A stretch of DNA of 64,000 nucleotides from contig NZ_JAKUKA010000001.1 in the NCBI RefSeq assembly GCF_023156195.1, positions 1,302,001 through 1,366,000 on the forward strand, in the 5' to 3' direction. The notes under the pieces were generated by a model that saw nothing but the letters and a program-made list of their open reading frames with translations, had not been told where the DNA came from and searched no databases. This DNA is from Chitinophaga sedimenti. GTDB taxonomy: Bacteria > Bacteroidota > Bacteroidia > Chitinophagales > Chitinophagaceae. Within the stretch, counting starts at the first letter, position 1, and every line of letters starts with the position of its first letter. A program made the translations under genes and the position numbers. Positions 1 to 64,000 of the stretch are shown here, piece by piece.

Positions 1-456
1 CATGGATCTGAGACCGATCGCCTCGCCTTTATACAGGGCCAGGGTAGGAGCATCCAGTACGGATACGGAATACGTTTCCAGGCTGCCGATGAATTCGTTG
101 ATGTCCGACACCGCGTTGTATGAATTGCGCCAGATGGCTTCAAAAGCATTCTGTGCATCGGTTTTATCGTACGCATATTGTTGCACCTGCGGTCTTTCAC
201 CTGTGGCGCCTGCATTGATGAAGTAGCGCTGCGCCAGCAGTTCCAAGGTGGTCATGCTCATACGCCCGCCGTACATGTTATTGTCCGACAGGGTTGCATA
301 CAGCCCGTTCAGCGCCTGCGCTATCCGCGTGGGATTGGTATATACCTGCTCCTGCGTGAACTGGTCTTCCGGTTGCAGGTCCAGCCATTTTTTACAGGAA
401 CTCAGCCCCGCCATCAACAAGGAAAAGAAAGTAATTTTTATGATGAATTGTTTCAT
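1..456 (-). CDS. SusD/RagB-like nutrient-binding lipoprotein, N-terminal part
   Basis: The frame opens with ATG at 454-456 and stays open to the left window edge, so only the first 152 residues are present. The N-terminus is a lipoprotein signal (hydrophobic stretch, then LSSC with Cys21, followed by KKWLDLQPEDQ), as expected for a surface-exposed SusD lipoprotein. The TPR-type helical start follows (an ALNGLYATLSDNN-like segment, then EAIWRNSYNAVSDINEF), and KGEAIGLRSM at the edge matches the position where SusD proteins have the E-A-x-x-L-R motif. It starts 19 bp downstream of the susC stop, so it is co-transcribed with it. The partner SusC would form the channel and this protein the glycan-binding lid. 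The substrate cannot be read from this fragment. Confidence 0.88.
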   Translation of the reverse strand, partial: MKQFIIKITFFSLLMAGLSSCKKWLDLQPEDQFTQEQVYTNPTRIAQALNGLYATLSDNNMYGGRMSMTTLELLAQRYFINAGATGERPQVQQYAYDKTDAQNAFEAIWRNSYNAVSDINEFIGSLETYSVSVLDAPTLALYKGEAIGLRSM

Positions 457-475
457 GATCTTACGTTAAACTTGT

Positions 476-3400
476 TTAGAATCCGGCCCTCACACTGAAC
501 GACGCCGATTTCGCAAAAGGATAATCAATCCCTCTTTCCCGCGTGATCGTAGAGAAGTAGAAGATGTCGTTCATGTACGCATTCAGGCGCAGGCTGGTAA
601 GACCGGCCTTCTTCATCCAGCGCCGGTTGTTGAATTCATATCCCATGTTGAGCGATTCGCCGATGATCACATTTTCTTCCTGTACAAAGCGGGACGACAT
701 CGGGGTGGTGCCGGTCAGACTGATGGCCTTGAATTTTGCGACGTCACCGGGTTTCTTCCAGCGATCGTATAATGCCCGTTTATCCTGGTTGTTCAGTATT
801 TCACCGTCGGTGATATTCTCTACTTTTTCGAATACCGCGTTGTTAAAGATCTCTGCACCCAGGCGATAACGGAAATTAAGGCCGAGTGTAAAGCCCTTCA
901 GGCTCAGGTTGCTGCTCACCACACCTTCTACAAGCGGGCGTGCGTTCCCTACTCGAACAATGTCCGCCGCGCTGTAGGTATAAGTATACTGTCCAAAGCG
1001 ATCCACGAATACTTCGCGGCCGGTTGTTGGATCAATGCCCACGGATGTAACGGCCCATATATCGTCCGGGCTGTACCCGTCACTGAAGCGCTGGAGCGAT
1101 TTGCTCAGTTCCTGCTGTTTGTTGAGTGTTGCCAGCTTGTTGCCAAAGCCGCCATACTTGCTTTTAACAGTGCTGCCGAAAACGCCCAGCGTCCATATAA
1201 CACGGTCTTTTGGGCGAAATACCGGGGAGTATTTCAGGTTGAATTCGATACCTTTTGCATCCAGATACCCGCATTGGTGGCGTACGCTGTAACGCCAGTA
1301 GAGGAGGGAAGGTCCATCATAATGATGAGGGGATCGGTATGTTTTTATACACGTTGAAGCTGCCGTTCAGCCTGTTTTTCCAGAACGCGAAGTCAATACC
1401 GCCGCTGGAAGACAAAGTGTTCTGCCACTCGAGGTTTGGATTGCCCATTGCCTGCAGGGAAAGGGCCTGGCCGAACAGGTTCACGTAGCTTTCATAGTTG
1501 TATACCGAAGTAGAACGAAGGCTGCCAAAGTTCTGGTTGCCGGTCAGTCCCACGTTGGCGCGAATTTTCAGGAACTCGAGCCAGCTGAATTGCTTAAACC
1601 ACGTTTCGCGGTGAATGTTCCAGCCCCCGCCCACCGACCAAAAAGAAGCGTATTTCTTATTGGAGCCAAAGGCCGTAGAGCCGTCGTACCGCAAAGACGC
1701 ATCAATCATATACCGGTTGTCGTAAGCATAGTTCAGCGACGCCAGCAGGTTATTCCTGCGGAACCGGCTCGCCGAATAAGCCGGTTTACCCAGTTCGTCA
1801 TATCCAAAAGAAAAAGAAGGATTACCATTGGTGCCGGCGGGGTAACCCACCGCAGTAAAGCTCGTACGACGGTTATTTGTTTCCTGTCCCTCCGCGCGGG
1901 CAGTGGCGTTTACGCTATGCACCCCGCGAAACACGCGGGCATAGGTGAGCATGGCGTTTACTGCATAGTTGAAGGAACTGGTCTGCGATTCCGTATAACG
2001 GCCCCGCTCGTAGACGGAACGGTTATCGAAGCTCGTATGTTCCGGCGGTGTAAAGCTGATCGCCGTAGCGGTGGTTTTGCCTACCTGCACCGAGCCCGGA
2101 AGCGCAGTCCCGGGTAAATATCATAAATGAGCGAAAGGTTGTTTTGTACGCCCAGACTTTTGTTATTGGAGCGGTTGCCGAGGCCTGCATTGTACAATGG
2201 GTTGGTCGATATTTCCGCATCCGTGGCGTTCGGGTCCGTAGTTTCGTCGAGGTAGCGGCTGATGCTGCCGTCTGCCAGGCGCTTTTTGAAGTAAGGGTTT
2301 GCATTCACGAAAGTGGCGAACGAACCGTAGGGCGATTCGCTGCCCTCGGCGCCGTTCACGAACAGGTTTTCCATGATGTTCAGCTTTTTGTTGCGGTACG
2401 ACAGTTTGAGATTGCCGCCCCAGGTATCGCGTTTTGAGCCTTTCATGACGCCGCCGATCGTTTTGTAATTCACGCCTGCGGAGTACCGCATAGAGCCGTC
2501 GCCGCCATCCGCATAAATGGAATGGCCCTGTGTGATGCCTGTCCTTACGGGCTCGCTCAGCCAATAGGTGTTCACCCCGCTCTCCACGGCACTTAACCGC
2601 GCATTGTAAATACTGTCCCGCGTAATCTGAGTGTATACACCCTGGCTGCCAGCTGTGTACCGGCCCGCCAGTTTTTCGAACTCCAGCTTTTCGGCCGCGT
2701 TCATCATATTATAAACGCCCAGCATCGGTGCGGATACGCTGAAGTCGCCACTGTACGAAATACGCACGGCGCCCGGTTCTGGTTCTTTGGTTGCCACTAC
2801 TACCACGCCGTTCGCTGCCTTGGCGCCATACAGGGCCGTAGAAGCCGCATCTTTCAGCAGGGTAACAGAGGCGATGCGGTTCATGTCCAGGTCTATAATG
2901 GTCTGTAATGTCGCTTCAAAACCATCGAGGATAAATAGCGGCTGGTTGGGATCCGCGCCAAATTCATCTTTCAGCGATGCGCTCGGCATGCTGCTTTTAC
3001 CACGGATCTCTACGTCCGGCAACGCGTTGGGATTGGAGCCAAGGGCGTTGTTATCGTTGATGATAAAGGAAGGATCCAGTGTTTTCAGGCTTTGTAAGAT
3101 GTTCGAGTTGCCTACCTGTCGGAGTTCATTGGCAGTAAACGTCGCAGCCGCGCCGGTGAAACTTTCTTTTTACGATTCACGATACCGGTAACCACCACAT
3201 CGTTCAGTACTTTGGAGTCGGCGATCAAACGCACTTCGATACGGCCGGTGCCGTTTACTTTGTACTCCTGCGATTTGTATCCCATATAACTGGCTACTAG
3301 TGTGGCTTTCGAAGCAGGAATGCGTAAGCTGAATGCGCCCTTTACATCCGCCGCCGCGCCCACGGCGGTACCTTTACGGAGATCGTGGCGCCTGGCAAGG

Positions 3401-3854
3401 CTTCTCCTTCGGAACTCGCAATACGGCCGGTGATCACAATGGCGGTATCCGCCGTCGCAACCGGGTCGTCGGTTGCGAGGCGGTTGCCATCTTCCTTCTT
3501 ATAGATCACAATTACTTTTTCACTGGCCGCTTTGTAGCTCAGGTCAAATGATTTCAACAGTTCGTTGAGCACGTCGTGTACGGGTTTATCCTTCACCCGC
3601 AGCGTAACGGTTTCGTTCACCGGTACTACCTGCGGACTGTAACTAAACCGATACCCGGCCTGTTGTTCAATCGACTTCAGTACTTTGCCGAGTGGCTGGT
3701 TTTTAACATCCAGTGTAATACCATTTTGCCGCGCGGCGCCCTGCGCAATGCTGATGAGAAATAGTGCGGCAGTAAAAAACAGCATCTTTCCATAGATCAT
3801 CCGTAGCACAGATCGCCCGGGGGCTTTGACGGTCGTCAATCCCAACTTGTTCAT
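476..3854 (-). CDS. SusC/RagA-type TonB-dependent transporter with STN domain (frameshifted)
   Basis: Outer-membrane transporter for a glycan or other nutrient, paired with the SusD downstream. From the N-terminus: signal peptide; an STN domain at about residues 50-115 (LKSIEQQAGYRFSYSP), the signal-transmitting domain that contacts FecR-type anti-sigma factors; a carboxypeptidase-regulatory-like domain (ITGRIASSEGEALPGATI); a plug with FILDGFEA and a TALYGAKAANGVVVV motif; then the beta-barrel ending in FSVRAGF. Five frameshifts break the frame near 3370, 3169, 2100, 1340 and 1272. Several lie in short runs; near 3169, for example, five A read where six restore the frame. Between breaks the sequence is ordinary SusC, so I favour sequencing error over pseudogene. 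The ECF sigma factor and FecR genes lie immediately upstream on the same strand, so expression is probably induced by substrate through STN-FecR-sigma signalling. Confidence 0.88.
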
Positions 3855-3982
3855 CTTGTTTCAGATTTGGTTTTTAAAATGTTCTCCCTGGTGCTTTTTA
3901 TGGCATATAATGCCCTTCCGGAGTGATCAGCTCCAGCTATTATAAGCACGTTTGTTTCCCCTTGTTATGGCCGGAAAGGCGC

Positions 3983-5050
3983 TTAACGGTTGATTCTTAT
4001 TTCGTTGTTCGCTTTCTTATAACTGAATTTTTTAGAGAGGCTTAATGCCGCCAGTATTTCATCCAAAGTTTCATTCTCGTAAATCCCTGTATATGTATAT
4101 TGTTTCACTGCGTCGTCTTCAAAAACAAAGGTGATGTTGAATCTTCTTGCCAGTGTTTCGGTAATGTCTTTCAGATTGCTTTCAGCAAACACGAGCTGGT
4201 TTTGCATCCAGGCGGTTTCCTGTACCAGGTTGCCGGGCATTACGCGGATGTTGTTCACCTGCACTTTCGGTTGCTGTGTTTCCAGCGTGCTTAATACGAC
4301 TGCCTGGTCCTTGCGTAACACGAGTTTTTCACTCGGTTTCAGGATGATGCGCTCCGATGGGCGGTCGTTGAAAGTAACGGCAATTTTACCGTGTATCAGT
4401 GCGGTTTCCACCGTTTCATCCTGCGGGTAGCTTTTTACATTGAAAGCCGTACCCAGTACCGGATGTTGATTTTATCGGTATGGATCACAAAGGGACAAAT
4501 ACTGTCGCGGCTCACATCGAAATAGGCTTCACCCGTGAGGGTGACTTCGCGTGTTTTCTTACCTTTAAAGGACTCCGGGTAGCTCAGTTTACTGTCCGCA
4601 TTCAGCCATACTTTGGTACCATCGGGCAGCGTAATGGTGGTGGTAGTGCCTTTCCTGGTAACTACTTCGCTTTTCGCTATCGCCGGCAGCGGATGTTCCA
4701 GCTTTTTATCCAGGTAGATAATGCCGCAGGCTAGCAGTACCAGGCTGCCCGCCAGTATCAGCCCCGTTTTCAGCGGACGGCGGCTTTGTTTTTCAGGAGC
4801 AGCCGAAAGGAGCGTAGTGGCATCTGTACGCCCGCTCAGTTGCATTTTAACGGCATGCGCGGCAAAGGCGGCTTCCGCTTCGTGCCGGCTAGCTTCCGTA
4901 TCGGCCTGGCGGTGCTGCGGGTATTGCGCCATCAGCCCGCGCCATTCGGGATGCAGCCGGAGCATCCGCTCCAGTTCTTCCTGTTCCCTGGAGTGTAGCC
5001 TCGCCGGCAAACTTGCGGCTCAATAGTATATAAAACCTTTCTGGTAGCAT
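3983..5050 (-). CDS. FecR-family anti-sigma factor (frameshifted)
   Basis: Inner-membrane anti-sigma factor that holds the adjacent ECF sigma factor and receives the signal from the STN domain of the SusC encoded next. The start is taken as ATG at 5048-5050, giving the usual N-terminus LPERFYILLSRKFAGEATLQ. A single transmembrane helix (LILAGSLVLLACGIIYL) sits near the middle. The FecR domain has the characteristic TTITLPDGTKVWLNADSKL and EAYFDV motifs, and the C-terminal STN-interacting region ends in KANNEIRINR. Two frameshifts are needed: near 4988 (GGG for GG) and near 4461 (GG for GGG). The 128-bp gap to susC holds no other gene. Family assignment is secure. Confidence 0.9.
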
Positions 5051-5110
5051 CCTACCCGTACAGACAGTGAAAAGGGCAGGTTCCACCGGTCAGCTTCAAA
5101 AAAGTTGAAA

Positions 5111-5682
5111 TTAATTCTGGGTAGGGGGTAGATAAGCCTGCAGCATCACGCCAAGCTTACGTAACGCCGTGCTCATATGGCCTTCCACGGTGTTCACGGA
5201 AATGCCCATAATGTCGGCCACCTGTTTGTAGGAGAAGTTGTTTTCGCGGATGAGCGTATATACCAGCTGGCATTTGGCCGGCAGCGAACGCACCGCCAGC
5301 GTCGCTTTTTTGTGTAACTCCGCGTGCAGCAGGTTTTGCTCCGGGGTGTACACTTCATGGATCATTTCAAGATGGATGGTGTCCAGGTCGACCAGTGGCA
5401 CCTTATAATAACGGCTGAGGTAATTCAGGGAAGCGTTTTTACGCTGCGGAACAAATACACTTTTAAATGTGCTATCTCCGCCAGCGCAGGCCCCATGTCC
5501 CACAGCTTCAGCAATACGTCCGAATAGATTTCTTCCGCTGCTTCTTTCGACTTTACAATGTTGTTGGCAAACTTAATCAGTGGCTGGTAAAAGTGGACGA
5601 ACAGGTCGTGGTAAGCGCGTTGATCGCGCTCAAAAGCAACACTCCGCTGCAATACAATAATATCTGTAGGAATCCTGTCCAC
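5111..5682 (-). CDS. ECF-type RNA polymerase sigma-70 factor (frameshifted)
   Basis: Extracytoplasmic-function sigma factor predicted to direct transcription of the downstream susCD genes. Region 2 is visible in the first half (FVHFYQPLIKFANNIVKS, then EEIYSDVLLKLW). Region 4 with its helix-turn-helix is in the second half (ENNFSYKQVADIMGISVNTV, then TALRKLG). The two halves are in different frames. The break lies in a run of five T at 5436-5440 (five A on the coding strand), where six A would rejoin VYLFRSV to KNASLNYLSRYYK. The start is GTG at 5680-5682; no strong ribosome site is seen, which is common in this phylum. It is followed by fecR after 60 bp, the standard sigma/anti-sigma order. 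Confidence 0.9.
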
Positions 5683-5824
5683 CGTAGATCGCTAAATTAA
5701 AATAAAAAGAGGGCAAATATTCAACAATTTTCAACAGCATGATAAAATGCAGCCAAAGATCGATCAAATACTATGTTTTGCCCGGGTTCCGTCTAATATC
5801 TAACTTTAGGGCAAAGCTTTACAC

Positions 5825-6178
5825 GTGAATCTCGAAAAATTCAGGGACTATTGCCTTTCCCTTAAAGGCACAACGGAGAAATTTCCCTTTGGTGAAACGA
5901 CACTGGTGTTTTATGTGATGGATAAAGTGTTCGCCCTTACCGATATTGAACTGTTCGCCAGCGCTAATCTTAAGTGTGATCCCGAACTGGCGGTAGAACT
6001 CCGCGAACGTTACAGTGCCGTGGAGCCAGGTTATCACATGAATAAGAAACACTGGAACACCGTGGTAATGGACGGCACCGTGTCCGACAAGCTGGTACTG
6101 GAGTGGGTAAAACACTCGTACGACTTAGTGGTGGCGGGTTTAACTAAGAAAGCAAAAGCCGAACTGGCGCAGTTGTAA
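5825..6178 (+). CDS. MmcQ/YjbR-family DNA-binding-like protein
   Basis: Intact 117-residue protein of the MmcQ/YjbR (CyaY-like fold) family. Recognisable features are the N-terminal MNLEKFRDYCLSLKG, the FPFGETTLVFYVMDKVFAL strand region, and the family motif PGYHMNKKHWNTV near the middle. The length matches the family (about 110-120 residues). The start is GTG at 5825, followed by AAT CTC GAA. Members are often annotated as DNA-binding, but their biochemical role is not well established, so I claim only family membership. It is divergent from the sigma factor gene; the 142-bp gap between them contains a near-consensus TAACTTTA box about 20 bp before the start. Confidence 0.85.
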   Translation: MNLEKFRDYCLSLKGTTEKFPFGETTLVFYVMDKVFALTDIELFASANLKCDPELAVELRERYSAVEPGYHMNKKHWNTVVMDGTVSDKLVLEWVKHSYDLVVAGLTKKAKAELAQL

Positions 6179-6242
6179 CCGGCCCGATAAAATGTCCATC
6201 GTTTTATTCGATTAGTCCATTTATCAGCCCTTCGTGTAATGC

Positions 6243-6250
6243 TACCTTTG
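6243..6250 (+). promoter_or_regulatory. Bacteroidota -7 promoter box TACCTTTG
   Basis: An exact TANNTTTG match, the Bacteroidota primary-sigma -7 consensus, 19 bp before the ATG of the dioxygenase gene at 6270. No clear -33 TTTG was seen at the usual distance, so this rests on the -7 match and position only. Confidence 0.5.
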
Positions 6251-6269
6251 ACTTGTTAATAATTGATAT

Positions 6270-7202
6270 ATGGAAAACAAGATTTTAGGTATCCACCACG
6301 TAACGGCGATCGCCGGAAATGCTAAAAAGAACCTCGACTTTTATACCCAGACCCTGGGTATGAGGCTGGTAAAGAAGACCGTGAATTTCGACGATCCTAA
6401 TACGTACCATTTTTATTACGGCAACTATGCGGGCGAGCCCGGTACTATACTTACTTTCTTCCCCTGGGAAGGTATTACACAGGGCCGTCGCGGTCCCGGA
6501 CAAGCTACTGAAACCGGTTTCGCGGTGCCGGAAGGCAGCCTGGATTTCTGGCTCAAAAGGTTGGATGAAAGGAATGTGATTTTTAATAAACCGGCCACCA
6601 AGTTTGGACAGGAGTACCTGACGTTTCTCGATCCCGACGGACTGAAACTGGAACTGGTGGCTGTACCCGAGAGCAAATTGATTACGCCTTACGAAACGAC
6701 AGGTATTGATGGTAAAGCGGCCCTGGGCGGTTTCCACCACGTAACGCTTACGCTTACCAGCATCAAGCCTACTGTAGCCGTACTGGAATTGCTGGGTTAC
6801 ACGCTGCAGCAGCAGGAAGTAAACCGCTACCGTTATGTGCTGGAAGGCGGCCCTAATGCAGGCATCATTGACCTGGTGGAAGCCGCCGGCGAGCAACGCG
6901 GCCATGTAGCGGGTGGTTCTGTACACCACATCGCCTTCCGTGTGAAAAATAAAGCAGCACAACTGGAATTCCAGGAGGCGATCGCTAAGAAAGGTTTTAA
7001 CATTACGCCGGTACTCGACCGTAATTATTTTACGTCCGTTTACTTCCGCGAACCAGGCGGCGTACTGTTCGAAATCGCTACAGACGATCCCGGTTTTGCA
7101 GTAGACGAACCACTGGATTCACTGGGCCAGGCACTGAAGTTGCCGGAGCAGTATGAAGCAAGCCGCGAGCAGATCGCGAAGGCGCTGCCCGATCTTGGAT
7201 AA
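6270..7202 (+). CDS. Ring-cleaving dioxygenase of the VOC/glyoxalase superfamily (MhqO-like)
   Basis: Intact 310-residue enzyme with two tandem vicinal-oxygen-chelate modules. Module 1 begins GIHHVTAIAGNAKKNLDFYT and carries NFDDPNTYHFYYG; module 2 begins GGFHHVTLTLTS. The metal-ligand positions typical of the family are visible: His in IHHVT, His in FHHVT and in SVHHIAFR, and Glu in VLFEIATDDPGF. This is the MhqA/MhqO-type group, which in other bacteria acts on hydroquinone or catechol-like compounds, often in quinone detoxification. That substrate is family knowledge and is not shown here. The gene is monocistronic: a promoter box lies at 6243 and a strong terminator follows the stop. Confidence 0.88.
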   Translation: MENKILGIHHVTAIAGNAKKNLDFYTQTLGMRLVKKTVNFDDPNTYHFYYGNYAGEPGTILTFFPWEGITQGRRGPGQATETGFAVPEGSLDFWLKRLDERNVIFNKPATKFGQEYLTFLDPDGLKLELVAVPESKLITPYETTGIDGKAALGGFHHVTLTLTSIKPTVAVLELLGYTLQQQEVNRYRYVLEGGPNAGIIDLVEAAGEQRGHVAGGSVHHIAFRVKNKAAQLEFQEAIAKKGFNITPVLDRNYFTSVYFREPGGVLFEIATDDPGFAVDEPLDSLGQALKLPEQYEASREQIAKALPDLG

Positions 7203-7224
7203 GGGTACATCATCAAAATATAAG

Positions 7225-7258
7225 AAGGCTGGTCTTGATGGATCAGCCTTTTTTTTTT
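7225..7258 (+). terminator. Rho-independent terminator after the dioxygenase gene
   Basis: The stem AAGGCTG (7225-7231) pairs with CAGCCTT (7244-7250), and the run of T continues to 7258. It lies 22 bp after the stop codon and before the convergent PorP gene. Confidence 0.85.
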
Positions 7259-7289
7259 GTGGCGAGCATACATAAAAAGGGACCGACCG

Positions 7290-8278
7290 TCACCTGGTCG
7301 GCCCCTCACGCAGGCATAGGTATAAAGAATCGCTAGGGCTCCTCCGTAGATGGCACCAGCTTTTAAACAAGTTCAGATGTAAGTTTACCTCAAACGTCCC
7401 ATTGGTATAGTTCTTTAACCCCGCAGTTTGCGAGTTGTATATCAGTTGCACGCCAACATTCGATCTGAAGTTGAAACCCACTCCGGTGGAGAAGTTACGG
7501 GTAGAATGGTATACGGCGAACACGTTCGCGAATTCCTGCATCAGGGCAAGGTTAGCGCCGATATCGATCATGCTGCTTTCGCCTTTGATAGCACGTAGTG
7601 CGATCTTGGGTTCCACGTACGAGATCACGCCATCTTCTGTTTCAACTTTGTAACTGGCCGCCGTAAAAAACAGCGAGCGGTCAAAACTGTTGTATTTATC
7701 TTTCTTGAATTTCGCAAACAAGCTCGGCACAGCTGCCTGCAAGGTCAGGTTATGATTCGTGAACGCAGCGCCAAAATCCGCATCAAAGAAGTTGTCGCGG
7801 GCATTGTAACGCTGTACCAGCGGGTCATTGGGATCGCCCTCTAAGCCCTTTTTATCGATACGTTTTGCATCCAGCACAGCGGAAAATCCCAGGTGGAGCG
7901 CGGTTTCTTTTTCTATGTTTAACGTCAGGTGATAGGCGTAGGTCAAAGCAACGCGCGTTTGTCCCAGCAAGCCTGCTTTATCGGAATACACCTGTGCGCC
8001 TGCAGCTACGCGGCTCGTTACCGGGATGTCAGCGGTAACAGCGGTGGTTACGGGGCCACCCTGTATATCCTGCCACATGCGGCGATGCGCGAAGTCAAAC
8101 TTAACACCCGTGCCCATGCCGGCCATAGCCGGGTTGGCCGGTACTGGTTAAAGAAGTACTGCGCGCCCAGCGGGTGTTGCGCCTGGGTTTCGTTACCCAA
8201 TTCCTGGGCTTTGGCAACCAGCTGGAGAAGTACCAGCGCGGCCAACGTCAGCAGTGAAGCACGATAGGAATATTTCAT
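7290..8278 (-). CDS. PorP/SprF-family type IX secretion membrane protein (frameshifted)
   Basis: Outer-membrane beta-barrel of the PorP/SprF family, which supports secretion or surface attachment of T9SS cargo. The start is ATG at 8276-8278, giving a signal peptide ending LVAKAQ. The family hallmark reads YFFNQYxANPAMAGMGTG once a single missing base near 8133 is restored, followed by FDFAHRRMW. The rest has alternating beta-strands. The extreme C-terminus as read (WCHLRRSPSDSLYLCL) is not typical of the family and may contain another indel. It lies 29 bp downstream of a T9SS type-B cargo gene. PorP/SprF paralogues are commonly paired with such CHU_C-domain cargo, so the two probably act together. 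Confidence 0.85.
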
Positions 8279-8307
8279 AGGTTTTTCATAAGATGATGGT
8301 AACAATC

Positions 8308-8999
8308 TTAACGCTGCTCTCTTACCAGCGTAATAAAGCCTTTGTATTGCCTTGGACCTAAATCCATAATGTAATAGTAGGTGCCTTCCGCTAAATGGCT
8401 GCCGTTTACGCTGCCATTAAAGTCGTTCTGGTAGTTCTTTTACTATATACCATGCGACCCATGCGGTCGTAGATAAACACCTCGTTGTTTTTGCCGAGGT
8501 CGAGGTTTTTAATCACCCACAGGTCGTTTACCCCGTCGCCGTTTGGCGTGAGGATGTTGTTAGCTTCCAGTTTCGCGGGCGTTTCGTACACGTCGGCAAT
8601 TAAAATGGTAAAGGTAGCCTCAAGGAATTCTCCTGCGCCGTTGGTGGCGCGCACCCGGATGTTGTAGCTCGATTTCGTCTCGTAATCAAATACTACCGCT
8701 GCCCGCAGAATGCCTTTAGTATCGATGGTAAAGGCGTCATTGCCCTCATCGTCCGCTCCGGCCACCAGGGTATAGGTGTAGGAACCTGCGTCCGCGTCGT
8801 TGCTTAACAAAGCGCTAACGGCCGTGCCTTTCAGGTTGTTTTCGTGAATCTCCTTAACGGGTAGTTGAATGTCCGTAGGTGGTACGGCGCCTGCCCGCAG
8901 CGGCAGCACGGGAAGCAGCAGCATTACGTACAAAGCATGCCTGCGGCAGCAGCCAAGGGCTTTGCGGCATAAGCCGGGATAGGATAGTGGGTACATCAT
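8308..8999 (-). CDS. Secreted protein with cadherin-like domain and T9SS type-B (CHU_C) tail (frameshifted)
   Basis: Exported protein of about 230 residues. It has an N-terminal hydrophobic signal (YVMLLLPVLPLRAGA), one cadherin-like repeat at roughly residues 45-135 (SNDADAGSYTYTLVAG, FDYETKSSYNIRVRATNGAG), then a gliding-motility-associated C-terminal domain. That domain starts at NILTPNGDGVNDLWVIKNL and continues EVFIYDRMGRMVYSK. After a break in the T run at 8438-8441 the domain resumes in the next frame as NYQNDFNGSVNG and ends GFITLVREQR, with TAA at 8308-8310. This is the T9SS type-B sorting module. The upstream start is uncertain; the second Met or a later one is possible. It precedes the PorP/SprF gene in an apparent operon. 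Confidence 0.82.
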
Positions 9000-9098
9000 A
9001 CACTTTGCTTTAACGCACGGCAGTCATTACCTGCCGGGTCTACGGATAGCAAATATATATTATGTGTTTGTATTAATAAAATATTTCTTTTATATGTT

Positions 9099-11440
9099 CT
9101 AGAATGGATATCCGATAGCAATGTTAAGGATCAGGTTTTCTTTCCGCCAGTCGGGATCGCCGAAGCGGATCTGGTTACCCACCCATCGCTGGTTTTCGGG
9201 CAGCCAGGGTTTGCGCAGCGGGAAAGCTACGTCGAAGCGGATAATCAATATAGAGGCATCTATGCGTAAACCTGCACCGGTACCCAGGGCAGTTTGTTTA
9301 AACATATTACCCAGCTTAAACTGACCTTCTTCTTTACCTGGCAGCGATTCTTTCAGCCAGATGTTACCACCATCGAGGAAAGCCGCCAGCTCTATTCGGT
9401 TAGCCGGTTTAAAACGCAACTCCGTATTGAATTCCAGTTTGATATCGCCCGCCTGGTTAGCCAGCAGCCTGGCGGTATCCAGTCCCGGATCGCGATAACT
9501 GCCGGGGCCGAGCGTTCTCGCTCTGAAGGCGCGGATGCTGTTGCTACCTCCGATGAAGTATTGCTTCACAAATGGCAGTGTACTGAAGTTGCCGTAGGCC
9601 AGGCCATAACCCGCCAACGCCCTGTTCACCCACGTGAGGTTATCGCTCAGTTTCCAGTAGTGGCGGCCCTCCAGTGTAAAGCGGAGGTACTGCGAGAACG
9701 GGTTGTTAAAGATCAGCCGCTGGCTGTCCTGCTTCGGTATGATCAATCCCGCAATGTTGCCGGAGATGTCTGTATTGAAGCTCGCATAAAACGTATGGTA
9801 ACGTTTTTCCGAAAGGTTGTTAAAGGTCAGGGTGTAGTTGCCGCCCAGCAGGAACTGTTTGGATACCGACTGCTGCAATGCAAGGTCCTGTTGCTGTTGT
9901 TTAATGAACTCAGGCGAAAGCTTCGATGGCAACACGTATGTGATAGCTACCGGGTTCAACTGGTGCTCGAGGAATTTCGTCTTCTTCCATAAATAGCCGT
10001 ACTGGAAATAAAACGCGTTCAGGTTGTAAGTGGCCGGCCGGCTTAACAGCTCGTACCCGATACTGAACTTCGTGCGGGGAACGTAAGGCGTTCGAAGGTT
10101 AATGCCGCGAATAGGCGTTACAAAGCGCGGAATGGTCACCGACACATCGCCGGTTACACTGTAGCCGCTGGTGTTCAGCTGCGTGGTGCCACCGCCCACC
10201 TGTGTCTCGAAGCCGCCGCCCAGTTTAATTTCCAGCAAATTCGCACCTCGTAGCCAGTTACGGTTTTTCGCCGAGATGTTTAGCTGCGATCCCACGAAGT
10301 TGCTGCTCTTCGAGAAGCCGGACAAGTCCAGCTGCAACGAGCGTTTCGGGTAGGGGGTAAGGTAGAAGCTGGCGTTCAGGTAACCAGTATCCCTGGCTGC
10401 GCGGAACTGCCCGCGTACAAACTTGAATACGCCGAGGTTCACGAGCCTTTGCAGCGTGATATTATGGTTGCTCAGCCGGTACAGGCTGTCGCGCTGCAAG
10501 AACACCGAGCGTTCAAATACAATAGATTTAAACAGCGAATCCCGGTCTACAATAATAAACCCGGGTCGTTTGCGCTGTGGCCGGGTGCTGTCTGCACGCC
10601 TCGCCGCCCTTACCGCGCGGATCGAATCCGAAGCGCGCCTGTTCGTGCGCGCTGTGTCTTCGTCCAGGCTGTAATCCGTATACAGCGTCACGTTGCGCAT
10701 GGTATACTGCCGCAGAGCCGTAGCCGGCGTTTGCGGTTTAATGCGCATGTACAGGTTTACCTTGCCCTGGTGCGTACTATCGATCTGTGTTAAGATATAA
10801 TCCGGTGTAAAGTAGTAATAGCCCTGTTCTTTCAGGATGCTGTGTATGCGGTCACGCTCGTCCTTAATTTTATCCAGGCTGAAGTTGTCGCCGTGTTTCA
10901 GCAGGGAACGGCGGTCCTGTTCATGGATCAGCCGCGCCATGGTGCCGGTATCAATTTCAAAAACCGCGCTGTCTATGGTATAACGTGTACCCGGCATGGC
11001 CGTGTAGGTGACGCTTGCTTTTTTACTTCCTTTCAGGTTGACTTTATTCCGCACATCCGCCTGGAAGTAACCATTATCTTCCGGTATTGCTCGAGGATCA
11101 GGTTATTTGTACCCAGTTTCACCTGGCTGAGCAACACGGGCGCCTCGCCCCATTTTTTACGCAGCAGGTAGTTCAGTCCTTTGGTTTTAGTGCCGGGGTC
11201 TTTACCCAGGTTGTATATGAGCAGTTTAAACGGAATACCCAATGTTCTTTTGTTGGGTTTGGGGCGTAAACGACTTTCCATGCCGCTGTTGAGCGTGCCT
11301 TTGTCCTTTGGTTTTTTGCCATCCCATTTAATCGTGGATCCTGTGAACAATCGTTCGCCCTCCGGCACCGTTTTGGTGGTGGAACAGGCTGCCAGTACCG
11401 CCGTTAATGAGATCAATATGTATAGCTGCTTGCCTGTCAT
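9099..11440 (-). CDS. tamL: TamL-like BamA-superfamily outer-membrane lipoprotein (frameshifted)
   Basis: Omp85-superfamily protein thought to work with TamB in moving lipids or proteins between the membranes. The N-terminus is a lipoprotein signal with the cleavage box LAAC at about residues 16-19, the feature that marks the Bacteroidota TamL variant of TamA. POTRA-like sequence follows, including TRYTIDSAVFEID and HSILKEQGYYYFTPDYIL. The C-terminal half is the 16-strand barrel region, with RYHTFYASFNTDISGNI, the FIGGSNSIRAFRARTLGPG lid-lock-type motif and a terminal aromatic residue (NIAIGYPF). One frameshift near 11083 separates the first 120 residues from the rest. It starts 3 bp after the tamB stop, so the pair is translationally close. 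Confidence 0.88.
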
Positions 11441-11443
11441 ACC

Positions 11444-14400
11444 TTATTTCGATTTTTTAGCACGGATGCGTTCCTGCTTTTTCTCTTTCCTGCGTTCAAA
11501 TATTTCTCTGAATTCGTCGTAGTCCATCACGAGCATAAAGGCCACGCCCGTTTCGATTACCTGGCCCTCAATAATCGTTTCGCTCAGGTTGCGCCGGTAA
11601 GCGCGCAGGCGATAGCGCCCGTCGCGCGTCAGCGCGTATTCGGCCGTTACATCGCCCACCAGCGTACTTGCTTCCTGCGGATCGCCATTGCCCGTAATGC
11701 CCACGTTGGAGCCTACGGTAACGGTTAAACGGTCATTGAACAGGCGTTTGGATACGTCCACTTTCAGGTTCGTGCTTTCTTCCCGCGTGCCGCTGCTGTA
11801 GTCATCTTCCGACTGCAGGTCAAAGTTGATGTCGAATCCTTTTATGAGACTGCCCGCCAGGTTATTCAGCTGCTGCGACAATACTTTACTCACGGATTTG
11901 CGTGCAATGTCCTCGAACGAACTGCCCGTGCGGCTATCCAGCTGGTCAAACGGATTCTCCGAGATGAACCGGTTCAATACCAGCAGACCCATTACTTGTT
12001 TGTTCAGTTCGGACGGCACCTGGTTAATTTGCTTCAGGCGCGTGTATAAAGCCCCGTCCAGCACGTTCCGCGAGTTCTCCGGCATATCCAGCTGGAAGCT
12101 GATTTCGGGTTTTAGTAATTCACCCGTGATGATCAGGAATACTTCCACCGGTACCTTCTGATTGTACTGTGCCTTGTTGGTGGTGGCGTCGGTCACCTGG
12201 TCGCCAATAAGGTCGATCGCCGGCGCGTTTACCGCATACTTGGCTTTAATATTTACATCCGCGCTTGTTGCTTCGCCGTTCCAGATGATGGTACTGCCTT
12301 TCTCGATCTCAAACTCTCGTTTGATCAGCTGGTTCAACGACATCGCATATTTACCTTCAGATATTTCATATCGCCCGGTCAGGCTCATTTTATTACTCGG
12401 GTCCAATGTCATGTTCAGCGTGGCGTTACCCTGTACTTCAAGATAGTCGCCGTTGCCGGGATCAATCACCAGCCGCATCACCGCTTTGGTCTATTTCCAC
12501 GTCGCCGGAGAACACGATGCCTGTGAGGGTCGGCATGGACGGTAAGCTGTCTTTCCGCACCAGCAGCGCACTGTCCGGCATATTGTCCCTGTCCACGAAC
12601 TCCACGATGCCTTCCCGGCTTTCGATCTGCGGATCGTTTTCCGGCAGCACCACGGTTACCTGCGATTTTTCCAGCAGTTTCACGTTCAGCTGCACGCGCG
12701 GCAGGTCAAGATCGCCCCGGATCTTGGCGTTCAGGTCAATAAAGGCAGGGCCGTAGTAAAGTTGGTCGTCCTTGGCTTTAGGCCCCAGGGCGCGGAAGTT
12801 TTCGGCGGTTAAATCCAGGTTGAAGTCGAAGTCCGCGTAGTCGTTCGTGCGGATCTGCCCGTTCAGCACGGCCTCGTTGCCTACGCTGTCGGCAATTACA
12901 AACTGGCGGAAGCGGATGCCCTGTTCTTCAAACAGGATGTCTTCGTCGGGCAGTTTAAATTCAGCGTTGATCATGCTCACCGTACTCCATGGCCTCGTTG
13001 AAATGGAGGTTGCCGCGGATGCGGGGCCTGTCGGCCGTTCCCTGTAACGTGATGCGGCCATTCGCGCTGCCGCTCATTTTGCTCACGTTGCCGAAGGTGA
13101 AGGGCTCTACCGATTTCATGTTCAGCGATTGCAGGCTGAGCGTGAAGTCCATCTCATCGCTGTAAGTACCGCTCAGTTCAACATCGTTATCGTTCCCCGT
13201 AATGCGCGCGTCGAGGGTGTAGGCCTTGTCGGCGGTAGAATTGGCTTTCAGGGCCAGGTCGCCAACAGCGGTGCCCATCGCACGCAGGCTGTCTATTTTC
13301 AGATCGCCGTCCAGTATCGGTGTGGCTTCCAGGTTGCTCACGGTAATCGCGCCATTGGCGATACCGTTTATGAGGGCCGTATCTTTTTCAATAATGCTTG
13401 TCAATGTCGCCAGCCGGAAGTCTTTCAACTCCACCGTGATAGCGGGCATGGTGGTGTCGCGGGCGGCTTCTTTCGTAAAGATGCGCAGTTGCTGATCCTG
13501 CCGCATAAAGCCGACATCCGCGAAGGAGAGGTTGCCTTTTTTGATCACGATTTTATTGCCGCCGGCAGCGCTCCAGTCCATCTTATTGAGTAATAATTTT
13601 TCCTTTAGCGAAAAGAGGAGGCTATCGCCTTCCAGGTAGTGCAGCTTACCGCCCAGGGCGTATTTCGCTTCCTGCTTTTTATCGTTGATCTGCAGGTCAA
13701 AGTCCAGCAGCCCGTTTTGCGCTTTGGCATCAATGGTAGTACGCTCCAGCGGGATGGTCGGGTGACGCAGTGCGCCGAGGAGCACGTTGGCGGTCATGAT
13801 GGAGGTATCCGCACGCAGTTTCACCTGGAAGGTGTCTACGAAAAAGGAGTCATAACGTAACCGGTCGAGGTTCAGGTTCGCCCATAACAGCGCGCTGTCG
13901 CTGCTCAGGCGGCCGCGCAGGAACAGGGGTTTATCCATTTCCACATCGGGGAACAGGCGTTGCATGGATTTGGGAATAAACACGGCGCCATTCAGCGTCA
14001 GGTCACGGTGCTCGCCTGGCATAGCCGTAGTATCGGTAGCTGCCGATAAGTGTTTGCCGATGATGGCCTGCGCGGTAGCGGCTACCGTCTGGTAGTTGAA
14101 GTCGCCCGCTACGCGCAGCCTGCCGAACGGGGCACGCACCAGTACCCGTTGCATGCCGCTGTCGTTATCGGCGCGTACGGTGATGCTGTCCAGCGCATAG
14201 ATGTCGGTTTTATCCGCCACCTGTATTTTGTAAATATCCGCGAAAGCGTTCAGCTGGCGGGGACGCAGGTCGTTCACCCGGGCATCCAGCGTGGCTTTGA
14301 TGGTCATGGTGTCTTTGCTGAAGCCGGTTGTTTTCATGTCGAACTTCTGCAGGTCTACAAAAGCAACAATGTCTGGCCGCAGGAATCTATTTTGCCGGAC

Positions 14401-16481
14401 AGCTTCAGGTCCAGCTGTACGGCGTTATCATCGATGTTGCCGGTAGCGTTATACACGCCTCTTTTTAAACCCCCGTCCAGTACAATGTTATGGTACGTAT
14501 AACGGTTATAGGTAAACGTTTTAATATTGACATTGGCATCCGCCACGGCTTTTTGCACATCGGTGCCGCTGCCTTTCGCGTAGATGGTGCCGTTGAGCGC
14601 ACCCAGCGTCGTGTCTTTAATGAAAGCCCCGGTTTGCAGGCGGTCCGCCAGCAGGGTAATGTTATAACTCAATTTATCCGGGTCGGTAAATTGGGCGAGG
14701 TCGCCTTTCACCGACAGGTTGCCAAAATCGGTGCTTAATAATAAGTTAGGATGAACCTGCTGCATGCCGCCCCGTACCGCCCCGGTCAGTTGCAGGCGGT
14801 TGGGCAGCTGCACGCTGTTCGGAATCGTACCTGCCGGTACCCAGCTGCGCAGGCCGGCATTGCTGCTCAGCATTTTTATGTTGATAAGATCGATACCCAG
14901 TTTATCCGTTTCCGTTACATTGGCTGCCGAACCTTTTACGTATAGATAGTTACGATCGTTATCCTGCACTTCCAGGCCGGGTATCTGCAATTGTGCCAGC
15001 GATCCGTCGAGCTGACCTTTAAGGGAAAGCTGCTTGCGCCACATCGGCTGCATGGACTTTTGGCGGCTGAGGTCTGGCGCAAAGTACAGGGCCTCTCTTA
15101 AGGTAAGCGTGGTAGGCCGCAGGTCGGCTTTGATCTGCATAGCGCCCAGGTTGTCCGACAAGGTGCTCCAGGAAGGCACGCGCAGCTGTACGTCCGCATC
15201 GATCTTGCTGGCGGCGGTTTGAAGCAGGAAGTTCCCTAAGTTGATTTCGGTATTGGTGTATAATATGTTGCCTTTCAGTTGTTGCAGGGCGAGGCCACTT
15301 TTTTCCGTCAGACTGCCCGTCGTGATATGCGCGTGTGTGCTGTCTGCGTTATACCCGATATCATTCGCCTTAATCACCACACCGGCCAGGGCCAGGTGGT
15401 TCAGGTCAACGGCATTTTTATACCGAACGGAGGGCGAATCCGGGTAATCCATATTGAAGTCTACGCCATCCAGGTCCAGCGCCCGCGCCGTCACGCGCCA
15501 GGTGTTAGGGGAGGAGGTATCTTTCGGCTCACTGGCGCCGGTAGTATCCAGCCCGGTCGCCATCAGCAGGTGTATGGCGCTCTGGCGCAGGCTGAGTGAC
15601 TGTGCATCTACCAGTGTTTGCAGCAGGTCGAAGCGGGCGTTTTGTAAAGTAAGGTTGCCGATGCTGCCGCTTACGCCGATACCAATGCCATTATCTGAGT
15701 AAAGGAATTGCGTATTGCTGATAGTGAGACTTTTAGCGCGGAGGTCCAGCGGTGTGGAACCGGTATCGGCCGGTTCGTCCGGCGGTGGCGGCGGTGGCGC
15801 CGAAGAGGGTTTGTATTGCTGTACGAAGGAGGCGTTCACGCCATCGAGCAAAAACTTCTCTATATAATATCTGCCCTTGTCGGTATCGAGCGTGGAAGGC
15901 TCCAGGTGCAGGGTAGTTAAACCCGCGTGGACAAGCATCCCGCCAAGCGAGTCGTTGTAATTCAGGTCGATGCGGCGCAGGTCTACGGAGCCGATGTCAT
16001 ACTTAAGCGTGGTGCCGCTTTCTTCGATCACCGTATCCTGTTTGGGACCAGGCGACGTAAAAGCATCGATGATAAACTGGTAATTAAAACTGCTGTCGTT
16101 CGCGGGACGGTAAACATTGGCTTTTACATCGTTCCAGTCGAGCGAGTACACGCGTATTTCGTTGTGCAGCAGGGCGAGCAGGTTGTAACGCACTTCGAGT
16201 TCGCCACTTTTAAACAACGTTTGCTTTTGCTGGTCCTGTACCGATACATCGCGAAGACTAAGGGCATGCCACCAGGTGAAGCGGAGGCGGCCAATGTGTA
16301 CTTCCGTACCCAGTTCCTTACGCAGATAATTCTCAGCTTTTGCGCGCACGAAGTCCTGCACAGCGGGTAGCTGTAACAACAATAAAACCAAAAGGGGCAG
16401 GCCAACCACGGTAATCACAATGCCAATCAACCATCGCTTCAATTTTTTTCTTCCGGGCTTGGCGGTAGAGGGTTCCTTCAC
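11444..16481 (-). CDS. tamB: TamB-like translocation/assembly module protein (frameshifted)
   Basis: Very long periplasm-spanning protein of about 1,680 residues. A single N-terminal membrane anchor (WLIGIVITVVGLPLLVLLLL, residues 16-35) is followed by an AsmA/TamB-like start (LRFTWWHALSLRDVSVQDQ). Extended repetitive beta sequence then builds the beta-taco groove, and the C-terminal DUF490/TamB domain contains NLNMTLDPSNKMSLTGRYE and EVFLIITGELLKPEISFQL. Family members form a lipid conduit between the inner and outer membranes. Three frameshifts (near 14365, 12985 and 12486) split the reading. Each is repaired by one base, and the sequence continues in register on the other side. It is followed directly by tamL, and a TATATTTG box lies 61 bp upstream. 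Confidence 0.9.
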
Positions 16482-16542
16482 GTATTAGATATCTTATTAA
16501 TAAACTGAATATTAAACCTTTGGTGCAAATATCGTACCGCGG

Positions 16543-16550
16543 CAAATATA
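16543..16550 (-). promoter_or_regulatory. -7 promoter box TATATTTG upstream of tamB
   Basis: Exact TANNTTTG on the minus strand, 61 bp before the tamB start at 16481, in the intergenic space that separates tamB from the divergent secreted-protein gene. Confidence 0.4.
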
Positions 16551-16693
16551 GCATTGTAAAGAAAATACGGTATCGATGAATGCCGGGATTTTATCGATGA
16601 ATGATTTGGAATCCTTACCGGTAGCGGCTTTTCAGAAACTTTAACTATTTGTATCATTTTAAAAACCCGATATTCGCCGCAAATTATGACTGC

Positions 16694-17335
16694 ATGAAGA
16701 AATGCCTTTTTGCCGGCGGGATGCTGGCCTTACTGTTATCCGTTCGTGTTGCCGCGCAGGCGCAAAGTGCGCTGGAAAAAGAAGTACGCCAGTTCAGCTG
16801 GGGACTTTACGATGAGGTGAAACAGTTGCCGGTGGCCCTCGATCGCGTGTCGGTAAGCGACGGAGGTGGCGCGTATTCCTGTGCTGGCAAAGATCAATGC
16901 GTTCCTGAAAAAGCATGCAGATGCATTCTATCAGAGCCGCCTGCAAAGCCGGAAGCAGTGAAAGGCAAAATTCCGGACGTGCGCGCTTATAAGCAGGTAG
17001 GTTCCCTTGCCATGGAGGAAATCCTAAGGGGCTTTTTGATGGACGATAGCACATTGAACCCTGTTTATGCATTAAAGACGAGTATCAGTGCCGAAACCCT
17101 GACCAACAATATGGCCACTACCTTTTTTATCATGCTGGATGAAAATGCGCAAACCAGCGATGAGAAATACCGCCTGTACGGTGCTTATGTATTCTCGGGC
17201 CTCAAACTTACGGCTCAGCAGGTGTCCGGCGACCTGTGGCATATATGGGCAGATGGTCAGTGGCGGGTGCTCGACCTCAACTGGGATATCCGGCAGAACA
17301 AAGTTTCGGGGGTAAAGGTTTGGACGAAGGGATAG
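16694..17335 (+). CDS. Uncharacterised secreted protein (two compensating frameshifts)
   Basis: About 213 residues with a clear signal peptide (MKKCLFAGGMLALLLSVRVAAQAQ); ATG 16694 is preferred over an upstream in-frame Met at 16649. The family is not recognised. The nominal frame is continuous, but residues between about 16863 and 16962 are odd (Cys-rich, YSCAGKDQC). Reading that stretch in the +1 frame gives ordinary helical sequence, EVARIPVLAKINAFLKKHAD followed by AFYQSRLQSRKQ, which rejoins VKGKIPDVRAYKQVG. The real protein therefore very probably lacks the Cys-rich insert, and two opposite indels hide it. The C-terminus is mixed alpha/beta (WHIWADGQWRVLDLNWDI). It is divergent from tamB; no operon partner is apparent. 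Confidence 0.7.
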   Translation: MKKCLFAGGMLALLLSVRVAAQAQSALEKEVRQFSWGLYDEVKQLPVALDRVSVSDGGGAYSCAGKDQCVPEKACRCILSEPPAKPEAVKGKIPDVRAYKQVGSLAMEEILRGFLMDDSTLNPVYALKTSISAETLTNNMATTFFIMLDENAQTSDEKYRLYGAYVFSGLKLTAQQVSGDLWHIWADGQWRVLDLNWDIRQNKVSGVKVWTKG

Positions 17336-17372
17336 ATTTCGTTTATATATTATACGTTAAAGGGCCAGAAGC

Positions 17373-17420
17373 TTCACTGAACCGTCACCGAACCATCACC
17401 CAGCCATCACTGAACCATCC
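17373..17420 (+). repeat. 11-bp tandem repeat, consensus ATCACTGAACC, four units
   Basis: Four consecutive 11-bp units: TTCACTGAACC, GTCACCGAACC, ATCACCCAGCC, ATCACTGAACC, closing with ATCC. The same unit family recurs at 61642-61674, where it also ends in ATCC. Confidence 0.8.
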
Positions 17421-17445
17421 AGGTAAGTTACATATGCTTTGCTGT

Positions 17446-17529
17446 ATCCTTCGCTGATCCTTCGCTCATCCTTCGTTAAAACCGCTACTATGGCCGAAAG
17501 AGCGTTGGATGAGCGAAGGATCAGCGAAA
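17446..17529. repeat. Inverted arrays of a second 11-bp unit (ATCCTTCGCTG)
   Basis: Three direct units ATCCTTCGCTG, ATCCTTCGCTC and ATCCTTCGTTA occupy 17446-17478. The complement of the first two recurs at about 17507-17529, giving a perfect inverted repeat of 22 bp (17450-17471 with 17507-17528) around a 35-bp loop. The transcript could fold into a long hairpin. No T run follows, so it does not look like a standard terminator. Confidence 0.75.
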
Positions 17530-17817
17530 GATGCTGTTAGGATGCCCTTAAGGGCGCATCGCTTTGCCCCAGGGGGAGTACAACGGCGGGCGAACAGTTT
17601 TTCTACCAGTCAGATGACTTTTTTAACTATTCTTTAAATAATTAAATTAATTCGTTAATAGATTGATAATCAGTTTGTATTTCGTTTAATAATAATAATC
17701 AATATGCTGATTATGAATTGATCTGAAAAATGCCTAATTTCGGCCCCATAATTAGGGTATGATAATTTTTTTGTGTATAAAAACGTTACTAATCAATAAT
17801 CTGTAAACCTTACTCTC

Positions 17818-18677
17818 TTGAAAAAGATCTTAGGCATTTTTTTGTTGTCCACGGCCCCGTTGTTGAGTTTTGCGCAGGATTGGCATGTTGGTGTGTTTGC
17901 AGGGATCAGTAATTATAGTGGCGACCTGAATCAGAAAGCGGTCGATTTTGGGTATACGCGTCCGGCGCTGGGTGTTCTGGTACGAAAGGACATCAGCCCG
18001 TTTTTACCCTGCGTGGCCAGTTTACCTGGGGCATGGTAGCGGCGGCGGACAGTACCAATAAAGACGTTGCCTTATTACAACGTAACCTCAGTTTTAAATC
18101 TAATATATGGGAGGGCGCCGTTATGGGCGAACTGAATTTCATGGACCTCGAGATGACCGGTTTTACGCCTTACATCTTCGGCGGTGTGGGCTTGTTCAGT
18201 TTTTATCCTAAAGCGAAAAATGCCGCCGGCGAATGGACGCCGCTGCGTCCTTTGCGTACGGAGGGCCAGGGTTTACCGCAGTATCCCGAACGGCCGATGT
18301 ATAGTTTATACCAGGTGTCGCTGCCATTTGGCTTTGGCGCTAAGTACATTTTAACGGATAAGCTTACACTGGGGATTGAACTCGGGTGGCGTAAAACATT
18401 TACCGATTACCCGGATGATGTGAGTACTACTTACATAGACGAAAACACGTTGTTGGCCTATGCGGGGCAGCAGGCGGTAGACCTCGCGTTCCGTGGTGAT
18501 GAAACCGGGCACTTTTTACCCCCGACTACTTATCCGCCCGATGGTACCATTCGCGGTAATCCTAAGAAGAAAGACTGGTACGTGTTCAGCGGTCTTACGC
18601 TCACCTATCGCATCGGCTCTGGTGGTGGTTATGGTGGTCGCCGTTCAACCAACTTCTCTAAGTGTTTCAAGATGTAA
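17818..18677 (+). CDS. DUF6089-like outer-membrane beta-barrel protein (frameshifted)
   Basis: About 287 residues starting at TTG 17818, with a signal peptide ending LLSFAQ. It is followed by DWHVGVFAGISNYSGDLNQK, typical of Bacteroidota DUF6089 barrel proteins. The run of five T at 18001-18005 breaks the frame; a sixth T joins KDISPF to FTLRGQFTWGMVAAADST. Later motifs fit the family: GVGLFSFYPKA, a QVSLPFGFGAKYILTDKLTL strand pair, and EIGWRKTFTDYPDDVSTTY-like sequence with Leu in place of Ile. The C-terminus reads DWYVFSGLTLTYRI and then a Gly/Arg-rich tail. The precise role is unknown; other members are simply predicted outer-membrane barrels. Confidence 0.78.
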
Positions 18678-18700
18678 TACCTTCTTTCATATAGATAGAA

Positions 18701-18725
18701 AGCCGCTTTTACGAGCGGCTTTTTT
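18701..18725 (+). terminator. Rho-independent terminator after the DUF6089-like gene
   Basis: AGCCGCT (18701-18707) pairs with AGCGGCT (18714-18720), followed by T to 18725; 24 bp after the stop. Confidence 0.9.
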
Positions 18726-18824
18726 ATGGCATACTTCTTGAATTTACAGGGTCAGGTTACCAAACGATACACCGGTGTTAAGCAGAAGTTGGTAACAGAC
18801 AACCATCAATTAAAATATTAAGCT

Positions 18825-19154
18825 ATGAAAAAGCTCATGCTCCTTATGTTGCTTGCCACGGGTGTTTCGTTCTCCGTTTCCGCGCAGGGCCGTGGTCACC
18901 ACAAGGGTCATCATAAACGCCAGTATTGCGATGATGACCGCCGATATTCACGTAGAGATGATTGCCGTGACAGAAGATATTACCGCGTAGAAAGACATGA
19001 ACACGTTTATTATGCGCCACCACCGCCGCGCCCGCGTGGTCGTGTAGTCGTAGCCGCTCCGCTGCCGCTGCCGTTACCACCGCCGCCGCCATTGTTCCCG
19101 CTGCCGCCAAGGCCGCGTGTGAGTGGACATGTAGTAATAAACGCAGGATTTTAG
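18825..19154 (+). CDS. Small secreted His/Arg/Tyr-rich and Pro-rich protein
   Basis: 109-residue protein with a signal peptide (MKKLMLLMLLATGVSFSVSAQ). The mature part has two compositional zones. Residues 22-65 are dense in His, Arg, Asp and Tyr (GRGHHKGHHKRQYCDDD, RRYSRRDDCRDRRYYRVERH). Residues 66-100 are almost only Pro, Arg, Leu and Val, with polyproline stretches. It contains two Cys. No known family is recognised; the composition could suit metal or polyanion binding at the cell surface, but this is a guess. It is monocistronic with its own terminator. Confidence 0.7.
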   Translation: MKKLMLLMLLATGVSFSVSAQGRGHHKGHHKRQYCDDDRRYSRRDDCRDRRYYRVERHEHVYYAPPPPRPRGRVVVAAPLPLPLPPPPPLFPLPPRPRVSGHVVINAGF

Positions 19155-19178
19155 ACGGAACCATGCATATGTAGAAAT

Positions 19179-19209
19179 AGCCGTTCGGGTAACACCGGGC
19201 GGCTTTTTT
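19179..19209 (+). terminator. Rho-independent terminator after the small secreted protein
   Basis: A GC-rich hairpin (GCCG-TTCGG with CCGGG-CGGC, including G-U pairs) is followed by six T at 19204-19209. Confidence 0.8.
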
Positions 19210-19269
19210 ATTTTCCGCATCGCGTAAATCATATTTCCAATATCGTAAATGATGAAAGTGAGCGGGGGC

Positions 19270-19388
19270 TATCTTCGTGGCAGGTTGATAAAAAAGAGGT
19301 TTGTTAAACACCCCAAAGATTTTACAACGCGATAATTGAGTTGGTCGTACGAATAAGCCGCGCCTTATCCCGGGCGCGGCGTTTTTTA
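19270..19388 (+). ncRNA. Candidate small RNA ending in an orphan terminator
   Basis: A strong terminator (GCCGCGCC 19357-19364 with GGCGCGGC 19373-19380, then GTTTTTT) points rightward. It lies about 150 bp after the upstream gene has already been terminated and has no open frame before it. A TATCTTCG box at 19270-19277 resembles the -7 consensus and would give an RNA of about 105 nt. No known RNA family is recognised. The alternative is a backup terminator for readthrough. Confidence 0.35.
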
Positions 19389-19428
19389 TGAAGCAGATAA
19401 ACGCACGGATGATCAGTTCCGAAAGCAC

Positions 19429-19461
19429 ATAAAAAAGCCGGCCTTTGTTAAGACCGGCTTC
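19429..19461 (-). terminator. Rho-independent terminator of prfC
   Basis: On the minus strand AAGCCGGTC pairs with GGCCGGCTT, followed by a T run (AAAAAA at 19431-19436 on the plus strand). It lies about 20 bp after the prfC stop. Confidence 0.85.
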
Positions 19462-19479
19462 GATATCAATATGTTAAAC

Positions 19480-21065
19480 CTATTTGTGTATTTCCGAAGT
19501 AAAATGGAATTCGATCTCCGGGTTGTTCGTCCGTTCGGTGTTGAGGTACCATTCCGACTGCGCCAGGTAAACTAAGTGGCCATCTTTGTCCTCCACCACG
19601 TTCGAGCTTTTGAAACGGATGAAGTCCTCCACTTTTTGTTTAGGGCCGGTAATCCAGCATGCTTTGTAAAAAGGCAGGGTGTTAAACTGGCAGGCCGCAC
19701 CATACTCCTGTAACAGGCGGTATTGGATAACCTCGAACTGCAGTTCGCCCACACAACCGATAATTTTGCGGTTGCCGCCATGCTGGGTAAACAGCTGGGC
19801 AACGCCTTCGTCGGTGAGTTGGCGAATGCCTTTTTCGAGTTGTTTGGTCTTCATCGGGTCCTTGTTCACCAGCTCTTTAAACAGTTCCGGGGAGAAGCTT
19901 GGGATACCGGTAAAATACAGGTCTTCGCCCTCGGTTAAGGTGTCGCCGATTTTGAAGTTGCCGGTGTCGAACAAACCTACCACGTCGCCGGGATAGGCGT
20001 CGTCCACGATGTTTTTATCGCGGGCCATAAACGTATAGGGGTTGGAGAAGCGCACGTCTTTATCCAGCCTTACGTGATGGTAAAATTTGTTTCTTTCGAA
20101 CTTGCCGGAGCAGATGCGTAAAAACGCGATACGGTCGCGGTGACGCGGATCGAGGTTGGCGTGGATCTTAAAGATAAAGCCGGTGAACTTATCCTCACCC
20201 GGTTCGATCTCGCGCACAGTAGATGGGCGGGGCGCCGGTACCGGTGCAATTTCCACAAAGGTGTCCAGCATATCTTTTACCCCGAAGTTATTGACGGCGC
20301 TGCCAAAAAATACGGGCGCCATTTTACCTTCCAAGTAGGGCTGTTTATCGAATTTATCGTACACGCCTTCGATCAGTTCCACGTCGCTGCGCAGCTGCTG
20401 TGCGTCCCTGGGCGTTAAACAGTTCGTCCACTTCCGGTGCATTTACATCGGGCATGGGGATGATATCGTCGTCGGTCGCTTTTTTTGTTCGCCGCAAAGC
20501 TCACAAAGCTCTTGTCGTACAGGTTGTATACGCCTTTGAAGTCTTTTCCGCCATTGATAGGCCAGGAGAGGGGGCGAACGGATATGTTCAGTTTTTCTTC
20601 CAGCTCATCCAGCAGGTCGAAGGGGTTTTTACCGTCGCGGTCCATCTTGTTAACGAAGATGATCACCGGGGTATCGCGCATGCGGCATACTTCCATCAGC
20701 CTTTCGGTCTGCTCTTCCACGCCCTTCACGCAGTCGATCACCAGTACCACGCTGTCCACCGCCGTGAGCGTGCGGTAGGTATCCTCGGCAAAGTCCTTGT
20801 GACCAGGGGTATCCAGCAGGTTTACGAGGGTGTCGCGGTATTCGAAGGTCATTACGGAGGTAGCCACGGAGATACCTCTCTGCCGCTCAATCTCCATAAA
20901 GTCAGAGGTCGTATGTTTCTTGATTTTATTCGATTTAACCGCGCCCGCCGTCTGGATAGCGCCGCCGAACAGCAGGAACTTTTCCGTCAGGGTAGTCTTA
21001 CCCGCATCTGGGTGGGCAATAATGGCAAAGGTTTTTCGCCTGTTGATTTCGCTAGCGTATTTCAT
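19480..21065 (-). CDS. prfC: Peptide chain release factor 3 (frameshifted)
   Basis: Translational GTPase that recycles class-I release factors from the ribosome after termination. The start is ATG at 21063-21065 ([20 protein letters not shown]). The GTP-binding motifs are all present: [13 protein letters not shown] (G1), the switch region with [18 protein letters not shown] (G3) and NKMDRDGK (G4). The RF3-specific C-terminal part includes [24 protein letters not shown] [16 protein letters not shown], and a terminal region ending [12 protein letters not shown]. Two indels lie close together: an extra base in a run of seven T at 20480-20486 and an extra G near 20411. Between them the correct frame reads [20 protein letters not shown]. 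The full length of about 528 residues fits RF3. Two opposite indels in a conserved GTPase argue for sequencing error. Confidence 0.93.
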
Positions 21066-21082
21066 TGAAATAAAAATGGCTG

Positions 21083-21090
21083 CAAAGGTA
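21083..21090 (-). promoter_or_regulatory. -7 promoter box TACCTTTG of prfC
   Basis: Exact TANNTTTG on the minus strand, 17 bp before the prfC ATG. It shares the 98-bp divergent spacer with the ABC permease promoter. Confidence 0.55.
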
Positions 21091-21151
21091 CGTATTTTTA
21101 GGTAGAAGGGGCCTTTGGTCATTTATTCCCGCATCACATCAGTATAAATAT

Positions 21152-21159
21152 TAAATTTG
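21152..21159 (+). promoter_or_regulatory. -7 promoter box TAAATTTG of the ABC permease gene
   Basis: Exact TANNTTTG ending 4 bp before the ATG at 21164, implying a nearly leaderless transcript. Confidence 0.5.
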
Positions 21160-21163
21160 ATCT

Positions 21164-22416
21164 ATGCGCTCCACTGTAAAGATTCTCTGGAATAGTTTAA
21201 AAATGGCCCTGCAGGAACTGCGGGTGAACAAGGTACGTACGTTCCTGTCGCTGCTGGGGATTACCATCGGCATCTTCTGTATCATCGCGGTTTTTGCCGC
21301 TACGGACAGTATGGAGCGCAACGTTCGCAGTGAAGTGGAAACGCTGGGCAGCAACGTAATTTATATCCAGAAATGGCCCTGGGGCGGCGGGCCGGATATG
21401 CCCTGGTGGAAATATGTAAACCGGCCGGTGACTGCCTATAAAGAATTGAAGCCTTTGCAGGAAAAGGTGCCTAGCGCCGAACACGCGGCGTTTACTTTTA
21501 ATAGTGGCGGCAAAAAGATCGAGGTGGGCAGGGACTACATGGAAAACGTGGAACTCATGGCCGTTACGCAGGACTTTGATAAGGTGCAAACCCTCGATAT
21601 CATCTATGGACGCTATTTCAGTCCTACCGAAACAAATACGGGCGCTAATACCATTATCCTGGGCGGTAATATCTGGCAGTCTTTGTTTCCCACGCCCGAG
21701 GCGGCTATCGGAAGCATTGTGAAAGTGAGCGGCCGGAACTGTAAAGTGATTGGCCTGTTGAAGTATAAAGGAGAGGGAGGGCTCATCAATATCAACTTTG
21801 ACGATGCGGTACTGGTTCCCTACCTGTTTGGTCGTACCATCGTGGATGAGCGTCGTTTTGCAGACCCCTATATCATGGTAAAAGCCCGCCAGGGCGTATC
21901 GTTGCAGCAGCTGAAAGATGATGTAACCGGTACGATGCGTGCCACACGCAGGTTGCAGCCTAAGCAGGAAGACAACTTTTCACTGAATGAGATTACCACG
22001 ATCAATGATGACTGGATTCCCTTTTCAGCCTGCTTAACACCGCAGGCTTATCCATCGGCATCTTCTCGCTGATCGTAGGCGCCTTTGGTATCGCCAACAT
22101 CATGTTCGTTACGGTAAAAGAGCGTACGAACATCATCGGTCTGAAAAAAGCCATTGGCGCCAAGCGCAACGTGATCCTGCAGGAGTTCCTGCTGGAGTCG
22201 ATCCTGTTGTGTGTGATCGGGGGATTACTTGGGCTGCTGGCGGTATTTGCCGTAGCGCAGATCGCGACGGCGCTTATGGGCTTCCCCTTTATTCTTTCTA
22301 CCAGGAATATTATTATCGGCGTAGGTTCTTCGGTGATAGTGGGCCTGCTGGCCGGCTTTATCCCCGCTTGGTCGGCCTCCCGCCTCGATCCGGTGGTAGC
22401 CATCCGCGGCAATTAG
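21164..22416 (+). CDS. MacB-type ABC transporter permease (frameshifted)
   Basis: Inner-membrane FtsX/MacB-like permease of about 417 residues. It has the standard arrangement: an N-terminal helix (KVRTFLSLLGITIGIFCIIA), a large periplasmic MacB_PCD domain (residues about 50-280), and three C-terminal helices (SIGIFSLIVGAFGIANIMFV, SILLCVIGGLLGLLAVFAVA, IIIGVGSSVIVGLLAGFIP). The family motif VKERTNIIGLKKAIGAKR lies in the cytoplasmic loop, and the end reads SRLDPVVAIRGN. One break in the TTTT run at 22022-22025; five T give IPFFSLLNTAGLSIG. No ATP-binding subunit gene is adjacent, so it probably pairs with one encoded elsewhere. Its substrate is unknown. Confidence 0.9.
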
Positions 22417-22436
22417 TAAAAACGCCGCGCGCTGCT

Positions 22437-22444
22437 TATCTTTG
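22437..22444 (+). promoter_or_regulatory. -7 promoter box TATCTTTG of tsaD
   Basis: Exact TANNTTTG ending 8 bp before the tsaD ATG, so tsaD is predicted to be transcribed separately from the permease with almost no leader. Confidence 0.5.
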
Positions 22445-22452
22445 CAAACTTT

Positions 22453-23466
22453 ATGACGGCAGTTAAAATTTTAGCGATAGAATCCTCATGTGACGAGACG
22501 AGTGCTGCGGTGCTGGTAGACGGAAAAGTGTTATCCAACATCATTGCCAATCAATCGGTACACGAACAGTACGGTGGCGTAGTGCCCGAACTGGCTTCCC
22601 GTGCGCACCAGGAGAACATTGTTCCCGTGGTGGACGCGGCGCTGAAGAAAGCCGGCGTGGATATGCAGGACCCGGACGCCATTGCTTTTACGCAGAGTCC
22701 CGGCCTCATCGGCTCCCTGCTGGTAGGCAGCTGCTTCGCCAAATCGATGGCCCTGGGGCTTAATATCCCGCTCATCGGGGTCCACCACATGCAGGCCCAC
22801 GTACTGGCCAATTTTATCGAAGATCCCCAGCCATCCTTTCCTTTCCTTTGCCTCACCGTATCCGGCGGTCATACGCAGATCGTACAGTGTAACAGTCCGC
22901 TCGATATGAAAGTGATCGGCGAAACCATGGACGATGCTGCCGGCGAGGCATTCGATAAAAGCGCCAAACTGATCGGCCTGCCTTATCCTGGCGGACCGTT
23001 AATCGATAAGCACGCCAAAACAGGCAACCCGCTTCGTTTTAAGTTCCCCGAGCCGCAGATTCCCGGCCTCAACTTCAGTTTTTCCGGGCTTAAAACCGCG
23101 ATTCTTTATTTCCTGCAGGAGAACAGGGCGAAAGATCCTTCGTTCGTGGAAGACAACCTCGCCGACATCTGCGCATCTATCCAGCACCGGATCATTACTA
23201 TTTTGATGAACAAACTGGTAAAGGCTTCGCAGGAAACGGGCATCAAACAGATGAGCATCGCCGGCGGTGTAAGTGCAAACTCAGGTTTGCGTGCGGCGCT
23301 GGCGGAATACTCGGCCAAATATGGCTGGTCGTATTACATTCCTAAATTTGAATACTGTACCGATAATGCGGCCATGATTGCCATGACCGCTTATTACAAA
23401 TACCAGGCTGGCGAATTTGCCGCCCTGGACGCTGTTCCCAGCGCCCGCGCCATTTTTGGCGAGTAA
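22453..23466 (+). CDS. tsaD: tRNA N6-adenosine threonylcarbamoyltransferase
   Basis: Intact 337-residue TsaD (Kae1/Qri7/YgjD family). It transfers threonylcarbamoyl to A37 of tRNAs that read ANN codons, acting with TsaB and TsaE in the cytoplasm. Visible motifs are ILAIESSCDETSAAV at the N-terminus, ELASRAHQENIVPVV, the metal-binding HxxxH in GVHHMQAHVLANF, LCLTVSGGHTQI, DAAGEAFDKSAKLIGLPYPG, and the C-terminal AGGVSANSGLR and FEYCTDNAAMIA. Length and motif order match the family. It is one of the few universally conserved genes here that is free of frameshifts. Confidence 0.97.
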   Translation: MTAVKILAIESSCDETSAAVLVDGKVLSNIIANQSVHEQYGGVVPELASRAHQENIVPVVDAALKKAGVDMQDPDAIAFTQSPGLIGSLLVGSCFAKSMALGLNIPLIGVHHMQAHVLANFIEDPQPSFPFLCLTVSGGHTQIVQCNSPLDMKVIGETMDDAAGEAFDKSAKLIGLPYPGGPLIDKHAKTGNPLRFKFPEPQIPGLNFSFSGLKTAILYFLQENRAKDPSFVEDNLADICASIQHRIITILMNKLVKASQETGIKQMSIAGGVSANSGLRAALAEYSAKYGWSYYIPKFEYCTDNAAMIAMTAYYKYQAGEFAALDAVPSARAIFGE

Positions 23467-23523
23467 TTTTAACCCGATTCCTTGATTGGCCTGCTGATCC
23501 CATTTAACCGCAAATACCATTGC

Positions 23524-25643
23524 ATGAAGAAGTTTGTCCTGCTGACGATCTGGACCCTCGTTACAACATTTACAAGCATGGCGCAGCAGCGTCCGTCGCA
23601 ACAGAGCTGGAAAGAGCAGAAGTATTCCATGTTTATCCACTGGGGCGCCATTTACAGCACGCTTGGCGGCGTGTGGAAAGGTCAGCCCGTCAAACAGGGC
23701 TATAGCGAACAGATTCAATCGCAGGCCGGTATTTTCAGCGATGTGTATGGCAATGTGGCCAACCGTTTTAACCCGGCGAACTGGAAGCCCGATTCTATTG
23801 CCCTGCTGGCCAAAGCGGCGGGTATGAAATCGGTAGTGATCACCGCCAAACACCATGATGGTTTTTGCATGTTCAAGTCGGCTTACACCAACTATAACGT
23901 GGTAGATGGCACGCCCTATAAACGCGATGTGGTAAAGGAGTTGGCCGATGCCTGTAAACGCCGGGACTGAAGTTCGGGGTGTATTTCTCATTGATCGACT
24001 GGCACTTTCCGCCTGCTTACCCGATGTCCAGCCACAACGCCGATCTGATTCCCGATCAGCATCACCAGCATAACATGGACCAGGTAACGGAGCTGATGAA
24101 TAATTACGGCCCGATTTCCGAGATATGGTTTGATATGGGCTCACTGACCCCGGTGCAAAGCCAGGAGCTGGCCGCACTGGTGCATCGTTTACAACCCGAT
24201 TGTATGGTGAGCGGCCGGTTAGGGAACGATGCCGGTGATTTCTGCGTGATGGGCGACAATGATTATCCCGATTATAAAATAGCGACGCCCTGGCAAACGC
24301 CGGCGTCGATGTACGACGAAACCTGGGGTTACCGCTCCTGGCAGGAACACGTTGCGGTTGCGGATAAAGCTTTGCAGAAGCTGGAGGGATTACTGAAGGT
24401 AGTGAGCCGCGGCGGTAATTATTTGTTGAATATCGGCCCCCGCGGCGATGGGTCTGTTGTGGATATAGAGAAAGATGTGTTGCTGCGTAACGGCAAGTGG
24501 CTCGCCGTAAACGGGGAGGCCGTGTTTGGCACATCGCCCAATCCTTTTCACCAGTTTTTAGCTGGGGAGAAGTGACGGCGAAGTCTGGCAAGTTATACCT
24601 CAGCATATTTCATCAGCCCGATAATAATACGATCGCGCTACCCGGCCTGAAAGGTGACATCAGCAGCATACAGGTGCTGGATAGCAACAACGCAAAACTC
24701 AACTGCCAGATCACCGTAGCAGGCGATGTTACGTATATCGGTCTGCCGGCGAAGTTCAAACTGAACGGGCGCGCGCGGGTATTAAAGCTGAATTTCAAAA
24801 GTGGTTACAGCGTGCTGCCGGATCACGTCATGGATATGGGCCTTAATAAGCACCTGGTGCTGGACCGCCACAACGCGGAGAAGCATTACAGCTTTTCCGG
24901 CGTGGATTATTACAGCTTCTACCGCAGCACGGTGGAAAACAGCTGGCTGGTCAGGGCCGATGCGGATATGCGCATGGTGCCGTGGTTGTCGTACACCCAG
25001 CAGGAACGCGACAAAGCGATTACCCCGGTGATGAACGACCGCCTGCAGACCGTTAAATTGATTTGCACCGATTCTATCCTGATCAGCGCCCCTACGCGGA
25101 AAATCGACTGGGGTATTATTTACCTCGCCGGGCCGTATCCGGTGGGCGCCAACTGGACGAGTGAGAAGGTAACAGCGAAAGACCGCAAGCCGCAACTGGA
25201 GCCGACGAAATGGAAGAACGACGAGGTATATGAATTGACCAATGCAGGCGATGCCGTGTGGACCATTTACCAGGAAATCACCGCTGCTGAAGAAGGCCCG
25301 TACATCATCCGGCTAACGAGCGGCGATGGCATCCAGGTGTACCTGAATGAAGAGGAGCAAACGGTGCACAATAACCCGGCACGCGGTTTAACGCAGCAGG
25401 AATACCTGGTTTTGCCGCTGAAGGCGGGTGTAAACAGGTTGTTCGTGAAAGTGTACAAACGCTTTGCGCCGAAAACCGTGGTACGATCGATAAAAATGTG
25501 CCGCAGTACATGTATCGCCAGCGCCTGGCGCCACAGCAACTGAAAAGGGGCGATGTGGGGAGTACAGCTGGAAGCTCTACAACCCGGTATCCGTGCACCG
25601 CGATATGCGTCTGCCGAACCTGGAATTACATTTAGCGCAGTAA
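23524..25643 (+). CDS. GH29-family alpha-L-fucosidase-like secreted enzyme (frameshifted)
   Basis: Secreted glycoside hydrolase of about 705 residues. The signal peptide ([20 protein letters not shown]) is followed by the GH29 barrel: [19 protein letters not shown], the conserved [27 protein letters not shown], and [10 protein letters not shown], whose Asp is at the position of the GH29 nucleophile. [13 protein letters not shown] closes the catalytic domain. The long C-terminal part is beta-rich and contains a PA14/CBM-like segment ([20 protein letters not shown]). Four frameshifts are needed, near 23964, 24557 (five T read, six expected), 25495 and 25556. The last two restore an end reading [12 protein letters not shown] with TAA at 25641. 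It would remove terminal L-fucose from glycans. It is not adjacent to a Sus pair, and the trmN6 ATG follows 1 bp later. Confidence 0.87.
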
Positions 25644-25644
25644 G

Positions 25645-26358
25645 ATGGCAAACGATTATTTCCAGTTTAAACAATTCACCGTACACCAGCAGCGCGCTGC
25701 CATGCGCGTTTGTACCGATGCCTGTATCCGGGCGCCTATACGGCCAGCTACCTGCGTAACGGGCCTCCCGCACGCATCCGGATATCGGCGCCGGCACCGG
25801 CCTGCTCAGCCTCATGCTGGCCCAGGCGGTTCCTGCTCATATAGATGCACTCGAACTGGACGAAGACGCCTTCGCACAAGCCGGTGAAAATTTCGCGGCT
25901 TCGCCCTGGGCACAACGCCTCCGTGTCATACATGCCGATGCGCGCAGCTTCCGCAGCGAACAGCCTTATCCCTTTATTATTACGAATCCTCCTTTTACGA
26001 AAACGCCCTCAAGAGCGGCAAGGCTGCCCGCAATGCCGCCATGCACGCCACCGATCTTGATTTCGGGGCGCTGATCAGTATTATCGATCAGCAGTTAAGT
26101 GCAGATGGCAAATGTTCTGTGTTGTTGCCGTACAGCGAATTCCCAAAGTTCCTGCAACTGGCGCAGGCGCGCGGCTTCGGACTGGCGCTGCGGCTGGACG
26201 TGCAGCAGTCGCCCAGGCATGGCTTTTTCCGGACGGTGGGGATTTTCACGCGAGGGGAGGTAGTAACCCAAGCGGATACGTTGTTGATTTATGGGGAGGG
26301 AAATCAATATACGGATGCGTTCGTGGCGTTGTTGAAGGAGTATTACCTGTATTTGTAG
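25645..26358 (+). CDS. trmN6: tRNA1(Val) A37 N6-methyltransferase-like protein (frameshifted)
   Basis: Class I SAM-dependent methyltransferase of the TrmN6/YfiC type, about 237 residues. The N-terminus [20 protein letters not shown] is typical. Motif I reads [16 protein letters not shown] after repair of a break near 25780. The catalytic motif is NPPFYEN, read as NPPFTKT because one T is missing in the run at 25993-25996. A further break lies near 25735 (before [11 protein letters not shown]). It ends [20 protein letters not shown] and KEYYLYL. It starts 1 bp after the fucosidase stop. The N6-adenine specificity is inferred from the NPPFYE motif and overall similarity. Confidence 0.85.
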
Positions 26359-27570
26359 TTACTTCCCCTCCACATACTCGCCCAAATACGCATACTCCTC
26401 AGTTAACCTACCGCCCTTCGCAATCGTCGCTTTCGCGATCATTTTACTATCGCCTTTCATCAACTCATCGAACACAAATTTCATCAGCTGGTCGCCGAAG
26501 TACTGCGATGCATCGCGGGGCAGCTCGTTCGGCAGGTTGCCCACGCACATCATGGTCACGCCCTCTTCATGGAAGGGCGGCAGTTTTTGTTGGGTAAAGC
26601 GGTTTACGTCATATACCGGCTCTTCGATGGTGCCGTCGCCCAGGTTGCAGGGAATGGAGCCCTGTGCGTCGTCCGTAATGTCGGCGATCACGCGGATGCG
26701 GAAATTGTCTTTCGCCAGGTCCGCCCAGGAAAAGAGCGGTTCAATATTTTTATCCCAGTAAATGCCGTTCATTAAAATGTCGCTGGCCGTCACGTAAGGA
26801 AGAAACTTGCAGTCGTAGTTTTCGGGATGTGCGTGAAAGTCTTCGCGGCTATAGGTTTTATCTGTTTTGCGCAGGTAAAGTTCGCCCGCTTTCAGTTGCG
26901 TGTACACCGGGTAAGCGTAACTGTTAATCAAAAATTCCTCTGGTGGAATATACTTGATGCCCAGTAAGCCCATCACCTCTAAAATGCCCGCCGTTACACG
27001 GCCGGAGCCGGTCGCCACGATTTTGATGGGTGGTATCTTTACCCCGAAATAATGGGTGATCAGCTCACGGAAATCGCGGCATTCGTGTACCCGCTTAAAT
27101 TTAAACGTACCGGTACGCTCGCCGTAAGCCAGCAGCCCGTTATGCGCGCCCACTACGCCGGCAAAGAAGCCGAAGCCGAGTATCCGTTGCCCGTCTTCAT
27201 GCACCAGGCATTCGTAGTCGATCAGCGTAATGTTTTTTTCCAGTATGGCCTGCAGCATCCCGCGGTTATGGGGCTGTTTCTTTTTAGTATGAGAGAAGAA
27301 AAGGTACGTTTTACCCGCCAGCAGCTTATCGGTCGGAATTTCCTTGATGCCGAGCAGCACTTCGCAGTCCGATAAATCTTCTGCGAGCTGCACCCCTGCC
27401 GTACGGTACTCCTCATCGCTGAAACAGCGTCCTGTAGAAGGTTGCACGGTGATGGTTACGCCGGGATAATGCGTCATGATCCATTTACATTGCAGGGGCG
27501 TAAAGGCTACGCGGTTGTCGTGGGGTACTTTCTCCTCGCGGATCAGTCCAAGATGCAGCTTTTTAGTCAT
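26359..27570 (-). CDS. Alanine-dehydrogenase/saccharopine-dehydrogenase-like NAD(P) enzyme
   Basis: Intact 403-residue protein with an N-terminal alanine dehydrogenase/PNT-type domain (LHLGLIREEKVPHDNRVAF, where Arg and His-Asp-Arg fit the substrate-binding region). A nucleotide-binding region follows (IKIVATGSGRVTAGILEVM), and then a saccharopine-dehydrogenase-like C-terminal half (VIADITDDAQGSIPCNLGDG, EEGVTMMCVGNLPNELPRD). The combination resembles lysine-forming saccharopine dehydrogenase-like proteins found in Bacteroidota. Whether it makes lysine, alanine or another amino acid cannot be decided here. Its stop abuts the convergent trmN6 stop, with no space between the two genes. Confidence 0.8.
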   Translation of the reverse strand: MTKKLHLGLIREEKVPHDNRVAFTPLQCKWIMTHYPGVTITVQPSTGRCFSDEEYRTAGVQLAEDLSDCEVLLGIKEIPTDKLLAGKTYLFFSHTKKKQPHNRGMLQAILEKNITLIDYECLVHEDGQRILGFGFFAGVVGAHNGLLAYGERTGTFKFKRVHECRDFRELITHYFGVKIPPIKIVATGSGRVTAGILEVMGLLGIKYIPPEEFLINSYAYPVYTQLKAGELYLRKTDKTYSREDFHAHPENYDCKFLPYVTASDILMNGIYWDKNIEPLFSWADLAKDNFRIRVIADITDDAQGSIPCNLGDGTIEEPVYDVNRFTQQKLPPFHEEGVTMMCVGNLPNELPRDASQYFGDQLMKFVFDELMKGDSKMIAKATIAKGGRLTEEYAYLGEYVEGK

Positions 27571-27615
27571 AGCGTCGGAATAGCTTCCCCTGCAACATAA
27601 CGAATTTCAGGCAAA

Positions 27616-29522
27616 TCAATCTATCATAAACTCCCAGGCGCTCTGGTAGGCATTATGGCGCTCAGCATAACTGATAAAGCCGGCATAGAACTCATCCTGC
27701 GAAAGTGTACCGCTGTCGCCGATCACCACCAGCTTTTTACGCGCGCGGGTCATGGCCACGTTCATCCTCCGGATGTCGCTCAGGAAGCCGATCTTGCTAT
27801 CGGCATTGCTGCGCGTCATGCTGATGTACACGATGTCGCGCTCCTGTCCCTGGAAGCTGTCGATCGTGTTCACGGTTATCTTACTGGCATAAGGTTGCAG
27901 GTCCGGCGAACCGGCCAATTGTTCTTTCAGTAGTTGTATCTGTTGTTTGTAAGGCGATATCACGGCAATGGTCGGGAAGTCCTGCCCGCGGTAATGCGGT
28001 TGCAGTGAGGCGACCAGCTGCGACAGGTGTTTAAATACAAACGCCGCTTCTTCCGGGTTGGTGGTACTGGTGCCGTCCAGTTGCTCTTCAAATCCGCAGC
28101 CGGCCGTATCTATAAAGTGCAGGGGCACGTCTTCCTGGTGCAACAGGTGTTCGGCCACCGAAGCGTGCGCCTTTAATTTATCTTCATAAAAAACAGCCGA
28201 AGAATATCCCATGATCGCAGCGTGCATACGGTACTGTTCCTGCAACAGTACTACCGTTTCCGGATACAGCTTTACGCATTTTTCCAGCAGGGTAACGGCC
28301 AGTCCTTTGCGCGCTGCTTCGTCCGATTTAATGGTGGGTGATAACTGGCAATGGTCGCCGGCGAGCACCACTTTTTTCCTTTCAGGATGGGTATCCAGCA
28401 GGCGGGCTCCAAAGCCTGACCGGCTTCGTCGATCACCACGGTATGGTATTGCAGGTTCCGCACAGTATAGTGATTGGCGCCCACAAGGGTAGCGGCAATC
28501 ACCTGCGCCTTGCCCATCAGGTCGTCGATGATATACTGTTCGGTGTTTTCCACCTGCTTCATGATGTTGCGGGCCTCGTCGAACAGGGCTTTACGCTGGT
28601 CACGCTCCGCTTTTCCGAAGCTGCGCTTGTATTTATGCGCCATGTTCTTAAACTCCGACGCCTGCTTTTTCATCCGTTTGATGTCTTTCATCTGAGGATG
28701 GCCGGCCATTTTACTGTCCAGCGTTAAAGCCGCCAGTCGCTCAGACACGCGCGCGGGGTTGCCTACACGCAGTACGTTCAGTCCCGCCCCCGATAATTTA
28801 TCGCTTAGCAGGTCTACGGCCGCATTACTCGGCGCTACCACCAGTATCTTACGCGGATCGTTTTTCGCCAGGGTTTTAATTGCCTGCACCAGCGTAGTGG
28901 TTTTGCCCGTACCGGGAGGACCGTGCACAATAGCGAGGTCGTTGGCGGATAATATCTTGTTTACCGCATCCTGCTGCGAGGCGTTCAGTGCCGGCAGGGT
29001 AACCGGGTGTACGTCGGTATCGAAAGTGGGGGATTGCTCCCCGGTAAGGATGCGCACGAGGCGGCCTTCTTCCTTCTTTTCGCCCAGGCTGTCGGCCAGT
29101 TTTAACGCGGCTTCCATTTCATCGTAGCTGTTATCATCAAACAGCAGGTCGATGCCCAGTTTTCCATCGCGGCTCCATTCTGGCAGTTCGTCGGTGCGCA
29201 GGGTAATGCGGAGCCGGTCGCCGCCCTGCCAGGCAATGACGCCTTCTTCGCGGCAATGTTGCGGGTCGTGGTTGGAAAAGAAAGTGGCGGCTGCGCCGAA
29301 GCGCAATTGGTGAGGGATGTCCTGGTGGGTGGTACGTTCCACTTCCACCGATATATAGTCGCCGCGCGTCATTTCCGTGTCGCGGATTGCGATCGGGTAC
29401 CACGTGAGGCCATTGGCGCGTCGTTCATTTACGGAGCTGTTTTCGGTCAGCGCCCGGTAACTGCGTTTATCTTCATCCAGTTCTATTTTCAGCAGTTCCA
29501 GCAGCTTTTTAAAATAATCCAT
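27616..29522 (-). CDS. Superfamily I DNA/RNA helicase, IGHMBP2/Upf1-like (frameshifted)
   Basis: About 636-residue SF1B-type helicase. After an N-terminal beta-barrel-like region (residues about 30-150) come the motor motifs: Q-rich LNASQQDAVNKIL, Walker A HGPPGTGKTTTLVQ, motif Ia VVAPSNAAVD, motif II VVIDEAGQALEP, motif III VLAGDHCQLSPT, motif IV VISPYKQQIQLL, motif V VNTIDSFQGQERDIVYISMT, and motif VI MNVAMTRARKKLVVIGD. The only break is at a run of six T (28372-28377), where seven A on the coding strand restore ILKGKKVVLAGD. The start is ATG at 29520-29522. Bacterial members are generally poorly characterised; role in DNA repair or RNA metabolism is not determined. Confidence 0.92.
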
Positions 29523-29526
29523 CCTG

Positions 29527-29534
29527 CAAAGTTA
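29527..29534 (-). promoter_or_regulatory. -7 promoter box TAACTTTG of the helicase gene
   Basis: Exact TANNTTTG on the minus strand, ending 4 bp before the helicase ATG, so the transcript would be practically leaderless. Confidence 0.5.
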
Positions 29535-29622
29535 AGCATTTATGGAATTAGGCATTTTGGTGCATCATGTGGCCGGGAGTGCGTTTGTGTGGCAGGAATC
29601 CATTTACCTAAATCTAGCTGTG

Positions 29623-32165
29623 TTGAAGTACCTGTTTTTACTTTTGCTGCTGACGGGCGGCTGTTTCACGTTAAGAGGCCAAACGAACGGGCCGGTCAGG
29701 TCGAACGATTATGAGGAGCTGGTGCGGCAACAGGCTGCGCAGCGAACCGGCGATACGGTCTTTGGCCTCAACCCGGTGGGGCGTTCACCGCTGCGTGTGC
29801 TCAATGAATACGACTTGTACATGGGGATGGTGAAGTCGGTACAGTATACCGATTCATCCCTGTATGTTCAACCCTGGTACGGCAGCAACTCCGCATCGGT
29901 GCTGCTTACACGGCCACCTGGGAGCAACGTTACCTCAACCGCCAGCCCGCGTTACAGCAAACTTATGCCCAGGGCCGCAACAATACCTGGCGTGGGGCCG
30001 AAACGGGGAGTTATTCAGCTACGGCCCGTTGTTGCCGACGCTTTTCTACGATGGCGCCCCCTATGAGTATGATGAAAAGGGGCGCCTCTCCGCCATGGGC
30101 AGCGGCCCGGTGGCAAAGCCCTATCGGAATAATATCCTCCGCAACCCAACCTTGTTATCACAGGTGTTTAACGTAGATCTCGCGTACCTGCGTAATAGCG
30201 ACAAAACAATATGGAGCGGTATGAAAATATCCCGCGCAGATGAAGCGACACCGGTCAGCAACAACGATCATACGCTCCGCAGCCTCGACCTTATGCTGGG
30301 TGCGGGCTTCCGCGGTTGGAAACTCCAGTCTAAATTGCTCCGGCAGGAGGATGACTTCTCCAATTCCAATCGAACGGGCTTTCTGAACCGCGCTTATCAA
30401 TATGGCCTTTTAACACCGGCCAGCTTCGAAAATGCGCAGGGGGCAACGTTGCAGAATGGCGCGCAGCGGAGTTACAGCCTCCAGGCAGATAATCCCATCT
30501 TCCTGTTGCACAATTATGGTCATTTCTATCACCGGGAACAAACGAACGGTGGGCTTGAAGTAGAGAAGTCATGGAATGGCTTTCGTTTGTCGCTGATACA
30601 GGCGATGGAAAAGGTGCACGATATAGCGGAAGAAGGCTACGAGGCCGGCACGGCCGGTTTTCCGGACAGGGCAGCCTTACGCCGGTCGCAGGACGATCGT
30701 TCCTATTATTTAAAATTTGATGCCGCACGGGAACGTATTGAACTGCTGGAGGGTGCGGTCGACCTGGGGTTACGTATCAGGTATACACTGGCAGATAATG
30801 AAACCGTCATTAACTACCTGGCGGGAGATGCCTGGAAATACGGGCGCAGTACGCATGAAGTGCATACCAGGACGGAGTTAAAACATCATTTTAACGGTGG
30901 AATTGACCTTATCCTTGAACTGGGTAACACCGGCTATACTTCTAATACTGCGGCGGCGGGGCAGGCGTGGCTGCCTTCCGCAAGCTACAGCTCAACCGTA
31001 TCCGCTTAGGACCGGGAAATCTTTACCTGTCGGGCGGTTATGCCAGCAGTGTAAGCGAAAAGTCTGTCAGCCGTTCGCTTTCCTATATCGGCCTTACGGC
31101 ATTGGACCCCTCGCAGTTAAACAGCTATCGGCCTGTGAACGAAGTGACCTCCTTCCGCGGTTTATGGCCTACTGAAAGTCGTTCCTGGGAGGGAGGTGTG
31201 CGTTGGAGCCTTAACAATTGGTGGCTGAACCTGCAAAGTTATACCCGCCAGTTAAACCGCGATGTATTTCCTGTACTGGAAAATAGCCGGTGGTGCTGAA
31301 AGATCTTGCCGACCACCGCGAGAACGGGTTTGAGGCCGTTGTGGCGTACAATGAAGCGTTTGGCCAATATAATTATCCCGTTGATAATCGTTGGCATGTA
31401 TCGGGGCAACTTTCTTTCAACAAAACAGTCAGTAAGGTAACCGGTATTGGTAACGGGTATGATTATACGCCATTGGTGGGATTCCGGGGTATTAACCGGG
31501 CAGTGGTGAAAGGCGCCCCGCTGGGCGCTATTGTTGGCAGTTCCTACCGCCGCGATGCGGAGGGGCGGGTAATAGTGGGAGCAGATGGGTTTCCGTTGGT
31601 CGACAATACGCCGAAGGTGATCGGTAATCCCATCCCGGATTTTGTGATGAAACACTCCCTGGGTTTGTCGTGGCGTCGTATCCGGTTTAATCTTGATTTG
31701 CAGTACCAGCGCGGTGGGCAGGTATGGAATGGGACGCAGGCGGCCCTTGATTATTATGGCCGGTCGGCTGTTAGTGCGCAGTGGCGTAATACGCGTGATT
31801 ACATCTTTAAAGGCGTGAAAGAAGATGGGCATGTGAACGATATACCCGTAGCTTTTAACGACCCTGTCGCGCCGCTGGAGCAAAACCGCTGGGTGCGTTA
31901 TGGCGTGGCCGGTGTGGCGGAGCAGTATATACAGGACGCAGACCATACTCGTGTCAACAACGTATCGCTGGGATACGAGCGGAAAGTGTTCCGGGCCACC
32001 GGTTTCAAAATTACGGCCTATGCCCGTAACCTGTTGCTGTGGACGGCTTACGACGGTAACGATCCGCAGCAGGAGCTGATGGGGATCAAGGGCGGTAACG
32101 GCCTCGATTTTTTTAACCTGCCTTCGACTAAAAACTTTGGTGTCACCTGCTCAATTACGCTCTGA
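29623..32165 (+). CDS. SusC/RagA-type outer-membrane barrel without plug domain (frameshifted)
   Basis: About 848 residues. I take TTG 29623 as start because it opens a clean signal peptide (KYLFLLLLLTGGCFTLRGQ); an in-frame ATG at 29542 is possible. The body is SusC-type barrel sequence: WEQRYLNRQPALQQTYAQG, ETGELFSYGPLLPTLFYDGA, GNPIPDFVMKHSLGLSWR, VNNVSLGYERKVF, and the SusC C-terminus with LPSTKNFGVTCSITL. Between signal peptide and barrel there are only about 85 residues, with no carboxypeptidase-like domain, no VDG-type plug motif and no YGSRGANGV motif. Those elements occur instead in the next gene, 3 bp downstream. Frameshifts lie near 29900, 30007, 30961 and 31290; none can hide a missing plug because the gap is too short. 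No SusD is adjacent. Confidence 0.82.
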
Positions 32166-32168
32166 TCT

Positions 32169-35100
32169 ATGAAGTCACGGATACATTTTCTGATGGCGGC
32201 GCTGCTGCTGCTTATTGCCGGAAAGGCAGGCGCACAAAAGGCTTATGCCAGCATGCGCGAAAAGGCTTATGCACATACGAACCACGTTTTTTTCAAACCC
32301 GGCGAATCGCTCTATTACAAAATATATATCGTCAACGCATCGGATAATACCCCTTCCAATGTAAGCCAGGTGGCCATCGCCGAGCTGCTCGGACCTTCCG
32401 GTGCGCTGGTGAAGAAACGGAATGTGCCGCTCGTGTATGGCCGTGGCGACTCCGGCTTTCAGCTTGACCCCAACTGGCCGGGCGGGGTGTATAAGCTGCG
32501 CATATATACGCAATGGATGCGCAATGAAAGCGATAGTCTTTTCTTTGAGAAGTCGATTACGGTACAAAAAACGATCAGTCCCCGTGTGCTGATGAAGCTC
32601 GATTTCCCGGCTAAAGGCCTGGGGCCGGGCGACGAAGTAGTTGCCGACCTGGAGGTGCGCAACCTGGCGGGTTTACCTATCAGGTACCAGCAGGGCAGCT
32701 ACCAGGTAACATTCGCCGGAAATGTTTACCGGTCGGGTATTTTTGAAACAGATGAAGCAGGGAAGTGCCAGTTTAAATTGCGCTTACCCGACACCCTTGC
32801 TACCCGGGATGGGTTGTTGAATATCTCCTTCAACTACAACGGTTACACGGAAAACATTGCCCGTAATCTGCCGCTGGCGTCCGGCCAGCTGGATATGCAG
32901 CTGATGCCGGAAGGTGGTACGCTGGTGGCCGGCCTGCCTAATAATATTGCTTTCCGGGCAATAGGTGTTGATGGACAGCCGGTAGATGTAAAAGGATATT
33001 TGCGCGACAGTAAAGGCAAGCAGGTGGCCACCTTTGAGGCCTATAAATTCGGGATGGGCCGTTTTATATTAACACCCGAAGCAGGCATGACTTACGAAGC
33101 AGTGATCACCTCTCCCAAAAACATACAACAACGGGTCGGACTTATGCCGGTGGCCACACAAGGGGTGGTGCTGAATGTGCTGAACGACCGGCGGCCCTCG
33201 TTAAAAATTTTGTCTACCATGGAGCAGGAGGTATTGATCACCGGCACCACACACGACAAACTGATATTCCGCGATCAGGTGAGACTCAGAAAAGGACAAC
33301 TGCTGATCCCCATCGCCGATACGGTTTTCCCACCTGGTATTGCACGTTTTACGCTCACCGGCCTGGATAACCGCCCGTTGGCGGAAAGAGTCTGCTTCCT
33401 AGGTGGCAACCGGTTGTTGCGCACCCGTATAACAACAGATAAAGCCGTATACGCGCCGCGCGAAAAGGTGAAGCTGTCTGTACGCACCACCGACCAACAG
33501 GGCCGGCCTTTGCCCGCTGATCTGTCGCTGAGCGTGGTGGATGATAAACTGTGGACTATGGCGGACGACCGGCAGGACCATCTTATATCCCTGGTTGCTC
33601 ATGAGCAGCGAGCTGCGGGGAAAAGTATATGAGCCTCCTTTCTATTTCAAAAGGATGAGGAAAAGGCCGCCGGTGCGCTGGACCTTGTAATGCTGACGCA
33701 CGGCTACCGCTACTTTGCTTACCTGCCGGAAGTAAGGCAGTCGGGCCTCCTGAAATACGCGCCGCAGCTGGGTAACATCTTTAGTGGTATTGTTACTGAT
33801 ACTGCTGGTGTGCCGGTGGTGGCGGACGTGTTTATGATCGACTACCGGGTGTCGAAGCGCGCGGTTCGGATAGCAACAGGGCCGGATGGAAAGTTCTTTT
33901 TCTCCGCACCCACAGCGGCCAATCAATTGCTGGTCATTGCTAAATCCAGGCAGGCAAAGCAACCGGTAAAGATCAATATGGAGAAGTCCGGTTCCAGTCT
34001 TAACGCGCCGCTGCCCGAATCGGTGTTTATGGACGATGCGGTTACGTGGGAGGCGCAGCCGCTGCAGCAGGATATCAGGAAAGGAGAGGAACTTTTTGCA
34101 AATAAAATCAAAGTGGCGGCACCGGACCAGGCGCTGTCTGAAACGGTGGTCGTTGGTTATGGAGTACAGCGGCGGGAGGCATTGACCGGGGCTGTCAGCA
34201 GCATCCGGAGTATTGAGGTGGCCGGTGGTAATCTCACCGGCGCACTGCAGGGAAGAGCGGCAGGTATTATGATTCGTGGTGCGGGTGCAGCGACACCCAG
34301 CTACGAACTGTATGGATCGCGCAGTGCCGTGGCCACGGAGCCGTTGTTTATCGTGGATGGCTTGCCGGTTGACAAGCTGAACGCGTCGCTGAACATGAAC
34401 GATGTAACCAATGTATACGTATTAAAGGACGCAGCAGCCACCGCGATTTATGGCAGCCGTGGCGCCAATGGTGTAATACTCATCACCACCAACTATGGCG
34501 GCGGTTCTTTTGCTGTGTCGCTGAATAAACGCTATTACTACGCCCCGGAGAACGTTCATAACTGGCAGGAACATGACTATGAGCGATTGTTTTATGCGCC
34601 GAATTATGGATACGACGATGACGAACGTGTGAAGAATGATTTCCGCGAAACGATTTACTGGACCGGCACCGTACAAACCAACAAAGATGGAAAAGCTGAC
34701 CTGGAATTTTATAACTCAGATGCCAACACGACGTTCAGGGTAATTGCGGAGGGGCTTTCGTACGACGGGAAGCCGGGAAGAGCAGAAGTCACTTATACGG
34801 CACAATCGCCGCTGAGTGCGGATATTAAAGTGCCGCCTTACTTAACGGTTGGAGATAGTGCAATGTTGCCGCTGGTACTGAAAAACAACCGCGATACGAG
34901 TGTGGCCGTTAAACTTGCGCTGTGGCTGCCGGATGGCTTTAGTGCCGGCAACTATCAAGATAGTTTAGTATTGGGTGCCGGAGAAAGCAGGCGCGTTTTA
35001 TTACCGGTTGCGGCCAGCAAGGCGGTTGGTGGCGTGCTGCGGTTAGGTGTTACCACGGGCAAACGCACGGAACGGCTGGAGTGGCCTGTGTCAGCGGGTG

Positions 35101-36614
35101 CAAAAGGCTTTCCGGTAGTGACCACCCTGGGCGGGACCGACCAGGTGAAAAAGAGCTTCGAGGTCAGGAAAGCGCTGCCAGGCAGTGTGGTTGCCAGCCT
35201 GGGGGTGTTTAACGACCTGGCGGAACAGCTTTCGTCCGGTATAGATGATATGTTACGCGGGCCGCATGGTTGCTTTGAGCAAACGGCCTCGGCGGCCTAT
35301 CCGAACATCTATATCCTTCGTTACCTGCGAAGCAATGGGAAGGCCAATTTTAACAAGGAAGACCGGGCATTGAAATACCTGCAGCAAGGGTATAACAAGA
35401 TGGCCGGGTACGAGGTGAAACATGGCGGTTTTAGCTGGTTCGGGGAGGCGCCGGCCAAAGTAGCCCTTACAGCTTATGGCTTGCTGGTGTTTAAGGAGAT
35501 GAAAGAATTTATCCCTGTTGATTCGCAACTGCTGGTGCGTACCCGCGATTTCCTGTTAGCGCGCCGCGATGGCAGGGGAGGCTTCAGGGTGAACAGCGAT
35601 GCCGCGCCGGATGCGGTACAGGACATGTACATCGTGTACGCGTTATCGCAGGCCGGGTATGGCGAACAGGTAAAGAAAGAATACGAAGTTAGTGCAGCAA
35701 AGACCGCCACCAGCGGCGACGGTTATCGCCTGGCACTGGCGGCGCTGGCGGCGCATAATATGGGTAAGTTGGCCGACTACGACCGGTTCCTGCAACTGCT
35801 GGCCGCCTGTAAGGATAAGCCGCTCATGGGCGCCGTGAGCGGTTTTACGGGCAGTCGCGGGGAAGACACGGAGGTGGAGGCCCGGGCGTTGTATGCGTTG
35901 GCGCTGATGCGGGCGGTGCAGCCGGACCAAACATTGGTAACAGAACAACTGTCGAAGTTGCGCCGGCTTGTTAGCGGTTATGGCAACACGCAAAGCATTT
36001 CCCTCTCGCTGAATGCAATAACAACATACAGCCGCCAGTTATTAAAGCATGCTATGGACGGACAAATCAGCTTAACGCTGAACGGCCGTGCGGTAACGCC
36101 GAAAGACAGCATAGCTGGTTTTATAAGGGAGGGCGAAAATACGGTGGACGTACACTTTGGTCCTGGTGAACGTACGCCTTACAAACTGGCCGTGGGTTAC
36201 TACACCTTGCTGCCACCGGATAGCGAGGGCGCTGCAATTCACTTACAGACGAAGTTACAGGTCGGGCGCGCAAAAGCCGGTGAAACCGTGCGTTTACAAG
36301 TGGAAGTGAAGAACACCAGCGAGTGGAAGCAACCCATGGTTGCCGCGCAAATTGGTATTCCCGCGGGATTAAGCCTGCAGCCCTGGCAGCTGAAACAGTT
36401 GCAGGAGCAGCATGCATTTGATTACTACGAGATGTTCAATAATTACCTTGTATTTTACTGGACGGGCATGGAAGGATCGGCGGTGAAAAATATTAACCTC
36501 GATCTGAAAGCGGAGATACCCGGTGTGTATACCGGTAAAGCCAGCAACGCCTACTTGTATTACATGTCGGGTGCGCGCCACTGGAACCCTGGTCTGTCCA
36601 TCACCGTGGAGTAG
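32169..36614 (+). CDS. Alpha-2-macroglobulin-like protein with embedded SusC-type plug domain (frameshifted)
   Basis: About 1,480 residues. Signal peptide (MKSRIHFLMAALLLLIAGKAGAQ without lipobox), then macroglobulin domains at about residues 25-500 (MG2 with FFKPGESLYYKIYIVNASD and PGGVYKLRIYTQWM). SSELRGKVYEPPFYF and LDLVMLTHGYRYF follow in a register restored by two indels near 33598 and 33652. A carboxypeptidase-like domain follows (about 535-600), then at about 657-778 a SusC-type plug: SETVVVGYGVQRREALTGAV, LFIVDGLPVD, VYVLKDAAATAIYGSRGANG and VILITT. The macroglobulin core then resumes (FRETIYWTGTVQTNKDGKAD). It contains the thioester-type motif GPHGCFEQ at about residue 1034 (Cys and Gln in place, Phe for the usual Gly) and an alpha-alpha toroid. 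The end reads HWNPGLSITVE. Macroglobulins trap proteases; the role of the plug is unknown. Confidence 0.85.
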
Positions 36615-36714
36615 CGGATATATCCGAACCTTACCGGAATATGTACAATTATATTTGAATGGAGGAAGCTGTAAATTGCTTAGTTTTGGCCGTTAAACAG
36701 GTTTTAATTTTACA

Positions 36715-37603
36715 ATGCACAGGCTTTTTCTATGTTGATGTGCTGCGCGCTGGGGGTGCAGCAAATGCAGGCCCAGACGATATCCGCAGACAGTGTAACC
36801 AATACCGTCACTTCCTCCGCCGATACCGTTCCCACACGCGAAAAGGTATACAAGGTGAATCCCTGGGTGGAGTTGCCGGCAGGTTTTGGCGGTGTATTGC
36901 TCTTTTCGACCGTGGCGCTGCCTGCCCTTACCCGGCATGCAGCTCTCAACGAGCAACAGGCCCTGGCCCTGAATCCTGCTGATGTGAACTGGTTCGACAG
37001 GCCCGTTATTTTCAACGACCCCGCAGGGTATGGCAAGGCTATGAGCCGTTCCGACCTGTTCCTGAACATCTCGGTGTTAAGTCCTGCTATTTTAGGGCTG
37101 GATAAACGCATCCGCAAAGACTGGTTCGATTTGCTGGGCATGTATTTCATGACGCACACCGTTAACCAGACGCTCTATACCGGCCTGGCCTTCGCTTTCC
37201 GTCGCGAGCGCCCTTACACGTATAACGCAGACGTTCCTGTGAAAAGTAAGGTAGGCGATGCTAAAGCGAATTCGTTTTACAGCGGCCACGCCGCCGTAGC
37301 TGCAGCCTCCACTTTTTTTCTCGCGAAAGTATACACCGACTACCATCACATCACCGGTTGGCGCAGGATTTTGCTGTATGGCGCCGCCGCCGTTCCGCCG
37401 TCTGTAGTAGGCTACTTCCGCATGGAAGGTGGCCGCCACTTCCGTACGGATGTAATGACGGGTATTGTAATGGGCGCAGCTACGGGGATCTGGTGCCGGA
37501 ATTACACCGGTTCAGGGACAAACATAAAGGCATCAGCATGTCACCTTATTACGCTCCACAGTCGAGTGGACTGAGTATGACGATTGCGTTGAATAAACAG
37601 TAG
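36715..37603 (+). CDS. PAP2-family phosphatase (frameshifted)
   Basis: About 296 residues, a lipid or inorganic phosphatase of the PAP2/haloperoxidase type located in the envelope. The three-part signature is complete: KRI...RRERPYT (domain 1), NSFYSGHAAVAAA (domain 2, catalytic His) and GYFRMEGGRHFRTDVMTG (domain 3). The likely start is ATG 36715 (MHRLF), with a T-run indel near 36727 leading into the signal sequence MLMCCALGVQQMQAQ; the uninterrupted frame starts at 36732. A second break near 37490 restores a C-terminus LVPELHRFRDKHKGISMSP ending TIALNKQ. It lies about 100 bp after the macroglobulin gene on the same strand; functional linkage is uncertain. Confidence 0.87.
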
Positions 37604-37673
37604 GCGTTCCCATATTTTAACGGGCCCTGTCGCGTTGCGTGGCGGGGCTTTTTGTTTTGCTGGAGCCCCATCG

Positions 37674-38472
37674 CTACACGATCCGCAACGGACTTACAAT
37701 CGCCCCTGCACCGCGCTGCAATGCGCTCATCTGCGCAACCGCGGCATCCCGCATCATCTCGTACCGGTCTTCTTTGCTCAACCCTTTTTGCAGCAACACC
37801 GCATTAATGCTCTCAAGGTTCGAGAGCACGATTAACTGGTGGGTATCCGCATAGTCGCGGATCGTTTTGTTGCCTGAGGCAAGGGCGGGATGTTTCTCTT
37901 TCCATTCGCGGGAGCCCCTGGCCAAACAGGGCAAGGTTGATCAGTTCTGCTTCTTCGGAGTAGGCGGCTTTTTCTTCTTCGCCGGAGAAGCGCGATTTAA
38001 CGGCGGCGCTGTGGATCTTGTAGTTGGTGGCTGCCAGCGCGCGGCGGAAGCTCCATTCGGAATGTTGCCCGCCGCTGTCCTGCAGCGTTTTGACGAGGCG
38101 CAGTTTGAACATCGGGCTGATCCAGCCGGCAAACTCCACGGCAATGTCGCGGTGTGCGTATGCGCCCGCGTAACGGCCTGTCCTGATGCACAAACCCGTG
38201 GCCGCGGTTTTCTCGATCCAGGTTTTAACCGTGATGGTAAAGTCCGGCCGCGCGCTTTCCTGTACCAGTTCTTCGAAGGCTTCGTCCGGGAAATATGGGT
38301 TGTACAACTGCTCCCAGATGCCGAGCAATACGAGGGTGGAAGTTTGTCCCAGCCAGCGCGTTACCGTGAACGCGTCTTTTTCCATGTCTGAAAGTGAAAG
38401 GTGGCCGGATTGGCGGAGGTCAACAACGGAAATAATCGTTTCGTCAACGACAAGTGCTTTTTTCTGTACCAT
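37674..38472 (-). CDS. KilA-N domain-containing protein (frameshifted)
   Basis: About 265 residues starting at ATG 38470-38472 (MVQKKALVVDETIISVVDLR). The KilA-N DNA-binding domain spans about residues 10-130, with the characteristic FTVTRWLGQTSTLVLLGIWE start-like region, GRYAGAYAHRDIAVEFAGWI and SPMFKLRLVKTLQ. A break in a GGGG run near 37920 is repaired to give LFGQGSREWKEKHPALASGN, with the end at RGAGAIVSPLRIV. KilA-N proteins are common in phages and as stand-alone chromosomal genes; no other phage gene is nearby, so there is no sign of an intact prophage. Its function is not known. A long frame that extends upstream of 38472 runs antisense to the permease gene and is not real. Confidence 0.83.
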
Positions 38473-38582
38473 AAAATGTGGGTTAACAATGATACTTGAA
38501 GGTACAAAAAACAGGGCAATAAAACAAGTTGAGCGGCGTGGAAAAAGCGGAAGTTTGTGACCCAACTGCGCCTGAAAAAGGG

Positions 38583-39911
38583 CTAAAGCGGGCGCCCTTT
38601 TTTCACCGATTCTTTGATAAAATACACCACTATGCCGAGCATCGCAAAGCTGATGCCGGTGAGCATCATGACCGTGCCCGTAGATACGAAAACGGCGCCC
38701 CATATCAGCAAGGCAAGGATCACGGGTAAAGGGTACAGTGGCATGCGCCATTGGAGCGAGGAGCGGCCTGCGCGGCGGCTGAGGAGGATGAGTCCTACTG
38801 CCTGCGCCATAAACTGCACCAGGATGCGCATGGCGAGGATCGCGGAAATTACGTACTCGAGTTTTACCAGCAGGCTGAACACGAAGGCTACGCCGCCTAA
38901 GAACAGCAGGGAAATATGCGGAAAATTTCTCGTCGGGTGCAGTTTGCCGAATACACGGAAGAACGCGCCATCTTGCGCAGCGGCATATGGGATGCGGCTG
39001 TAACCGAGGGTGGCCGAGAACACGGAGGCAAAAGCCACCCACAGGATCATGATGGTTACAATGACCGCGGCTACCGGTCCGGCTAATGTTTCAATGAAAT
39101 CGCTGACCACATATTTGCTGGCGGTGATTTTGTCCATCGGCAATACAGACGCTACACTGATGTTCATGCAGAGATACAAAATTGTAATGCCGGTAATGGA
39201 GATGAACATGCTGCGCGGGATGTTCCGCTCCGGGCTCGTAATTTCGCCGCCCAGGTGGCACACGTTATAATAGCCGAGGTAGCTGTACATGGTTTTTACG
39301 CTCGCTACGCCCAGCGCGGCGCCAAAGGCATAATTCAGTTCTAATCCCGTGTTGATGTTGTGGATCGGCGCCATGAAGTTACCGTGTGCAAAGCCGCTGC
39401 CGATAATCCAGGCCATGGTGATGAGCACGCCCATCCACAGGAGTACGCTGATTTTACCGATGGTTTCTATTCTGCGATAGAGGAGGAGAATAATGAGAAT
39501 GACCACACCGCCGCTGACGAGTTTTTGTCCGTAGAAGCCGAGCGGAAGCAGGTAAGAGGCGTATCCTGAAAATCCGATCGCGGCTGAGGAGATCACCAGC
39601 GGGGCTTGTATCATGGTTTGCCATACGAACAGGAAACTCATTAACCGGCCGGTACGCGGACCAAATCCTTCCTTCAGGAAGTTATAACTACCGCCGGCCT
39701 TTGGAAAGGTGGCGCCTAATTCGCTCCACACCATCGCATCGATGAACGAGAGTACTGCGCCGGCGATCCACGCGTATAAAAAACCTGGCCCGTTCATGAT
39801 TTTAGCGACCAGGCTCAGCACGATGAAGGGCCCGATGCCCACCATGTCGGTCATATTAATGGCGGTGGCCTGAAGGAGGCTGATTCTGCGCGAGAGGTGT
39901 GGTTGATCCAT
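38583..39911 (-). CDS. APC-superfamily amino-acid permease
   Basis: Intact, about 442 residues with around 12 predicted transmembrane helices. The start is placed at ATG 39909-39911 (MDQPHLSRRISLLQATAINM) rather than at an upstream in-frame start at 40013. From there the sequence runs directly into the conserved first helix TDMVGIGPFIVLSL, with the broken-helix GIGPF region used for substrate contact. FLYAWIAGAVLSFIDAMVWS, ELGATFPKAGGSYNFLKEGF (the APC signature) and GGEITSPERNIPRSMF are further family motifs. The C-terminus KESVKKGRPL is cytoplasmic. Probable substrate: an amino acid, not specified. Confidence 0.88.
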   Translation of the reverse strand: MDQPHLSRRISLLQATAINMTDMVGIGPFIVLSLVAKIMNGPGFLYAWIAGAVLSFIDAMVWSELGATFPKAGGSYNFLKEGFGPRTGRLMSFLFVWQTMIQAPLVISSAAIGFSGYASYLLPLGFYGQKLVSGGVVILIILLLYRRIETIGKISVLLWMGVLITMAWIIGSGFAHGNFMAPIHNINTGLELNYAFGAALGVASVKTMYSYLGYYNVCHLGGEITSPERNIPRSMFISITGITILYLCMNISVASVLPMDKITASKYVVSDFIETLAGPVAAVIVTIMILWVAFASVFSATLGYSRIPYAAAQDGAFFRVFGKLHPTRNFPHISLLFLGGVAFVFSLLVKLEYVISAILAMRILVQFMAQAVGLILLSRRAGRSSLQWRMPLYPLPVILALLIWGAVFVSTGTVMMLTGISFAMLGIVVYFIKESVKKGRPL

Positions 39912-40493
39912 AAGCGGCGGTAAAAGTAACCTTTTTCGTTGAGCCGCTGGCGGCAGGAGTGCTTTCCTTGAGGATAGTAGATTTCGTATTATCCGGTTGA
40001 TAGAAATAATCAATGCGCCGTGGCGGGGTGATTTTGGTGTCGTGCCGTGGTGGCCTGTTTTCGGAGAAGGTGTAAATGATCGCGTTAGATTTTAATCAGA
40101 ATAGGATAAAAAAATATTAGTACCTGCGTTGAAATTGTAATAGTTTTGGTAATACCGGTTTTTACCACGTTAGCAAAATAAAGACACGTTAGATGAAATG
40201 ACACTTAAGATGCCGGTATCCCGATTTTATTTATGAGCGCTGAGTGAATATCATGCCCTTCATATTCCTTTTGTTCCACCCGTGTGTACATGTTGTGCCC
40301 TTGCCGAGTGCTTGACCCGTTTGTCCTGAAACATCGTATGCCCACGTTATTCGTATCACCACAAGTTGGGCGGTTTGTTATGCCCTCCCAGTAACCTGAG
40401 TATTTTAATTCCAAGCAATATGAAAAACCCGCTGTTCGAGTAGCGGTCAGGCAACAAAAGAAATAATATCCTTCATCTCTAAATTTCACATTC
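39912..40493. other. 582-bp intergenic region upstream of the GH74-like gene
   Basis: No gene-quality open frame. It holds the divergent start of the permease and, from about 39977 to 40432, a leader that is collinear with the region before the susC at 47148 (annotated separately). Confidence 0.6.
39977..40432 (+). promoter_or_regulatory. Paralogous leader, copy 1 (upstream of the GH74-like gene)
   Basis: Shares ordered blocks with 46504-46966: GATTTCGTATTAT, an A-run followed by TATTA, TAGTTTTGGTAA (40141-40152), ACCACGTTAGC, CCCGTGTGT, TATGCCCA and CCAAG(C/T)AAT. Spacing is similar (164 versus 167 bp between the first and third block). TAGTTTTG at 40141-40148 is an exact TANNTTTG -7 box, so transcription probably begins near 40155. 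That leaves a 5' leader of about 340 nt. Confidence 0.65.
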
Positions 40494-43400
40494 ATGAGAA
40501 ACTTTCTACGAACGTGGCTGTTGCCTGCAATGTTGGTGCTTGCGCCATCTGTTGCAGCGGTGGCACAGGGGTACAACTGGAGCGCCGTCCGCATAGGGGG
40601 CGGCGGCCGGGTGACCAGTATCAAGGCGCACCCTAAAGTCCAGAATCTCTTTTTATTACCACCGATGTAGGTACTTCCTACCGGTGGAACCATGCGTTAC
40701 AGCGCTGGGAAGAACTGGTGCTGGGCGCCAAAATTCCTGCTACGTACTGGAACTGGGCCAATGGCGCGGTAACCGGCGACCTGGCCTTTGATCCGAATGA
40801 TGTTACGGGCAACACCCTATACGTGACCCTGGCTAACGGTAAGGGCGCCGCACCCGGACAGGGGCTGGACACGAAAGGTACCGTGATGAAATCCACCGAC
40901 CGCGGAGATTCCTGGACCGATTGCGGACTGGCGGTAGACATCAAGCCTAACAGTGATCAGACGTTTACAGATCGTTTGGTAGTGGACCCGAACAATAGCA
41001 ATGTGATCTGGCTGGCCACACGTTCCAATGGTGTTTGGCGCAGCACTTCTGCAGGCGTTACCGGCAGCTGGGTGAAGCAAACCAGCATCAGCGATACGCT
41101 TTTCGGTCGTTTCATCAAGTTTGATGTAAGCGGCGGTACGCAGGGTGGCGTGACCAAAAACATGTTCATTGGTACCAACTACGGCATTTACCGCAGTACC
41201 GATGGCGGCGCCACTTTTGCGGCGATGATCGGCGGCCCAAGCGGGGTACGCAGGGCCAGTATCGCTAAAAATGGCGTGATGTTCGTAACCGCTACGCCCT
41301 CCTCTACGAACAACGGCGTTTGGAAATGGAATGGCAGCGGATGGTCCGGCGTTTCTCCTGATAATGCGCGCGAGTTTAAACATGTATCGGTGAATCCTGA
41401 TAATTCGAATGAAGTAATTGCTGCTTCTACCAGCAGCTGGGCCAGCGAAAAAATGTGGCGCAGCACCAGCGGCGGTAATCTCGGTACCTGGACGGAAATG
41501 TCGCATACCCGCGATAAGACAGAAGCGCCGCATTCTGAAATGAGCACGGCGGCAGGTAATATCGGTTTCAGTATCGATATGGTCACTTTTGATCCGTTTA
41601 ATCCGGGCATGTTTGGTTTTCCGATATGATCAACGTGAACCAGACTACAGACGTGTGGGCTACGCCGGTACACTGGAAGCTCCGCGTGGCGGGCCTGGAG
41701 GAAGTAGTGCCTACCGGCCAGCTCACGGCCCCGCCAACCGGCCGCAACGTGTTGCTGTCGACCACCGGCGACGTGGGTGGTTTTGATCACCAGTCGCTGA
41801 CGGAGCCGCCTGCAAAGGGTATGGCTTCTTACTTTTCTACCGCTACGGGTATTAATACTTCCGGTGTCGATGTGCAATTCAGCGATCCCAACTTCATCGT
41901 ACGCGTGGGCAGTGATGGCTGGAATGGTCCCGCTAAAGGTGGTTATTCCACTAATGGCGGTGTCACGTATAATAACTTTCCTACGTTCCCGGGATCCGGC
42001 GGCGCCCGTGGCCGTGTAGCTGTTTCTGCTACCAGCCGCAACTTTGTATGGGTGCCGATGGGCGGACCTTCTTACATGTCTAATAACCTCGGCGCCACCT
42101 GGACAGCTTGCTCAGGCCTGCCGAACAATGTATTGAGGTCGGGCAGCATTTATGAAATTTATGCGGGCCAGCTCCCGATCGCAGCGGATCGTGTAAGTGG
42201 CAATCTTTTTTATGTATATGCACAGGGCGTGATATATGTAAGCCAGGATACCGGCCGCACTTTCACTGCGAGGGCTACCGGCCTGCCTAATGATGGCGGT
42301 TATGCCTCGTATGCCCACCTGGAGGCTACGCCCGGTAAATCCGGAGATGTGTGGTTTTCACATCCTGCCGGTTTGTATCACTCCGTGGATTCGGGTAAGT
42401 CTTTTGTACACGTAAATCCGTCCGTAATTGTAAGTCCCAAATGGATGTCTGTCGGTCGTACCGATACTTCGGCTGCCGGCCACAGTGTGGTGTATGTAAC
42501 CAACCAGGGGACTGCCATCAATGGCGCTTACTATGGCGTTTTCCGTTCTGATGATAACGGTGCTAACTGGACCGAAATCAGTTCCCGCGTACCGACCGTG
42601 GTGTCGAACATGGCGGCTGACCAGTTTGGCCGGGTATTCATTGGCCTGAATGGTAACGGTATTTTTGTGGGGGAACCGGTCAGCGGGCCGGTAACGGGTG
42701 TGGGTATTACGCCTCCGGCGGATACATTGGTAGAAACAGATTCTGTTAAACTGAATGTAACGCTGGTGCCTTTATATCCTGCTAACCGCGCTTACACGCT
42801 CAGTTCCACCAATCCTTCCGTAGCTACGGTAGATGCAAATGGCTGGGTGAGGGCGTTAACTGCCGGTACTGCCAGCATAGTGGTCACCACGCAGGATGGC
42901 GGCTTTACAGATACGACCGCTATTACGGTAACGCCGTTCATCCACTTGTCCAGTGTTGCGCTGGATACTGCCATCTGGATGGGGATTGGCAATACGGTGT
43001 CGCTTGTGCCTAAAATATTGCCGTTGGATGCGACCAATAAAAAACTGGTATGGACGACTTCCGACAGTACGAAAGTGCGTGTAAGCAGCGGCGGTAGCGT
43101 AACGGCGCTTGGCTTTGGAACGGCTACCGTTACGGCAACTGCAGTAGATGGCGGCGCTACCGCCACTATCACCGTTAAAGTGAATACTATTGCCGCGGCG
43201 ATCAACCTGGGCGATACCGTGCAGATAGGCAACTTTAAACGCGATCCGTATACACAGTCCTGGCTGGGTACGATCCGGACAACGAACGCTATTAACCTGA
43301 CCGGGGTAACCAATCCCGCTCCCGAAGGCGTATACAAAACTTCCCGGGTTGGTCTTGATGCCATTAATATCGGTGGACTGGTGCCTGGCGGACGGTATAC

Positions 43401-46355
43401 CATGCGGCTGCACTTTGCGGAATTGGGGGCGACCGTCGGTTCCGGTGGCAGACGTTTTGATATTATTGTGGGTACGGACACTACGAAACTATACGACATC
43501 TTTAACGCCGCGGGCGGCCGTTACAAAGCGGTGGTGCGCGAGTACGTGGTGAACGCCAGCAGTGCAGGCGGAGTAGGGGTCAAGCTTCGCGCTTATACCA
43601 ATAGCACAGCGATTAATGGTATCGAGCTGGTATTACGTCCGGTCGACAGTGTAAGCCTGCCCGTTACCAATGCGTTCGTGGGTATAAACGATACACTGCG
43701 CATTACTCCGACCGTTTGGCCGGTGGAAGCGAGCAACAAAGGTGTTACCTGGGTTTCTTCCAATACATCAGTGGCCACGGTATCGACCAACGGCCTGATT
43801 ACAGGTACCGGTGTGGGTACCGCGGTGATATCGATAATTACCGACGAAACCGGCAAGCGTGATTCCGTTCTTATTACTGCCGACAGTATCCTGGTAGACA
43901 GTGTACGTTTGCAGCAAAGCGCAGACACAGTAGGCGTCCGCAATACACGTCAGCTGAAAGCTACCGTGTACCCGGCCAATGCCAGCGACAGGTTTATCAG
44001 CTGGAGTTCTTCTGATACGGGCATTGTAAAAGTAAACGCTGCCGGCTTGTTGAGTGGCATCGCTCCGGGTAATGTAACCGTTACCGTAACTACCCGCGAA
44101 GGTGGCAAAACGGCCAGTACGTCGGTGTTGTCGGTCGTGGTGCCGGTAACGCAGGTGAACCTGACCAGGAGTACGTTAACAATCGGTGCTTTCGATACCA
44201 CCACGATCGGTGCTACTTCGCTGCCTTCCAATGCGAGCAACCTGGCAGTAAGCTGGACATCGTCCGATACGACTGTGGCGACGGTGAGTGCCAATGGCCG
44301 CATTACGGCGATTGCTGCGGGTAATGCAAACATTACCGCTACTGCCCAGGATGGCCAGGGAGCGAACAAGGTGTTGCCGGTAACGGTGATCCCGGTGCAA
44401 AACTGCGGCGCGATCAGCAACGGCGGTTTTGAAAGCGGTTATTACAACTGGACGGGCGCGGGTTATACGACCTCGCGTATTTCAGAAGTTCCTGCGGATG
44501 TGCATGGCGGCCTGAGAGCGCTGATCCTCAGCGGGGATGGTACGGCGCACAACCATATTGGCCCGGTGAATGTACCGGGTGGCGTGCCCATTACCGTGAG
44601 CTTCTGGGCTAAAACAGGCGGTTCAACAGTGCCCTATTGGGCAGGTGCCGGTTTCGATTACATTGACTCCCTCGGTAACAAACTGGGTAGCGCATCCGTG
44701 GTAATTCACCCGGGTGGTACCACACCGCATGTGGCGAACTACAAACAGTTCTTCATTAACGGTAATGCCCCTGCAGGTACTGCCCGCCTGGGTCTGTGGG
44801 TGTCTAAAGCTGGTCCGGTCACGAGCAGCATTTACTTAGATGACTTCTGTGTAACCGTGAACGTTAGTTCCGTAACGACTGATGCAGCGAGTGCTACAAT
44901 AGCCATTGGCGCCAGCAGGCAACTGTCGGCCGCCGTTCTTCCGGCCAGTGCCACTCATCCGGCTGTCACCTGGACTTCCTCCAACAGCGGCATTGCGGTT
45001 GTGGATAGTACAGGCTTGGTGACCGGTGTGGCACAGGGTACTGCAAACATTATCGCGGCGTCTGCGGATGGCCTGAAAAAAGACACCGTGCTGGTAGAGG
45101 TATTGCACCAGCTGGTGAATGTGAACAGTGGCGACACTACAGAAGGTGCTTTCCACAAAGATCACTCTTATACTTCCGGCAGTGCGACGACGACCTATAC
45201 TGGTGTTAGCACCGTAGGTGTGGCGAACGCCGCGCCGACATACGTATATGTACAGCGTCGTTACGGCGATACATTCTACTATGATTTTACCGGCTTTACA
45301 CCGGGACAGCGCTATGTGGTGCGCATGCACTTCGTGGAGCCGTTCTATGCACAGGCTGGCAAACGGGTATTCAGCGTAAAAGCGAATGGCGCGGATGTGC
45401 TCACATCGCTGGATGTATTCGCGGAAGCAGGCCAGAATAAGGCATTGGTGAAAGATGTATCTGCAGTGGCGGACAGCATCGGCAACCTGCGGCTGTTGTT
45501 CACAAAGGATATCGATAATGCCGCGGTGGCAGGTATTGAAGTACTGGGCAGCATTACCGATTACGAGCAAGTAATCGCCGTTAACAGTGCGGATGTGGCG
45601 ATTGACGGCTTCTCTGCCGACAGTGCTTACACCGGTGGGTCTGCGAGTGCAGCTACGGCAATCAGCACCATTAACTACAACGGTACCGCGAATGCTGGTC
45701 CGCTTGCATTGTACGGTAAACGCCGCTATGGCAACTTTACCTACAACTTTACTGGCCTGGCCGGCAACGGTTCCTATGTATTACGCCTCCATTTCATCGA
45801 GCCATGGGCAACGACTACGGGGCAACGTGTAATGGACGTAAAAGTGAATGACGAACTGAAGCTGGATAACCTCGATCTGATCGCGGCCGGTAAAAATAAA
45901 CGCCTTCGTCCGATCTTGCGGGATATCGCTGTAATGGCGGATACTGCGGGCAATTTGAACGTTCAATTTATTTCCGTGACCGACAATGCAGCGGTAGCGG
46001 GTGTTGAGCTGTTGCAGGTTCCGGTGCTAATGGCGGAAGCCTGCGTGCCGGTGATGCACAAAGTTACGCACCGTTACAGCCTAAAGTGAGCATGCCGGTA
46101 TTGCTGAGCATTGCACCGAACCCCGTGGCCGGTAACATCCGTTTCCGTTTAAGCGGTGCGGTATCTGACAATGAGCAGCTACAGGTAACAGTGACCAGCA
46201 TGCAGGGCAGGGAAGTGTTCCGTACAAGGATCACGTCTTCCAGAACTGATACCCGGCATGAGTTGCAGACGGGCAGCCTGCTGAAGAAAGGTATCTACAT
46301 TCTGCAGGTGGCTGGCAAAAATTACAGCCAGACCGCGAGGGTAGTAGTATTATAA
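40494..46355 (+). CDS. GH74-like multidomain secreted glycanase with T9SS tail (frameshifted)
   Basis: Giant exported protein of about 1,953 residues. Signal peptide to about residue 25, then a GH74-type double beta-propeller. It starts YNWSAVRIGGGGRVTSIKAH and has the first catalytic-type Asp in TTDVGTSYRW (about residue 58) and a second in TTGDVGGFDHQSL (about 426), with many BNR/Asp-box turns (STDGGATF, SDDNGANW). After the propellers come two Big_2 Ig-like domains, a malectin-like domain (43195-43635), three more Big_2, and a carbohydrate-binding-type jelly roll (about 44400-44860, NGGFESGYYNWTGAGY). A sixth Big_2 and two malectin-like domains follow, then a T9SS type-A sorting tail (APNPVAGNIRF to the end). 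Frameshifts lie near 40652 (T run), 41615 and 46026. GH74 enzymes cut xyloglucan; substrate here is inferred from family and the neighbouring SusCD pair. Confidence 0.85.
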
Positions 46356-46381
46356 AGCTGGCGTAGTACCGTTCCTGTTAT

Positions 46382-46423
46382 GCAACCGGGAGAGGCGTAT
46401 AGCCTTTCCCGGTTGCTTTTTTG
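46382..46423 (+). terminator. Rho-independent terminator after the GH74-like gene
   Basis: GCAACCGGGA pairs with the TTCCCGGTTGC arm around an inner GGC/GCC stem, followed by six T; 26 bp after the stop. Confidence 0.85.
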
Positions 46424-46503
46424 TGGGCAGGTGTCGGAGCTGTATTTTTCTTTGATGATACTGGCTTATAGCCGCAGTGGCGTATAATATGTTCAGGTGG
46501 CAT

Positions 46504-46966
46504 AGTTGATTTCGTATTATAGGCCTGAAAGAAAATAAATAGCACCAGGTAGTCAATTTAGCTTTATTTAGTATGCTGACAGCGGATTTAAGGCACGTGT
46601 TGCTAAACGTGCCGTCATATTTTTACAACAATACGCTAAAAAAGTATTACAGAGCAGGTAGAAATAGTAGTAGTTTTGGTAAAGATTCCTGATAAGTGTT
46701 TTTAGACCACGTTAGCGATAGAAAAAGACAGGATAGCATTCCCGATAAAATGAAAACTGAGTCTTAGGTAAGAGCCGGTAATCGTGTCCGGTTAAAGAAG
46801 CCAAATTTCAAACGATTTTGTAGCAACCCGTGTGTGCAATGTAGTGCGCTTTGTATTGTATTGTGTCCCTTTGTGCCGTAGCATGGTATGCCCAAAAAAT
46901 TAGTCTGTGTTGCTGCATGGTAAGTTCATTGCCCTGGCAGGCCGTTATTGTCAATCCAAGTAATTA
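46504..46966 (+). promoter_or_regulatory. Paralogous leader, copy 2 (upstream of susC)
   Basis: Second copy of the region at 39977-40432, with the same block order (GATTTCGTATTAT, TAGTTTTGGTAA at 46671-46682, ACCACGTTAGC, CCCGTGTGT, TATGCCCA, CCAAGTAAT). TAGTTTTG at 46671-46678 is an exact -7 box; the resulting leader before the susC ATG would be about 460 nt. The blocks between are diverged, so this is an old duplication or a conserved regulatory leader. Confidence 0.65.
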
Positions 46967-47147
46967 CTGGTTAAGCTCAATTTCATCGTAATGGAGAATG
47001 CTCTTCCAGGCAGCTTATTGCCTGAACTTCCGTACTTATTTCAAATTTATCAACCTGAAAATTACGCATACGGCTGTATGTAAACTTAAAGTCCGGAGAG
47101 GATCATTCCTGCCGGTTCTTATTGATCAATTCAAATCCTTTACCACC

Positions 47148-50100
47148 ATGTTCAAAAATTCCACGTTCGCATGTTTTGTATGGCTCCTGTTGTTAGGAGT
47201 TTGTACCAATTTGCGTGTACAGGCGCAGGAAGTTACGGGTACCGTCCAGGGCAAAGTAACGGGCGAAGCCGGGGAAGCGCTCCCGATGGCCTCTGTTAAG
47301 TTAAAAGGCACTACAAATGGCGTTGTTTCAGACGCAAACGGCAACTTCCGGCTGGAGCGGGTAAAACTGAATGCCACGCTGGTTATTTCTTATGTGAATT
47401 ACGACGAGAAAGAAGTTACAATTACTGATTTCAGCCAGCCCGTACAGGTAAAGCTGGGATCTTCCACTAAACAACTGACGGATGTTGTGGTAGTGGGTTA
47501 CGGCGCCACCCGCAAAAAGAGGTGGCCAGCGCTGTGAGTGTAGTGTCGGTAAGAGAAGCCGGCGCCACCACTGCCGCCATGCCCTCCGCGCTGCTTATCG
47601 GCAAAGCTGCCGGTGTACAGGTAGTGCAATCGAATGGTAACCCTGGCGCCGATGCACAGATCATCATCCGCGGTACCGGTTCGTTCAAAAGCATCGAGCC
47701 TTTATATGTAATTGATGGTATCCAGGCTGGCAAAGGGTTGTTTAACACCCTCAGCACACAGGACATTGAAAACATTACTATACTGAAAGACGCATCGTCT
47801 ACAGCGATCTATGGTTCCGCCGCGGCCAACGGGGTGGTAATCGTTACAACGAGAAAAGGCCGCTCCGGGGCGCCGCGTATCACTTTCACTTCCCAGTGGG
47901 GGTGGCTAAGCCATGGCGCACCATCGATGTGTTAAAGGCGAGAGATTATGTAGACCTGATGAAGGACTTCGCCGCTACGAACAACACGACGCTGCCTGCT
48001 AAGTTCGCGACCGATGCGGTGTTGAAAGACAGTGCCTACTGGCAGGACGAGATCTTCCGTTCCGGCCTGGCCACCGAAAACTACCTCGGTATCACCGGCG
48101 GTGCGGAAAAAGTAACGTACAACTTCTCTGCTAACTACGTATCACAGAAAGCCATCGTCCGCGACGCTACTTCCCGTCGTTTGAACCTGCGTTTAGGTGT
48201 AGAAGAAACCTTCGGGCGCTTTAAGCTCGGTCAGACTTTAATCGTGCGTTACAGCCATGGCGACGGCGTGATGGGTTCTATTACGAATGCCCTGCAATTC
48301 GCCCCTTACAAACCCATTCTCGATCCGAACATCCTGGGCGGTTACTCCAACGTATCTAACGTGGCAGACGCCAGCAATATTGATAATCCATTGTTGAATC
48401 CGGGCGTTAAGCGCTCCAAAAGCCAGGGCGTGCTGCTGTCTCCGCAGTTGTTTGGTGAGGTAGGTCTGATCAAAGACCTGCGATTCCGCACGCAGCTCTC
48501 GGCTGAAATTTTTTCCAGCCGCAACAGCAGCTACCAGTACGCGCACGTAGCCGGTAATAACCTGAGTTATGCGCGCCAGGCGACTTTAGGGTACAGTGAT
48601 TATTATCATTATACCTTTGAAAATTATCTTAACTACAACCGCACCTTCGGCGATCATGGTATTTCCGGTGTGGCGGGTATGAGTTTCCTGTGGCCTGGTA
48701 AGAATGCGAGCCTGAGCGCCATCGGTACCGGCATTGCGAATGATAACATCCAGACCATCAGCGTGGCTACCTCACGCTCGGTGTCTGCTGCCGGACAAGG
48801 GTATGCACGTACGGCGGTGATCTCTTATTATGGCCGCGCCAACTATGTGTTCCAGGAAAAATACATTGTGAATGCAAGCTACCGCCGCGATGGTGCATCT
48901 AACTTCGGTGAGGCCTACCGTTATGGTAACTTCTACGGCGCAGGTGCTGCCTGGCGCTTCTCTGACGAAGCGTTCATGAAAGGCGCCACGTTCCTGTCTG
49001 ACGGTAAGCTGCGTGGCGGTTGGGGCCGTACCGGTAACAACAATATCGGTAACTTCCTTACACAACCTTCCACCTTTGCGGGTAACCCGGCCGGTATGCT
49101 GGTGTACGCACTGGGTACCAACGAGACATTCATTCCCGGCGTTACGGTAAATACCCTCGCCAGTCCCGATCTGCGTTGGGAAACCACCGACCAGACCGAT
49201 ATTGGACTCGACCTCGGTTTTGTAGAGAACCGTTTCACGTTAAGCCTCGACTATTACAAACGTAAGAGCAATGGCCTGCTGGTGTCCGTGCCGCTGCCTG
49301 CGAGCGTGGGTATTGGCTTAACCGGTGGTGTAGGTAATTTCAAAACCATGAACGCGGCCAATGCTTATAACGAAGGGGTGGAACTGACAGTCGGTTACCA
49401 GCAGCAGTTTGGTGACCTGAAAGTGGGACTGAGCGCAAATGGCTCGATCAATAAAAATGAAGTATTGTCGCTCGGCGGACAGTTCGTGGCGCCCATCATT
49501 GCGGGCAAATTCAACAACCTCGTGGAAATGACGCGTACTGCGACCGGTGGCTCTATCGGTGCGTTCTATGGCTACCGTATGGACCATGTGATCCGTGACC
49601 AGGCCGAGATCGATGCGCTGAATAAAAAAGCAGTAGACGCGACCGGCAATGCCACGGCGGTTTACCAGTCTGGCATGAAGCCCGGCGACTTCATGTTCAA
49701 AGACCTGAACGGCGATGGCGTAGTAACCGATAAAGACCAGCAGGTGTTGGGCAGCCCGATCCCTAAATATGTGTATGGCATCAACGGCAACCTGGAATAC
49801 AAAGGATTTGACCTGAACCTCGTGATCTCCGGTGTTTCCGGTGTGGAGCTGATCAACGGGATGAAATTCCATACCCACATCATTGCTACCGGGCACAATG
49901 CCTCTACCGCGATCCTCGATCGCTGGCGCCAGCCGGGCGATGTAGCCAGTGTACCACGCGCGGGACAAAATGCTACCGGCGCGGGCAACCTGCGGCCGTC
50001 CGACTGGTGGGTGGAAGATGGCAGCTACATGCGTCTTCGCAACCTGACACTTGGTTACAGACTGCCTAAAACCATTGGTAACGGCGTTTTGCGCAATGCC

Positions 50101-50268
50101 CGTGTTTACGTGGCCGCGCAAAACCTCTTCACCATTACCAACTACAGCGGTTTTGATCCTGAGATCGGGGCGATGCCGGGTGGTGACTTCCTGTTCAGCA
50201 GGGGCATCGACCTGGGGGCATTGCCACAGCCAAGAACATTCCTGGCAGGTATCGAAATCGGGTTTTAA
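47148..50268 (+). CDS. SusC/RagA-type TonB-dependent transporter (frameshifted)
   Basis: Outer-membrane importer of about 1,041 residues, no STN domain. Signal peptide (CFVWLLLLGVCTNLRVQAQ), carboxypeptidase-like domain (VQGKVTGEAGEALPMASVKL), TonB-box-like DVVVVGYGATRKKEVASAVS, and plug with LYVIDGIQAG and STAIYGSAAANGVVIVTT. The barrel follows, with KYIVNASYRRDGASNFGE, TDQTDIGLDLGFVENRFTLS, FKDLNGDGVVTDKDQQVLGS and a SusC-type end (RTFLAGIEIGF). Breaks lie near 47517 (five A read, six expected) and 47898 (G run). The susD follows 21 bp later, and the GH74-like enzyme gene lies upstream with a matching leader. The set is therefore likely one polysaccharide utilisation locus, the import partner for oligosaccharides the enzyme releases. 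Confidence 0.92.
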
Positions 50269-50289
50269 TCAATCTTAAAAAGCATCAAC

Positions 50290-51882
50290 ATGAAAAAAAT
50301 ATTTATAGCCGCTGCATTACTCGCCAGTTTAGCGGGCTGCCGGAAATCGGAGCTGGAGCTACAGAATCCATCGGTGTATGACTTTGAAACCTACTTCCGC
50401 AGTTCGGAAGCATTGAACCAGGCCACGGTGGCTACCTATGCCACACTGATGCACCAGGGGCTTTGGGCGCGTGAATACTACTTTATTTTTTGACCTGCTC
50501 AGCTTCGAGGCAAAGAAAACGTCGAACATGCAGGGCGATATGGCGCAGCTGGCCGACTATAACTTTGGTCCGGAACAAGTGCAGCTGACCCAGCTGTGGC
50601 AGTCGCTGTACCGCATCATCTTCCGCGCCAACGTGGTAGAAGACCGCGCTATTGCACGGAACCCAACGCTGGAAGCCGATAAAACAAAAGTTGCGCAGTA
50701 TGTGGCAGAGGCGAAGTTTCTCCGCGCCTATGCTTACTTTCATCTCGTAAGCCTTTGGGGTGGCGTGCCTTTGTACGAAACTTACAACGAAACGATCACC
50801 AATAACTACATTCCGCGTGCTACCGCAGCTGAAGTGTGGGCATTTATCGAAAAAGATCTGAGAGACGCCCAGGCGGTACTGCCGGTGGCTTATGGTAACG
50901 CTGACCTTGGGCGTGCCACGAAAGGCGCTGCTACCGCGCTGTTAGGCCGTGCGCTGATGTTCCAGAAAAAATGGGGCCCTGCGCAGGCGGCTGGTGAAAC
51001 TGACACAGGCGCCTTACACGTATGCGCTGGAGAAAGACTATAACGCCAACTTCACCCCGACTAACCAGGGCACCAAAGAGAACATCTTCCAGGCGATGAA
51101 CGCTGCCTGGACGGATTGGGGCATCGGCAGCCAGTACTATATGTTTGGTGCGATCGAAAACTCCGCGGCCAACGGCGGTGGCCGTGCGACACACTCCGGT
51201 CGTGCACAGGAATATGGCTTCAACGACTGGGATAACATGTACATCTCTACTGCGGCTGTAAATGCCTTTACCTATCCGAATCCGGTGGGTGGCGCTCCTT
51301 ATACAGATCCCCGTGCGAAGTTCACGTTTTATGGCAATGCGGCCAGCGGTGGTGCTACCGTGTATTGCGAGCAGTGCACCGGCGGCGCGATCAACTTTCC
51401 TTTTAACGCTGCCGATCCGCAGGGATATTTCAAATGGAAGAAGTATGAATATTATGACCGCGCAAAATCATACGGTGCGCCGATCAGTTCCATCAACGGA
51501 CAAATCATTCGTTTTGCCGATGTGTTGCTGATGCTGGCTGAAACCCACATCCAGCAGGGGGAGGTGGGCGATGCGCCGCGTCAGTATATCGATAGTGTGC
51601 GTGCCCGTTCCGGTGCAGTATTATACACTACGCTCGGCGATAAAACAAATGCGATGAACCTATTAATGCGCGAACGCCAGCTGGAACTTTGCGGCGAGCA
51701 GGTACGCTATTTCGACCTGATCCGCTGGGGTATTGCCAAACAAACGATTAACGCCATCCGGAAATCGGAGCCCGGCGACGGTAAAGAACCGTTCAGGACA
51801 AGCACGTGCTGTTCCCGATCCCGAACGCAGAAAGAACTACAATCCCAACGTTCTTGCCGGCGTGCAGAACGAATGGAATTGA
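50290..51882 (+). CDS. SusD/RagB-like nutrient-binding lipoprotein (frameshifted)
   Basis: Surface lipoprotein of about 530 residues. The lipobox is LASLAGC with Cys17, followed by RKSELELQNPSVYD. The TPR-like N-terminal part includes VAQYVAEAKFLRAYAYFHLV (the E-A-x-F-L-R-A motif) and SLWGGVPLYE. The C-terminal RagB domain includes RFADVLLMLAETHIQQGEVG, MRERQLELCGEQVRYFDLIR and, after repair, an end reading FPIPNAE then NPNVLAGVQNEWN with TGA at 51880. Breaks occur near 50487 (T run), 50988, 51795 and 51832. It forms the lid of the SusC encoded just upstream. Confidence 0.9.
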
Positions 51883-51899
51883 GTAACAGAGGAATATGA

Positions 51900-51936
51900 A
51901 AAGGCTGTCCTTCTTAAAGGACAGCCCTTTTTTTTG
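51900..51936 (+). terminator. Rho-independent terminator after susD
   Basis: AAGGCTGTCCTT pairs with AAGGACAGCCCTT around a short loop, followed by about eight T; 18 bp after the stop. Confidence 0.9.
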
Positions 51937-52032
51937 TAAAAACGATACTGGTTGTAACCCGGTTTTGCTGCTCCCAGGCGGCGGGCCGGTTACAACTTTT
52001 GTTTTTCCAGGAAGATGGGAAAATATATTTGC

Positions 52033-52074
52033 GTAGTTAAATGACTACACATATATTTGTAGTCAAATAGCTAC
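52033..52074. promoter_or_regulatory. Two 16-bp palindromic sites, probable ArsR autoregulatory operator
   Basis: GTAGTTAAATGACTAC (52033-52048) and GTAGTCAAATAGCTAC (52059-52074) are imperfect palindromes of form GTAGT-N6-(A/G)CTAC, starting 26 bp apart. The second ends 3 bp before the ArsR ATG. They fit a dimeric ArsR-type repressor binding its own promoter. Confidence 0.6.
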
Positions 52075-52077
52075 ATA

Positions 52078-52398
52078 ATGAACTTACGGAGAGACGTATT
52101 CAGGCAATAGCAGACCCCACCAGGCGGGCCATATTGGTGCTGGTGGCTTCGCAGGGTATGACGGCCGGCGCTATTGCCGCCAATTTCGATACGGCGCGGC
52201 CTACCGTATCCAAACACGGCGATCCTTACCGAATGCGAGTTGTTGAAACAGGAGCAGAGTGGCCGGGAAATATTTTACCACCTCAATCCTCACAAAATGA
52301 AAGAGATAGCGGACTTTATAGAGCCCTTCCGGCAGCTGTGGGACGAGCGCTTTAATAAGCTGGAGGATATCATGAAACAGTATAAACCCAAAAAATAA
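52078..52398 (+). CDS. ArsR-family HTH transcriptional regulator (frameshifted)
   Basis: About 107 residues from ATG 52078 (MNLRRDVF), with breaks near 52110 and 52217 that fragment the frame. Repaired, it reads [37 protein letters not shown] (the recognition helix), [20 protein letters not shown] and a C-terminal helix [18 protein letters not shown]. This is the winged-helix type that in Bacteroidota and Firmicutes is typically encoded next to SRPBCC/AHSA1 proteins; I see no metal-binding ELCVCD-type motif, so it may not sense metal. The SRPBCC gene follows 7 bp later. Confidence 0.82.
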
Positions 52399-52405
52399 CC
52401 TGGTT

Positions 52406-52876
52406 ATGGAACGTAAAACAAAAGTGCATGCCGAGGAAGGCAAACAGGAACTCTTTATCACCCGTGAATTTGATTTGCCGGTAGACTTGCTCTTCCGGGC
52501 TTATACAGAGGCGGAGATCATCCAGCAGTGGATGGGAACTAAAGTGCTTAAGCTGGAAAACAAAGCGCACGGACACTATGCCTTTGAAACCAGCGATCCT
52601 TCCGGCAAGGTGATGTTCCGCGCCAACGGTACCATTCACCGCATTATTCCCGATCAGCAGATCACGCGTACGTTCGAGATGGAGAATGCGCCCTTTGATG
52701 TGCAGCTGGAGTTCCTCGACTTTGAAAAGATCGGAGAAGACCGCAGCAAACTTACCATGCAGGTGGTGTTCCGTTCCGTAACGCACCGCGACCAGCAATT
52801 GAAAATGCCTTTCGAGTATGGGATCAATATGGCACATGCGCGACTGGAAGAAATACTTGCATCACTTAAAAAATAA
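52406..52876 (+). CDS. SRPBCC/AHSA1-like domain protein
   Basis: Intact 156-residue protein of the START/AHSA1 (SRPBCC) fold. Recognisable parts are the FITREFDLPVDLLFRAYTEA start, IIQQWMGTKVLKLE, a GTIHRIIPDQQITRTFEME beta region and the long C-terminal helix MAHARLEEILASLKK. The fold forms a hydrophobic ligand cavity; ligand unknown. Such proteins are routinely co-encoded with ArsR-type regulators as here. Part of an operon of five genes from 52078 to 54403. Confidence 0.87.
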   Translation: MERKTKVHAEEGKQELFITREFDLPVDLLFRAYTEAEIIQQWMGTKVLKLENKAHGHYAFETSDPSGKVMFRANGTIHRIIPDQQITRTFEMENAPFDVQLEFLDFEKIGEDRSKLTMQVVFRSVTHRDQQLKMPFEYGINMAHARLEEILASLKK

Positions 52877-52882
52877 CACGTA

Positions 52883-53266
52883 ATGTCACCAAAGATTAAA
52901 ACGATCATTTACTGGGTAGCCACGCTATGGCTGGCCCTGGGCATGGTATCTACCGGCGCCGTACAGGTATTGCAAATCAAGGAGCAAATCGACCCGGTGA
53001 TTGCGCTGGGCTATCCCGCTTATTTTCTTCTGATATTGGGTGTGGCGAAAATTTTGGGGGTTATTGCCGTATTGCTGCCTAAATTGCCATTGCTAAAAGA
53101 ATGGGCGTATGCCGGTTTCGTTTTTATGATGGCAGGGGCGATCATCTCGCACGTGGCCATGGGGGATGCGGCCGGCATGTTCCCGGCTTTGCTGCTGCTT
53201 GTATTAACGGGGTTGTCGTGGTATTTTCGCCCGGCTTCCCGGCAACTTTTAAACTATACGGTATGA
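52883..53266 (+). CDS. DoxX-like membrane protein
   Basis: Intact 127-residue protein with four predicted transmembrane helices: IIYWVATLWLALGMVSTGAV, PAYFLLILGVAKILGVIAVL, WAYAGFVFMMAGAIISHVA and MFPALLLLVLTGLSWYF. The spacing and LGVAKILGVIAVLLPKLPLLKEW-type loop fit the DoxX-like family. Function is not known beyond membrane location. Its stop codon overlaps the ATG of the next gene (ATGA at 53263-53266), indicating translational coupling. Confidence 0.83.
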   Translation: MSPKIKTIIYWVATLWLALGMVSTGAVQVLQIKEQIDPVIALGYPAYFLLILGVAKILGVIAVLLPKLPLLKEWAYAGFVFMMAGAIISHVAMGDAAGMFPALLLLVLTGLSWYFRPASRQLLNYTV

Positions 53267-53844
53267 TCAATCCTAAAGCGGACTTCTTCTTCGAGAAAGC
53301 CGATAAATGGCAGAAGGAGTTTGAACAGCTCAGAAAACTCATTGACTCCTGCGGGCTCAACGAGGAAGTGAAGTGGGGTGTACCCTGCTATACGTTTGAG
53401 GATCGTAATATCGTGCTGATACACGGGTTTAAGGAGTACTGCGCTATGTTATTCCACAAAGGCGCGCTGCTCAGCGATCCCGAAGGTATATTGATACAGC
53501 AGACCGCTAACGTACAGGCGGCCCGGCAGATCCGTTTCACCAGTCTGAAAGAGATCAGGGAATTGGCGCCCGTACTGAAACAGTACGTGTACGAAGCTAT
53601 TGAAGTAGAAAGAGCCGGCATTGCTGTGCCTTACAAAAAGGCAGAGGAGTTTGCGGTAGCGGAGGAGTTTCAGCAACAGCTGGACTCGCAGCCCAAACTC
53701 AAAAAAGCCTTCGAAGCGTTAACACCCGGCCGCCAGCGCGGTTACCTGTTGTTTTTTGCCGCGCCCAAGCAATCTAAAACGCGGGCCGCACGCGTAGAGA
53801 AATATATTCCCATCATCCTGGGAGGAAAAGGTTTAAATGATTGA
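53263..53844 (+). CDS. YdeI/DUF1801-like protein
   Basis: Intact 193-residue protein. The N-terminal half resembles the DUF1801 fold (FEQLRKLIDSCGLNEEVKWG, VPCYTFEDRNIVLIHGFKEY). The C-terminal half carries the YdeI/OmpD-associated motif (QPKLKKAFEALTPGRQRGYL, then KSKTRAARVEKYIPIIL-like QSKTRAARVEKYI). The function of YdeI-like proteins is unclear. ATG 53263 overlaps the DoxX stop, so it is translationally coupled within the ArsR operon. Confidence 0.82.
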   Translation: MINPKADFFFEKADKWQKEFEQLRKLIDSCGLNEEVKWGVPCYTFEDRNIVLIHGFKEYCAMLFHKGALLSDPEGILIQQTANVQAARQIRFTSLKEIRELAPVLKQYVYEAIEVERAGIAVPYKKAEEFAVAEEFQQQLDSQPKLKKAFEALTPGRQRGYLLFFAAPKQSKTRAARVEKYIPIILGGKGLND

Positions 53845-53847
53845 TAC

Positions 53848-54403
53848 ATGAAAAAGAACTATCCGCCACAGACCGCAAAGCGCTGCTGGCGACCCTTAAA
53901 GCGCGCTTCGAAAAACACCCTGAACGCCACAAAGGCATTGCCTGGGAAAAGGTGCAGGAGAAGCTGGAAGCACATCCCGCCAAACTGTGGTCGCTGCAAC
54001 AAATGGAGGAAACCGAAGGAGAACCGGATGTCGTGGGCTTCGATAAGCCGTCCGGCACATACATCTTCATGGATTGCTCCCCGAAACGCCCAAGGGGCGC
54101 CGTAATGTATGCTTCGACAGGAAGGCGCTCGACGATCGTAAAACCGCCAAGCCACACGATTCGGCCATGGAAATGGCGGCCGCTATGGGCATAGATATGC
54201 TGGATGAGGAGCAGTACCGTGCGTTGCAGGCCGTTGGTCCGTTCGATCAGAAAACGTCCAGCTGGATACAAACACCGGCCGGTGTACGGAAGCTCGGCGG
54301 CGCTTTGTTCGGCGACTACCGGTACGGGCAAACGTTTATTTACCATAATGGGGCTTCTTCGTATTACGCTGTTCGCGGTTTCAGGGGTGTGTTAACCGTG
54401 TAA
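53848..54403 (+). CDS. DUF4256 protein (frameshifted)
   Basis: About 185 residues. The likely start is ATG 53848 with one A missing just after it (a run of five A; six give KKELSATDRKALL). A second break near 54083 (CCCC read, five C expected) restores DCSPETPKGRRNVCFDRKA. The C-terminal family signature is intact: DMLDEEQYRALQAVGPFDQK, TSSWIQTPAGVRKLGGALFG and YHNGASSYYAVRGFRG. DUF4256 has no assigned activity. It is the last gene of the ArsR-headed operon, 3 bp after the YdeI-like stop. Confidence 0.83.
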
Positions 54404-54496
54404 ACCACCGGCTCAGCCAATCCCGTCAACCAATCATTACCGTCCGTAAACTGGCCGCTTTTTATTAGTTTTAGGGCTTCACCAGTTTTTATCCTG

Positions 54497-56320
54497 ATGC
54501 GGAAAGCGGCTTTCCTGATACTGTTTTGTTGTCTGAACCTACCCTTGCTGCTGGCGCAATCGCCACAGGACAGGGCGAGGAGAGGTGTGCACATGGGTAA
54601 CAATAAGCTGTGGCAGTTTAAGCCGATGGAGGCCTACGTTTTTACCGCGGGGCCTTTGACCTGGCCGACAGTATCAACAACCGCTACCTGAAGGCGGAAG
54701 CGCTGTTCGGCATGGGGCAGGCCCAGTGGTATATGGGCTATTCGCAGCATGCCGTTGACACCGTAAAGCTGGCCATTGATTACTACCGGAAGGTAAGCGC
54801 CAGCATCGATATTGGCGGCGCGTTCCGGATACTGAGCAATATTTACGACGACATGGGCAATTATGAAAATGCTTTTGTCACAGCCATAGAAGGATTAACC
54901 TATTTTAATAAAAACGACCGGCGCGATAATCATGTGCTGCTGCTCGTGCAGCTGGGATCTCTTTATTCAACCCTGGGCGATTTTCATACGGCGCTGGAGT
55001 ACTATGCCCGTGCCGAAGCGCTGGACCCCTGGACGGGCGGTTATCCTTACCGCGAAATGAACCACCGCATCGGTGACCTGTACGCTGCGAGCGGCGATAT
55101 AGACAAAGCCCGCCTGTACTACCGGCGGGCGCTGACCGGTAACCCGAAAAGCAAGATCATACGGCTTCGCATCGGTGATCTGTTCCTCGCTGAAAACGAT
55201 TACGAAACCGCTTTTAAATACTACGACTCCCTTTACAAGGAAGCGCGGCCGATCACCGATGGCAATATCATGATCGCTTCCATGCTGGGCATGGGCCGGG
55301 TGTATATGCACCGGAAGGACTACGCCAATGCTGCCGACGTGATCATGCGTTCGCTGGAGCATTCGTCGGTCCGCGGCGCAAGACAGAACCGCCGTGATGC
55401 CTATAAGCTGCTGGCGGCGATCGCCGAAGCGCAGGGCGACGACCGGCGGGCACTGGAATATCAGAAGCGGTTCGATTCGCTGAAAGACCGTTTTTTCAGA
55501 GAACTTCAAACGGCAGCTGTTTACGTTCCGGCAGGAATCCGAAGCGGAGAAGCTGCTCAACCAGCGCAACATGCTGGTGTTCGTGATCCTCGGCATCGTA
55601 TTGCTATCGGGCGCTGTGCTGGCCGTGGTGATCCTTCGGCATAAGAATGAGAAGCTGCACCTGCGGCAGCGCGCCGACGAGTTAAAGATGCAGGCATTAC
55701 GTGCGCAGATGAATCCTCACTTCATCTTTAACTGCCTGAGTTCCATCAATCATTTTATTTTGAATGAAGAAGGCGATAAAGCCTCCGAATACCTCACCCG
55801 CTTCTCGCGCCTTATTCGCACGGTGTTGCAGAATGCCGGTAAAATGACCGTTACCCTGGAAGAAGAGCTCAGCATGCTGCGGTTGTACCTAAATATGGAG
55901 CAACTACGCTTTAAAGAGGTGTTTGATTATACCATTGGCTTCGATGGCGATCTGCACCCCTCGATGGTGTACGTGCCCTCGTTCATCTTGCAGCCATTTT
56001 GCGAAAACGCGATCTGGCACGGGTTGTTGCATAAGGATGGCAAGGGCATCCTGAACATTCATTTCGCCATGCGGAACGACATCCTGGTATGCACCATACG
56101 CGATAACGGGATTGGCCGCCAGCGTGCGGAAGCGCTTAAAACCAGCCCGGTGGAAAAGGGTGCTTCTTTTGGCAACCGGCTGAGCGCCGAAAGGCTTTCC
56201 ATCTTTAACGGGGAGCACACCGGGACCTCTTTTGTAATGGAAGATGTGAAGGATGCGGAAGGACAGGTAGCGGGAACGGTCGTAACTTTAAAGATCTATA
56301 ACAAACAGGCGCATGATTAA
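54497..56320 (+). CDS. LytS/YehU-type sensor histidine kinase with TPR sensor (frameshifted)
   Basis: About 608 residues. A signal peptide (FLILFCCLNLPLLLAQ) precedes a periplasmic TPR-rich sensor (several helical repeats such as ALFGMGQAQWYMGYSQHAVD and DFHTALEYYARAEAL). A transmembrane helix (MLVFVILGIVLLSGAVLAVV) and a short coiled region follow. The His_kinase domain has the phospho-acceptor motif MNPHFIFNCLSSINHFI and a HATPase region (FCENAIWHGLLHKDGKG, DNGIGRQRA). Breaks lie near 54655 and 55512. The response-regulator gene overlaps its end by 8 bp, a classic two-component pair. The stimulus is not known; TPR sensors of this type are frequent in Bacteroidota. Confidence 0.88.
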
Positions 56321-57065
56321 AGCGGTGATCATAGACGATGAGCCTTATGCCTGCCAGGCATTGGCTACTTTGCTGAAGAAACATTGCCCGGACGTGGAAG
56401 TGCTGGCCCTGGTGAATAACGCCAAGGAAGCAGTGAAGCTCGTGCGCGAACTGCAACCTCAACTCGTGTTTCTCGATATAGAAATGCCTTACCTCAATGG
56501 TTTTGAAGTGCTGGAAATGCTGGCGCCTATCGGGTTCGAGTGCATCTTTACCACCAGCTACGACCAGTATGCAATAAAGGCCATCCGCTTTAGCGCCCTC
56601 GATTACTTATTAAAACCCGTCGATGTAGAAGAATTAAAAGCGGCTGTGAACCGCGTGAGCAGCAAAGCAACACCTTCGCTCCCCGAGCAGATGGAACTGT
56701 TGCTGCAACGTTACCATCAGCCTACCCAACCCAATGTTAACCGTATTGCCCTGCCCACGCTTGACGGACTGCAGATCATTCCCGTTGATACGATTCTTTA
56801 TTGCAATGCCAGCAGCAATTATACCGTGTTTACCCTCAAAGACCAACAGAAGCTGGTGATCTCCCGCACCTTAAAAGAGATCGACGAAATGCTGGAGGAA
56901 TACCGCTTTTTACGCGTGCATCATTCTTGTCTTGTGAACCTCGATGAGGTGAAAAAATACAGCCGCGGCGAAGGCGGTACCCTGCACATGAGTGATGGCG
57001 CGGAGGTAGATGTATCCCGATCAAGAAAAGAAGCGCTCCTGCGCCGGTTAATGCCCGGCAAATAA
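56313..57065 (+). CDS. LytTR-family response regulator
   Basis: Intact 250 residues. The receiver domain (1-120) has the acidic pocket IIDDEPYAC, the phospho-acceptor Asp in LVFLDIEMPYLNGFEVL, Thr in FTTSYDQYAIKA and Lys in YLLKPVD. The LytTR DNA-binding domain follows (about 140-245), with VDTILYCNASSNYTVFTLKD and FLRVHHSCLVNLDEVKKYSR. It overlaps the kinase gene by 8 bp and is its cognate regulator. The TonB-type receptor gene 150 bp downstream is a plausible target, by position only. Confidence 0.93.
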   Translation: MIKAVIIDDEPYACQALATLLKKHCPDVEVLALVNNAKEAVKLVRELQPQLVFLDIEMPYLNGFEVLEMLAPIGFECIFTTSYDQYAIKAIRFSALDYLLKPVDVEELKAAVNRVSSKATPSLPEQMELLLQRYHQPTQPNVNRIALPTLDGLQIIPVDTILYCNASSNYTVFTLKDQQKLVISRTLKEIDEMLEEYRFLRVHHSCLVNLDEVKKYSRGEGGTLHMSDGAEVDVSRSRKEALLRRLMPGK

Positions 57066-57218
57066 TTCCCGCAACGGCTCATTCATCCCCGTCAACTGCT
57101 CATTACGCCCCTGGCCAGGGTGCGTGCTTGTTACCTTTACAGTACTTTTTTATAAATAGTTTGTGTACGGGAGTGTATGTCTATGCATTCCCCTCCATTT
57201 AACGCTAAACGTAACACC

Positions 57219-59321
57219 ATGAAAGGATTACTGCTCAGCATCGCCGCACTCATTTACTTGTTGCCTGCTACGGCGCAGCGCGACACCGTGAAACAATTAA
57301 AAACCTTCGAGGTGCAGTCGCGCAAGCCCCTGGTGACGCGTAAAGCGGACCGCTATATCGTCAACATCGAGAACAGCGAACTGAGTACGGGGCTCAATGG
57401 GCTGGAAGTGTTACAGAAGTCTCCCGGACTGTGGGTAAGTCCCGAAGGCAAGATACAAATCACCGGCGGGCAGGGCGTAATGGTGATGGTGAACGATGTG
57501 GTGCAGCGCATGTCCGGCGCCGAGCTGGCCGACTTTCTCCGTTCATTGCGGTCAGAAGATATCCTTAAAATAGAAGTGTTGCCCAATCCGCCCGCAGAGT
57601 ACGAAGCGGCATCGGCCGGGGGCATTGTACATATTGTATTAAAACGTGGCCGGCAGCAGGGTATTAGCGGCAACCTCGGCGTGCAATACCGCCAGCAGGA
57701 CGATCAGCCGTTGTATTCCGTGGGCGGCAGCATCGACTATAAAATGAAGCATTGGTATGCCTTCGGCAGTTACAATGTGGTGCGCGACAGGAGCCGTTAT
57801 AAAGGCAGTGTGGACACTGATTATCCCGATGGTACGCACTTTGCCAGCAGCAACAGCCGCGTGAACAACAACACCCGCCAGCAATACCGCGGCGGACTGG
57901 TATTTGATTTTTCCGATAACCAATCCGTTACCGTACAGCATAACGGCAATGCCAACCGCTTTGTGCAGGACTTTTACGCGAATATCCTTTATGATGATAT
58001 AACAGGCGCTTCGCATACCGCCTGGCGCAGAAGGCCCACGATGAACAGTACCACAGCCACCTATGTGTGGAACATTGATTCGCTGGGTTCTTCCTTTAAA
58101 GTAATAGCCGATTACGCCCGGCAGGAGAAGGCGGAAACGAATACCTTACACTCCGAGTACAGCGATGCCGCGAAGAGCGGCGGGTTGCGTACCACCACAC
58201 CCGGCAATACGGAGATCATCAGTACACAGGCGGATTACACAAAGGCGCTCAATACCAAATCGCTCGTCCGCACCGGGGCCAAGTACGTGCGTACCAACCG
58301 GGAAAACAGCATCCTGGCCGAAGATGCCATAGGCGACGGCTGGATAAAGGACGATGGCAGGAGCAATGAATTTGCGTACCGCGAAGACCTGCTCATGTTT
58401 TATGGCACCTATGAAATGGCCGTACGCAACACCAGTATAAAAGGTGGATTACGCGGCGAGCAAACCTATGCCAGCGGACATTCTATCACCACCGGCCAAA
58501 CGATCCGCCGGCAATACTTCGGTTTGTTTCCTTCGGTGTTTATTAATCATACCATGGACGATAACTCCCTGCACCTGAACTATTCCCGCCGCGTAGGCCG
58601 CCCGGCGTTTAATGATTTAAATCCCTACCGCCTGCAGATAAACGACTTCGAAATACTTACGGGCAACCCCGACCTGCAACCACAGTACACGCACAACGTG
58701 CAGGCCGGTTACGCCTGGAAGAACAGCTTCACCGCGGATGTTTACTTCAAGTACACCCGCGATTACATCGCTCAAACAGCAACAACATTGCCCGATAACA
58801 TCATCGAATACAAATCCAAAAACTATCCCGGCGCAAAGGAGTGGGGCCTTTCGGTAGATGCGCCCATAACGATCAGCCCCAACGTGCGTTTAAGCAATGG
58901 GCTGATACTGTACCATAACACCGCCGATTTTGACACCTATAAGATCAGCCGGACGGCCATCAGCCTCAAACTGATGCAGTCTGTAAAGTGGCCTAAAGTG
59001 GCTGATTTTGATATGTATACCGAGTTCAGCTCGCGCTATCGTTCCGAAAACTCGCTGCAATACGCCGTATTCTTTACGGACATCGGCGCCACCCGGATGT
59101 TTTGGAAAGGAAAGCTCCGTTTACGTGTAGCCGCCACAGATATTTTTAACACCTTCCGAGAAAAAACGCTGACGGAGTATGCGGGTACGCGCATCCTGTT
59201 TTACCAGAAGCGGCCTACGCGTACGGGTACAGCCACACTGGTGTGGAATTTCAGCGCGGGTAAAACATTTGCGAAGAAGAAGATCGATGCGAATAATACC
59301 GAGGAGAAGGGGAGGATGTAA
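57219..59321 (+). CDS. Outer-membrane beta-barrel receptor (TonB-dependent type)
   Basis: Intact, about 700 residues from ATG 57219 (signal peptide MKGLLLSIAALIYLLPATAQ); the in-frame ATG at 57177 would add 14 residues in front of the signal peptide. A plug-like domain comes first (DRYIVNIENSELSTGLNGLE, LEVLQKSPGLWVSPEGKIQI, ILKIEVLPNPPAEYEAASAG). Then comes the large barrel of the outer-membrane beta-barrel family (SLHLNYSRRVGRPAFNDLNP, LTGNPDLQPQYTHNVQAGY and a LWNFSAG-type end). This group often sits with LytS/LytTR systems in Bacteroidota, as here. The ligand is not known. There is no carboxypeptidase-like N-terminal domain, unlike the SusC proteins in the window. Confidence 0.88.
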   Translation: MKGLLLSIAALIYLLPATAQRDTVKQLKTFEVQSRKPLVTRKADRYIVNIENSELSTGLNGLEVLQKSPGLWVSPEGKIQITGGQGVMVMVNDVVQRMSGAELADFLRSLRSEDILKIEVLPNPPAEYEAASAGGIVHIVLKRGRQQGISGNLGVQYRQQDDQPLYSVGGSIDYKMKHWYAFGSYNVVRDRSRYKGSVDTDYPDGTHFASSNSRVNNNTRQQYRGGLVFDFSDNQSVTVQHNGNANRFVQDFYANILYDDITGASHTAWRRRPTMNSTTATYVWNIDSLGSSFKVIADYARQEKAETNTLHSEYSDAAKSGGLRTTTPGNTEIISTQADYTKALNTKSLVRTGAKYVRTNRENSILAEDAIGDGWIKDDGRSNEFAYREDLLMFYGTYEMAVRNTSIKGGLRGEQTYASGHSITTGQTIRRQYFGLFPSVFINHTMDDNSLHLNYSRRVGRPAFNDLNPYRLQINDFEILTGNPDLQPQYTHNVQAGYAWKNSFTADVYFKYTRDYIAQTATTLPDNIIEYKSKNYPGAKEWGLSVDAPITISPNVRLSNGLILYHNTADFDTYKISRTAISLKLMQSVKWPKVADFDMYTEFSSRYRSENSLQYAVFFTDIGATRMFWKGKLRLRVAATDIFNTFREKTLTEYAGTRILFYQKRPTRTGTATLVWNFSAGKTFAKKKIDANNTEEKGRM

Positions 59322-59345
59322 AATAAAAAATGTACTTTAGGTGCT

Positions 59346-59513
59346 ATGAGTATTCCCGCAGTTATTATCGTATTTCTGATGTTGTTTTTTGGATGTGGCA
59401 CTGTTATTCACCATGGTGGTGAGGAGACGGTTACTGATTCGGCGGTGGCAGTGGTAACTGAGTTGCCGGATGCACCGGTGGTGATGGATTCGGCGATGGT
59501 GGTGGAAGACTAA
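59346..59513 (+). CDS. Small predicted lipoprotein (55 residues)
   Basis: Short frame from ATG 59346 to TAA 59511-59513. It encodes MSIPAVIIVFLMLFFGCGTV then an acidic, Val/Asp-rich tail ending DSAMVVED. The hydrophobic stretch followed by FFGC fits a lipoprotein signal with Cys17. No family is recognised. It starts 24 bp after the receptor stop, so co-transcription with it is possible. Its stop overlaps the stop of the convergent GH43 gene by two bases. Confidence 0.5.
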   Translation: MSIPAVIIVFLMLFFGCGTVIHHGGEETVTDSAVAVVTELPDAPVVMDSAMVVED

Positions 59514-60427
59514 TGCCCCACCTCCGGCCACCCCGTCCTCCACAGTAACACCTTCATCTGCAACTTCGACCGCCCACTATCCCCCGCATCGTACCCATGG
59601 TAAATCAAATAATCCTTCCCATCGAAAGTAGCCACGGCATTATGTCCTACCCCATGCCAGTGCTCATCGCCCTGCAACAGCAGCGTGCCGCCGCCCTGCA
59701 TTAAGTCTTTTCCATCTTTATCAAGATATGGCCCTGTGAGTGTTTTCGAGCGGCCAAAGATCATCTTATAGGTACTGTTCTCGCCGCGGCAACAAAAATC
59801 GGTGGAGGCGAATAGGTAGTAGTAGCCCATCTTCTTAAAAATGAAAGGCGCTTCTATGGCTTTGTTGCCCTGCTGCCTGCTGGCGATGCTGTATAACTCG
59901 CCCACCGGTGCGGTTAAAGAATCGTTCAGCCGTGTTAGTTTTAGTCCACTCCAGAACGAACCGAAACTTAGCCAGGGCTGACCTTTATCATCAATCACCA
60001 GATTAGGGTCGATGGCATTCCAGTCGTCGCGGCCGGGTTCCGATTGTATCACTTTACCGTGATCGGTCCAGGGAGAGCCGGGATGCAATGAAGTGTTGGT
60101 GGCCATGCCAATGCAGGAGCCGTTTTTGCCGAAGGTGGATACGGAGTAAAAGAGATAATACCTGCCTTTGTAATAGTGAATATCCGGCGCCCAGGTGTGG
60201 CCATTGTAGCCAGGTACCGCCTGTACGGCCCACTCCGGCGCTTTGTCGAACACCGGCTTTTCGCGTTTCCATTGCTGCATATCGGTCGATGACCATACGG
60301 AAATGCCACGGCCGGTGCAGAAAAGATAGTAGGTACTGTCTTGCCGGATCATCACCGGATCGTGCACCGACGGGGCCTGGGCGGTTGCGGCGAACGGGAA
60401 AAATAACAGGAAAAGGTAACGGAACAT
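59510..60427 (-). CDS. GH43-family glycoside hydrolase (arabinanase-like)
   Basis: Intact 305-residue secreted enzyme with a signal peptide (MFRYLFLLFFPFAATAQ). The five-bladed propeller has the GH43 catalytic triad in place: Asp in SVHDPVMIRQDSTYYLFCTG (base), Asp in DDWNAIDPNLVIDDKG (pKa modulator) and Glu in NKAIEAPFIFKKMGYYYLFA (acid). The HTWAPDIHYYKGRYYLFYSV and HGVGHNAVATFDGKDYLIYH motifs, with the His that often coordinates Ca in endo-arabinanases, point to the arabinan endo-1,5-alpha-L-arabinosidase-like subgroup. It stands alone, without Sus genes next to it. Exact specificity is not proven. Confidence 0.9.
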   Translation of the reverse strand: MFRYLFLLFFPFAATAQAPSVHDPVMIRQDSTYYLFCTGRGISVWSSTDMQQWKREKPVFDKAPEWAVQAVPGYNGHTWAPDIHYYKGRYYLFYSVSTFGKNGSCIGMATNTSLHPGSPWTDHGKVIQSEPGRDDWNAIDPNLVIDDKGQPWLSFGSFWSGLKLTRLNDSLTAPVGELYSIASRQQGNKAIEAPFIFKKMGYYYLFASTDFCCRGENSTYKMIFGRSKTLTGPYLDKDGKDLMQGGGTLLLQGDEHWHGVGHNAVATFDGKDYLIYHGYDAGDSGRSKLQMKVLLWRTGWPEVGH

Positions 60428-60582
60428 GGAGAAAGATAATGCAAAGTATTGATTAGTTTAGCGGCAAATCACGCCTTCGTTCGATCGACGAAGTACCACC
60501 CGGATACAAATTCACGCAGTGGATAGTGAAGCAGAACGAACCGCGGTAATTTTTAGTATCTTGTCTGGCATAACACCGCGCC

Positions 60583-61181
60583 ATGGAACTACAATACCCG
60601 GAATATGCCGGGGCCTGCCAATTTCTGAGTGCCCGCAGAGTGTACTTCACCGAAGGTGAATTTGCCACCATCCGCTCCCTCACGAGGGTCGTTACCTATC
60701 CCCGCAACACGATCTTAATGGAGCAGGGAAAGCCCGTGGAGAAAATGTACTTTCTCAACAAAGGCGTGTGTCACCTGTATCGCATTCATAAAGAGCAGAA
60801 ATATATCGTGGGACTGATCCCCTCCGGCGATTTCATGTCTACACCGCTGTATATGTCTAATGGCGTGCCTTCGTCCTGCGAGATTGAAAGTCTGACCGAA
60901 ATAGAAGTGCTGGAATGGGGGATGCCGGAATTTAACCAGCTGATGAAGGAGTTGCCCCAGGCAAACGAACTGTTCTGGTCGCTGATGGAGCGGGTAATGA
61001 TGTGGGTGCAGGATAACCAGATAGATCAATTGTGCCTCACGGCCGAAGAGCGTTACCAGAAATTGCTCGACGAGCATCCGGAGGTGTTGCGGGAGGTGCC
61101 GCTGAAGTACATTGCGGCGTTTTTAAATATTCACAGGACAGCTTGAGCCGTATCCGTAAGCTGGCGAGTCAGCGATTATAA
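60583..61181 (+). CDS. Crp/Fnr-family transcriptional regulator (C-terminal frameshift)
   Basis: About 200 residues. The cyclic-nucleotide-binding fold covers residues 30-140 (VVTYPRNTILMEQGKPVEKM, YFLNKGVCHLYRIHKEQKYI, LIPSGDFMSTP). The DNA-binding helix-turn-helix starts LTAEERYQKLLDEHPEVLRE and VPLKYIAAFLNIH. One missing base near 61136 truncates the recognition helix; repaired, it reads QDSLSRIRKLASQRL with TAA at 61179-61181. No ligand-binding residues for cAMP are obvious, as in many Bacteroidota Crp homologues. Its stop shares the palindrome TTATAA with the stop of the convergent LytTR gene. Confidence 0.87.
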
Positions 61182-61579
61182 AATCAACTGCTTTACTACC
61201 GGCAGATAATGCCTACCCACCGCCACTTCCACATTATTTGGAAGCGGTACCACCACGCGTGTATAATCCCTGTACAACTCCTTCACATGCGCGATGTTCA
61301 CGATGTACGACCGGTGAATACGGATAAACAGCGAGGGATCTAATTTCTTTTCTATCTGGCTGATGCCATTGTTGCTCAGGAAAGAGCGATTGTCCGTGGT
61401 ATGTATCCGGTATAATCACGATCTGCTTTCAGGTAGATGATCGTGTTAACGCAGATGTTCACGAATTTCTTTCCATTATCGATCAGTACGCGTTGCAGGT
61501 ATACCGGTGGAGGTGTTAGCCTTACCGGTTTGATAATTTCGAGTGGTGGTCGTTGCTGGGTGGCGAGTATCGTGTTCAT
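61176..61579 (-). CDS. Stand-alone LytTR DNA-binding protein (frameshifted)
   Basis: About 135 residues consisting almost only of a LytTR domain, without a receiver. It starts MNTILATQQRPPLEIIKPVR, then NICVNTIIYLKADRDYTGYI. After a missing base near 61400 it continues TDNRSFLSNNGISQIEKKL, DPSLFIRIHRSYIVNIAHVK and ends VGRHYLPVVKQLIL. The RIHRSYIVN motif is the LytTR hallmark. It would bind DNA without phosphorylation control or through another partner. Convergent with the Crp-type gene, with overlapping stops. Confidence 0.83.
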
Positions 61580-61641
61580 ATTGCAAAAATATCCGCGATC
61601 GGAATCGGGTGGTCTGACATATGTCAGGAAGTTGCGCGCCC

Positions 61642-61674
61642 ATCACTGAACCTTCACTTAACCATCACGAAACC
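61642..61674 (+). repeat. 11-bp tandem repeat, second locus, three units
   Basis: ATCACTGAACC, TTCACTTAACC, ATCACGAAACC, followed by ATCC. Same unit and same closing ATCC as the array at 17373-17420, and again intergenic. Confidence 0.75.
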
Positions 61675-61770
61675 ATCCAAATTACACTTTGCGACAAATT
61701 GACTCTTTTTGCGAGAAAGTGATATGTCAGATCGCACAAAACACCCCCATTTTTGCATAAAAACAGGCAA

Positions 61771-62397
61771 ATGATCCGTGAACAATTTAATGCCATATCC
61801 TCCGGCGCCCGCGGCCAGTTCGGCAAGCAGGTGGTCGTGTACTTCCGCTATGGCCGGCAGATTATCGCGAAGGCGCCGCGCCGCCGTCCCGGCAGGGGAA
61901 CTGCGGCACAGGAGCGCACAAAAGCACAATTCAGGGAAGGGGCTCTATGGTCAGCGAAGGCGCGGAAATCGCCGGTGTTGCATGCTATTTATAAAGCCGG
62001 ACTACACGATGCCTTAAACGTGCACAACCTGGCGATAGCCGACTACCTGCAGGCGCCCGTGATCCACGATGTAGCGGTGGGCGACAAGGGGATTACCGTT
62101 ACTGCAACGGACAATTTCAAAGTGGCGGGTGTAGTGGTGAAATTATACGGTCGTAACGGCGTGCTGGTAGAAAGTGGAAAGGCGGTGCAACACGACGGTG
62201 AAACGTGGTTATATGCACCTGGGAAGCAACAGCTGGACGGCTGCCGGATAGTAGTGTGTGTGAAAGACCTGCCGGGCAATGAAGCGGTGAAGGAAGTTAT
62301 AATCAAGGGGGAAAGAGTGATATATCCGCCTGCTGTTAACACCGTCCTGGCGGGTGATGCGATGGAGGGAGAATATCCATTGCTCCTCAATGGGTAG
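61771..62397 (+). CDS. Uncharacterised protein, DUF6266-like in style
   Basis: 208 residues from ATG 61771 (MIREQFNAISSGARGQFGKQ). No family is recognised with certainty. The N-terminal third is basic (Arg/Lys-rich, with GRQIIAKAPRRRPGRG) and helical (AQERTKAQFREGALWSAKAR). The C-terminal two thirds form a beta-sandwich-like domain (VIHDVAVGDKGITVTATDNF, VAGVVVKLYGRNGVLVESGK, GCRIVVCVKDLPGNEAVKEV). The arrangement resembles Bacteroidota proteins annotated DUF6266. No signal peptide. The gene stands alone. Confidence 0.6.
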   Translation: MIREQFNAISSGARGQFGKQVVVYFRYGRQIIAKAPRRRPGRGTAAQERTKAQFREGALWSAKARKSPVLHAIYKAGLHDALNVHNLAIADYLQAPVIHDVAVGDKGITVTATDNFKVAGVVVKLYGRNGVLVESGKAVQHDGETWLYAPGKQQLDGCRIVVCVKDLPGNEAVKEVIIKGERVIYPPAVNTVLAGDAMEGEYPLLLNG

Positions 62398-62542
62398 CGC
62401 ATCCGGTTGCTGCCTGTATTACCGTCGGAAGACGCTTTAAGGTCGGCACCGGAACAGGAGCATCACAAAAGGTAATGCATCCTGTAGTTAGTTCTTTGAC
62501 ATATTGGATAAAACGCGGTATCTGCATTTCTTTATAAAGCAG

Positions 62543-62606
62543 GAAGCCACTAGTCCTGTTCTCCGTGGCCCGGGCTATCGAGGGAGGACGGTGGCTTCTC
62601 TTTTTG
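62543..62606 (+). terminator. Probable terminator or structured element after the uncharacterised gene
   Basis: GAAGCCAC (62543-62550) pairs with GTGGCTTC (62591-62598), and GTCCT (62553-62557) with AGGAC (62585-62589), around a 27-nt loop. TCTTTTTG follows. The stem is long with a large loop, so it could equally be a structured leader element of the next gene. Confidence 0.45.
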
Positions 62607-62636
62607 TTAAGCATCTTTATATAAATTTATTTTATT

Positions 62637-62644
62637 ATATTTGT
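62637..62644 (+). promoter_or_regulatory. -7 promoter box TATATTTG
   Basis: Exact TANNTTTG ending 21 bp before the ATG of the zinc-ribbon gene at 62666; it supports that start over an upstream in-frame start at 62504. Confidence 0.5.
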
Positions 62645-62665
62645 TGCTATGTAAATATTATCCCA

Positions 62666-62920
62666 ATGCCGAATTGTTATCATTGTGCAACAAAAATCCC
62701 AGCAGGTAAAGGCGCTAGAAAGGAAGTGTACGTTGGTCGCTCCAGGCCGAGTATTTTCGGAAAGCGATTTTGGTCCGGAAGACGAAGTTATTACAGCCAA
62801 AGATGGGTTTGCGACGCATGCGCCAGACCTACTGTGAATGACTGGATAGTTATTGGACTCAAAGTAATTGGAGTGGCGCTGGTGGGTTTGTTCATTCTAG
62901 GATTGATAAGCCGTAAGTGA
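62666..62920 (+). CDS. Small zinc-ribbon protein with C-terminal transmembrane helix
   Basis: 84 residues from ATG 62666 (MPNCYHCATKIPAGKGARKE). Two CxxC knuckles, CYHC at residues 4-7 and CDAC near residue 49, are about 42 residues apart and could bind one Zn. Between them the sequence is very basic with Ser/Arg/Tyr (RSRPSIFGKRFWSGRRSYYS). The C-terminus is one membrane helix (VIGLKVIGVALVGLFILGLI). No named family is recognised. Its own -7 box is at 62637. Confidence 0.65.
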   Translation: MPNCYHCATKIPAGKGARKEVYVGRSRPSIFGKRFWSGRRSYYSQRWVCDACARPTVNDWIVIGLKVIGVALVGLFILGLISRK

Positions 62921-62958
62921 GCGAAGGATATTCCGAAAGCACACTGCGGAAGCTCAGA

Positions 62959-63450
62959 TTAATCGAACCGGGCTTTGAAATTATCCATCAATCCAATCAC
63001 TTTCTTCAAAATCACCATCTGCCCCAAATGATAATGCGTATGCTCAATAATCCCATGCAGGTTACGATAATAATTCCCATACTTCGCATCCGTAAAATCT
63101 TCAAATAACTTCTCCGCGGGCAACCGCTCAATAGCCGAAGCAAACAACTCCGCATCGCGGATGGCTTTATCCGCCAGGGCGCGCCATTCGGCTTCGGTTT
63201 CCAACGGGGGCAGCAGGAAGCTCTGTTTATCGTTGCCCATCAACGGCCCGCCCTGCAATACTTTCAGTACGGTATCAACATAATAATTCACGTGGTAGGT
63301 GAGCACCGCGATCGTGTTCAGGTCGCCTATTTTACGGGTGGCTTGTTCGAGGGTAACGTCCGACAAGACAGCTTGAAGGTTAACGCTGGTCCAGTTACCA
63401 CCGGTATGTACCTGGCGGAAGTGTTGGGCAATTTGTTCGGTGTGGGTCAT
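62959..63450 (-). CDS. DinB-like (DUF1572-type) four-helix protein
   Basis: Intact 163 residues from ATG 63448-63450 (MTHTEQIAQHFRQVHTGGNW). The fold is a DinB/YfiT-type four-helix bundle; likely metal-binding His residues are in AQHFRQVHTG, LTYHVNYYV and the C-terminal HGIIEHTHYHLGQMVIL. Bacteroidota members are implicated in thiol-dependent or stress responses, but no substrate is known. An in-frame extension to 63633 runs through the divergent hemerythrin gene and is not used. Divergent from that gene by 99 bp. Confidence 0.85.
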   Translation of the reverse strand: MTHTEQIAQHFRQVHTGGNWTSVNLQAVLSDVTLEQATRKIGDLNTIAVLTYHVNYYVDTVLKVLQGGPLMGNDKQSFLLPPLETEAEWRALADKAIRDAELFASAIERLPAEKLFEDFTDAKYGNYYRNLHGIIEHTHYHLGQMVILKKVIGLMDNFKARFD

Positions 63451-63520
63451 GGCAGATATCAGTTGAAATGGAAGATAATCATAATGTCGCTTTTTTCTAT
63501 ATGCCCATGTTGACGCGTAA

Positions 63521-63528
63521 TAATTTTG
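63521..63528 (+). promoter_or_regulatory. -7 promoter box TAATTTTG
   Basis: Exact TANNTTTG ending 21 bp before the ATG at 63550, in the 99-bp spacer between the divergent DinB-like and hemerythrin-like genes. Confidence 0.45.
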
Positions 63529-63549
63529 CGACATCAAAACATTATCGCC

Positions 63550-64000
63550 ATGATGAACAGGTATAATATTTTTAATCAGATCCACAAAGGACTGCGCGTT
63601 GTATTGTTTGAAACCGCCACCCTCATTCAGCAATCAGATTTCCGCAGCAAAGCTGCATCAGCGGCTGCCATTGTAAAACTCCAGCAAACATTGGGTTATT
63701 TCGACGGACATGCCGAGCATGAACACGGTTATATTTTCCCGCTGATTAACAAAGTGAACCCTACGCTTGTAGCTGAATTCGACAGCGAACATGAAACAGA
63801 CGAAATGCTTGCGCGGCAGATGCGCGAGCTGGTAAGTTCCTGGTATAACGTGGAGGATGGCCCGCTCAGCTGGGAAATCGGGCGCACGATACTGGCTTCT
63901 TTTAATGAGTTTATTGCTTTTAATCTCACGCATATGAACAAGGAAGAACGGGTGCTGAACGAGGTATTATGGTCATATTACAGCGATCATGAACTGATGG
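63550..64000 (+). CDS. Hemerythrin-like domain protein, N-terminal part
   Basis: The frame from ATG 63550 is open to the right window edge (150 residues visible). It begins MMNRYNIFNQIHKGLRVVLF and has His/Glu pairs spaced as in hemerythrin HHE domains: His in QIHKGL, HAEHEHGYIFPLINK, a SEHETDEMLARQM segment and NLTHMNKEERVLNEVLW. These would form the di-iron or metal site in a four-helix bundle. The role is likely oxygen, NO or iron related, but is not shown. The C-terminus is outside the window. Confidence 0.8.
   Translation, partial: MMNRYNIFNQIHKGLRVVLFETATLIQQSDFRSKAASAAAIVKLQQTLGYFDGHAEHEHGYIFPLINKVNPTLVAEFDSEHETDEMLARQMRELVSSWYNVEDGPLSWEIGRTILASFNEFIAFNLTHMNKEERVLNEVLWSYYSDHELM

Follow-up and report, generated by a model that had tools for sequence, protein, structure and literature searches.

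In this study, we analysed a gene pair within a 64,000-nucleotide window of Chitinophaga sedimenti DNA that probably encodes a naturally split SusC-family TonB-dependent transporter, in which a plugless barrel would receive its plug in trans, by docking, from a periplasmic macroglobulin. TonB-dependent transporters are regarded as single-chain plug-and-barrel proteins. Sequence comparisons established the split, the conserved adjacency of the two genes, their motifs and the location of the plug just before MG7; docking is proposed, and provision of the plug in trans is the best-supported step of the explanation. The sequence-only reading had proposed either that step or a macroglobulin acting as a large SusD-like lid; the former now has good support from the conserved pairing, from laboratory precedent, from controls based on presence and absence, and from the way the two proteins complement each other along the SusC model, while the lid became disfavoured. 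The observation behind both proposals stood, although that reading overlooked the breaks in frame, the plug's placement in the bait region and the barrel-less Plug proteins described below.

The barrel gene lies on the forward strand at 29623..32165, has a TTG start region with a signal peptide, and covers positions 3-848 of its family's barrel profile. Its DNA (29626-32159) comprises five frame segments that tile the profile: the signal peptide and N-terminal stretch (29626..29874, profile 3-83), a second (29880..30011, 86-133), third (30002..31006, 131-465) and fourth (31018..31308, 473-570) segment, and the last strands (31287..32159, 564-848), all on the forward strand. Across the four frame changes between segments the largest profile gap is at most 7 positions, so a plug hidden behind them is ruled out. 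The plug profile matched this DNA in none of the six frames, in agreement with the earlier claim that the SusC-like gene at 29623 lacks plug motifs. The frame changes in the window genes may be uncorrected base errors, which the genome's completeness of 80.49% (6.42 Mb, 3 contigs) would fit. Among 106 barrel homologues, the ten best matches to the window barrel had identities of 54% or less and included no near-identical open barrel from the same species. The two flanking genes scanned encode a helicase and a PAP2 protein instead of SusD, as expected from the reported absence of SusD at the locus.

The macroglobulin gene (32169..36614, forward strand) starts 3 bp past the barrel stop and is interrupted by one in-frame stop (33630-33632), which falls where the sequence is briefly out of frame; P0001, a 1473-aa copy with 99% identity (among the best 120 of 7580 homologues), is one open protein. 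By inspection, the signal peptide-like start (32169..32237) ends in AGA-Q, with no lipobox Cys seen. It is followed on the same strand by an MG2-type macroglobulin domain (best-matching Pfam stretch 33429..33545), a CarboxypepD_reg-like domain whose Pfam match is below cut-off (33783..33962), a SusC-type plug in the bait-region position (34134..34493, Pfam and profile alignment), the A2M domain, which is the MG7 equivalent (34650..34919, Pfam and profile alignment), and the thioester domain, TED (Pfam-matched part 35223..35618), with its GCFEQ motif at 35268..35282. The plug begins with the TonB-box-like LSETVVVGYG (34134..34163), which we compared with the Bt1763 TonB box, given as DEVVVTG in a passage of PMC7782687, and contains the motifs FIVDGLPVD (34347-34373) and AIYGSRGANG (34443-34472). 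The plug and GCFEQ motifs thus stand where the sequence-only reading had placed them, and the Pfam domains MG2, Plug, A2M and TED agree.

The related barrels also lack a plug. At E<=10 the plug profile matched none of 83 barrels (including L022, which is truncated at a contig end) and none of four later ones, and the Pfam Plug model at E<=0.01 matched none of 37, while 82 of 82 macroglobulins matched the plug profile at E<1e-5. Among the 106 matches from a protein search with the barrel, the first 100 (P0121-P0220) list no Plug, unlike the six that rank next (1041-1083 aa). Alignments divide the SusC model TIGR04056 between the two proteins: two macroglobulins matched its positions 74-242 and 58-248, three of five barrels matched 213-980, 211-981 and 190-980, and the best stretch in the other two barrels began only at 591 or 648. 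Scores were 43.7-244.7 bits for the five barrels, 172.6-189.6 for the two macroglobulins and 64.7-256.7 for four further barrel homologues, and none of the proteins scanned reached the curated cut-off (368.25 bits). The TonB box appears to lie with the plug. When the same two patterns were applied to both proteins, a strict one was found at 52 of 93 macroglobulin plug starts but nowhere in the first 220 aa of 87 barrels, and a loose one, attainable by chance, at 81 of 93 versus 23 of 87. Such a system is easily overlooked because most barrel homologues have no precomputed Pfam domain and those with names are mostly called 'hypothetical protein'.

The macroglobulin has the domains and thioester motif of type I alpha-2-macroglobulins, with MG2, A2M and TED all present, and its profile matches the solved structures 4u48 and 4ziq. 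GCxEQ was found in all 117 homologues P0001-P0117 (among the best 120 of 7580) and in 92 of 93 locus macroglobulins (the exception being L066), the locus scan itself having used the GCFEQ pattern. Profile position 830 aligned with residue 727 of human A2M, whose bait region is placed at 690-728 in PMC8267569, and the interval between the bait-region domain and MG7 holds the CTD-like domain, the TonB-box-like motif and the plug. By this alignment the plug occupies the bait-region slot, just before MG7. The protein would be periplasmic because its signal peptides mostly look plain by a crude pattern (among 85 macroglobulins, 70 have a hydrophobic stretch then Q, 5 are lipobox-like, 9 have none and 1 is other), and because its TonB box is joined to the plug.

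The pair recurs elsewhere. Among the matches listed, 87 of 90 related loci have a plugless barrel upstream of a plug-macroglobulin, with both genes in the same orientation, and the other three (L016, L030 and L034) are truncated, the contig ending less than 1 kb upstream; because of this, the arrangement is more than chance. The total comprises 76 of 79 genome-contig loci (best 80 matches listed) and three additional sets (3/3, 4/4 and 4/4). In 75 of the 76 the genes are within 400 bp, L022 with its barrel cut by the contig start included, and in L026 they are 1.2 kb apart with a 134-aa ORF between. The suggestion that the neighbours of plugless barrels be surveyed across Bacteroidota was thus borne out, and the loss of the neighbourhood in other genomes, which would have spoken against the pairing, was contradicted. 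In 392 Bacteroidota genomes, the detected plug+TED macroglobulins and plugless barrels fall in the same 4, under a criterion of an open barrel frame <1000 aa and with at most 2 candidates scored per genome, by which weaker plugless barrels could be missed; for the other 20 barrel-positive genomes, every barrel in the 17 loci fetched has its own plug (3 genomes were left out). The pair is patchy: of the 147 genomes in the window's family 5 have it, as do 5 of the 90 in the family of genome G350. No third conserved gene spans most of the 83 loci among the 14 largest neighbour clusters, the larger of which are mainly from Chryseobacterium. A second Plug protein is encoded upstream in the 26 loci from Chryseobacterium, where the plug owner is therefore ambiguous. 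This second protein is membrane-anchored and adjoins an ECF sigma factor.

Structure predictions are consistent with complementary parts of one transporter. The AF2 model of the barrel from L006 (mean pLDDT 91.3) has 22 long strands in its DSSP string, and its best PDB matches are SusC chains. Residues 87-846 of the model align to 171-984 of 5fq6_B, whose plug match spans 13-173, so the predicted barrel starts to match solved transporters roughly where their plugs stop. In profile comparisons the barrel matched 5fq6_B at 5.9e-41 and the plug matched 5t3r_D at 3.9e-46. The model of the plug module reaches no more than moderate confidence (pLDDT 65.8), with SusC chains as its significant Foldseek matches. 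Of the solved proteins, the one nearest to the barrel in sequence is the peptide SusC BT_2264, also the top Foldseek match, and the cargo is likely a peptide or protein because that relative binds peptides.

An unlikely alternative, though the one that survives best, is that the Plug serves generally for recognition in the periplasm, with TonB or an envelope ligand as possible targets, that the macroglobulin stays outside the barrel throughout, and that the barrel is closed by another factor or its own loops. Plug modules do occur apart from plugless barrels in Bacteroidota: short MG2-Plug-like proteins alone occur in 33 of 392 genomes, with no plugless barrel beside them in any of 24 loci fetched, and sigma-linked TM-Plug and VWA-Plug proteins and a 156-aa secreted protein with a Plug-like module (L085) are further examples. 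Co-evolution analysis is also compatible with a recognition module. In a sliding-window distance comparison of 82 pairs (L022 left out, its barrel being cut by a contig end), barrel and whole macroglobulin distances correlated at r=0.96, the raw correlation of plug windows went down to 0.67, with only TED windows lower (0.59), and the partial correlations with the barrel were 0.30-0.46 for the plug, negative for TED, 0.68 for the CTD and about 0.6 for the N-terminal MG domains, giving no sign of plug-specific co-evolution. Against a recognition module, a plugless barrel adjoins 87 of the 90 plug macroglobulins listed, the remaining 3 being cut off, versus none of four thioester macroglobulins without a plug. 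In addition, 27 canonical SusC plug positions are far better kept where the barrel is present (median 81% in macroglobulin plugs versus 48% in the short barrel-less MG2-Plug proteins, 5 of 26 of which had no plug alignment and lay outside the comparison).

It is considerably less probable that the barrel serves to export or anchor the macroglobulin, with the plug as a docking handle, and is not an importer. The same conserved pair would be expected, and the type IX secretion translocon SprA is likewise an outer-membrane barrel closed from the periplasm by another protein, a separate plug protein, although its barrel family and plug are different and no macroglobulin is involved. However, the affinity of the barrel to a peptide SusC and the TonB-box-like motif kept on the plug module both argue against export. 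Slightly less probable again, and very improbable in itself, is a macroglobulin exposed on the surface as a SusD-like lid. Its gene does follow the barrel in 87 of 87 pairs (in L026 after the 134-aa ORF), the position where SusD is encoded behind all 10 of the plugged barrel relatives scanned (of 17 fetched); but no SusD family was found in the window macroglobulin or six homologues scanned, the crude lipobox pattern matched only 5 of 85, whereas 70 showed a signal-like stretch then Q, and a plug with its TonB box would face the periplasm. That sequencing errors mask a plug in the first gene has a negligible probability despite its four frame changes, since coverage of profile positions 3-848 with gaps of at most 7, together with the 83 open plugless relatives (L022 contig-cut), contradicts the expectation that a corrected assembly would reveal one.

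Under the split-transporter explanation, the macroglobulin would dock its own plug into the predicted 22-strand barrel from the periplasm. It would hang beneath the pore on two flexible tethers, closing it, because both ends of a SusC plug face the periplasm. Force applied by TonB to the box would expel the plug, leaving a wide channel. Given the plug's location in the bait-region slot, its displacement, or its cleavage by a protease on the way in, would set the thioester domain free to hold the incoming protein or peptide covalently. Capture is the least certain step of this sequence, and it may well not be the function of the pair. Still more tentatively, the pair could be a TonB-gated protein trap, in which the bait is the plug of the pore, opening or cleavage arms the thioester for covalent periplasmic capture, and the second plug protein of Chryseobacterium may report the state of the pore.

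Literature searches found no published description of a plugless barrel paired with a plug-macroglobulin, and each half resembles known systems. As in the SusC/RagA transporters (TIGR04056; BT_2264 of the SusCD complex BT2261-2264; RagA), there is a predicted 22-strand barrel, a plug of the same family and a TonB-box-like motif, whereas here plug and box are on a separate polypeptide and the macroglobulin replaces SusD as the next gene. The macroglobulin shares MG2, A2M, TED and the CXEQ motif with the type I bacterial proteins YfhM of Escherichia coli and SaA2M of Salmonella, but differs in its plug module in the bait-region interval, in mostly having no lipobox by the crude pattern, and in its partner, a barrel gene and not the PBP1c gene with which bacterial alpha-2-macroglobulin genes are paired according to a passage of PMC5764988. 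Precedents for separating plug and barrel come from FpvAI and FhuA, which were split by engineering, whereas the split here is natural and conserved and the plug lies inside a macroglobulin. The FhuA barrel and a separate plug reportedly form a laboratory-split transporter. For FpvAI, PMC10994204 describes a soluble plug that partly complements the plugless barrel. PMC7782687 describes SusC plugs able to exit the barrel whole in vitro.

If the explanation is true, this natural conserved split would allow direct tests of how far the plug moves out of the barrel, since either part could be expressed, deleted or labelled without the other. A complement-like thioester protein would also be linked to one particular outer-membrane pore, which would suggest a bacterial innate-defence or protein-capture device in which the plug of the pore is the bait.

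In the window, the barrel gene runs from about 29623 to 32165 on the forward strand, where five successive segments cover positions 3–848 of the family barrel profile with no gap above 7 positions; the protein is thus complete along the profile, although the gene is broken by four frame changes. The plug profile had no match in any of the six frames of this stretch, which upholds the sequence-only reading of a barrel lacking its plug. As that reading also held, the macroglobulin gene (32169–36614, forward strand) lies directly downstream, with 3 bases between the genes, and a plug is present inside its product, whose first half gave a Pfam match to MG2 and whose second half gave matches to Plug, A2M (the MG7 equivalent) and the thioester domain (TED); a CarboxypepD_reg match fell below the Pfam cut-off. 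The macroglobulin gene has one stop within a short out-of-frame stretch, and P0001, a 99% identical homologue, is open at that point. As the assembly is 80.49% complete (3 contigs, 6.42 Mb), base errors are the simplest reading of the frame breaks in both genes. The flanking genes scanned encode a helicase and a PAP2 protein. The barrel N-terminus (29623 onwards) has a short motif of the V-x-P-I-x-S-x-D-Y type, which follows the signal peptide in Chitinophaga and the extension domain in Flavobacteriia, was found by a crude pattern in 52 of 83 barrels, and may be a docking element.

Named genome contigs were scanned, and the best 80 matches of a larger number yielded at least 79 loci with a plug-macroglobulin, in hosts including Chitinophaga, Niastella, Filimonas, Desertivirga, Chryseobacterium, Kordia, Psychroserpens, Winogradskyella, Aquimarina, Xanthocytophaga and Cesiribacter, among others. 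In 75 of the 79, a same-strand barrel frame ended no more than 400 bp from where the macroglobulin starts; in L026 the barrel lies 1.2 kb upstream with a 134-aa frame between, and L016, L030 and L034 lack upstream sequence and hence room for a barrel. Further genomes had the barrel in 3/3, 4/4 and 4/4 loci. Across Bacteroidota, a plugless barrel therefore precedes the plug-macroglobulin in 87 of 90 loci, the other three having no room for one, and the pairing noticed in the window extends well beyond it. Spacing was 3–5 bp in 58 of the 87 pairs, an overlap by longest-frame start in 20, another short gap in eight and more than 400 bp in one. The plug profile matched none of the barrels (0/83 and 0/4) and all 82 macroglobulins searched. 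The pair is patchy among species, with plug-macroglobulins in 5 of 147 genomes of the window's family and 5 of 90 of the family of G350.

Presence and absence were compared across 392 Bacteroidota genomes. A macroglobulin alignment, in which two candidates per genome were scored, gave 38 positive genomes at E ≤ 1e-80. Four of these (the window's genome G000, G165, G350 and G366) have the full-length protein with plug and TED, and in G274 the full-length protein lacks the plug; in the other 33 all matches are shorter and stop near the plug, mostly in open frames of ~800–980 aa. The barrel alignment (E ≤ 1e-70) gave 24 positives, and barrel frames below 1000 aa occurred only in the same four genomes; the other 20 carry their own plug in 17/17 loci fetched, with SusD as the next gene in 10/10 scanned. 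A TED search of 247 genomes found eight positive, namely these four, G274 and the three genomes of L134–L136. No barrel lies beside the plugless thioester macroglobulins of L088, L134, L135 and L136 (0/4), all of which keep GCxEQ (4/4), and no plugless barrel lies beside short MG2-Plug-like proteins in the 24 loci fetched. Plug conservation follows the same division: at 27 positions shared by 31 SusC plugs, the median retained is 81% for macroglobulin plugs (88 proteins) and 48% for short MG2 proteins (21 of 26 aligned). These short proteins, which lack a thioester domain (L089–L104, L126–L133), greatly outnumber the long form, and 33/392 genomes showed no other; their plugs are degenerate or undetectable. 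The window's genome also has one (G000:C1:2474363-2476294, L104), with a plug region that Pfam Plug no longer detects.

Judged by profile matches, the macroglobulin and barrel appear to be two halves of one SusC. The TIGR04056 SusC model (981 positions) matched two macroglobulins at positions 74–242 and 58–248, and its best stretch on three barrels covered 213–980, 211–981 and 190–980; on two more diverged barrels it began only at 591 or 648, reaching 981. A TonB-box-like motif is located at the start of the macroglobulin plug, the strict pattern occurring in 52/93 macroglobulins versus 0/87 barrels and the loose pattern in 81/93 versus 23/87. According to excerpts of PMC7782687, the levan SusC Bt1763 has DEVVVTG as its TonB box and Pfam 13715 as its N-terminal extension.

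The predicted model of the L006 barrel (Chitinophaga sp. S165, 846 aa; from 71 aligned rows, of which 15 are barrel parts of plugged relatives) has a mean pLDDT of 91.3 and 22 long strands from residue 86 onward, the N-terminus being poorly predicted. By VIA-align, residues 87–846 (first residue 87 or 88) aligned with 171–984 of 5fq6_B, 211–1016 of 5t3r_D, 134–594 of BtuB and 158–714 of FhuA. As the plug profile covers 13–173 of 5fq6_B, the barrel alignment starts at the end of that plug; the starts on BtuB and FhuA were set against the generally accepted plug limits. According to excerpts of PMC7782687, the 5t3r structure was solved without its plug. Among solved structures the barrel profile is closest in sequence to BT_2264, a SusC observed in complex with peptide (PMC7782687). 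The 409-residue macroglobulin plug module was predicted with a pLDDT of 65.8, and its Foldseek matches at E ≤ 0.001 were SusC chains. The low-confidence stretch before the plug (108–164) and weak stretches after it in the model fit a tethered module.

In six macroglobulins scanned, bait-region-domain matches (5/6) end near residue 461–464, CarboxypepD_reg-like matches (5/6) lie at ~526–599, plug matches fall within 677–793 and the A2M match starts at 841–855. Profile position 830 corresponds to human A2M residue 727 in the 6tav alignment, and the human bait region comprises residues 690–728 (PMC8267569, in part; same numbering as 6tav assumed), so the plug module occupies the stretch that a protease bait would take. 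The proposed thioester-type motif was borne out, GCxEQ being kept in 117/117 homologues and 92/93 locus proteins.

Some observations speak against a plug that works inside the neighboring barrel. A distance comparison showed no particular link between plug and barrel, Plug modules occur in proteins without a barrel, and in Chryseobacterium another Plug protein lies upstream of the barrel. The latter was seen in 26/26 Chryseobacterium loci (L038–L049, L051, L053–L056, L058, L059, L061–L067; for example L064:1139-4122), and by layout only at L137:4065-5591. In the cases examined, the gene lies downstream of an ECF sigma gene, and its product combines a short cytoplasm-like N-terminus with a TM-like segment and a TonB-box-like motif; some of these proteins stop after the plug and others continue with VWA/YfbK_C or with VWA and a type IX sorting tail. 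The Chryseobacterium protein resembles an anti-sigma-type protein equipped with a SusC plug. Separately, just upstream of a plugless barrel, L085:3123-3593 encodes a protein of 156 aa that has a signal-like start and contains two plug-like halves. The literature searched, which covered a minority of subscription papers and no bioRxiv preprints, gave no description of a macroglobulin with a SusC or TonB-dependent plug domain, a plugless SusC in Bacteroidota or a TonB-dependent transporter whose plug domain is a polypeptide of its own; with that coverage, a missing description is not proof of novelty.

Under the reading of a split transporter, the wide SusC barrel without a plug would be a large hole, the channel of a SusC with its plug removed measuring 20–25 Å (PMC7782687, in part). 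Plugs are able to act in trans, since soluble FpvAI plug partially restores a plugless FpvAI barrel (PMC10994204, in part). The plug encoded by the adjoining macroglobulin gene would be the obvious closure. Both ends of a SusC plug face the periplasm, and a macroglobulin in the periplasm could therefore support the plug from below. One protein would then link TonB action with the thioester, and incoming peptides or proteases may be captured by the macroglobulin.
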